From assembly GCA_020725525.1 (NCBI GenBank), contig DYEX01000045.1, positions 1 through 37,014 on the forward strand: a DNA stretch of 37,014 nucleotides, in the 5' to 3' direction. Each line of letters begins with the position of its first letter. The first letter of the stretch is position 1. Positions 1-37,014 of this stretch are shown here, one piece after another. Source of the DNA: Desulfovirgula sp. (lineage in GTDB: Bacteria > Bacillota > Desulfotomaculia > Desulfotomaculales > Desulfovirgulaceae). Under the pieces are notes generated by a model. The model had not been told where the DNA came from. It worked only from the letters and a program-made list of their open reading frames with translations, and made no database searches. The translations under genes were made by a program, and so were the position numbers.

Positions 1-764
1 TCGGTGTCAAAGACTGCCGGCTCGCCTGTCTTCTGGGGCAGGGGTACGGGCACACTTTCTTCTTTAAAAAGCCCTTCTTTAATGGCTGCCCTGGCCCGCT
101 GGTGGCTGAGCAGGCCCAGCTCATCCTGTTCCTGGCGGGTGATTCCGTATTTAGCGGCGATGTTTTCCGCCGTATTACCCATGTGGTAGCCGTAGAAAAT
201 TTCCCACAGCCCATCGTAAACCATCAGGTCAATGCATTCGCCTTTGGCGTTGACATCCATCCGGTATCCCCAGCGGGCCCGGGGCAGGATATAAGGCGCC
301 TGGCTCATATTCTCCATTCCACCGGCCACCACCACCTCCGCCTCACCGGCCATAATGGCCTGGGCGCCCAGGGCAATGGCTTTTAAGCCCGAACCGCAAA
401 CCTTGTTTACCGTAAAGGCGTTGGATTCTTTGGGAATGCCGGCATAAATGGCGGCCTGGCGGGCGGTGTTTTGGCCGCTGCCACCCTGGAGCACATGCCC
501 CATAATGACTTCGTCAACCTGTACTTCCTGCAGGGAGTCATCCCAGTCATAGCAGTTTTTCTCCAAATCCGTTACCGGTTCACCTTTCAGGGCGTCGGGG
601 CCATAATTTAAAAGCTCCTGGCTGGAGACGGGCCTTAAACCGGCCCGTTTTAAGGCTTCTTTAATTACCAGACTGCCCAGCTTGACCACCGGCACATCCT
701 TTAAGGAACCGCCAAAGGCGCCGATGGCCGTACGCACCCCGCTAACTATAACCACTTCTTTCAC
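1..764 (-). CDS. Acetyl-CoA acetyltransferase (thiolase), partial
   Basis: This is the N-terminal 254 residues of a thiolase; the C-terminus runs off the window start. Thiolases cleave 3-ketoacyl-CoA with CoA in the last step of beta-oxidation, or condense two acetyl-CoA in reverse. The nucleophile motif [11 protein letters not shown] is present (Cys123 by my count), followed by the glycine-rich GGMENMS segment. The start is GTG at 764: an in-frame TGA lies 9 nt upstream and AGGAG lies about 10 nt before the start. It is the last gene of the acyl-CoA dehydrogenase, etfB, etfA, thiolase operon, 21 nt after etfA. Oddity: about 34 residues (roughly 46-80) sit between the first helix region and the VDEVIMG strand, where thiolases are normally short, so the nucleophile is near 123 instead of about 90. 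Substrate chain length cannot be read from the sequence. Confidence 0.93.
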
Positions 765-785
765 CGGTGCTCATCTCCTAACATC

Positions 786-1775
786 TTATTCCTTCCCGAG
801 GAGCCTTCTGAACTCCCGGGTAAGCAGTGGTACCACTTCAAAGAGGTCACCCACGATCCCGTAATCGGCCACCTTGAAGATATTGGCTTCCGGGTCCTTG
901 TTTATGGCCACAATCACCTTGGATGAACCCATCCCCGCCAGGTGCTGGATGGCCCCCGAGATGCCGCAGGCAATGTACAGCTGCGGGGATACGGTTTTAC
1001 CCGTCTGACCCACCTGCATGCTGTGCGGCGCATATCCCGCATCCACCGCCGCCCGGGAGGCTCCCACCGCCGCCCCCAGCACGTCCGCCAGCTCTTCCAG
1101 TATCTTGAAGTTCTCCGCCGATTTCATCCCCCGGCCCCCGGAGACAATAATGTCTGCTTCGGTGAGTTCGGGACGGCTGGATACCTGGCGAACTACTTCT
1201 TTAATGATCTGGCGAATGTCCCCCGGCTGCACATCATCTGCCATTACCACTTCTGCCGTGCGTCCTGCCTGGGGTTCTGCCGGCGGCAATACGTTGGGCC
1301 TGATGGTGGCCATCACCGGACGGGCTTCCGGACAGACGACCTGCACAAAAGCTTTGCCCGCGTAAATGGGCCGGGTGAGGGTTATCTGGCCGTCCTGCAG
1401 TTCCACTTTCGTGCAGTCGGTGCACAGCCCCGTCTGCAGCCGCTGGGCCACCTGGGCCGCCAGGTCCCGCCCCTGTACGGTGCAGCCCAGGAAAATGGCC
1501 GTGGGCCGGTGTTCTAAGGCCAGCCCGGCCAGCGCCCTGGTGTACCCGTCCGTGGTGTATTCGGCCAGGGCGTCATTTTCCACCACGTATACCTTGTCGG
1601 CACCGTATTCCCCCAGGGCGGACGCGAGTTCGCCCACTTCTTTGCCGATGATCACAGCCGCAACTTCTTCAGCCAGCTGGTCAGCCAGCTGGCGGGCGGC
1701 ACCCAGCATTTCATAGGTGACTTTTTTAACCTTGCCGTTTTTGTGTTCGGCGTAGACCCAGATTCCTTTCCCCAT
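786..1775 (-). CDS. etfA: Electron transfer flavoprotein alpha subunit
   Basis: The 329-residue protein is full length for EtfA. With EtfB it carries electrons from acyl-CoA dehydrogenase to a membrane quinone reductase or another acceptor. The C-terminal FAD domain is clear: SGGRG at 212-216, [11 protein letters not shown] around 238-248, GQTGK at 256-260 and the NKDPEANIF segment at 292-300. The N-terminal half has the usual alpha/beta fold with the strand motif [16 protein letters not shown] at 1775 is preceded by an AGGTGGAAGG-type ribosome binding site. It lies 15 nt after etfB and just before the thiolase, so it is co-transcribed with the dehydrogenase it serves. Nothing is missing or truncated. 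Confidence 0.97.
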
Positions 1776-1790
1776 TTCCTTCCACCTTCC

Positions 1791-2561
1791 TTAGATGACC
1801 TTTGCTTCTTCCCGCAGAAGCCGCACCAGGGCGGCGGCAGCTTCCGCCGGTTCTCCGGGTACGATCTTTCCTTGTGCCCTGGGGGAGGGCAGGAAGTATT
1901 TGAGGGCGCGCACTTTGGGCGCTACTTCTTCCGCGGTAAGTCCCAGGTCGCTCAGAGCGAGTTTTTCCATGGGCTTCTTTTTGGCCTGCATGATGCCCTT
2001 CATGGTGGGATAGCGGGGTTCGTTCAACCCTTTCTGGGCGGTGATCACCACGGGCAGGGGCACTTCCACCACTTCGCTGCCCCCTTCAATTTCCCGGGTG
2101 GCCAGAACCTTGCCGCCGGCTATTTCCAGCTTGATGACCATGTTGACCACCGGCAGTCCCAGGATTTCCGCCACCCGCCCGGCTACCTGGGCGGAGCCGT
2201 CGTCAATGGCCCGCCAGCCGCCCAAAATGAGGTCGTATTCCATGCGGGATACGGCCTTGGCCAGGATGGTGGCCGTGGTGTATTCGTCCATTTCTTCCAG
2301 TTCGGGGGTGATGAGCACCGCCCGGTCGGCACCCATGGCCAGGGCCTGGCGCAGGACGTCCTGGGCCTTTGGCCCGCCCATGCTGACCACGGTTACTTCT
2401 CCTTTGGTTTTTTCCTTGATGCGCAGGGCTTCTTCCACGGCAAATTCATCGTAGGGGTTCATGATCAGGCTGACGCCTTCCGGGTTGATTTTGCCCTGGG
2501 CGTCGAGGGTGATTTTGGCTTCCGTGTCAAAGGTTTGTTTGGTGAGTACTACTACCTTCAT
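1791..2561 (-). CDS. etfB: Electron transfer flavoprotein beta subunit
   Basis: The 256-residue protein matches EtfB in length and pattern. It begins MKVVVLTKQT, has the nucleotide-binding stretch DDGSAQVAGRVAEILGLP near residues 118-135, and ends with the family signature LPVVITAQKGLNEPRYPT followed by a lysine-rich run. EtfB binds AMP, or a second FAD in bifurcating forms, and forms the heterodimer with EtfA. The start ATG at 2561 has a strong AGGAGGAGG site immediately upstream. It lies 20 nt downstream of the acyl-CoA dehydrogenase. Whether this pair is bifurcating cannot be decided from sequence alone; no NADH-linked partner is visible in the window. Confidence 0.97.
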   Translation of the reverse strand: MKVVVLTKQTFDTEAKITLDAQGKINPEGVSLIMNPYDEFAVEEALRIKEKTKGEVTVVSMGGPKAQDVLRQALAMGADRAVLITPELEEMDEYTTATILAKAVSRMEYDLILGGWRAIDDGSAQVAGRVAEILGLPVVNMVIKLEIAGGKVLATREIEGGSEVVEVPLPVVITAQKGLNEPRYPTMKGIMQAKKKPMEKLALSDLGLTAEEVAPKVRALKYFLPSPRAQGKIVPGEPAEAAAALVRLLREEAKVI

Positions 2562-2581
2562 CTTCCTCCTCCTTGCATCAG

Positions 2582-3727
2582 CTATTTGAGCAGATAGTTG
2601 GCAATGACAATGCGCTGTACCTCACTGGTACCTTCATAAATTTCCGTAATCTTGGCATCGCGCATCATGCGCTCAACGGGGTACTCCCGGGTATAACCGT
2701 AACCGCCGTGAATCTGCACCGCCTTGGTGGTCACCCACATGGCCACTTCCGAGGCATAAAGCTTGGCCATGGCCGACTCCTTACCGTAGGGCAGCTTGTT
2801 GTCTTTCAAAAAGGCAGCCTGGTAAACCAGCAGGCGGGCGGCTTCAATACGGGTGGCCATATCAGCCAGCATCCAGGCAATGCCCTGATTGGCACAAATG
2901 GGCCGGCCGAATTGTTCCCGCACTTTACTGTAAGCCAGGGCCTGCTCGAAGGCCCCCTGGGCAATCCCCAGGGCCTGAGCAGCAATACCAATCCGCCCGC
3001 CGTCCAAAGTGGCCATGGCAATTTTAAAGCCTTCACCCTCTTTGCCCAGCATATTTTCTTTGGGGATACGGCAATTATCAAAAACCAGTTCGTAGGTATA
3101 GGAGGCCCGGATACCCATCTTGTGCTCCTTCTTGCCAAAGGTAAATCCGGGTGTACCCTTTTCCACAATAAAAGCGGTTGTACCCCGGTGTTTCTTGCTC
3201 ATATCCGGATCCGTGCGGGCAACAACAACGTAAACGTCCGCCCGCCCACCATTGGTAATAAAAATCTTGGTTCCATTGAGTACGTACTCATCCCCGTCCC
3301 GCACGGCGCTTAATTTTACCGCCCCGGCATCGGAACCCGCAGAGGGCTCGGTCAGGCCCAGGGCCCCGATCTTTTTCCCTTCTGCCAGGGGGACCAGGTA
3401 TTTGCGCTTCTGCTCCTCGGTGCCAAAAGCGTAGATGGGCCAGCTACACAGGGAGGTATGGGCCGAGATCAGCACCCCGGTGGAAGCACAAACCCGGCTC
3501 AATTCCTCCACCGCAATGGCATAACTGAGGTTGTCCATACCAGCTCCCCCATACTCTTCGGGAAAGGGAATGCCGGTTAAGCCCATCTCGGCCATTTTAT
3601 CCCAAAGAGTCCAGTCGTACTCTTCCTTTTCATCCATTTCGGCTGCTTTGGGTGCCACCTCATTCTCGGCAAAGTCGCGCACTGTCTGGCGGAGCAATTC
3701 TTGTTCTTCCGTGAGCGTAAAGTTCAT
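2582..3727 (-). CDS. Acyl-CoA dehydrogenase (short-chain/butyryl type)
   Basis: This 381-residue FAD enzyme oxidises acyl-CoA to 2-enoyl-CoA and passes electrons to Etf. Visible family features are the N-terminal helical domain starting [19 protein letters not shown], the flavin/substrate segment [24 protein letters not shown], and the C-terminal [16 protein letters not shown]. The catalytic base is the glutamate of IYEGTSE (about Glu365). ATG at 3727 is chosen over an upstream in-frame ATG because GGGGAGAGG lies directly before it and the family starts here. It is the first gene of the operon with etfB, etfA and thiolase. The upstream gap holds a candidate structured leader (3945-4080). Chain-length preference is inferred only from resemblance to butyryl-CoA dehydrogenases. 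Confidence 0.96.
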
Positions 3728-4224
3728 AAACCTCTCCCCTTTTCTGTGATAGTGCTTTTTACGCACTTTTTGCTTGATACTTTATTTTTATATCCTGATA
3801 ACCGGGTTTATCTTACTGGCTTTACGCCTTGCAATTGTCATGCCTGACTTTTTAGAAAACTCTAACTTGGCCTGCAAGGACTGCAATTCTAACAATCCGT
3901 ATCTTTTTCGCGTCCTGAAGTGAGAGAAAAAACGTGCCTTCTCTATAGACAGTGTGTTCTGAACTGGATACCGAAATCGACAGGAAAGGCTTTCGTAGCC
4001 GGGTCGTCAACCTGGTGTTTACATAAGTAAACATGACCAGGCTATCCCTAGACATGCGGGCTTCCGCCTGCACTGTGTATCGTGCGGCCCTATGCCTTAA
4101 GTCTCTCTGAGGAACAAACGCGACCCTTCCTCATCCCGGGTTTGGGCAAACAGTATCTCAAGCGCTGTCCCACGTTTCTCTTAGTAGCATATTCCTTTTT
4201 TAACCGGGGATCAAGAACTGATAG
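3728..4224. other. Intergenic gap with branched hairpin cluster
   Basis: No convincing gene lies in these 497 bases. A 73-codon open frame on the minus strand (3852-4073) has no ribosome binding site and unlike composition, so I reject it. The stretch is the likely promoter and leader region of the downstream acyl-CoA dehydrogenase operon. A weak promoter (TTGCAA, 16 nt, GATAAA on the minus strand near 3808-3835) is possible but not convincing. The clearest structure is the hairpin cluster listed at 3945-4080. Confidence 0.5.
3945..4080. ncRNA. Candidate structured RNA or leader: closing stem plus three hairpins
   Basis: ATAGACAGTG (3945-3954) pairs with CACTGTGTAT (4071-4080) at 9 of 10 positions. 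It encloses three further hairpins: CGAC/GTCG with inner GGCT/AGCC (3978-4006), CCTGGT-GTTTAC pairing with GTAAAC...ACCAGG with a 3-nt bulge (4011-4041), and GCGG-gctt-CCGC (4056-4067). This is a multibranch layout resembling a riboswitch or small RNA. Read on the minus strand it lies about 218 nt before the acyl-CoA dehydrogenase start. I recognise no known riboswitch consensus; a degenerate mobile-element end is an alternative. Confidence 0.35.
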
Positions 4225-4252
4225 AAAAAGACCGGGCAGTTTTTACCCGGCC
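4225..4252 (-). terminator. Rho-independent terminator of the acyl-CoA synthetase gene
   Basis: On the minus strand GGCCGGG pairs with CCCGGTC (7 bp, one G-U) across a 9-nt loop and is followed by TTTTT at 4229-4225. It begins 23 nt after the synthetase stop codon and separates that gene from the dehydrogenase operon. Confidence 0.85.
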
Positions 4253-4274
4253 TTTTCCAGGCTAGAACAGTTAA

Positions 4275-5909
4275 TTATCTACGTTTACCCGCCCACTCCC
4301 GTTCTCGCAGTTCCACCCGTCGAATTTTACCACTTATAGTCTTAGGTAATGAATCCACAAATTCAACCTTCCGCGGGTACTTATAAGGGGCAGTCACTTT
4401 CTTAACATGTTCCTGCAGTTCTTTTACCAGTTCATCCGAAGGCTGATACCCCGGTGCCAGCACCACAAAGGCCTTCACTACCTCGCCACGAATTTCGTCG
4501 GGACTGGCTACCACCGCCGATTCAGCCACCGCCGGGTGTTCCAAAAGGGCACTTTCCACTTCAAAGGGACCAATGCGGTAACCCGCGGCCAGGATTACGT
4601 CATCGGCGCGGCCGACAAACCATAAGTAACCGTCTTCGTCCTTATACGCCCGGTCACCGGTAATGTACCAGTCACCCCGATAAACGCTGGCCGTCTTTTC
4701 AGGGTTTTTCCAGTACTCCTTGAAAAGCCCCACCGGGCGCTGGGGTTTTACCCTTACCGCCACATCCCCCTCGGTGTTCGGCGGGAGAATATTGCCTTCC
4801 TCATCAATAACCTGTACGTCAAAGCCGGGCGATGGCTTACCCATGGATCCGAAGCGCGGCTCAATGCAGGGGAAATTGCCACAGAGCAGTACCGTTTCGG
4901 TTTGCCCGTAGCCATCCCGGATGATCAAACCGGTGGCTTCTTTCCAGGTTTCAATGACCTCCGGGTTTAAGGGTTCACCGGCACCAACACAGTGGCGCAG
5001 GGTGGGGAACTTGTACTGGCTCAAATCTTCCAGCACAATCATGCGGTAGTTGGTAGGAGCTCCGCAAAGGGTGGTAATGGGATATTTTTGCAACAGCTCC
5101 AGGGTTTTTTTCGGGCTGAAGCGAGCGGTATGGTGTACGAATATAGTTGCCCCCATATTCCAGGGACCATAGAAGCTGCTCCAGGCCGCCTTGGCCCAAC
5201 CCGTATCGCTTAAGTTCCAGTGCAGATCGTCCGGGCGCAGGTCCAGCCAGTATTTTCCGGTAATGATGTGCCCAATGGGGTAACTGGCATGAGTATGCAC
5301 GGTCATCTTGGGATAGCCCGTAGTTCCCGAGGTGAAGTACAAAATGGCGTTATCGTCGCTCCTGGTATTTACAGTTAAAAAGTCATCGCTGGCCCGGACC
5401 ACGGCTTCCCTGTAGCTGAGCCACCCCTGCCGGGGCTCTCCGACAATAATGCGGGACTTTACCGTAGGGCACTCTCCAACAACCTCGTCTACCTTGGGAG
5501 CATTGTCGTTGTCGGTGATCACACAAACAGCCTCTGCCGTCTCCAGGCGGTACTTGATATCTTTGGCGGTTAGCTGAGTGGTACCGGGGCTGATAACAGC
5601 ACCCAGGCGCAAACAGGCCAGGTTGATCTCCCACCACTCGATTAAACGGGGCAGGATCACTACCACCACATCGCCCTGTTTTACCCCCTGTTCCCGGAGG
5701 ATGTTGGCTGCCCTCTTGGAAGCCCTGGAAAAGTCAAGAAAGGTCTTGCGCACCTCGTTGCCCTCATCATCAACCCAGAGCATGGCCAGCTTGTTAGGAT
5801 CCTGTGCCCATTTATCAATGACATCCCGGGCAAAGTTAAAATACTCGGGGACTTCCCATTTGAATTCCGCATAGGTTTTATCATAATCCATCATGTTGTA
5901 CTGGCTCAA
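4275..5909 (-). CDS. AMP-forming acyl-CoA synthetase (medium-chain/ACSM-like)
   Basis: The 544-residue cytosolic enzyme activates a carboxylic acid to its acyl-CoA through an acyl-adenylate. It has the P-loop YFTSGTTGYPK (191-201), YGQTET (334-339), the TGDR motif (417-420), the hinge region GRADDVI, and the C-terminal catalytic lysine in PKTISGKIRR (about Lys528). The overall pattern resembles medium-chain/aromatic acyl-CoA synthetases more than acetyl-CoA synthetase, and the length (544 against about 650) agrees. The start is TTG at 5909 with GGGGG eight nt upstream. It is a single-gene unit with its own terminator, next to the beta-oxidation operon that would consume its product. The PxxxxGK lysine site is of the kind targeted by AcuA/Pat acetyltransferases, and an acuA gene is present at 29314-29958. 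Confidence 0.93.
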   Translation of the reverse strand: MSQYNMMDYDKTYAEFKWEVPEYFNFARDVIDKWAQDPNKLAMLWVDDEGNEVRKTFLDFSRASKRAANILREQGVKQGDVVVVILPRLIEWWEINLACLRLGAVISPGTTQLTAKDIKYRLETAEAVCVITDNDNAPKVDEVVGECPTVKSRIIVGEPRQGWLSYREAVVRASDDFLTVNTRSDDNAILYFTSGTTGYPKMTVHTHASYPIGHIITGKYWLDLRPDDLHWNLSDTGWAKAAWSSFYGPWNMGATIFVHHTARFSPKKTLELLQKYPITTLCGAPTNYRMIVLEDLSQYKFPTLRHCVGAGEPLNPEVIETWKEATGLIIRDGYGQTETVLLCGNFPCIEPRFGSMGKPSPGFDVQVIDEEGNILPPNTEGDVAVRVKPQRPVGLFKEYWKNPEKTASVYRGDWYITGDRAYKDEDGYLWFVGRADDVILAAGYRIGPFEVESALLEHPAVAESAVVASPDEIRGEVVKAFVVLAPGYQPSDELVKELQEHVKKVTAPYKYPRKVEFVDSLPKTISGKIRRVELREREWAGKRR

Positions 5910-6417
5910 TTCTGCTTCCCCCTTTTTTATTCATTACAGGACGGGGTACCCCCGATTGCATATGAGCCGGGCGGGGTCGCCCTGTGGTTTGGGCGCTCGA
6001 CAGGACAGACCGCCGCCCCCTGCTAATTTTTCGGGACTTTACCACTATAACTGCCGGGAAAACTATATGCCAGCTGTAAATATTCAGTGAACCCGGTTGG
6101 ATGCGGTGTTGTCCTCGTTCACTCCAGTGCTTCGCGCCGACAGTACCGCATCCCTGTCATAACGGTTTTACTGAATATTTACCTGGAGTCTACCTGTCAC
6201 CTCCCCCCGCCGGTTGCCAAAAATTTTATCATGCAAGAATTAAACCACAATTCTGATTATTGTTATAATCAGTTAATTCACTACTCTAAGAAGTGGGCTA
6301 CACGGCAAATTACGCGTAAAACAGTGTAACAATAAACACATAAAAATTTCGAGTAAAGCAAAAAACAGGACACTGGGGCTGTAAATAATCCTAGACATGT
6401 TTTTGAGCGTAAGCGGC
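5910..6417. other. Intergenic region, no gene; contains a structured repeat
   Basis: No coding frame is supported in these 508 bases. The part next to 5910 is the 5' region of the acyl-CoA synthetase. A structured repeat occupies 6070-6186. An AT-rich stretch near 6240-6270 contains CTGATTA-ttgtta-TAATCAG (7-bp inverted repeat), which may be an operator or part of a distant promoter. No clear -35/-10 pair was found. Confidence 0.5.
6070..6186. repeat. Structured repeat element, copy 1 (imperfect terminal inverted repeats)
   Basis: GTAAATATTCAGT (6076-6088) and ACTGAATATTTAC (6170-6182) are perfect 13-bp inverted repeats, extended by CCAG/CTGG at the edges (6070-6073, 6183-6186). A second 9-bp inverted repeat, GGATGCGGT (6099-6107) and ACCGCATCC (6145-6153), lies inside. 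The core from about 6106 to 6150 resembles, by eye, the reverse complement of 20340-20393, sharing blocks such as GTTGTCC, TCACTCC and CGCGCC in the same order and spacing. It has no coding capacity. It looks like a miniature mobile element or dispersed structured repeat. Confidence 0.65.
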
Positions 6418-6448
6418 AAAAAGGCCATCCAACAGAGGATGGCCTTTT
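6418..6448 (-). terminator. Rho-independent terminator of glgA
   Basis: AAAAAGGCCATCC (6418-6430) pairs with GGATGGCCTTTT (6437-6448) over a 6-nt loop. On the minus strand the stem ends in a T-run directly downstream of the glgA stop codon (6456). Confidence 0.9.
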
Positions 6449-6455
6449 CGCCGGT

Positions 6456-7949
6456 TCAGGCGGTTTTAGCCCTGGCCAGATGCCGGCTTAATGCTTCCTG
6501 ATAAAGTTGCAGATATTCCACTGCCGAACGGGCCCAGGAAAAGTCCAGCTCCATGGCCCCCTTAACCAGTTTGTTCCACTGATCCGGTTGCTCCCAGTAC
6601 AGGGAGAGAGCCCGCTGGATAGCGTGGTACAGGGCTTCCCCTTCATATTCGGAAAAGACAAAACCATTACCGGAACCGGTGGCCGGATTGTAATCGTGAA
6701 CCGTATCGGCCAGACCACCGGTAGCCCGGACAATGGGAATGGTGCCGTAACGCATGGCAATCAATTGCCCCAACCCGCAGGGCTCAAAGCGGGAGGGCAT
6801 CAGGAACATATCCGCACCCGCGTAAATGCGCTGAGCCAGGATGGCATTGAAACCGATGTAGACTCCTACTTTTTCAGGGTAACGGCTGTAGATATTCCTG
6901 AGCATATCTTCATAGCGCCGGTCACCGCTACCCAGAACCACAAATTGAACATCATAGGACAGCAACCGATCGGCAATCTGGGCAACGAGATCCAGCCCTT
7001 TCTGATCCACCAGGCGGGAAATCATCCCCACCACCGGGACATCCCTCACGGGCAAATTCATTTCTTTTTGCAGGGCATACTTATTTTCCTTTTTGTTTTC
7101 AATGCTGTTCTGGTCGTAGTTCCGGTGGATACGGGGATCAGTTTTGGGATTAAATTCGTGGTAGTTAATGCCATTTACAATGCCGTAGAGATCATGGGAA
7201 CGCTTGCGCAACAGGCCATCCATCCGTTCGCCAAACTCCGGTCGCTGGATTTCGGCAGCGTAAGTTTTGCTGACCGTATTAATGACATCGGCATATAAAA
7301 TGCCCATTTTCATAAAACTCATCGTGCCATAAAACTCCAGCAATTCGGGAGTAAAGTACTCTTCTCCCACTCCTAAAAGTTTGAGCGTCTCTTTAGGGAA
7401 ATTGCCCTGATACTGCAGGTTATGAATGGTGAACACCGTGGCTATGCGGTTGTAAAACGGGTCATGAGCATAACGCACCTTCAGGAAAAAGGGAATGGGT
7501 CCGGTCTGCCAATCGTTGCAGTGAATGATGTCCGGCTGCCAGTTGAACCGCGGCAACATTTCCAGCACGGCCCGGCAGAAGAAGGTAAAACGTTCGGCCT
7601 CGTCGGGGAACATATACATACCGTCCCGGTAAAAGTAATGGTGATTATCCACCAGGTACACCGGGATAATGCGGTGTTCCCCCTGGTACTGGGCTTCGAT
7701 CGTGGCCTCCCGGATGATGGCCGTCTCAGCCCTGGAGTTGAAAAACACCGGAAAATCCATGCGATAGGTAGCCCGCTCAATCCCCTTGTAATGGGGCATG
7801 GCTACCCGTACATCGTTTCCCGTATTATCGTTACTCACAGTAGCCAGTGCCTTGGGCAGGGAACCAGCCACATCAGCCAGTCCCCCCGTTTTGGCGAAGG
7901 GAACAACTTCAGAAGACACCAGCAAAATTTTCATAGGCCGGTCAAACAT
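6456..7949 (-). CDS. glgA: Glycogen synthase (GT5 family)
   Basis: The 497-residue protein transfers glucose from ADP-glucose to a growing alpha-1,4-glucan. The N-terminal KTGGLADVAGSLPKAL (Lys20, ADP-glucose binding), HNLQYQG, RLVDQKG, and C-terminal PSRFEPCGLGQL with ATGGLADTV are all typical of bacterial GlgA. ATG at 7949 is chosen because GGGAGG lies 9 nt upstream. A longer open frame reaching 8075 would run through galT, and the internal ATG at 7934 has no ribosome site. The start overlaps the galT stop by 8 nt, showing translational coupling. It is the last gene of the operon thiamine-binding-like, galT, glgA. No branching enzyme or ADP-glucose pyrophosphorylase is in view. Confidence 0.96.
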   Translation of the reverse strand: MFDRPMKILLVSSEVVPFAKTGGLADVAGSLPKALATVSNDNTGNDVRVAMPHYKGIERATYRMDFPVFFNSRAETAIIREATIEAQYQGEHRIIPVYLVDNHHYFYRDGMYMFPDEAERFTFFCRAVLEMLPRFNWQPDIIHCNDWQTGPIPFFLKVRYAHDPFYNRIATVFTIHNLQYQGNFPKETLKLLGVGEEYFTPELLEFYGTMSFMKMGILYADVINTVSKTYAAEIQRPEFGERMDGLLRKRSHDLYGIVNGINYHEFNPKTDPRIHRNYDQNSIENKKENKYALQKEMNLPVRDVPVVGMISRLVDQKGLDLVAQIADRLLSYDVQFVVLGSGDRRYEDMLRNIYSRYPEKVGVYIGFNAILAQRIYAGADMFLMPSRFEPCGLGQLIAMRYGTIPIVRATGGLADTVHDYNPATGSGNGFVFSEYEGEALYHAIQRALSLYWEQPDQWNKLVKGAMELDFSWARSAVEYLQLYQEALSRHLARAKTA

Positions 7950-8994
7950 ACTGTACCGCCTCCCTTTCCACCCCGGCATGAACCGGAGGCGGACAGAAGA
8001 CTTCCTGTTCCCGCAGGGCCTGTGCCGCCAGCTCCGGTGGCGTGGGGTTGATATAAAAGCCCGTACCCAGCTCAAAACCAGCCATAATGGTTAGACGGGG
8101 CAAGATTTCCAGATGCCAGTGGTAATGGATGGTATCCGGTTCATTTACTGGAGCAGTGTGCAGGACCATATTAAAAGGCGGCCCACCCAAACTTTGCCGC
8201 AAACGCGCCAGAGTACTGTGCAGCACCCGAGCCAAGTCGCGCACCTGCTCTTCCCGAATACTGGCAAAATCATGCTGGTGCTCCCGGGGTACAATCCAGG
8301 TTTCAAAGGGAAACCGGGAAGCAAAGGGGGCGAAGCTGATGAATTTGCCAGTATCGATGATCACCCGCTGTTGCTCGGAAACTTCCTGAGCCAGCACATC
8401 ACATAAGATGCACCGGCCGGTGGACCAGGCATAGTGTTTAAAGCCCTGCATTTCCTCCTGTATATCCACCGGAACCATGGGTGTGGCAATAATCTGGGAG
8501 TGGGTGTGCTCTAAAGAAGCTCCGGCAGTCTGGCCAAAGTTTTTGAAGATTTGAATGTACTTGAACCTGGTATCCCGGCGGAGATCCAGGGAACGCTGCT
8601 GCCAGGCCCAGATGACCTCTTCGATCTGCCGTTCATCCTGGGCATCCAGATAAGCTTCATGATCTGGGGCCTCCACCACTACTTCATGGGCACCCAGACC
8701 ATCCATGACATCGTAAATCCCATGCCGGCGCACGCCGGTTTGGGCCTCGATGCGCACCGCCGGAAACTTGTTCGGGACCACCCTCACCCACCAGCCCGGC
8801 GTATCCGGGGCGGTCCCCTTTTCCCGGAAGGACAGGACCTCCGGGGGTGTATCTCCTTCATGTCCCGGACACAGGGGACAGCGTCCGCCCTTTTTTTTGT
8901 CCTGCGGCACCTTAAAGTCGCAGGGGCGCTTACCCCTTTCGGTGGCAATGACCACCCAGCGCTTTACCAACGGATCCTTTCTCCATTCGGGCAC
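7942..8994 (-). CDS. galT: Galactose-1-phosphate uridylyltransferase
   Basis: The 350-residue enzyme of the HIT superfamily exchanges UMP between UDP-glucose and galactose-1-phosphate. A zinc-type CPLC pair lies near residues 39-42. The active-site motif LEHTHSQ (His163, His165) aligns with the HPH motif of E. coli GalT, and HYHWHLEILP lies near the C-terminus. The start is GTG at 8994 with GGGAGGGGAGG just upstream; a longer frame to 9084 would overlap the upstream gene and lacks a ribosome site. It is coupled to glgA by an 8-nt overlap. In this setting a role in sugar-phosphate supply for storage or cell-surface polysaccharide is inferred. Other hexose-1-phosphate nucleotidylyltransferase specificity is possible. 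Confidence 0.93.
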   Translation of the reverse strand: MPEWRKDPLVKRWVVIATERGKRPCDFKVPQDKKKGGRCPLCPGHEGDTPPEVLSFREKGTAPDTPGWWVRVVPNKFPAVRIEAQTGVRRHGIYDVMDGLGAHEVVVEAPDHEAYLDAQDERQIEEVIWAWQQRSLDLRRDTRFKYIQIFKNFGQTAGASLEHTHSQIIATPMVPVDIQEEMQGFKHYAWSTGRCILCDVLAQEVSEQQRVIIDTGKFISFAPFASRFPFETWIVPREHQHDFASIREEQVRDLARVLHSTLARLRQSLGGPPFNMVLHTAPVNEPDTIHYHWHLEILPRLTIMAGFELGTGFYINPTPPELAAQALREQEVFCPPPVHAGVEREAVQYV

Positions 8995-9025
8995 TTCCTC
9001 TCCTCCCCTCCCAGGTGTACGTCGG

Positions 9026-9319
9026 TTATGACAATACGGATTTAACCATATTTTCCATAGATTCTTGTTTATCCCGGCGCTCATCGATGGTAATGGATGT
9101 CACTACCCGCATGACGCCGTCGTTAAAAGGGGTCCGGTGCATTTTCTTCACCGCATCCAGCACCCGGTCCAGTTCCCCTTCAATAATGGTGGACATGGGT
9201 GTGAGCTGATACTTGAGACCCGGCTCCCCTTTCAGTACCTCATAGCAACGGCTGATGTAACTGCTCACACTGGGGTCATCGGTTCCCATGGGCACTACAC
9301 TTACTTCCACTACCGCCAT
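9026..9319 (-). CDS. MTH1187/YkoF-like thiamine-binding family protein
   Basis: The 97-residue protein matches the small ferredoxin-like fold family once called DUF77, some members of which bind thiamine. The family pattern is visible in MAVVEVSVVPMGT at the start, LTPMSTIIEGELD in the middle and RVVTSITIDERRD near the end. ATG at 9319 follows GGGAG at about 11 nt; an upstream in-frame ATG at 9340 lacks a site. It is the first gene of the operon with galT (31 nt later) and glgA. Why a thiamine-type binding protein should sit with sugar genes is unclear, and ligand binding is known only for relatives. Confidence 0.85.
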   Translation of the reverse strand: MAVVEVSVVPMGTDDPSVSSYISRCYEVLKGEPGLKYQLTPMSTIIEGELDRVLDAVKKMHRTPFNDGVMRVVTSITIDERRDKQESMENMVKSVLS

Positions 9320-9485
9320 ATTATTCTTCACTCCCTTCACGACAAATTCTAATGTAAAGTTACCGCAAAGAGTTTATTTTTATACAATAGACGGCAATAT
9401 TTTCGTTGCGAGCAGGAAACTGACGGCAAAAATCGAATTATGCTTTAGAGTAAGAAAAAAGGGGATGGGTGGAGTGCCCAGGGAA

Positions 9486-10109
9486 ATGGTCAGCATTAAG
9501 GGTACCCGGGAGGGCCTGGTTATTCTGCTCGATCCGAACCGGGAATTTGAGGATATAAAACTGTATTTAAAGCGAAAAATGGAGTCTTCCCGGGGCTTTT
9601 TCCGGGGAGCGCGCTTTACCGTCTGCGGACAGGCGATTACCGGCTACCAGCGCACGGAACTGGAGGATATTTGCCGCCAGTACGGGTTAATCCCTTCCCG
9701 GGACATATCGTGGCCCTTTGAAAAGAAAACCACTTCCCCGGGGGAACCGGCCCGGCTGGTGCGGGGCGTTTTACGCTCGGGCCAGGAGATCCGCCACCGG
9801 GGTAACGTGGTGATCGTGGGCAACATTCACCCCGGAGCCCAGGTGATTGCCGATGGGAGCATCATTATTATGGGTTACTGCGGGGGAACAATTCATGCCG
9901 GAGTGGCGGGCAACAATGCAGCCACCATCACGGCCCTAAAGTTCAAGCCGGTCCGTTTATCCATTGCCGGAATAACAGCAGAACCCGCCAGCATCCCGGA
10001 AGGAAATCTTTTCCCTTTAACGGCCAGACTGGAAAGGGGCAGGATCATTTTTGATTCCTACCGCGGCAAAGCTATCCCGCCCGTGTCTCTAAACCATTTC
10101 CCGGGCTAA
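9486..10109 (+). CDS. minC: Septum site-determining protein MinC
   Basis: The 207-residue protein has both MinC parts. An N-terminal FtsZ-inhibiting domain (about 1-100) includes the LLDPNREFEDIKLYLKRKM stretch. A C-terminal beta-helix (about 105-200) carries LVRGVLRSGQEI, GNVVIVGNIHPGA and the run of glycines in GYCGGTIHAGVAGN. The C-terminal domain binds MinD in characterised systems. Possible starts are ATG 9465, GTG 9474 and ATG 9486; the last has GGGTGGAG about 13 nt upstream. No minD or minE is adjacent, which is unusual. The 3' end overlaps the convergent NUDIX gene by 21 bp. The upstream spacer is shared with the divergent galT operon. Confidence 0.88.
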   Translation: MVSIKGTREGLVILLDPNREFEDIKLYLKRKMESSRGFFRGARFTVCGQAITGYQRTELEDICRQYGLIPSRDISWPFEKKTTSPGEPARLVRGVLRSGQEIRHRGNVVIVGNIHPGAQVIADGSIIIMGYCGGTIHAGVAGNNAATITALKFKPVRLSIAGITAEPASIPEGNLFPLTARLERGRIIFDSYRGKAIPPVSLNHFPG

Positions 10110-10637
10110 AAGGTAATGCACGGCCAGCAGACCAACGGTGGACTTAGCATCACAAATCTCGCCGCGCCAGAGCATGGCCAGGGCTTCGTCCAGGGATACC
10201 TTTACCACCTGGACGAATTCGTCTTCATCGGGATGCTGCCTTTCCTGTCTTAAATCCCGCGCCAGGAATAAATGCATTTTTTCGTTGGTAAATCCCGGGG
10301 TGGAGTAAAAGCTACACAGGGGCTGCCACCGGGCGGCCCAAAGCCCGGTTTCTTCCGCCAGTTCCCTCTGGGCGCACTGTAAAGGTTCTTCCCCGTTTTC
10401 CATTTTACCGGCCGGTATTTCCAGAAGTTCCTTGCCCACGGGATAACGGTATTGCCGGACCAGAAAAACCTCTTTTTTCTCATTCAGGGCCACTATGGCC
10501 ACAGCCCCGGTATATTCCACCACTTCCCGGGTACCGGTACGGCCGTCGGGTAAAAGCACCGTGTCCACCCGCAGATTTAATATTTTTCCCCGGTAAACAA
10601 CCTGTGAATCCAGCTTTTTTTCAGTTAGTGTGGTCAC
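10089..10637 (-). CDS. nudF: NUDIX hydrolase, ADP-ribose pyrophosphatase type
   Basis: The 182-residue protein has a complete Nudix box: G77, E83, R91-E92, E95-E96 and G98 in the expected spacing, within GKMENGEEPL...RELAEETGL. The preceding VRQYRYPVGKELLEIPAGK is characteristic of ADP-ribose pyrophosphatases, which hydrolyse ADP-ribose to AMP and ribose-5-phosphate. The GTG start at 10637 has AAGGGG eight nt upstream. It lies 23 nt after the DUF3786 gene and is probably co-transcribed with it. Its 3' end overlaps minC on the other strand. Substrate specificity is inferred from the family, not shown. Confidence 0.92.
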   Translation of the reverse strand: MTTLTEKKLDSQVVYRGKILNLRVDTVLLPDGRTGTREVVEYTGAVAIVALNEKKEVFLVRQYRYPVGKELLEIPAGKMENGEEPLQCAQRELAEETGLWAARWQPLCSFYSTPGFTNEKMHLFLARDLRQERQHPDEDEFVQVVKVSLDEALAMLWRGEICDAKSTVGLLAVHYLLAREMV

Positions 10638-10660
10638 TTTTTTATCCCCTTCCGAGAAGT

Positions 10661-11275
10661 TTAAGTAAACAAGAGCCTCTTCATCTTCCCCAGTACCAGG
10701 CCGGGCAAAAGGGCGTAATCCTCGGTAGGCAGGTGGCGGGAGGCAGAAGCATCAAAAAGAACATTGCCCGATGGAGGGAATTCCTCGTCTCCCAGCCACA
10801 GGACAAAGGTGATGGGTATTTTGGGCAATGCCGGAACGCTTACCGCCACATCCCCCATTTCCACCTGCCTTCCGCCTAACATTTTTGCTGCCCGCACTAA
10901 AAGTTCCGGTTTACCTCCAAACATGCCCACCAGAGGGCGCACCGCGCGGTTGGTAAAGGGTCCCACATAAATAAATCCACCCGGTAGTTCCTGAAAAGAA
11001 ATTAAACGCCCCTCCACCTGGGCCGGGCTGGCCTTGGCGAGGTAATGCAACAGGGTAATTTGTACTTCTTTAGGCACCTCCCCCCCACCGGCGGGATCTA
11101 TAACTTCACCTCCGGGGTATTTGATCAGATAGGGCGATCCAAGAAAGGGTACGGTAAATTCCGCCGTTTCCGGCCGGTAGGTTACGGCGGCGTTAAAAGC
11201 CATACTTTCCGGCTCCCGCCGGGCAAATTCCTCCTTTGCCTGCCGGTGGGCAGGCTCAAGGTTCATCCAGGCCAA
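10661..11275 (-). CDS. DUF3786 domain protein
   Basis: This 204-residue protein has the DUF3786 pattern, clearest in the C-terminal part: PKIPITFVLWLGDEEFPPSG, then VLFDASASRHLPTED. The family is common in anaerobic Firmicutes and sulfate reducers and has no settled function. It is sometimes found near corrinoid or low-potential redox enzymes. No signal peptide or membrane segment is seen. I place the start at TTG 11275, which has GGGGAGGG seven nt upstream; ATG at 11266 is too far from that site. It is upstream of and probably in one operon with the NUDIX gene. Confidence 0.8.
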   Translation of the reverse strand: MAWMNLEPAHRQAKEEFARREPESMAFNAAVTYRPETAEFTVPFLGSPYLIKYPGGEVIDPAGGGEVPKEVQITLLHYLAKASPAQVEGRLISFQELPGGFIYVGPFTNRAVRPLVGMFGGKPELLVRAAKMLGGRQVEMGDVAVSVPALPKIPITFVLWLGDEEFPPSGNVLFDASASRHLPTEDYALLPGLVLGKMKRLLFT

Positions 11276-11536
11276 GATAAATCCCTCCCCAGGAAATGTT
11301 ACCGGACAACACAAAAGTGACCGGATAAAACAGGCTTCGTCGCAAAATCAATCTTTTCCTTCTGCAAAACCAATGCAGTGGCAAAATAGTCCTGAGGCCT
11401 ATCTCCAAAGGGCAAGGGCGTTATTATCATGGGAAGCCAAAACCAGCGCTTTTATCGGTGGCTTTGTCATGTATATCCGGAACTATTTTGTGCAAGATCT
11501 AACTGGGCTAATAAATCTTTGTGGAGGTGCGCGGTG
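11276..11536. other. Divergent intergenic region
   Basis: This 261-base spacer separates the minus-strand DUF3786/NUDIX unit from the plus-strand hsp20 gene. It should hold both promoters, but I found no convincing -35/-10 pair and no CIRCE-type inverted repeat that would indicate HrcA control. Confidence 0.4.
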
Positions 11537-11974
11537 ATGAATCTGATACACTGGGATCCCTTTGGCGAGCTTCGCCAGCAAATGAACCGCCTTCTGGCCA
11601 ACCCCTGGTTCCGGGGCGTACCGGGCTTTTTTGCTCCTGAAGGCATCAGTCCCCGGGTGGATATTTATCAAACCGATCAGGAGGTTGTAGCCACGGCAGA
11701 ACTGCCCGGGATAGCTTCCAGGGACGACGTGGAGGTAACCCTTACCGGCAATACCCTGACCATTAAAGGAGAATTTAAGCGGGGAAACGAGGAAAGGCAT
11801 GAAAATTACTACCACAGTGAACGTTATTATGGCACTTTCAGCCGCACCCTGCCCCTGCCGGTAGAGGTAAAACCGGATCAGGCCAGGGCCAGCTATAGAA
11901 ACGGCATTCTGGAAGTGCGCATTCCGAAAAAAGAACCCGGTAGGGGAAATGTATACCGGGTGGACGTTCATTAA
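11537..11974 (+). CDS. Hsp20/alpha-crystallin small heat-shock protein
   Basis: The 145-residue cytosolic chaperone holds unfolding proteins in a refoldable state. The alpha-crystallin domain spans about 40-140: PRVDIYQTDQEVVATAELPG, GNTLTIKGEF, YYGTFSRTLPLP and NGILEVRIPKKE. The C-terminal tail lacks an obvious I-x-I motif but has NVYRVDV. ATG at 11537 is preceded by GGAGGT at about 9 nt. A longer in-frame extension to 11429 has no ribosome site. It is a single gene ending in a strong terminator at 11991. Confidence 0.95.
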   Translation: MNLIHWDPFGELRQQMNRLLANPWFRGVPGFFAPEGISPRVDIYQTDQEVVATAELPGIASRDDVEVTLTGNTLTIKGEFKRGNEERHENYYHSERYYGTFSRTLPLPVEVKPDQARASYRNGILEVRIPKKEPGRGNVYRVDVH

Positions 11975-11990
11975 AAGTAAGGAGCTCTTG

Positions 11991-12032
11991 CCGGAGCCCG
12001 GTCAATTGATGCCGGCTCCGGTTTTTTATTTT
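11991..12032 (+). terminator. Rho-independent terminator of hsp20
   Basis: CCGGAGCC (11991-11998) pairs with GGCTCCGG (12014-12021) and is followed by TTTTTTATTTT. Confidence 0.92.
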
Positions 12033-12118
12033 ATACCTCCTTTGGCACATATTTTTAATGCGTTTCGTGAACAAGCCTGATAAAATTTTCTGGGAAACTC
12101 AATCCAAAGGAGGTAGTC

Positions 12119-12460
12119 ATGTTCAGGATAAGGAAAAAAATAATTCTGATCGCAGTGCTGGTCCTGATAGTAAGCAACATTACCTGCGTTGCATACGCCG
12201 GCCAATACCTGAGGCGGGGAGACTACGGACCAGAAGTGGTTAACCTGCAAGAACAATTGCGCCAGCTGGGCTATCTGGCTGCCCAGGCCACCGGCTTTTG
12301 GGGCCCCCTGACGGCAGCTGCAGTGACCAGACTACAGGCGGATTACCATTTAACTCCCGACGGAATTATTGGTCCCCTGACTCAAAATCTTCTCCTGCGA
12401 CTGGTGCAAAAACCCAAAGGGGGCGGCCATCTGGCGTCTGGGGATGGAAGATCCCGATAG
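12119..12460 (+). CDS. Secreted peptidoglycan-binding domain protein
   Basis: The 113-residue protein starts with a signal peptide (RIRKK, then a hydrophobic core to about residue 25, likely cut after AYA). One PG_binding_1 domain (about 28-95) follows, recognisable from LRRGDYGPEVVNLQEQLRQL, GYL and DGIIGPLT. There is no catalytic domain; the C-terminal 20 residues are Gly/Lys-rich. Such stand-alone domains bind cell-wall or spore-cortex peptidoglycan. The start has a near-perfect AAAGGAGGT site. The gene is monocistronic, with a terminator at 12506. A link to sporulation is possible but only inferred. Confidence 0.88.
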   Translation: MFRIRKKIILIAVLVLIVSNITCVAYAGQYLRRGDYGPEVVNLQEQLRQLGYLAAQATGFWGPLTAAAVTRLQADYHLTPDGIIGPLTQNLLLRLVQKPKGGGHLASGDGRSR

Positions 12461-12505
12461 CTGGAGAGTAATTGGCGGTAAGTTCACCATCGAAAAATAA
12501 TAACC

Positions 12506-12533
12506 ATGACCCGTGCATACGGGTCATTTTTTC
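12506..12533 (+). terminator. Rho-independent terminator
   Basis: ATGACCCGT (12506-12514), a GCAT loop and ACGGGTCAT (12519-12527) are followed by TTTTTC. It ends the peptidoglycan-binding gene. Confidence 0.93.
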
Positions 12534-12628
12534 TTACCATCTGAAGAAAGGATTTCCCGGGCTCAAGGAGAAATATTAAACAATAACATGAAAAGTGCCG
12601 TTTGAACCGGATGAAGGAGAGAGGATGG

Positions 12629-13606
12629 TTGACTGCCCGGGTTGGGATTCCCTGTTCATTGTTATACTTTCTCTATTACCCCACATGGAAAACTTTCTTC
12701 AAAGAGTTGGGAGCGGAGGTAATTCCTTCAGGAGACACTACCAGGGAAATACTTGACCTGGGAGTGAAGGAAGCCCTGGCCGATGCCTGTGTACCCATTA
12801 AACTGTATTTCGGTCATGTGCAGGTCCTGATCGGCCGGGTTGATTATTTATTTATCCCACGGGTGGTCTGTTTGAATAAAGAAACAACCTATTGTCCTAA
12901 ATTTCTGGGGTTACCCGATATGATCCGGCACACCTTCAGAAAGATTCCCCCGCTCATTGACGTGCGTATGGACGTACGGGAAGGGTGGAATGCCCTGGCT
13001 AAAGCCTACGAACAGGCGGGGCTCGCCCTGGGTGTCCCACGGGGAACCATTGCCCGGGCCTTTCGAAAGGCTATGGCTGCAGAACGGCGATTTTTCTCCC
13101 TGCTACAGGATGGCTGGCAACCATTGGAGGCAATGCACATTTTAACTGCCGGCACTCCACCCCATAAACGAAAAGGCCGGCTGGTCTTTGCCGTCCTGGG
13201 CTATCCCTATCTCATCTACGACCAGTACATCAGTGTGGGGGTGCTGGCCAGGTTAAAAAAAATGGGAGTAGAAGTAATTACCGTAGAAAACCTGCCACTA
13301 CGGGCTCTGTACAGGCAAAGTGTCCACCTGGACAAACGTTTATTCTGGACTTTGGGAGACCTGGTTATGCGGGCCGCTCATTATTTGTTCAGACACAGAA
13401 GGATTGACGGTATTATTCACCTGACGGCGTTTGGCTGTGGCCCCGATTCCCTGGTAAGCAAGTTCCTGGAAATGACGGCCCACGAGAACCAAAGCGTGCC
13501 CTTTATGAGCCTGTCTATCGACGAACACAGTGGTGAAGCCGGTATCGCCACCCGTCTGGAAGCCTTTGTGGACATGGTATGCCGCAAAAAAGAGGTGTGT
13601 CTTTAG
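12629..13606 (+). CDS. DUF2229/acyl-CoA dehydratase activase-related protein A
   Basis: The 325-residue protein belongs to the family related to 2-hydroxyglutaryl-CoA dehydratase subunits and to the C-terminal parts of large CoA-enzyme activases. Family features are the N-terminal VGIPCSLLYFLYYPTWKTFF, EALADACVPIKLYFGHV, RVVCLNKETTYCPKFLGLP and FGCGPDSL. The conserved cysteines probably bind an iron-sulfur cluster. It ends with the SIDEHSGEAGIATRLEAFVD motif shared with its downstream partner. TTG at 12629 follows GGAGAGAGGA and begins at the family's usual N-terminus; in-frame starts at 12602 and 12611 lack a ribosome site. Its stop overlaps the next gene's GTG by 1 nt, so the two are coupled. 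The substrate is unknown. Confidence 0.82.
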   Translation: MTARVGIPCSLLYFLYYPTWKTFFKELGAEVIPSGDTTREILDLGVKEALADACVPIKLYFGHVQVLIGRVDYLFIPRVVCLNKETTYCPKFLGLPDMIRHTFRKIPPLIDVRMDVREGWNALAKAYEQAGLALGVPRGTIARAFRKAMAAERRFFSLLQDGWQPLEAMHILTAGTPPHKRKGRLVFAVLGYPYLIYDQYISVGVLARLKKMGVEVITVENLPLRALYRQSVHLDKRLFWTLGDLVMRAAHYLFRHRRIDGIIHLTAFGCGPDSLVSKFLEMTAHENQSVPFMSLSIDEHSGEAGIATRLEAFVDMVCRKKEVCL

Positions 13607-14694
13607 TGCCCAGAATCACCTTCCCCCATGTGGCGGAGTCCTATCGCAGCTTTAAAATGCTCATGGAAGATCTGGGTAATGAGGTTATCCTGCCTCCCCG
13701 CCCCAGCAAGCATACCTTAGACCTGGGGGTGCGTTATGCACCGGAATTTGCCTGTTTTCCGGTGAAAATCCTTTTAGGCACCTACCTGGAAACCTGCCCC
13801 AAAGGGGTGGAGTTAATCGTTACCAGTGGTGGGGTGGGGCCCTGCCGTGCCGGTCATTATGCCCAGCTGCACAAGAAAATCCTGCATTCCCTGGGTTACC
13901 CCGTTGACATCGTTGTATTTGAACCGCCACGGCTTTATCCCCTGGATTTTTTACATAACATCCAGCGACTCAATCCGCACCGTATGTCTTACCGGGCTAT
14001 TTATGAATGTATCCGGCGGGCCTGGCGCAAACTGCAGGCTCTGGATAATCTAGAAAAACTAACCCATAAGGTGCGTCCCAGAGAAACAATCCGGGGTGCC
14101 ACCACCCGTACCTATCGCCGGGTGCTGGAATGGATCGACCGGGCCTACACCCTTGCTGAAATCGAGGAAGCCGAACGCAGTGCCCTTGAAGAACTGCGAA
14201 AGGTTCCTCAGGACCCTGCCCGGGATGTCTTAAAAGTCGGTATTGTGGGGGAAGTATATGTCCTCCTGGAACCGGCCAGCAACCTGGAAATTGAAGAAAC
14301 CCTGGGGAACCTGGGGGTAGAGGTGGAAAGATCTTTATTTTTGACCGGCTGGACCAGGGACAACACCTGGGCCGAAACTACCGAAGGCTTAACGGTAAAA
14401 GAAGCCGCCCTGCCTTACCTGCCTGAGCTTTTGGGCGGTCACGGCCGGGACTCCATCGGCAACACGGTACTCTATGCCAAACGGGGTTTTGACGGGGTCA
14501 TTCAGCTAGCCCCCTTCACCTGTATCCCGGAGATTGTGGCCCGCACCATTTTGCCCCGGGTAAGCGAAGAACACAACATCCCGGTGCTCACCTTTTTCCT
14601 GGATGAACAAACGGGTAAGGCCGGTATGACCACCCGGCTGGAGGCCTTTGTTGATTTAATGCGGCGCAAAAAGGCCATCCGCCGCCCGGCTTAA
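13606..14694 (+). CDS. DUF2229/acyl-CoA dehydratase activase-related protein B
   Basis: This 362-residue protein is the second HgdB-like partner. Conserved pieces are PRITFPHVAESYRSFKMLM, LGVRYAPEFACFPVKILLGT, TSGGVGPCRAGHYAQLH, LAPFTCIPEIVARTILP and the C-terminal FLDEQTGKAGMTTRLEAFVD. Cysteines in FACFP, GPCRAGH and FTCIPE are likely cluster ligands. GTG at 13606 is coupled to the upstream stop (TAGTG) and has AGAGGTG about 8 nt upstream; an in-frame ATG at 13579 inside the upstream gene lacks a site. With protein A and the ATPase downstream it probably forms an ATP-driven low-potential electron-transfer system. The exact reaction cannot be read here. Confidence 0.82.
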   Translation: MPRITFPHVAESYRSFKMLMEDLGNEVILPPRPSKHTLDLGVRYAPEFACFPVKILLGTYLETCPKGVELIVTSGGVGPCRAGHYAQLHKKILHSLGYPVDIVVFEPPRLYPLDFLHNIQRLNPHRMSYRAIYECIRRAWRKLQALDNLEKLTHKVRPRETIRGATTRTYRRVLEWIDRAYTLAEIEEAERSALEELRKVPQDPARDVLKVGIVGEVYVLLEPASNLEIEETLGNLGVEVERSLFLTGWTRDNTWAETTEGLTVKEAALPYLPELLGGHGRDSIGNTVLYAKRGFDGVIQLAPFTCIPEIVARTILPRVSEEHNIPVLTFFLDEQTGKAGMTTRLEAFVDLMRRKKAIRRPA

Positions 14695-14812
14695 CGCCGG
14701 CTGTATATAGTTCTTAAAACTTTCGAAAAGGCATATATTGCTCGTTTATCTTCATTTGTGGCTTCTGAAGAATAATCTTTCAAAGTTTTATCTGCAGCAG
14801 GAAGGGAAGGAT

Positions 14813-15766
14813 ATGAAAGCTTACCTGGGTATAGATGTGGGTTCGGTAAGCACCAACATTGTCATTTTGAACGAGGCCGGAGAAGTCCTCACCGGCCTTT
14901 ACTTGCGTACCAGGGGCCGCCCCATCGAGGCCATCAAGGCTGGTTTAAAAAGAGCTAAAGATACCCTCGATCCGGGGGTGGAAATTGCCGGAGTAGGTAC
15001 TACCGGAAGCGGGCGCTATCTGGCCGGAGTCATGGTGGGAGCAGATGTAATTAAAAACGAAATCACTGCCCACGCCGTCGCTGCCTGCATGCTGGTGCCC
15101 GACGTCCAGACAGTCCTGGAAATCGGCGGGCAGGACTCGAAAATCATCATTCTGCGCAACGGCGTAGTGGTCGACTTTGCCATGAATACCGTCTGTGCTG
15201 CCGGTACAGGTTCCTTTCTGGATCAACAGGCCGCCCGGCTGAACATCCCCATCGAGCAATTTGGGGAACTGGCCCTGCAATCAAACAACCCGGTACGCAT
15301 TGCCGGTCGTTGTACAGTATTTGCTGAATCGGATATGATTCATAAGCAGCAAATGGGTCACGCCCTGCCAGATATCATTAACGGTTTGTGTGAAGCCCTG
15401 GTACGCAACTACCTGAATAACGTGGGCAAGGGTAAGGAAATTCTGCCTCCAGTGGTATTTCAAGGAGGGGTGGCCGCCAACAAAGGCATTAAGGTTGCCT
15501 TTGAACGGGCCCTGGGCATGCCGGTACTGGTACCGGAACATCATAAGATTATGGGTGCCATTGGCGCAGCCCAGCTGGCTGCCGAGAAGGTGGCCAGGAG
15601 CGGTGAAACTGCTTTTAGAGGTTTCGGCATTACTGAACTACCCTATCGCACAAGAAGTTTTGAGTGTGACGGTTGCCCCAATGCCTGCGAGATTGCGGAA
15701 ATTTATGAAGAGGATAGGGTTATCGGTCGTTGGGGTGCCCGCTGCCCCCGCTGGGACGTGGTCTAG
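14813..15766 (+). CDS. Acyl-CoA dehydratase activase (BadF/HgdC-type ATPase)
   Basis: The 317-residue ASKHA-fold ATPase resembles the archerase HgdC, which uses ATP to drive one electron into a 2-hydroxyacyl-CoA dehydratase or a benzoyl-CoA-reductase-like partner. It shows the phosphate-1 motif LGIDVGSVSTN, the adenosine-region GGVAANKG, and NTVCAAGTGSF and AGRCTVFAESD. The cysteines there (Cys128, Cys167) match the cluster ligands of HgdC, which bridge the homodimer. A C-terminal extension adds CDGCPNAC and a further cysteine, reminiscent of the junction region in fused activases. ATG at 14813 has GGGAAGG upstream. It is the third gene after the two DUF2229 proteins, in the same direction. 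Confidence 0.9.
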   Translation: MKAYLGIDVGSVSTNIVILNEAGEVLTGLYLRTRGRPIEAIKAGLKRAKDTLDPGVEIAGVGTTGSGRYLAGVMVGADVIKNEITAHAVAACMLVPDVQTVLEIGGQDSKIIILRNGVVVDFAMNTVCAAGTGSFLDQQAARLNIPIEQFGELALQSNNPVRIAGRCTVFAESDMIHKQQMGHALPDIINGLCEALVRNYLNNVGKGKEILPPVVFQGGVAANKGIKVAFERALGMPVLVPEHHKIMGAIGAAQLAAEKVARSGETAFRGFGITELPYRTRSFECDGCPNACEIAEIYEEDRVIGRWGARCPRWDVV

Positions 15767-15781
15767 GGAGGAGAGTGTTTC

Positions 15782-16000
15782 TTGCCACCTCAAGTAGCTC
15801 AATTTATAACCTGGATACTGCTGGCGTTAATGGTAGGCAATGGTCTATGGGTGGCCTGGGATGCCCGTCGCCGGGGCAAACCAACGGGGGAAATTATTGC
15901 CTGGGGCTTGTTTTCTACCGCCTTCTTTGGTATCGGGCTGGGTCTGTACCTGGTATGGGGCCGCCACCTGCCCCCCGGTGCCAACGACCGGACCAGTTGA
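15782..16000 (+). CDS. Small two-helix membrane protein
   Basis: The 72-residue protein has two predicted membrane helices (about 7-25 and 38-60) joined by a charged loop, DARRRGKPTGE, with a hydrophilic C-terminal tail. The start is TTG at 15782 with GGAGGAG eight nt upstream, 15 nt after the activase stop, so it is probably in that operon. I do not recognise a family with certainty; it resembles short phospholipase D N-terminal-like or unnamed inner-membrane anchors. A terminator follows at 16097. Confidence 0.65.
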   Translation: MPPQVAQFITWILLALMVGNGLWVAWDARRRGKPTGEIIAWGLFSTAFFGIGLGLYLVWGRHLPPGANDRTS

Positions 16001-16096
16001 TGTCTACCCGGCAATTAACCCTGATTCAAATGACACCCGGGATTTTGAGGTGGTGCTGGTCCCCGATGCGTGTTCATAGTAGCAAATGACCTGGCT

Positions 16097-16118
16097 GGAG
16101 CCTGACGGCTCTTTTTTT
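16097..16118 (+). terminator. Rho-independent terminator
   Basis: GAGCC-tgac-GGCTC (16098-16111) is followed by TTTTTTT. The short 5-bp stem has a strong T-run and closes the activase operon. Confidence 0.75.
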
Positions 16119-16448
16119 ACCCCTTCAGGGCGGCTGTAAAGTGCGGTCACCCCTATGTATACTAACGTAGACTATTTACACTTTTTAGAGGTTTATACTC
16201 TGCCCTTTGACCTCAATATTTTAGCAAATGTCATGTTGGTACTTCCGGCTACACTGTATAATTAGGCGGAATAATCAGTTTTGACGCAACTTTACGACAA
16301 ATATTCTGGTTGCTCTCCCTGTTTCCAGTGGAAATCTGGTATAAGTTTTGCGTGTGCAAAGTGATCATTAATCTGCGCAATTAAGTGGCACGACCGGAAT
16401 ATATTCCCGCACTGTTTTCAACAGGTGTACATCGGGGGAGGGGATAAA
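16119..16448. other. Upstream region of the methylmalonyl-CoA mutase operon
   Basis: No gene of normal size is supported here. A perfect -10 hexamer TATAAT lies at 16257-16262, but the best -35 (TTGGTA, 16236-16241) is only 15 nt away. Two short dyads, TTTGC-gtgt-GCAAA and TTAAT-ctgcgca-ATTAA, lie about 170-200 nt before cobO and could be operators. I looked for a cobalamin riboswitch and found no B12-box-like sequence. Confidence 0.35.
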
Positions 16449-16511
16449 GTGGTTGCCAAACATTTCCTAAATAACAGCGAAACAACCGCCAGCGAAAAAG
16501 TTTTTCTTTGA
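16449..16511 (+). CDS. Possible 20-residue leader peptide
   Basis: A GTG at 16449 is preceded by GGGGGAGGGG at about 4 nt and opens a 20-codon frame ending in TGA at 16509-16511, 13 nt before the cobO ATG. The peptide begins MVAKHFLNNSE and is hydrophilic. The strong ribosome site is the only support. It may be a translated leader coupling into cobO, or chance. Confidence 0.3.
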   Translation: MVAKHFLNNSETTASEKVFL

Positions 16512-16524
16512 AAGGGGACCTGGT

Positions 16525-17064
16525 ATGACTCGCCAGCGACTGGAGAAAGGATATGTGCACGTGTATACCGGTAGCGGCAAGGGCAAAACCACTGCCGCCC
16601 TGGGGCTGGCTCTGCGGGCCATTGGCCACGGCTACCGGGTGTTCATGCTTCAATTTATGAAGGGAAGCAAGGAATACGGTGAGATTAAAGCTGCGGAAAG
16701 GTACTTACCCAACCTGATCATTGTACAATCAGGCCTGGAGACATTTGTAGATAAAGAAAATCCTTCCCCGGAAGATATCGCCCTGGCCCGGCAGGGTCTG
16801 GATATGGCCCGCAAGGTGATCATGGAAGGTAGTTATGACCTGGTTGTCCTGGATGAGATTAATGTGGCTGTTGATTTTGACCTGATCCCTCTGGATGCGG
16901 TTTTAGATCTGATTCGAAATAAGCCGCCCCACGTGGAGTTGATCCTCACCGGCCGGTATGCCCATCCCAAAATCATCAAGGCAGCGGATGTGGTCACCGA
17001 AATGCACCTGATCAACCATCCCTATTATGACGGCGTAGAGGCCCGAAAAGGCATTGAATATTAG
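16525..17064 (+). CDS. cobO: Cob(I)alamin/corrinoid adenosyltransferase (CobO/CobA type)
   Basis: The 179-residue enzyme transfers the adenosyl group from ATP to cob(I)alamin, making the coenzyme needed by methylmalonyl-CoA mutase. It has the modified P-loop GSGKGKTT (16-23), LQFMKGSKEYGE, LVVLDEINVAVDF (Walker-B-like), LTGRYAHP and the C-terminal GVEARKGIEY, all diagnostic of the CobA/CobO/BtuR family. ATG at 16525 has AAAGGGG upstream. It is the first full gene of the mutase operon, 11 nt before meaB, so its product is probably delivered to the mutase rather than serving general cobalamin synthesis; this is inferred from context. Confidence 0.95.
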   Translation: MTRQRLEKGYVHVYTGSGKGKTTAALGLALRAIGHGYRVFMLQFMKGSKEYGEIKAAERYLPNLIIVQSGLETFVDKENPSPEDIALARQGLDMARKVIMEGSYDLVVLDEINVAVDFDLIPLDAVLDLIRNKPPHVELILTGRYAHPKIIKAADVVTEMHLINHPYYDGVEARKGIEY

Positions 17065-17075
17065 GGGGGGATCTG

Positions 17076-18017
17076 ATGAACAACCTGGTAGAAAAACTGC
17101 TTCAAGGCGACCGGCGCAGTGCGGCCAGGTTAATCACTCTGATTGAAAATGATGCACCGGAAAAAAAGGATATTTTACAGCAGATATATCCCTATACCGG
17201 CCGGGCCCATGTGGTGGGCATTACCGGATCCCCGGGGGCAGGCAAAAGTTCCCTGGTCGACGAACTGACCAGGGAAATCCGCCGCGAGGTTCTGAAGGTA
17301 GGCATTATTGCGGTGGATCCCACCAGCCCCTTTTCGGGAGGAGCGCTGCTGGGCGACCGCATCAGAATGCAGGAACATGCTACCGACCGGGGAGTATTTA
17401 TCCGCAGCATGGGCACCCGTGGCAGCCTGGGGGGACTGGCCCAGGCAACGCGGGATGTAATCAGGGTGCTGGACGCCTTTGGCTGTGATGTTATTCTGGT
17501 GGAAACCGTGGGAGTAGGCCAGTCAGAACTGGATATTATGCATCATGCGGATACCACCCTGGTGGTTCTTACCCCCCAGGCGGGAGATCACATCCAGACC
17601 ATCAAGGCAGGGATCATGGAAATTGCCGATATTTTCGTCATCAATAAGGCTGACCTGGGTGGGTCAGGCAAAATGGTTACCGATATTGAAACCATGCTGG
17701 ACTTGAGCCCGTTAGTCAACGGGTGGCGTCCTCCGGTCCTCACCACCATTGCCATAGATCACCAGGGTATTCCAGAGCTCTGGGCAGCCATTAAAAGACA
17801 CAAGGCCTGGCGTAAGGAAAACAAAGCCGGAGCAAACAGGGAAAGGGTGCGCCGGGAACTGGCGGAAATAATTCAGCGCTACCTCTATCAGCTGATTTCC
17901 CGGGAACTGGACGAACGTTTTGAACACCTGCTGGAAAAAGTGGCGGAGCGCCAGTTAGATCCTTACTCGGCAGCCATGGATATAATCAAGCAATCCTGGA
18001 AAGGAGGATTACCGTAA
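17076..18017 (+). CDS. meaB: Methylmalonyl-CoA mutase-associated GTPase (MeaB/ArgK)
   Basis: The 313-residue G3E-type GTPase gates loading of adenosylcobalamin onto the mutase and protects it from inactivation. The P-loop GSPGAGKSS (51-59), the switch region [29 protein letters not shown] (Walker-B/switch) and NKAD base-recognition motif are all present. The C-terminal dimerisation region (about 260-313) is also present. ATG at 17076 has a GGGGGG site. Its stop overlaps the mutase start by one nucleotide (TAATG), which indicates translational coupling and matches the known physical interaction of MeaB with the mutase. Confidence 0.96.
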
Positions 18018-19678
18018 TGAACGATCAGCTGAAAGAGCTCCAGGAGGGCCTGGAAAAGTGGCGGCAAACCCGTTGTCAGATGAAGGACCGGGACTGCCGG
18101 TTTGAAACCGTTTCTGGCATGGAGGTTAAAGACCTCTACACTCCTCTGGACATCGAGAATCTTGACTATGAGCGGGATCTGGGGTTCCCCGGTGAATACC
18201 CCTTTACCAGGGGGGTTTACAGGAATATGTACCGGGGCAGGTTGTGGACCATGCGGCAGTTTGCCGGCTTTGCCACGGCCAAAGAATCCAACAAACGCTA
18301 TAAGTACCTCTTGGAAAAGGGGCAAACGGGATTAAGTGTGGCCTTTGACATGCCTACCATCATGGGTTACGACAGCGACCATCCCCGGGCACTGGGAGAA
18401 GTGGGCCGGGTAGGCGTGGCCATTGATTCCCTGCAGGATATGGAAACCCTCTTTGACGGCATCCCCCTGGATAAGGTAAGCACATCCATGACCATCAATG
18501 CCCCGGCTGCCGTCATCTGGTGCATGTATATTGCTACCGGAGAAAAACAGGGAGTGCGACCGGAACAGCTTACGGGCACCATCCAAAATGATATTCTGAA
18601 AGAATACATTGCCCAGAAATCCTGGATTTTTCCACCGGAACCCTCCATGCGCCTGATCACCGACATCTTTGCCTACGCCAGCCGTCACGTCCCTAAATGG
18701 AACACCATCAGCATCAGCGGTTATCACATCCGGGAAGCCGGCTCCACCGCCGTACAGGAACTGGCCTTTACCCTGGCCGACGGTTTTGCTTACGTGGAGG
18801 CCGGGATCAAGGCCGGGCTGAATGTGGATGAATTTGCCCCCCGTTTATCCTTCTTCTTTAATGCCCATATTGATTTCTTTGAAGAGATCGCCAAGTACCG
18901 GGCCGCCCGGCGCATCTGGGCACGGCGGATGAAGGAAAAATACGGTGCCAGGGACCCCCGCTCCTGGCTATTGCGTTTCCACACCCAGACTGCCGGCTGC
19001 AGCCTGACCGCCCAGCAGCCGGAAAACAACATTGTGCGCACCGCTTACGAAGCCCTGGCTGCTGTACTGGGCGGTACCCAGTCCCTGCATACCAACTCCA
19101 TGGACGAGGTGCTGGCCCTGCCTACGGAAAAGGCCGTCCAGATTGCCCTGCGCACTCAGCAAATCCTGGCTTATGAGACCGGGGTGTCCAATGTGATCGA
19201 TCCGCTGGCCGGTTCTTACTACGTCGAAGCTCTGACCAACAAGATGGAAGAAGAAGCGGAAAAATATTTTGAAGAGATCGAAAAGCGTGGCGGCGTCCTG
19301 GCCTGCATCGAGCAAAACTTCTTCCAGCAGGAAATTGCCGACGCCGCCTACCGTTATCAGCGGGCCCTTGACAGCAAACAGCGCATCCTGGTGGGAGTGA
19401 ATGAATTTGTCAATCCTGACGAAAAGCTTGAAATCGAGATTTTAAAAATCGATCCCGAAATCGAACAGGAACAGGTGGCCCGGCTGCAAAAACTGCGCCG
19501 GGAGCGCGACAATATCCGGGTCCAGGAAACCCTGGAAGCCCTGCGCCGGGCCTGTGAGGGGACGGAAAATGTCATTCCTTACATCCTGGACTGCGTGCGG
19601 GCCTATGCCACCGAGGGGGAAATCATCCAGGTCATGCGGGAAGTGTTTGGAGAATACAAGGAGAAGCCAACGTTTTAA
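18017..19678 (+). CDS. mcmA: Methylmalonyl-CoA mutase catalytic (TIM-barrel) subunit
   Basis: The 553-residue subunit carries the CoA-binding TIM barrel that interconverts succinyl-CoA and methylmalonyl-CoA. Diagnostic parts are [113 protein letters not shown] and [14 protein letters not shown]. The length fits the catalytic half only; the B12 domain is the separate gene at 19742. The ATG overlaps the meaB stop, with AAAGGAGG about 9 nt upstream. In anaerobes of this kind the enzyme serves propionate oxidation or formation. A related mutase such as isobutyryl- or ethylmalonyl-CoA mutase is less likely but cannot be excluded by eye. Confidence 0.95.
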
Positions 19679-19741
19679 CGGCAACAAGGCAATCTTCTTC
19701 ACACTATCGAAAACTTGACTGATTAAGGAGGGCAAGAATAT

Positions 19742-20140
19742 ATGGCCAGAAAGATTAGAGTACTGGTTGCCAAACCAGGCCTTGACGGCCACGACCGTGG
19801 TGCCCGGGTTATTGCCCGCGCGCTGCGGGACGCCGGTATGGAGGTAATCTATACCGGTTTGCACCAGACGCCGGAACAAATCGTAGAAGCCGCCATCCAG
19901 GAGGATGTGGATGTGGTGGGTTTGAGCATTCTTTCCGGGGCCCACATGACCCTGATCCCCAGGGTTACCCAGTTGCTCAGGGAAAACGGTGCAGATGATA
20001 TCATTGTTATCGGAGGAGGCACCATCCCGGAGGATGATATAAAGGCCCTTAAGGAGGGCGGCTGGGTCAAGGAGCTGTTTACCCCCGGCACACCTCTGGA
20101 AACCATCGTAGAGTGGATCCAGTCCAACGTAAAGGATTAA
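19742..20140 (+). CDS. Methylmalonyl-CoA mutase B12-binding subunit
   Basis: The 132-residue Rossmann-like cobalamin-binding protein has the base-off/His-on motif DGHDRG (Asp15, His17, Gly20), [24 protein letters not shown] and the GGGTIPEDD loop. It pairs with the catalytic subunit at 18017 to make the split form of the mutase that is common in Firmicutes and archaea. ATG at 19742 is preceded by AAGGAGG. The 63-nt gap after the catalytic gene has no terminator. Methylmalonyl-CoA epimerase and the carboxyl-transferase genes that complete the pathway are not in the window. Confidence 0.95.
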
Positions 20141-20177
20141 TTTATCACAAATGTTCAGTTAAACCGCATTGTTAACT

Positions 20178-20393
20178 CTTAAGGCACGGCGTTGTCTAGA
20201 GCGAACGATTTTGCGGAACGCCGGTAACCCAGCACTCACTGAACTATGATGCTCTTACTAAGGCTGCTGTAACAAGCAGTAAATGCTGGTTTTTCCAGTA
20301 TAGCTTTTTCAGTGAGTGCTGGGCGGCCCGAAGTGAACCGTGGTGCTGTAGGCGCGGAGTATAGGAGTGAGCGGGACAACGCCGTGCCTTAAG
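20178..20393. repeat. Structured repeat element, copy 2: nested perfect inverted repeats
   Basis: An outer perfect 19-bp inverted repeat, CTTAAGGCACGGCGTTGTC (20178-20196) and its complement (20375-20393), encloses an inner perfect 16-bp one, CCCAGCACTCACTGAA (20228-20243) and its complement (20308-20323). Inside are small hairpins CTGCT/AGCAG and CTGG/CCAG. No frame longer than a few dozen codons is present. The right part (20340-20393), read on the minus strand, resembles the core of the element at 6106-6150. It sits between the mutase operon and its probable terminator, so it would be transcribed at the 3' end of that message. It may be a miniature transposable element or a structured RNA. 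Confidence 0.8.
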
Positions 20394-20409
20394 CGGATTG
20401 AAGTATTCC

Positions 20410-20442
20410 GGGGGAACCATACATTTTACGGTCCCCCCTTTT
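20410..20442 (+). terminator. Probable terminator of the mutase operon
   Basis: GGGGGAACC (20410-20418) pairs with GGTCCCCC (20430-20437) with a one-base bulge, followed by CTTTT. It lies downstream of the nested repeat and before the convergent cysteine desulfurase gene. Confidence 0.65.
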
Positions 20443-20451
20443 CGAAGTCCA

Positions 20452-21630
20452 CTAGCACCCGCAGCCGGTGCTGCCGTCGGGTGCGGGAATGTTTTTCTCC
20501 ACAATCTCTAAAAGGCACTTCAGGGCATACTCCACCTCGTCGGGCCGGTTAAAATACGAAAAACTGAAACGAACCAGCTTTTGCTCAAAAGTTCCCAGTG
20601 TACGGTGGGCGTCCGGAGCACAGTGCAGTCCGGCCCGGCAGGCAATGTTGTACCTCTGATCGAGAATGGCCCCGATATCGCCTGCCGGACGTTTTTCTAC
20701 GGCAAAGGAGACTACCGGTACCTGACGGGCCACATCTCCGGGACCGTATACCTTTATGCCCTGAATTTTCTTCAGCCCCTCCAGAAACTGCCTGGTCAAT
20801 TCCTGTTCGTGCCGCCGGATTTTCTCCATTCCTTCCCGGCGTATGAATTTAACCCCCGCCCCCAGGCCGGCCAGGCCAACCGTGTTCAGGGTACCGCTTT
20901 CGTAACGTTCTGGTAATACATCCGGCTGGCCGGGTACATCGGAGTGGCTGCCGGTACCCCCTTCCTTCAACGGTGTCAGCTCTACCCCCTCGGCGACATA
21001 TAATCCCCCCGTTCCAGGCGGGCCCAACAGACTTTTGTGGCCGGGAAAAGCCAGCAGGTCAATGTGCATCGCCTCAACGTCGATTTCCAGCACCCCTGCG
21101 GTCTGGGCCGCGTCCACAATGAAACGTAATCCCTTTTCCCGGGCCAGGCGGCCGATTTCGGCCACAGGCATGATGGTGCCGGTTACATTAGAGGCATGGG
21201 TAATGATAATGGCTACGGTATCAGGCCGAATGGCGGCGGCCGCATCTTCCACCCGGATGGCCCCGGTATGGTCGCAGGGCACCTTGGTCACCTCTATCCC
21301 CCGCTCCTGTAAGGTATGAAGCGGCCGGATAACCGAATTGTGCTCCATGGAACTGGTGACCACATGATCTCCGGGCTTCAACATCCCCTTGATGGCCAGG
21401 TTCAGCGCTTCAGTGGCATTCAAGCCAAATACGATCCGGTCGGGATTGCGAATGTTGAACAGCGCGGCCAGTTCCTTCCTCGTTTCGTCAACCAGGCGGT
21501 TGGCTGCCAGGGCCAGCTTGTGCCCCGCCCGGCCCGGGTTGGCTCCCACTTTCCGCAGGCAATGCTCCATGGCCACCAGCACTTCCGGCGGCTTGGGCCA
21601 GGATGTGGCGGCATTATCAAAGTAAATCAA
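20452..21630 (-). CDS. Cysteine desulfurase family protein (class V aminotransferase fold)
   Basis: The 392-residue PLP enzyme resembles the stand-alone cysteine desulfurase family, distinct from IscS and SufS. It starts with IYFDNAATSWPKP. The PLP-contact His97 lies in MEHNS, the Schiff-base Lys199 in FPGHKSLLGPPGTGG, and the candidate persulfide Cys337 in RAGLHCAPDAHRTLGT. The C-terminus ends in GSTGCGC, an extra cysteine pair that may accept or bind metal or sulfur. The start is TTG at 21630 with GGGGAG eight nt upstream; the longer frame to 21717 has no site. It is a single gene facing the mutase operon. Its sulfur acceptor is unknown; no iscU-like gene is adjacent. Confidence 0.92.
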   Translation of the reverse strand: MIYFDNAATSWPKPPEVLVAMEHCLRKVGANPGRAGHKLALAANRLVDETRKELAALFNIRNPDRIVFGLNATEALNLAIKGMLKPGDHVVTSSMEHNSVIRPLHTLQERGIEVTKVPCDHTGAIRVEDAAAAIRPDTVAIIITHASNVTGTIMPVAEIGRLAREKGLRFIVDAAQTAGVLEIDVEAMHIDLLAFPGHKSLLGPPGTGGLYVAEGVELTPLKEGGTGSHSDVPGQPDVLPERYESGTLNTVGLAGLGAGVKFIRREGMEKIRRHEQELTRQFLEGLKKIQGIKVYGPGDVARQVPVVSFAVEKRPAGDIGAILDQRYNIACRAGLHCAPDAHRTLGTFEQKLVRFSFSYFNRPDEVEYALKCLLEIVEKNIPAPDGSTGCGC

Positions 21631-21844
21631 CTTACTTTCTCCCCTTTTTCCCTGATAAAAGGTCCTGCTGTTAATATAGCCTTTTTGTTGACCAGTATAT
21701 GCAAGCTCGCAACACATGGCGATATCACTTACTGCCCGCCACTTCCGGTGCCCTGAGTTGTACCTGAAACAATGGTCTTCCCCTGCAACCGGTGCCGTTC
21801 ACATCGCAGACAAGTGTAAATTCCGGGCAAATTCCCGCAGTTCT

Positions 21845-22444
21845 TCAGTAAACACCCGGACCAGTCTCCTTCAATATGACCTGGATGAGCTGGTGCAGGT
21901 TCTCCAATCCTACCCGGCGGACTTCCACGGGCACCTGGGTATAATCGAAAAACTCGAGGATTTTTTCCTCTTCGAACGGCATTACCCCCGTATCCAGAAA
22001 CAATACACGTTCATAAATGCCGAAATTCTGACGTGCATCAATGCTATCCCAACCAAGCCCTTTGATGAATATTTGCTTCCAGTTTTCCAGCCAACCGGGC
22101 GTCAGGTAAAACGTCCTTGCCTCAGCATCAATCCTTGCCATATCCTCTCCCAGCAACATTTGAATGCAATTATCAGCCGATGCTACTGAGGCCCCATACT
22201 CCCCCGCCAGGGATTCTATTTCCGGATGACACAACCGACCGTACACCAGAAAGGGGCTACCACCCTCACCCACCACATCCGCAAGGGCGCCAGCCAGTGC
22301 CTCTTTTAGTTTAACCAGGTCCACATGCAGCGCCGGCTCCAGGTAAATTCTTTTAACATTACGGTCGCTGCCTCCGGCGTGTTCCGCAAACATCTGCTCC
22401 AGTTCCCGGCGCAGGATACCGCAACAAATCAGGCAGTCCGGCAT
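21845..22444 (-). CDS. DUF1638 domain protein
   Basis: The 199-residue protein has the DUF1638 pattern: an N-terminal CLICCGILRRELE, FLVYGRLCHPEIESL, and the central region ADNCIQMLLGED followed by TFYLTPGWLENWK and LFLDTG. Cysteines occur at the N-terminus (LICCG), in GRLCH and in DNCIQ and could bind metal or a cluster. The family is known from methanogens and acetogens near corrinoid methyltransferase systems, but its role is not established. It lies 78 nt downstream of the corrinoid-activator-like gene and shares its direction, consistent with one operon and a shared role. Confidence 0.82.
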   Translation of the reverse strand: MPDCLICCGILRRELEQMFAEHAGGSDRNVKRIYLEPALHVDLVKLKEALAGALADVVGEGGSPFLVYGRLCHPEIESLAGEYGASVASADNCIQMLLGEDMARIDAEARTFYLTPGWLENWKQIFIKGLGWDSIDARQNFGIYERVLFLDTGVMPFEEEKILEFFDYTQVPVEVRRVGLENLHQLIQVILKETGPGVY

Positions 22445-22522
22445 GATAAAACCCCTCCATATCTATTGTTTCCACCAATTGTATCCCGGCCCCTTTGCCG
22501 CCGGTGTCAAATATTTAACACT

Positions 22523-24106
22523 CTAACCATCCACCAGTCCCCGTTCAATTAACTTTGCCTTCACCGTGGGGAAATAGTCCAGGTTGGTGTGGGGCAGAAA
22601 TTTGCTACCCACGAATTTGTTCATAAAGACCTGGCTGGCGTTCAGCTCGAAGTAAGTGATATTGCGGGCAATGGCCTCGGCTTCCCGGCGCTTCTCGTTT
22701 GAAAGCAGCACCAGCCGTGTCCCTTCTCCCGAAGCGTTGCCCAGGCGTACCATTTTGTCCCGGGGTAAATCGGGGTAAAGGCCGATGGTGATGGCCGACT
22801 CCAGGTGCAGGTACTGGCCGAAGGCGCCGGCGGCATAGAAGCGGCTGATCCCGGAAAGATCGCAGCCCACACTTTCCAGCAACAATTCCAGGGCGGCATT
22901 AACCGCCCCCTTGGTGCGCATGAGATTGTTGATGTCCACCTGGGTAACCACAATGTCCTTACCGGTAGCCGATTGCGCCGCAGGCACCACCACGAATTCC
23001 GACCGCCCGTCCTTAAAACGCCCCGCCCGGTCGATGATACCCGCCAGCAACAGCTCGGCCAGGCAGTCCACCAGCCCGGAACCGCAAATACCCACCGGTG
23101 GCGCACCGCCAATGGTTGTGTAGCGCACCTCCCCGCTATCCGGGTCAATAGACACGCTGTCCACTGCCCCCGGCTCGGCACGCATGCCGCACTCAGCCAC
23201 ACCTCCCTCCAAAGCCGGCCCGGCGGCCCCGGCGCACCCCACCAGCCAGTCCTGGTTGCCCATAATAATTTCCCCATTGGTGCCAATGTCTACAAACAAA
23301 GAGAGTTCGGGCTGAAGGTGTAAACCACTGGCCAGTACGCCGGCAACAACGTCCCCGCCCACATAACTGCCCACGGAAGGGAGGCAGTAAACCGGTGCCA
23401 GGGGATTGATCTCCAGTCCCAGTTCACCGGCCGGTACAAGGCCCGGGTTATTTGCCACCGGAATGTACGGGGCCATGCAAATGCGGGAGGGGTCAAGCCC
23501 CAGAAACAGATGGACCATGGTGCTGTTGGCACCCACGGTAACGGCGCTGATCTCGCGCCCGGCCAGTCCATGCTCGCCAGTTAACCGCCTGATCAAACCG
23601 TTCAGAGTATCGAGGATGGCCCGTTGCAATTGCTCCAGGCCCCCGGGCGTGCCCGCCAGGTATATGCGGGTGAGGATGTCCTCCCCCAGGCCAACCTGCC
23701 CGTTGTAATCCGCTGCCGTGCCCATAATTCGCCCGTCGTGCATGTTCACCAGGTAAACCACTACGGTGGTCGTGCCGATATCTACGGCCAGGCCGTAATG
23801 GCGTTTGACGGTATCTCCGGGCTCCACATCCACCAGGTTCCACACCCCGGGAACCCCCGCCCCCACTGTGACCGTGACCCGCCAGTCCGCATCCCGCAAA
23901 ACAGTGGGAATGCGGCGCATTGCCACCAGGGGTACAACTACCGGCCCCAATAACTTCTCCAAAGCCGCTGCCAGCCTGTCCACATCGGCCCGGTTATCTT
24001 CCAAACTTGGTTCCGTGAGCTCCAGGTAAATTTTCCTGGTCAGGGGATCTAAAGCAATCCCTTCCCTGGACACCCCGCCGGTTAAAATCACCGCTTTGTC
24101 TGCCAC
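22523..24106 (-). CDS. Corrinoid-protein reductive activator-like ASKHA protein (DUF4445), no ferredoxin domain
   Basis: The 527-residue protein matches the linker plus ATPase part of RACE-type activators, which use ATP to re-reduce inactive Co(II) corrinoid proteins. Visible motifs are YGLAVDIGTTTVVVYLVN (about 104-121), VTVGANSTMVHLFLGL, FVDIGTNGEIIMGN, GVGCAGAAGPALEGG-like CAGAAGPALEGG, GICGSGLVD and the C-terminal FLPH. Typical members begin with a [2Fe-2S] ferredoxin domain of about 90 residues; here the GTG start at 24106, with AGGTG upstream, goes directly to the linker, so the domain is absent rather than frameshifted. The DUF1638 gene follows. No methyltransferase or corrinoid protein is nearby except the mutase B12 subunit on the other strand. 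Confidence 0.88.
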   Translation of the reverse strand: MADKAVILTGGVSREGIALDPLTRKIYLELTEPSLEDNRADVDRLAAALEKLLGPVVVPLVAMRRIPTVLRDADWRVTVTVGAGVPGVWNLVDVEPGDTVKRHYGLAVDIGTTTVVVYLVNMHDGRIMGTAADYNGQVGLGEDILTRIYLAGTPGGLEQLQRAILDTLNGLIRRLTGEHGLAGREISAVTVGANSTMVHLFLGLDPSRICMAPYIPVANNPGLVPAGELGLEINPLAPVYCLPSVGSYVGGDVVAGVLASGLHLQPELSLFVDIGTNGEIIMGNQDWLVGCAGAAGPALEGGVAECGMRAEPGAVDSVSIDPDSGEVRYTTIGGAPPVGICGSGLVDCLAELLLAGIIDRAGRFKDGRSEFVVVPAAQSATGKDIVVTQVDINNLMRTKGAVNAALELLLESVGCDLSGISRFYAAGAFGQYLHLESAITIGLYPDLPRDKMVRLGNASGEGTRLVLLSNEKRREAEAIARNITYFELNASQVFMNKFVGSKFLPHTNLDYFPTVKAKLIERGLVDG

Positions 24107-24206
24107 GTTTTACACCTCGTTTAACCACTCTGATGCCAGAATTATAACACAACTGTCTTGAGAAGAATGATTTCTTTTCTTGATGCTGATCATTAGATTT
24201 ATTCTT

Positions 24207-24261
24207 TGTAACAAAATCGTAACAGTTTCCCAACGACTTTGTGATAATTGAAGGGTATAAT
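24207..24261 (+). promoter_or_regulatory. Promoter with 11-bp-spaced repeats upstream of DUF2680 gene
   Basis: A perfect -10 TATAAT lies at 24256-24261 without a good -35. Just upstream, TGTAACA (24207-24213) and CGTAACA (24218-24224) recur at an 11-bp period, with a weaker CCCAACG at 24229-24235. Direct repeats at this spacing ending near the -35 position are typical of activation by OmpR/PhoB-family regulators, and one is encoded nearby (26452-27138). Confidence 0.5.
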
Positions 24262-24300
24262 AAGCCCAGATAAGAATTCCAGCTCAAGGAGGTGAATCCC

Positions 24301-24702
24301 ATGAAAAAGAAGCTGGTAATCATCCTGGCCACCGTCCTGGTCCTGGCCATGGCCGTCCCGGCTTTGGCAGCCACGGTATCCGCCGCCCTCACTCCGGAGC
24401 AGGCCAAAGAGTTGAGCACCCTGCACCAGCAAATAATCAACCTGAGAAAGCAAATGATAGACAAGTACGTGGAATATGGCCGGCTCACCCCGGAACAGGG
24501 CGAGCAAATCAAGGCCAACCTGGACGCCAGGCAGAAATTCTTTGCCGAAAATCCCGACCGTTTTGCCGGGTACGGCCCGGGCGTCTGCCCCGGTTTCGGC
24601 CCCATGGGCGGGAGGGGCGGTTGGGGGAGGGGTCCCGGCTGGGGGATGATGGGCGGTTACTGGAACAGTAACCCCAACCCCGCGCCCTCCACCGGCAGTT
24701 AA
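24301..24702 (+). CDS. Secreted DUF2680 protein with Gly/Met/Trp-rich tail
   Basis: The 133-residue exported protein has a signal peptide (KKK, hydrophobic core, likely cut after ALA near residue 23). A helical DUF2680 domain (about 30-88) includes LTPEQAKELSTLHQQIINLRK and GRLTPEQGEQI. A disordered tail (90-121) is rich in Gly, Met, Trp and Pro with one Cys. ATG at 24301 has a strong AAGGAGGTGA site. Related YckD-type proteins have no known activity. It lies between a divergent activator operon and a convergent two-component system, and the histidine kinase sensor loop has a similar Gly/Met-rich composition, suggesting a functional link. Confidence 0.85.
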   Translation: MKKKLVIILATVLVLAMAVPALAATVSAALTPEQAKELSTLHQQIINLRKQMIDKYVEYGRLTPEQGEQIKANLDARQKFFAENPDRFAGYGPGVCPGFGPMGGRGGWGRGPGWGMMGGYWNSNPNPAPSTGS

Positions 24703-24711
24703 AACCCGAGT

Positions 24712-24752
24712 AAAAAGAGGGCTTGTACACAAAGGGTACCAGCCCTCTTTTT
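24712..24752. terminator. Bidirectional terminator
   Basis: AAAAAGAGGGCT (24712-24723) and AGCCCTCTTTTT (24741-24752) form a perfect 12-bp stem with T-runs in both directions, between the convergent DUF2680 and histidine kinase genes. Confidence 0.93.
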
Positions 24753-24847
24753 CGATCATTTCGCCAAATATCCGGCCGGCGAGTGGGATAACGCGCCACT
24801 TATGCATTTTTGTGGGTTTTGCGAAACGTCTTATAATCAGCAGTTTT

Positions 24848-26455
24848 TCATGTATCCATCATAGCGGCTTCCAGGGTAATGGTAAAGGTAGCTCCTTGTC
24901 CCGGTTCGCTGTCCACTTTAATCTCCCCGCCATGCAGGTCGATGATCTGTTTGGCAATGGCCAGGCCCAGGCCGCTTCCGCCCCCAGCCCGCCGGCGGGA
25001 GGGGTCACCCTTGTAAAACCGTTCCCAAATGAGAGGTATTTCATGAGCCGGAATCCCCGGTCCCGTATCTTTTACGGCCACCTCCACCTTGCCGGCCGCC
25101 TGCCGGGCCGCAACTTCCACCCGGCCACCGGCAGGCGTAACCCTCAGGGCATTATCAATCAAGTTATATAGCACCTGGGCCAGGCGGTCGCCGTCGCCGC
25201 AAACCGGCGGCAAATCATCCGGCAAATGAACCCCCAGGAGTGTACCCTTTTCCCCGGCCACGCCGGCAAACCGTTCCACCACCTGGTTAACGAGCGCTTT
25301 CATATCCACCGGCTGTTTGCGCAGGGTGATCCGCCCTGATTCCATGCGGCGCAGGTCCAGGAGGTCATCCACCAGGCGGCGCAGGCGTAAAATTTCTTCC
25401 AGTATATTTTGCAGGTATTCCCGGCGCTGGCTTTCATCCCGGGCCAGGCCGTCCAGGATGGCCTCGGTATAACCCTGCATGATGGTCAGGGGTGTGCGCA
25501 GCTCGTGGGAAACGTTGGCCACAAATTCCTTGCGTGCTGCGTCGATCTTTTGCAAAGCGGATATTTTTTCCTGCAATTCCCGGGAAAGGGTGTTAAGTGA
25601 CTGGGCCAGGGCCCCGATTTCATCCCTGGAACGCACCGTCACCTGGCGGGTAAAATCTCCCTGGGCCATGGCCCGGGCAATCCGATTCATTTCCACCAGA
25701 GGCCTGGCCAGGGTGCGGGAGAGAAGGAGGCCGAGCAAGGTAGCCATTAAAGCCCCCAGGGCCAGGGCATAAAGGCTGGATTGCTGCAGGGCCTTAAGGT
25801 TTGCGGCCAGGGGAGCCACCGGAGCATGAATGAATAGCGCTCCAAAGACCTGTTTTTCCTTTTGCAGGGGGATGCCGGCTACCACCACATCGGCATTAAA
25901 AAAGGGGTTATATTCCCGGCGCACAACCCTTTCACCGGCCAGCACCCGCTGGATCTGTTCCCGGTCAAAGGGCAACATGGCGGCCAGACTCCCCCCTTCA
26001 CCGCGACTGGCAGGCGGTGTGGGGCAGGGTGCACCATCCATTGCCTCCTGGCCAAACCGGGACTGGGAGGATTGCTCATTACTTGCTCCACCTCGCCAGG
26101 GCGATCCCTGACCCCGGCCACCCCTGGACCAGGGGGCTCCCCCCATGTGGGGCATCATGCGGCCCATCCCCATGGCCTGCCAGTGCTCTACCAGCCCCCG
26201 GGGGTCAACCACCATCACGCTGGCATTCATCAACCGGGCGAGCAAGTCCACCTGCCGGGCCGCCAGATTGGGATCCTGCTGTTCTACCAGGATCTCCGCC
26301 AGTCTTTCCCCTTGTACCACCAACCTGGCCGTTTGCTGTTCGTAATAGATTTTTTCCAGGATGCCGGCCTGGATCAGCGCGGATAACCCCAAAACCCCTA
26401 CCACCAGAACCAGCATGGCCAGCCAGAGTTTGCCTACAATTCCCCGCAGCTTCAT
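24848..26455 (-). CDS. Membrane sensor histidine kinase
   Basis: The 535-residue kinase has TM1 (about 11-31), an extracytoplasmic sensor region (32-227), TM2 (228-246), HAMP (about 248-300), HisKA with His317 in [10 protein letters not shown], and an HATPase domain with [15 protein letters not shown] and GGSGLGLAI. The sensor region contains an unusual low-complexity insert (about 95-160) starting [12 protein letters not shown], then Gly/Arg- and Ser/Gln-rich, with one Cys. Methionine- and histidine-rich loops can bind Cu(I) or other metals, but that is inference here. The start overlaps the regulator's stop by 4 nt (ATGA), so the pair is coupled. It phosphorylates the regulator upstream in the operon. 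Confidence 0.95.
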
Positions 26456-27138
26456 TTGTTCACCTCAAATTTATAACCCACACCCCATACGGTGACAATG
26501 TACTGGGGTGATCCCGGAACACGGGACAACTTTTCCCGCAGCCTGGTAATATGGGTATCCACCGTCCGCATTTCACCAAAAAAATCATAACCCCAGACTT
26601 TTTCCAGCAACTGTTCCCGGGTGAATACACGGCCCGGGGATAGGGCCATCACATAAAGCAAGTCGTACTCCTTGGGAGTAAGGTTAACTACCTGCCCGTT
26701 GACTTCTACCTTCCGGGAAGAGGGGTCGATGGTCAACCCGTCATAAACAAGAACCTCAGGACCGTTTTTCTCCCCGCCAGAACGGCGTAGAACCGCTTTC
26801 ACCCGGGCCACCAGTTCCCGGGGGCTAAATGGTTTAACCACATAATCATCGGCCCCCAGTTCCAGCCCCAGCACCCGGTCAATCTCATCCCCCCGGGCGG
26901 TGAGCATAATGATGGGCACCGGGTTATCCCGCTTGCGGATCTCCCGGCATACCGTCCAGCCATCGGTATTGGGCATCATAAGATCAAGAATCACCAGATC
27001 AAAATGCTCCCGGGCAAGATAATCCAAAGCAGCAGCTCCATCGGCGGCCTCCACCACCCTGAAGCCTTCTTTTTCCAGATACATACGCACCAATTCTCTG
27101 ATCTTAACCTCATCGTCGGCTACCAGGATTTTTTTCAT
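26452..27138 (-). CDS. OmpR/PhoB-family response regulator
   Basis: The 228-residue regulator has a receiver domain (1-120) with the acidic pair DDE (8-10), phospho-acceptor Asp52 in ILDLMMPNTDGW, Thr/Ala in MLTARGD and Lys in DDYVVKPFSP. A winged-helix DNA-binding domain (about 130-226) follows, with LTPKEYDLL and VDTHITRLREKL. It precedes and overlaps the kinase gene. The 11-bp direct repeats upstream of the DUF2680 gene (24207-24235) are plausible targets. Its own upstream region carries a palindrome (27201-27222) and a -10 at 27261-27266. The signal is unknown. Confidence 0.96.
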   Translation of the reverse strand: MKKILVADDEVKIRELVRMYLEKEGFRVVEAADGAAALDYLAREHFDLVILDLMMPNTDGWTVCREIRKRDNPVPIIMLTARGDEIDRVLGLELGADDYVVKPFSPRELVARVKAVLRRSGGEKNGPEVLVYDGLTIDPSSRKVEVNGQVVNLTPKEYDLLYVMALSPGRVFTREQLLEKVWGYDFFGEMRTVDTHITRLREKLSRVPGSPQYIVTVWGVGYKFEVNK

Positions 27139-27200
27139 TAATAGTTCCCCCGGAAAAAATGTTTTTGAGCTCAGGTAATTAACTTATGCCGAATTTTGGG

Positions 27201-27222
27201 TAGAACACGGCATAGTGTTCTA
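27201..27222. promoter_or_regulatory. Palindromic operator candidate in the regulator 5' region
   Basis: TAGAACAC and GTGTTCTA are perfect 8-bp arms around GGCATA, 63 nt before the response regulator start and downstream of its probable -10. It could be an operator or an mRNA hairpin. Confidence 0.4.
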
Positions 27223-27260
27223 TGTTTCAGACAGGGGGTTCGTTTTCCCTCTGTGCTTCA

Positions 27261-27266
27261 ATTATA
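27261..27266 (-). promoter_or_regulatory. Possible -10 of the two-component operon promoter
   Basis: The minus strand reads TATAAT here, 17 nt after GATAAA, a poor -35. It is 123 nt before the regulator ATG. A weak -35 would suit an activated or autoregulated promoter. Confidence 0.35.
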
Positions 27267-27545
27267 CCAAATATCGACCATATTTTATCGCTCTAGCAGT
27301 TGATCCACGTTCGATCCACGGCACAATGCTAAGTAAAAAGCGGTTGAAGTTTGCCCCTACCTGAAAACCAGGGCTGAACCATCGGGCGGAGCCGTTCGCC
27401 GCGTGAGGTTGACCACCCGTACAGTTTATTTTGGTCCCGCATCAGGACTATGTAACCAGTACTCGCCTTCTCAAAACGTCCGCTCGATCCACGGCACAGG
27501 ACTGTGGGGTTTTCAGGAGCGGGTTGCTGTAGAACATTTAGGCGT

Positions 27546-27579
27546 AAAATTGGGGCCCACCACATCCGGTGCGGCCCCC
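27546..27579 (-). terminator. Probable terminator of the coiled-coil gene
   Basis: On the minus strand GGGGCC (27578-27573) pairs with GGCCCC (27557-27552), with inner CACC/GGTG pairing, then AATTTT. It lies directly after the stop codon at 27584. Confidence 0.65.
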
Positions 27580-27583
27580 GTCT

Positions 27584-28987
27584 TTAAATGGGCTGCCCTG
27601 TCGGTCCCCCAAACCAGGAACAAAACCGTATGGCCAGCCTGACCAGAGGATTTTTCAAACTACCCTGCAGGCGACGGTATTGCTCCTGGCAGCGCTGTAG
27701 TTCCTTCTGGGTAAAGCGCAGAGAACGTTGCGCCTCCTCCCCCTTTTCCAGGGCCTCCTTCAAGTCATTACTTAAGACGCTGATCTCCTCCCGCAGCTGC
27801 CGCTCTTCCTGCAGAGCCAGCTCCTGCATTCGTTCCAGTTTCTGCCTGAGTTCTACAATTTCCGTCTGCAGTTCGGCCACCCTGGTGGCATGCTGTTCCT
27901 TGAGTTCAGCCAACTTGTTTTTATTTTCCCGGTCCCGCTCCTTATACTGCTGCAATTTGGTAAACATTGTTTCCAGGCTGGCCTGGTTCTTGGCCAGCGC
28001 CTGGCGCAACTGGGCGATTTCCTGTTCGCTGTCCCGGGCCCGCTTCACCCAAAGACGACATTGATGTAAAATGCTATTGGCTTTGGCCTCCAGCCTGGTG
28101 ATGTGCTCCCGGTAACGCAAAATTTCTTTCTTTCGTAAGGAAAGGAGCAAATCCTTTTCCGCCATCTGGGTCACCAGGTATTCATGCTGGGACACTTCCT
28201 CCGCGCGCTGGGCAAGGGCCGCGGCTGCTTCCCGGTAGGCAGCGTTAATCTCCTGCAATTGCTGTTCCAGCGTACTGATCTTTTTGCGCCAGCGTTCCCG
28301 GTCCCGGTGCCAGCGGGCCTTTTGCCCGTTCAAAGCGGCCAGGTAGCGTTTAGTTAAGGCCTCATAAGCCGATTGTACACTGGGGTTGTACGTCCATACC
28401 CCCTCACCCAACAGCTCAAAATAGGGAAACTTCCTGAGCACCCCCTCAATGGCACTCAACGTGGTGGGGCGCCAGGCATTGACCATCTCATAAATCTGCT
28501 GCAGGCTTAAACCCTGGGGATGGGTTTTTAAAGCCTTGATCACCAGATGTTTCAGGGCATACTGGCCGGCTTCCACCTCCCATTCCGTCAACCCCCAGTA
28601 ACCGTTGTCCAGTTGAATAAAGCGCCCATCGGAAATGAGACTGGCTTCCTCGGCAACCAAACGCCTGTTTTTCTTACTTTTACCCCACGACCCTGCACCT
28701 TTAAGCTCCTTTAAACTCATTGGTTTCTGGCGTTTGAGCAACAAGGAATAAAAAGCGTCATTTTCCCGGTTTCCCTCCAGATCCAGATGCCAGGCATTCC
28801 GGTTATCCACAAAAAAGCAGGGATGCTGGCGCAAACAAAGTACAACCTTTTCTTCCACCTGGGAGGAGGTAAAATCACGCATCATTCGCTTATGCACGTA
28901 GGGGGTTAGTTCAGCTACGGTTAAAGAATCAAAGAAAAACAGTGTTTTCTTTAAAACGTCGGTCAGGGAATAGAGTTTTCCTTCCAT
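27584..28987 (-). CDS. Winged-helix/coiled-coil protein of unknown function
   Basis: The 467-residue cytosolic protein has no recognised enzyme motif. The N-terminal 205 residues appear to be three successive small alpha/beta winged-helix-like modules (about 8-68, 78-137, 144-203). Each ends in an aromatic strand: NAWHLD, GYWGLTEW, GVWTYNP. This pattern recalls HARE-HTH/RpoE-delta-type modules. From about 220 to 450 it is a continuous charged coiled coil rich in Glu, Gln, Arg and Leu (for example LEQQLQEINAAYREAAAAL). The C-terminus is short and basic-hydrophobic. ATG at 28987 has AGGTGG about 10 nt upstream. It is monocistronic. The architecture suggests a DNA-binding, self-associating protein, but this is inference. 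Confidence 0.8.
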   Translation of the reverse strand: MEGKLYSLTDVLKKTLFFFDSLTVAELTPYVHKRMMRDFTSSQVEEKVVLCLRQHPCFFVDNRNAWHLDLEGNRENDAFYSLLLKRQKPMSLKELKGAGSWGKSKKNRRLVAEEASLISDGRFIQLDNGYWGLTEWEVEAGQYALKHLVIKALKTHPQGLSLQQIYEMVNAWRPTTLSAIEGVLRKFPYFELLGEGVWTYNPSVQSAYEALTKRYLAALNGQKARWHRDRERWRKKISTLEQQLQEINAAYREAAAALAQRAEEVSQHEYLVTQMAEKDLLLSLRKKEILRYREHITRLEAKANSILHQCRLWVKRARDSEQEIAQLRQALAKNQASLETMFTKLQQYKERDRENKNKLAELKEQHATRVAELQTEIVELRQKLERMQELALQEERQLREEISVLSNDLKEALEKGEEAQRSLRFTQKELQRCQEQYRRLQGSLKNPLVRLAIRFCSWFGGPTGQPI

Positions 28988-29119
28988 GGCAAAAAGACCA
29001 CCTTTCTTCCTAACATCTGAGAAATACTGTATCTATTCCCTGACACATATTGTTTTTCCTGCAAGTATATGCTAATGATTACCACTTTTTTCCTGCATCT
29101 TTCTACAGAAAAATTTCTA
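28988..29119. other. Divergent spacer, coiled-coil gene/acuA
   Basis: This AT-rich spacer should hold the promoter of the minus-strand coiled-coil gene. I see no clear hexamer pair on that strand. The plus-strand promoter and operator-like repeats of acuA follow at 29120-29271. Confidence 0.35.
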
Positions 29120-29149
29120 TTGTCAGCCAGATGACAGGTAGGGTATAAT
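29120..29149 (+). promoter_or_regulatory. Promoter of acuA with an embedded dyad
   Basis: TTGTCA (29120-29125), an 18-nt spacer and TATAAT (29144-29149) make a good sigma-A-type promoter. The dyad TGTCA-N6-TGACA (29121-29136) overlaps the -35 and spacer, where a repressor would block polymerase. Confidence 0.6.
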
Positions 29150-29181
29150 TGGATAAAGTAAACGGTTGAATTAAGGGGTTA

Positions 29182-29271
29182 AATGGTTGGATACAATCCT
29201 GAACGGCCATATACAGGAAGCAGGTAGAGTCTTTGCCGCTGCGTTGAATGGTCAAATATAATCCTGAACGG
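29182..29271 (+). repeat. Pair of 25-nt direct repeats in the acuA leader
   Basis: 29182-29206 and 29247-29271 share AATGGT at the 5' end and ATCCTGAACGG at the 3' end with a divergent 8-nt middle, 65 bp apart. They lie between the promoter and the ATG. They may be regulator sites or a small duplicated remnant. Confidence 0.55.
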
Positions 29272-29313
29272 TTAGAGGGCGATTCCGAGCAAAAAACATC
29301 GGAGGTGAACATC

Positions 29314-29958
29314 ATGAGCACTGCCTGTGCGGAGATAGGAAATATGTTCCAGGTAATTACTCCCCACGGGGCAGCTTTTCTGGAAGGTCCTATCAGAGGT
29401 GATTACCTGGACATGTTAACCTTCGATGCAGGATTAACCAATTTTCGCCAGCCGGAAAAACAAAAATTTGCCCTCAAGGAAATTGCCGAGCTACCCGAAG
29501 GCATGGTTTACATTGCACGCGTAGGGTCCACCGTGGTTGGTTATGTCACTTTCTTACTACCGGATCGTCACAGCCGCTGGAGCAAGCACCCACGGGTGTT
29601 GGAGTTGGGAGCTATTGAAGTCAGCCCGGACTGGCGTGAATACAAGCTGGCACGGAAGTTACTGGAGCTGGCCTTTAGCAATCCGTTAATGGAGGAATAT
29701 ATTGTTATCACCATAGAGTTTTGCTGGCACTGGGATTTGCGTAATACGGGCCTTGATGTATGGCAATATCAAAAAATGCTGACCAAACTATTTGGCTCGG
29801 TGGGAATGCAAAAGGAGCTTACCGATGATCCGGATATTTTAGAACACATAGCCAATGTACTCATGGTTCGTTATGGCAAACGGGTACCCCAGAAAGACGT
29901 CGAGCTATTTAAGCAAATGCTCTTTATGCGGGAAGGGGTGTTCTTTCCGCGGCAGTAA
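29314..29958 (+). CDS. acuA: Acetoin-utilisation-type protein acetyltransferase AcuA
   Basis: The 214-residue GNAT protein closely follows the Bacillus AcuA pattern. It has FLEGPI near the start, then LTNFRQPEKQKFALKEIAEL, PEGMVYIARVGSTVVGYVTF, RVLELGAIEVSPDWR (acetyl-CoA-binding core), EYIVITIEFCWHWDLRNTGL, DVWQYQKMLTKLFG and the C-terminal VRYGKRVPQKDVELFKQMLF. In Bacillus AcuA acetylates and inactivates acetyl-CoA synthetase at its catalytic lysine. ATG at 29314 has GGAGGTGA at about 6 nt; the upstream in-frame ATG at 29248 lies in a repeat. It is monocistronic, without acuB or acuC. A plausible local target is the acyl-CoA synthetase at 4275-5909. Confidence 0.92.
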   Translation: MSTACAEIGNMFQVITPHGAAFLEGPIRGDYLDMLTFDAGLTNFRQPEKQKFALKEIAELPEGMVYIARVGSTVVGYVTFLLPDRHSRWSKHPRVLELGAIEVSPDWREYKLARKLLELAFSNPLMEEYIVITIEFCWHWDLRNTGLDVWQYQKMLTKLFGSVGMQKELTDDPDILEHIANVLMVRYGKRVPQKDVELFKQMLFMREGVFFPRQ

Positions 29959-29981
29959 AAATAAAGGACAAAAGCAGGAGC

Positions 29982-30015
29982 AAAAAACCTCTCCCGCTGG
30001 TGGAAGAGGTTTTTT
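29982..30015. terminator. Bidirectional terminator between acuA and guaB
   Basis: AAAAAACCTCT (29982-29992) and AGAGGTTTTTT (30005-30015) form an 11-bp stem with T-runs in both directions. Confidence 0.93.
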
Positions 30016-30018
30016 CGT

Positions 30019-31515
<1,497 letters not shown>

Positions 31516-31584
31516 CTATTATAGCATAACCCGTCTCTTATGTGGGTGGAAAGTGCTGCGAAATTTTTTAACATAAAATACCAG

Positions 31585-31628
31585 GGTCCTGGGTCAAATG
31601 AAAAAATGTCTGACCCAGGACCTTTTTC
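31585..31628 (+). terminator. Strong terminator-like hairpin
   Basis: GGTCCTGGGTCA (31585-31596) and TGACCCAGGACC (31611-31622) form a perfect 12-bp stem followed by TTTTT. It points along the plus strand, but no plus-strand gene lies just upstream, and guaB starts divergently 108 nt away. It may insulate the spore-protein gene or act as an attenuator. Confidence 0.6.
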
Positions 31629-31716
31629 GCAAAGGGCAGGGTTCCATTTCTCCCTTAAACTAACGGAATGTATCTATATTCCGGTGGGAACAATACTGTT
31701 AAGGAGGTGTTGCCGC

Positions 31717-32040
31717 TTGCCAAATCGCCAAAACAAATTATTGGTACCGGCAGCGGAATCCCGTCTGGATGTATTAAAGTACGAAATAGCCAGCGAATTG
31801 GGATACCCGTTGCATATCGGAGAAAGAGCGGCCACTCCCCAGAACTGGAACCGTATTCTAGATCAAATGAAGTACGAAATTGCTCAGGAACTGGGGCTTA
31901 CTCCCCGGATTAAAAATGGTTACTGGGGAGACTTGAGCTCCCGGGCCTGCGGCGCTGTAGGTGGACGAATCGGTGGCAAACTGGGCGGTAATATGGTCCG
32001 GCAGATGATTCTGCTTGCCGGGCAGAACCTGATCCGGTAG
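31717..32040 (+). CDS. Alpha/beta-type small acid-soluble spore protein with duplicated motif
   Basis: The 107-residue protein binds spore DNA. The SASP core is clear: MKYEIAQELGL (51-61), NGYWGDLSSRACGAVGGRIGG (split around 67-87) and MVRQMI. KYE-IA is the site type cut by the germination protease GPR. Unusually, a second KYEIASELG (21-29) lies upstream of the usual one (52-60), separated by about 22 residues, so the N-terminal motif appears duplicated. Typical members are 60-95 residues. The start is TTG at 31717 with AAGGAGGTG upstream. Expression in the forespore under sigma-G is expected from the family; no confident sigma-G promoter was recognised. Confidence 0.9.
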   Translation: MPNRQNKLLVPAAESRLDVLKYEIASELGYPLHIGERAATPQNWNRILDQMKYEIAQELGLTPRIKNGYWGDLSSRACGAVGGRIGGKLGGNMVRQMILLAGQNLIR

Positions 32041-32046
32041 TTTGCC

Positions 32047-32074
32047 AGGGAGGTGGGGTAAAAACCACCTCCCT
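32047..32074. terminator. Hairpin between convergent genes
   Basis: AGGGAGGTGG (32047-32056) and CCACCTCCCT (32065-32074) form a perfect 10-bp stem, with no T-run on either side. It overlaps the stop codon of the minus-strand HTH gene and probably limits read-through. Confidence 0.5.
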
Positions 32075-32303
32075 AATCCTGTCCCATAATGGAACCAAGT
32101 CCATACCGTTCGAAATGGTCGCGCAAATGGTAAATTAGTTTTTCCGTCACACCAAATTCAGCTGCCATCTCGGCATCGCTTTTTCCATCTTTTAGCCCTT
32201 CAATAAATTCGTCAAAATCTATGCCCACTTCCTCGGTTTTGCTCTTCAGGCTTGGTTCGGTACTCCAGGGAACCCGGGAACGAATATATTCTTCCACGCT
32301 CAT
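32073..32303 (-). CDS. Small helix-turn-helix-like protein
   Basis: The 76-residue acidic protein begins MSVEEYIRSRVPWS and contains a helix-turn-helix-like segment, KSDAEMAAEFGVTEKLIYHL (about 44-63). This resembles the trihelical DNA-binding units of small regulators. No other domain is present. ATG at 32303 has CAGGAG five nt upstream; the longer frame to 32384 has a less bacterial N-terminus and no site. It converges on the spore-protein gene. The target is unknown. Confidence 0.6.
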   Translation of the reverse strand: MSVEEYIRSRVPWSTEPSLKSKTEEVGIDFDEFIEGLKDGKSDAEMAAEFGVTEKLIYHLRDHFERYGLGSIMGQD

Positions 32304-32399
32304 CACTCCTGAGGAATTGTCTTCATTACATATATGTTTCCACGGCAAGAGTTTTATTATTACCGAAAATTTAATATAGTCCACAAATTCTATAAATCA

Positions 32400-32427
32400 T
32401 TGACAGGCCTGTTTATTTGGATATAGT
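32400..32427 (+). promoter_or_regulatory. Promoter of the IS607-like fragment
   Basis: TTGACA (32400-32405), a 16-nt spacer and TATAGT (32422-32427) lie just before ATG 32438, leaving almost no leader, as is usual for IS607-type recombinase genes. Confidence 0.4.
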
Positions 32428-32437
32428 ATACTTAACT

Positions 32438-32599
32438 ATGAAAGCCAAGGAAGTTATGGAACTCTTGCGCATCAGCCGGAGCACCCTCTGGTTTTTGCGC
32501 TTGTGTTCAGAGCCCTGCATGACCTGGTTTTTTCCGTTCTTATCATGGCTGACGTTTTCTTGTAGTAAAGTTTTGCGTGAGCAGGGCTGCAAAAAATAA
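32438..32599 (+). pseudogene. Truncated IS607-like serine recombinase (N-terminal fragment)
   Basis: The first 17 codons read MKAKEVMELLRISRSTL, which matches the MerR-like HTH that opens IS607-family TnpA resolvases. After that the frame continues as unrelated, Cys/Trp/Phe-rich sequence to a stop at 32599. The serine recombinase catalytic domain and tnpB are missing. This is most likely the left end of a decayed or internally deleted IS607 element. It lies just outside the tRNA-Val attachment repeat, on the chromosomal side. Confidence 0.5.
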
Positions 32600-32659
32600 G
32601 ACCTGGTATCAAACCAGGTGTGTTCGCATTGCTATAAAATTGCCGTAAACTTTTGCTTT

Positions 32660-32692
32660 AATCAAGGCCCCCGATCCCCGGAGGCCTTGATT
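32660..32692. terminator. Terminator-like stem downstream of the tRNA-Val fragment
   Basis: AATCAAGGCC (32660-32669) and GGCCTTGATT (32683-32692) form a perfect 10-bp stem, with a T-run on the plus strand. It directly abuts the tRNA CCA end (32697), as expected for the original tRNA terminator region. Confidence 0.7.
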
Positions 32693-32696
32693 TTTC

Positions 32697-32741
32697 TGGT
32701 GGGCACGGCTGGTTTCGAACCAGCGACCTCTTGAATGTGAG
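32697..32741 (-). other. tRNA-Val(CAC) 3'-half fragment: attachment-site repeat
   Basis: The minus strand reads an anticodon loop CTCACAT (anticodon CAC), the 3' anticodon stem TCAAG, variable AGGTC, a perfect T-arm GCTGG-TTCGAAA-CCAGC, acceptor CGTGCCC, discriminator A and encoded CCA. Upstream of the anticodon loop the sequence no longer fits a tRNA (TTGA-type stem partner absent), so the 5' half is missing. Tyrosine recombinases often cross over in the anticodon loop of tRNA genes, so this is the expected att direct repeat. An intact tRNA-Val should lie at the far end of the element, beyond 37014. Confidence 0.8.
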
Positions 32742-32921
32742 ATTAGCGGAGTGAGTTTCAGCTAACGTCAGCTAAAGTCAAAAGCCTTATTTTATGCGGC
32801 TTTGCTGGTTGTGGAAGTTTCAGGTAACACCCATTATTTCAGCACTTTTTCAAGTGGATTGTCGTAAGATTGTCGTACGACAATAGGCCCGCCAACCCAG
32901 GCAGGACAAGGGCTGGCGGGT
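32742..32921. promoter_or_regulatory. Element end: candidate recombinase arm sites and palindrome
   Basis: Just inside the att repeat, TCAGCTAA occurs at 32758 and 32768, and TTTCAGCTAAC (32756-32766) is echoed by TTTCAGGTAAC (32818-32828). GATTGTCGTA is repeated at 32857 and 32868, the second inside a perfect 16-bp palindrome ATTGTCGTACGACAAT (32869-32884). CCCGCCA/TGGCGGG (32888-32920) forms a hairpin at the end of the next gene. These fit integrase/excisionase binding sites, by analogy only. Confidence 0.45.
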
Positions 32922-33827
32922 TTATAAGGCGTACGGAAGCCCCGGCGGAGGATTATGGCCGGGGTGCTTTTGTCCAACCCTTCTTCTTGCTTCAGAATCC
33001 GAAAGGACCTGCCCGCAGGTGGGACAAAACTTTCTTATCTCCCCTTTGCGCTCTCGCTGTTGTCTCTTCCGGTGACGGTCGGCACATTGGTTACTGGCAT
33101 ATTTCCTGCCGGGCAAAGCCGGGCGGCCACATCCACACGTGCACAAATCGAGGCAGGCAACCTTCTCCAGGTACCAGGACAGCATGGCAGCCTGAAACCA
33201 ATCGCCAGCTTGAAAACCCCAGGCATGATGAACAGGCCCTTTCCCGGCGCCCAGGGTGATAATTCTCCACGGGATGCGGCGAAGCCACTCTTCAACGGCA
33301 GTGAGGATGGCCCTGTAAACCTCTTCCTGAAGCATGCCGTCATTTTCGGGTAGCCGGTAATGACCGTCTGAATGGTAGGGCGGGTCGTAAAAAAACAGGT
33401 AGGGCACAAAGCCGTTCCGGGGCAGGGATATGCCCCAGGGGAGAGGACTGCTGATATTCCCGCCCAGCACTTCCCGGACGTATCCCATACTCCCCTTGGT
33501 GGTGTTGTCGAACAGGGAAACCAGGATGGCGAAATAGCCAAGGGCTGCTTCCAGTATCCTGATGGGCATTGTGTTTCCTCTAATCTCTTCTTCCTTCCCG
33601 GGAATTGCGCCATACCGCTTCAGGAAATCGCAAACCAGGCCGTCCCTGCCGTCATGCAGGGCAAAGTGTAGTTGCCGGACCTGCTTCCAGAACCCTTCAG
33701 GAATGGCCTGCACCTGGGGCGGAAATTCCGGCCCCTCACAGATAAAGGTATCTCCTTCCCTGTAAACCTTCTCATAACCTCCAAACATAACCTCTGCAAC
33801 TGCATATAAACTCCTCAACGGTTTCAT
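32922..33827 (-). CDS. Unknown element protein with C-terminal zinc fingers
   Basis: This 301-residue protein is not recognised. The N-terminal 215 residues are mixed alpha/beta without known motifs and include a YLFFYDPPYHSDGH segment. Near residue 230 is a zinc-finger-like CTCGCGRP...YASNQCADRHRKR stretch, reminiscent of CGNR-type zinc fingers. It is followed by a basic region and a second CPTCGQVL half-finger. This suggests nucleic-acid binding. ATG at 33827 has GGGGG seven nt upstream. It is transcribed toward the att site, opposite to the other element genes. Only the C-terminal similarity supports any function. Confidence 0.65.
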   Translation of the reverse strand: MKPLRSLYAVAEVMFGGYEKVYREGDTFICEGPEFPPQVQAIPEGFWKQVRQLHFALHDGRDGLVCDFLKRYGAIPGKEEEIRGNTMPIRILEAALGYFAILVSLFDNTTKGSMGYVREVLGGNISSPLPWGISLPRNGFVPYLFFYDPPYHSDGHYRLPENDGMLQEEVYRAILTAVEEWLRRIPWRIITLGAGKGPVHHAWGFQAGDWFQAAMLSWYLEKVACLDLCTCGCGRPALPGRKYASNQCADRHRKRQQRERKGEIRKFCPTCGQVLSDSEARRRVGQKHPGHNPPPGLPYAL

Positions 33828-34017
33828 AGAAATTCCCCCATTTTTTCAAAAAGGGTATTGACAGGGCTGAATCCCAGTAACGGCGCGGGTTTCGTGGTTT
33901 TTACTCCCGCCCCGTGCCCGGAAGCCCTTGCCGCACAAGGCCCGAGAAATGTCCCCATTCGTCACGGTTATTATATCATGGGAACGAGCAAAACCACAAG
34001 GGATGGGAGGGGTCATC

Positions 34018-34236
34018 GTGGACAAAAAAACTGTTGCGGAAGTTACCAGGCAACTGGGCAAGATAGCCGTCAGCCCAGTGGAGGCTATGGACTTGACGGG
34101 GGTGGGCCGGAATACGATTTACGCTGAGCTAGCTTCCGGGCGGCTACGAGGAAAACGAATCGGCAAAAAGTGGGTCATCCCTGTTTCCGAGTTGGTGCGC
34201 TGGCTGGAAACGGACGAAGCCGGGGTGGACCGTTAG
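34018..34236 (+). CDS. Excisionase-like HTH protein 1
   Basis: The 72-residue protein has a MerR/excisionase-type helix-turn-helix in its second half: SPVEAMDLTGVGRNTIYAEL, SGRLRGKRIGKKWVIP (wing) and ELVRWLE. The GTG at 34018 has GGGAGGGG five nt upstream, so the protein begins MDKKTVAEVTRQLGK. It is the first plus-strand gene of the element, 11 nt before a second HTH gene. Small proteins like this act as excisionases or local regulators. The divergent zinc-finger gene shares its upstream region. Confidence 0.8.
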   Translation: MDKKTVAEVTRQLGKIAVSPVEAMDLTGVGRNTIYAELASGRLRGKRIGKKWVIPVSELVRWLETDEAGVDR

Positions 34237-34247
34237 GGGGCACAACG

Positions 34248-34451
34248 ATGATTACGGCCTGGGATAAACTTCCGCTGACTCTGGGGGTTAAAGAGGTTGC
34301 CGAAATTACCGGCTACGGCCAGGCCCGGATTCGGGAGCTTTGCCGGGCTAAGAGAATTCCATGTATTCGCCTGGGACGGGCTTTTCGTATTCCGCGAGAT
34401 TCCCTGCGGCGCTGGCTGGAAATGGAGGCGGAGAAGGGCATTGAAAAATGA
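34248..34451 (+). CDS. Excisionase-like HTH protein 2
   Basis: The 67-residue protein is a second HTH_17/excisionase-type domain: LTLGVKEVAEITGYGQARIR, then CRAKRIPCIRLGRAFRIPRD and SLRRWLEMEAEKG. ATG at 34248 follows GGGGG about 7 nt upstream. It differs clearly in sequence from its upstream neighbour, so the pair are not a recent duplication. One may serve as excisionase and the other as copy or transcription regulator; the sequence does not say which. Confidence 0.8.
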   Translation: MITAWDKLPLTLGVKEVAEITGYGQARIRELCRAKRIPCIRLGRAFRIPRDSLRRWLEMEAEKGIEK

Positions 34452-34521
34452 AAATCCCGGCGGGCAGGCCGGGCGGACGGAAAGGAGACACGGGACAAGC
34501 TTTACGGAGGCGATGTTCTTT

Positions 34522-35100
34522 ATGCATAGTATAGCACGTTCTCACGATATTTTCCAGCTGACTAAGGAAATTCCCCTGATAGACATAGCCCGGCAATATG
34601 GGTTGGAGCTTCGCAAGAGCGGCAACCGGTGGGTGACCAGGTGCCCCTTCCACCCCGACCATAACCCTTCCTTCTACGTTTTTCCCGACAACCGCTGGTG
34701 CTGTTTTGGGTGCGGCGTTCGCGGTGACGCGGTGGACCTGGTGAGCCGGCTGATGAAACTGAAGCCCATTGAAGCGGCCCAATTGATTGCCCGCGATTTC
34801 AACTTGCCGGTGAACAGGCCCGCCACCCCGGAGGCCCGGCGCAGGGTCGAGGAAGCGGCCCGCGAGCGGGAGCTTGAAAGGGCTTTTGCGGCCCGGGTGG
34901 ACGAAACTTACCGGCGGTTAGCCCTGCTTTACCGGTGCATTTTCCGAAGCCTGCGGACCTTTGAAGATTATAGGCAGTTGAGCGGCCTGGTCCACATCCA
35001 ACCAGTTTTGGAGCACGTCCTGGATGAGCTGGTATCGAGGGACCTAGCCCGCCGGGTCGAAGCCCTGCGCTTTGCTCGTAACTGGGGGTGGGGCGCTTGA
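34522..35100 (+). CDS. CHC2 zinc-finger primase-like protein (no TOPRIM)
   Basis: The 192-residue protein has the DnaG-type CHC2 zinc-binding domain. Cys41 and His44 lie in RCPFHPDHNPSFYV, and Cys61 and Cys64 in WCCFGCGVRGDAVDLV. A short amphipathic and charged helical region follows, with REREL and a tail ending NWGWGA. There is no TOPRIM catalytic domain, so it probably recognises primer start sites or assists a separate primase. ATG 34522 has GGAGG 11 nt upstream; ATG 34513 is the alternative. Its stop overlaps the next gene's TTG (TTGA), so it is coupled to the RepA-like ATPase, which supports a replication role. Confidence 0.85.
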   Translation: MHSIARSHDIFQLTKEIPLIDIARQYGLELRKSGNRWVTRCPFHPDHNPSFYVFPDNRWCCFGCGVRGDAVDLVSRLMKLKPIEAAQLIARDFNLPVNRPATPEARRRVEEAARERELERAFAARVDETYRRLALLYRCIFRSLRTFEDYRQLSGLVHIQPVLEHVLDELVSRDLARRVEALRFARNWGWGA

Positions 35101-36449
35101 CCCAGCGATTGAGCGACATACTCACCGACCAGGAGCAGGCGGAGTTGTTGGCCGAGAGCGAACAGGGCCGGGATCCTGAAACAGTAACGCCGATTCCTGT
35201 GCTGGTCCGGCTGGCTGATGTGGCCCCCGTGGAAGTTGACTGGCTTTGGAAACCGTATATTCCCGGAGGGAAGCTCACAATCCTTGAAGGCGACCCGGGG
35301 TTAGGCAAAACCTGGTTGGCCCTGGCCCTGGCGGCCATAGTCACCCGGGGTTGGCCATTCCCTGGGCAGGACGGCATACCCGAGCAGGCGCGAGAACCTG
35401 CCAACGTCCTCTATCTCTCGGCGGAAGATGGTCTTGCTGATACCCTACGTCCCAGGTTGGACAAGGCTGGGGCGGACGTTTCCCGGGTGTTCGTCCTTAC
35501 CGGCCAGCAAAACGGTGGAGAGATGCCAGAGGCCGTCACCCTGGCTGACGTGGGTGTGTTACGAAGTGCGCTGGTTGCAGTTAAGCCTGCGCTTCTAATT
35601 ATAGATCCACTCCAGGCGTACCTGGGGGCTGGAGTGGACATGCACCGGGCTAATGAAGTGCGGCCGGTGCTGGCGAAACTGGCCGGGCTGGCTGAAGAGT
35701 TTAACTGTGCAGTGCTTTGTATCCGCCACCTGGGCAAGGGCCAGCAGGACCGGGCGATTTACAGAGGATTGGGTAGCATCGACTTCGCGGCTGCCGCCAG
35801 GAGCATTCTCCTGGTCGGCCAGGACCCGGAGAATCCACAGGCCCGGGCGGTGGTACATATTAAGTCTTCCTTGGCTGCCGCCGGTCCATCTCTCGGTTAC
35901 ACCATCGGTCCCGACGGTTTTCAATGGACAGGGGTTTCTGAACTCACTGCGGCTGAAATATTGAAGCCGGAACAAGCCACTGAGGAAAAGTCGGCCCTGG
36001 AAGAAGCCGAAGCTTTTTTGCTGGATCTTCTGGCTGCAGGGCCGGTGGACAGTAAAACGGTTTTCAAAGAGGCCCGCAGACTTGGGATCGCGGAGCGGAC
36101 CCTTAAGCGGGCTAAGGCCAAGGCCGGGATTAAATCCCAAAAAATAGGAAACACTTGGGTATTCCGGTTGGGTCATGGCGGCCAACATGGCACTGATGAA
36201 CGAGAATCCCCAAGGGCCATACATGGCACTCTTGACACTCTTCCTTCCAGCCCAATAATGGCGCAGGATTCAGGGCACGAACTAAGAAGGCCACATGGCC
36301 TCCTTGACTTAGAACCTTCCAGCCCTACAGAATCAAGGCCTGAAGCTAACAGTGCCAAGGGGGCCAAGGGAATGTTCTTAGGAGAGAAGGTGAAAGAGGG
36401 CCATATTGACCCGGGTTGGGAGGGTGATGCTGGTGATTTGCCCTTCTGA
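35097..36449 (+). CDS. RepA-like replicative AAA/RecA-fold ATPase
   Basis: The 450-residue protein has a RecA-type core like plasmid RepA/AAA_25 helicases: ADVAPVEVDWLWKPYIPGGK, Walker A GDPGLGKT (65-72), VLYLSAEDGLADTLRPRL, Walker B LLIIDPLQAYLGAG, CIRHLGKG and a GLGSIDFAAAARSI segment. A C-terminal winged-helix-like region (about 300-375) contains VFKEARRLGIAERTLKRAK and is followed by a low-complexity Ser/Pro/Gly tail. The start is TTG 35097 (or GTG 35088), translationally coupled to the primase gene. With that gene it suggests that the element can replicate autonomously at some stage. Confidence 0.9.
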   Translation: MTQRLSDILTDQEQAELLAESEQGRDPETVTPIPVLVRLADVAPVEVDWLWKPYIPGGKLTILEGDPGLGKTWLALALAAIVTRGWPFPGQDGIPEQAREPANVLYLSAEDGLADTLRPRLDKAGADVSRVFVLTGQQNGGEMPEAVTLADVGVLRSALVAVKPALLIIDPLQAYLGAGVDMHRANEVRPVLAKLAGLAEEFNCAVLCIRHLGKGQQDRAIYRGLGSIDFAAAARSILLVGQDPENPQARAVVHIKSSLAAAGPSLGYTIGPDGFQWTGVSELTAAEILKPEQATEEKSALEEAEAFLLDLLAAGPVDSKTVFKEARRLGIAERTLKRAKAKAGIKSQKIGNTWVFRLGHGGQHGTDERESPRAIHGTLDTLPSSPIMAQDSGHELRRPHGLLDLEPSSPTESRPEANSAKGAKGMFLGEKVKEGHIDPGWEGDAGDLPF

Positions 36450-37014
36450 GTTAGTCAACCAGCTGGTCGGGCACGGCGTTGCCCTTCACATAGAGAACGG
36501 CCAGTTGCGGGTGAAACTGCCCTGGCCTCCCTCTCAAGTCCACCCGGAGGCCCGGCCCCTGCTGGCCGAACTGAAGCGGCGGCGGGACGAAGTGGCGGCC
36601 TGGCTGCAATGGAGAAACAAAACCGAAGCCATGTTCCGGGAGGCCATGAAGCAGGCACAAAAGACCTGCATTGCCGAAGCCTTGCGGTGGGCCAGGACGG
36701 AAAGGCCGGAACTGTTCGCTGCCATTGGTGAGGTGGAGGCATGGTTTAACGAAGCCTGCCAAAGCCGCGATATGGCCGGCTGCCGTCAAGCGGCGGCGGC
36801 CTACGTCCAGGCTTTTCGGGACGTGGCCGGGGCCTACGACCGGCGAAGCCTGACGGCGGACGAGACGGCCCGGATGTTCGGCTGCGACAGGACCTGGAAT
36901 CTTACCGATGAGCAGGTGCAGGTGCTGGACACGGTTTTTGCCTCTCCCCTGACCGTGGTAGAAGCAGCCGGGAAACGGTGGTATTCCCCCGAGGGGTGGC
37001 GGGACAATTACCAA
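36427..37014 (+). CDS. TubC-docking-like element protein, partial
   Basis: An open plus-strand frame of 196 codons starts at ATG 36427, overlaps the end of the RepA-like gene by 23 nt, and runs off the window. The N-terminal part (ELVNQLVGHGVALHIENGQL, RVKLPW, then PLLAELKRRRDEVAAWL) resembles the TubC N-terminal docking domain. Such proteins are frequent next to primase/RepA genes in Firmicute mobile elements, where their function is unknown. The remainder is helical and contains a CRQAAAAYVQAFRDVA segment. The opposite-strand frame over the same bases is a shadow. Confidence in the gene is high, in the family moderate. Confidence 0.8.
   Translation, partial: MLVICPSELVNQLVGHGVALHIENGQLRVKLPWPPSQVHPEARPLLAELKRRRDEVAAWLQWRNKTEAMFREAMKQAQKTCIAEALRWARTERPELFAAIGEVEAWFNEACQSRDMAGCRQAAAAYVQAFRDVAGAYDRRSLTADETARMFGCDRTWNLTDEQVQVLDTVFASPLTVVEAAGKRWYSPEGWRDNYQ

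Follow-up and report, generated by a model that had tools for sequence, protein, structure and literature searches.

MITEs are expected to lose their interiors quickly. Among known kinds of element, the palindromic MITE stands nearest to the sequences described here. The resemblance to IS66-class MITEs extends to ends that begin with GTAA, 8-bp target duplications and the lack of a transposase gene, and there is an IS66 element that shares the left end; in contrast to those MITEs, the present interior is not a shortened IS66 but a hairpin spread over many genera. Comparison can also be made with ERIC, Correia and RUP, which passages of two papers (PMC10969869; PMC2229807) describe as small, mostly intergenic sequences with transcripts that can fold. 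According to the same passages, ERIC is orientation-dependent, RNase III cleaves the transcripts of Correia, and RUP is tied to an insertion sequence (IS) through its ends. Compared by description only, ERIC resembles the present family in being an imperfect palindrome found between genes over many genera, and is reported in those passages to be co-transcribed and orientation-sensitive (PMC10969869; PMC2229807); it differs in its length of 127 bp and in its ends and hosts, whereas IS66-type ends and a covarying core are found here. Correia/NEMIS and RUP, likewise small mobile sequences with folding transcripts in these passages (PMC10969869; PMC2229807), belong to other IS families and have other ends and other hosts.

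The window, i.e. the whole stretch of DNA analysed here, comprises 37,014 nucleotides of a Desulfovirgula sp. contig (DYEX01000045.1). Two of its sites probably represent a MITE, a non-autonomous transposon of the IS66 class, with a conserved imperfect hairpin inside. Attention was drawn to them by a likeness between the core of the first site and the reverse complement of positions 20340–20393, and this likeness holds up, with agreement at 32 of the 39 aligned bases, a score that none of 2000 shuffles reaches. The two sites were initially delimited as 6070–6186 and 20178–20393, and both limits shift. Copy 1 is exactly 6076–6182, a complete compact 107-bp element bounded by an IS66-type end at either side. 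Its left terminal repeat (6076–6093, plus strand) matches the pattern GTAAATATTCAGTGAACC exactly, and its right terminal repeat lies at 6165–6182 (minus strand). Copy 2 is wider (about 20147–20408); it is an element of subfamily C with a decayed right end and a nested 96-bp hairpin (CCCAGCACTCAC...GTGAGTGCTGGG, 20228–20323).

Each core is indeed bounded by its own inverted repeats; these are, however, subterminal stems and not transposon ends. In copy 1, which folds with a z-score of −7.47, the 5′ arm of the subfamily A stem (6099–6113) pairs with 6139–6153 (GGATGCGG.../...CCGCATCC), and in copy 2 the 5′ arm of the subfamily C stem (20178–20196) has its partner at 20375–20393 (AAGGCACGGCG.../...CGCCGTGCCTT). 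The conserved core arm occupies 6107–6147 on the minus strand in copy 1 and 20340–20393 on the plus strand in copy 2, these being the strands that bear the purine-rich loops and are assumed to be the sense strands. Copy 1 is neighboured by genes for an AMP-binding enzyme and a starch-synthase-like glycosyltransferase, both on the minus strand, and copy 2 by a gene for a B12-binding protein and a convergent class-V aminotransferase gene. Elsewhere in the window, a 39-nt direct repeat (31764–31802 and 31857–31895, 72% alike, 93 bases from start to start) lies inside the open reading frame (ORF) at 31540–32040.

The family is far larger than the two copies from which it was first described. Sequence searches of the window's own genome return at least 67 matches to copy 1 and at least 72 to copy 2 (among the best 40 of 51 candidates for copy 1 and the best 40 of 79 for copy 2), counts in which one copy can contribute more than one piece and inverted arms are included. 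With a sequence profile built on the left end and the core, at least 34 matches are found in this genome, 14 in another genome of the genus (G003) and at least 44 in each of four relatives (G001, G002, G004 and G005). Within the class, this profile is positive in 35 of 113 genomes and 18 of 55 genera, the match in several genera being the core without the end. The exact left-end pattern is present in 9 of the 113. In a phylum sample of 398 genomes, another profile, restricted to the core arm, is positive in 22 (best 14 candidates per genome); among the six resulting loci that were inspected (L404–L409), two from another class (L404 and L409) are two-arm homologues, and two (L405 and L406) belong to the same order. 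No IS66 end is visible in copies from four genomes (G015, loci L321–L326; G007; G017; G011), and inspection by eye of the end-less G015 copies revealed no clear other end or duplication. One copy in G003 (L081) has the same length and flanks as a copy in D. australicus (L170), and on this basis the genus that G003 shares with the window's genome is probably Desulfofundulus. No match to the element was found in plasmids and phages at E ≤ 1e-3, or in viral contigs with an exact 27-base pattern. Likewise, titles and abstract openings on IS66 MITEs, repeats of Desulfofundulus and Desulfotomaculum, and RNAs of Pelotomaculum yielded no published description of the repeat.

Mobility, one of the two natures initially suggested for the repeat, is well supported. 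The elements are short (about 107 to 310 bp, full copies being ~307 bp long and starting with GTAAATATTCAGTGAACC), free of transposase and bounded by terminal inverted repeats, both in the 107-bp copy and in the full copies, and their ends start with GTAA, as in the IS66 class with its 8-bp duplication. Flanking 8-mers agree at 7–8 of 8 positions in 19 of 43 unique two-ended copies, including 11 perfect pairs, against a mean of 0.49 copies and a maximum of 4 in 2000 trials with permuted flanks; the set includes one probably false pairing (L075). Mean flank identity peaks at length 8 only. Against mobility, the flanks agree at just 0–3 of 8 positions in 15 of the 43. The many target duplications that were anticipated for a mobile element are a property of the family. 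As a further point against mobility, none can be read at either window copy: the 8-mers beside copy 1 share 2 of 8 positions, and no 8-bp duplication was seen in the flanks of copy 2. Outside the genus, flanks agree at 7–8 of 8 in five of nine paired copies, and mobility is therefore not confined to the genus. Additionally, at the place orthologous to copy 1 the element is absent from all five aligned relatives (G001–G005), in which the flanks have diverged. At the place orthologous to copy 2, two relatives (G001 and G005) have the left end alone, which runs into the right flank at a shared CCG, one (G003) has nothing recognisable, and two (G002 and G004) have rearranged sequence. Ends, duplications, orthologous sites without the element and an IS66 element that shares the left end together give the mobile reading firm support.

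That IS66 element (L184), from Acididesulfobacillus acetoxydans and hence outside the window's own genus, is 2714 bp long, has a perfect 8-bp duplication and codes for an IS66 transposase (PF03050, 3e-53). Its left end is identical to the 18-base left end of the MITE, and its right end agrees at 15 of 18 bases. When the core pattern was sought in it, the one match, with six mismatches, was attributable to chance. A DruA-domain gene lies beside the transposase (the element being on the minus strand of the locus). Closer to the window, the MITE end is absent from 18 IS66 loci of 11 searched genomes (none with fewer than five mismatches). The resident IS66 elements of the genus have 8-bp duplications (four loci at 8 of 8) and were rejected as partners on account of their differing ends (GTAAGCGTCAAACACAACC); the window's own genome has IS66 in broken form only. 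A relative of the L184 transposase in G008 was also set aside, as it is decayed (45% identity, two TAG stops), and following up the exact ends that occur singly in G054, G049 and G008 revealed no IS. No IS66 with the MITE ends was found in the genus, for which the assemblies are mostly drafts in which a partner could be missed. The exact 18-base end itself occurs at 80 or more loci in several phyla. Such ends, seen in Planctomycetota, Omnitrophota, Brocadiaceae and others (L139–L218), are often close to contig ends, and two of these loci (L164, 206 bp; L195, 115 bp) look like other small elements with perfect 8-bp duplications. An IS66 transposase acting in trans would have moved the copies; in the genomes searched this transposase was not seen in intact form, and it may since have been lost.

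A full copy folds into a single long imperfect hairpin. The initial remark on differing arms around a kept core is borne out, and it led to the main result, namely that the stems covary. Within the genus, a comparison of 11 full-length copies from three subfamilies shows two-sided changes at 14 of 81 pairs, compared with 4.4 in shuffles, and the subterminal stem supplies eight two-sided changes among its 16 pairs. The arms differ and the core is kept because the compensated changes, by which the subterminal stems vary between subfamilies, concentrate in this stem. Compensated base pairs across relatives, the mark of a structured RNA, also appear between genera. In an alignment of 26 copies from 12 genera and six families with 44 predicted pairs (including one retained row, L037, that was miscut and is without the 3′ stem), 30 of the 44 pairs are changed on both sides, compared with 14.6 in shuffles; none of 500 shuffles is as high, although counting pairs on the alignment that served to predict the structure favours the structure somewhat. 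Slid controls of this alignment give at most 13 two-sided pairs, and two-sided changes fill 118 cells against 31.7. Mean identity is 0.69 in the outer stem, 0.90 in the inner paired columns and 0.82 in the inner unpaired columns. Indeed, the facing unpaired segments are largely fixed over the 12 genera, and those of one strand are purine-rich (e.g. GCGAAGCGC facing GCGCGGAGC). Covariation, together with facing loops that simple copying between arms should erase, makes the conserved structure well supported. Both natures proposed for the repeat thus hold, in that it is a mobile miniature element with a conserved structure. As for the proposal of a conserved structured RNA, single-strand structure with covariation over 12 genera stands, and we infer that the core may function as RNA.

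The orientation of the core relative to genes was examined with the purine-loop strand set as sense beforehand; because only long ORFs served as genes, the counts are approximate. At 55 of 76 loci (P = 1.2e-4) the sense strand also carries the gene 3′ of the core, a set that takes in the loci of a smaller earlier look (30 of 41) and divides into 34 of 49 loci in the genus and 21 of 27 outside it. For the gene 5′ of the core the figure is 51 of 80 (P = 0.018), and an ORF runs over the core at 11 of 88 loci. Copy 1 agrees with this bias, and copy 2 sits between convergent genes.

The interior of the element is modular. The 96-bp hairpin with ends CCCAGCACTCAC/GTGAGTGCTGGG that is nested in copy 2 is present in many other copies, at recurring positions and with differing inner sequences, and in one copy (L128, element on the minus strand) the inner part is inverted relative to the ends, as expected from recombination between arms. 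The core of the window copies matches no Rfam family at gathering or permissive thresholds; a match to mir-221 (24.7 bits) is below the cut-off and was taken as chance. When further loci were scanned, TwoAYGGAY (RF01731) was the sole family to exceed its threshold on the element or close to it. This motif, which appears in tables of the Rfam 15 paper (PMC11701678) and of a 2010 motif paper (PMC2864571), lies over two G015 copies (L321, 419–575; L325, 465–621). The well-aligned part in both is a central two-hairpin module, in contrast to the window copies and the other loci scanned, which are unmatched over the element. TwoAYGGAY was rejected as the identity of the window copies, as its gathering score is not reached there. 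Two neighbouring matches were also seen above threshold, namely TwoAYGGAY beside the element at L335 (668–732) and a guanidine-I riboswitch (L009, 67–180) adjoining a repeat copy.

What has kept the hairpin can be accounted for in several ways. The element may be a purely selfish palindromic MITE, in which copying between the arms during replication or repair maintains complementarity and the folded strand is without function. Mobile palindromic elements are common, the L128 inversion is a sign of recombination between arms, and the modules vary among copies. Arm copying should, however, also erase the facing unpaired segments, and these have been kept over 12 genera; the strand bias to genes is a further argument against this account, which we consider unlikely. 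Unlikely, too, is a core that began as an independent structured RNA or single-strand DNA element and was captured by IS66-type ends, these ends being incidental. Copies in G015, G007, G017 and G011 and in another class, in which no IS66 ends can be recognised, point in that direction, but such copies may simply be decayed, and in several families ends and 8-bp duplications go with the core.

Chance similarity, or a repeat of the REP or IS200 type, could be invoked for small size and hairpin shape only, and its likelihood is negligible given the failure of all 2000 shuffles to match the observed score, the 34 or more matches in the window's own genome, and the 8-bp duplications with IS66-type ends. 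REP and IS200-type repeats are not known to produce an 8-bp target duplication. The outcome on which the initial annotation would have been abandoned (two copies only, no covariation and absence from relatives) is contradicted on every point.

For a mobile IS66-class element with a conserved hairpin, we tentatively put forward, as a possibility, that the core represents an undescribed structured RNA family of the phylum, whose purine-rich internal loops are largely invariant and which is selected in transcripts, and that the IS66-type ends spread this module into operon leaders and gaps in one preferred orientation. Under the preferred explanation, the purine-loop strand, when transcribed, would form a single long stem in which the internal loops are fixed; such folding would explain why pairing is kept while the sequence drifts and why one gene orientation is favoured. 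Most likely, the structure would serve processing or stability in leaders and in the gaps within operons, or would be one required for transposition itself. The family departs from what is expected of MITEs: conservation of the hairpin core extends across families and reaches another class even as the paired bases of its stems change together, and the copies prefer one strand with respect to genes. If the fold works as RNA, it would constitute a mobile RNA module, the effect of which on many operons could be tested in cultured Desulfofundulus species.
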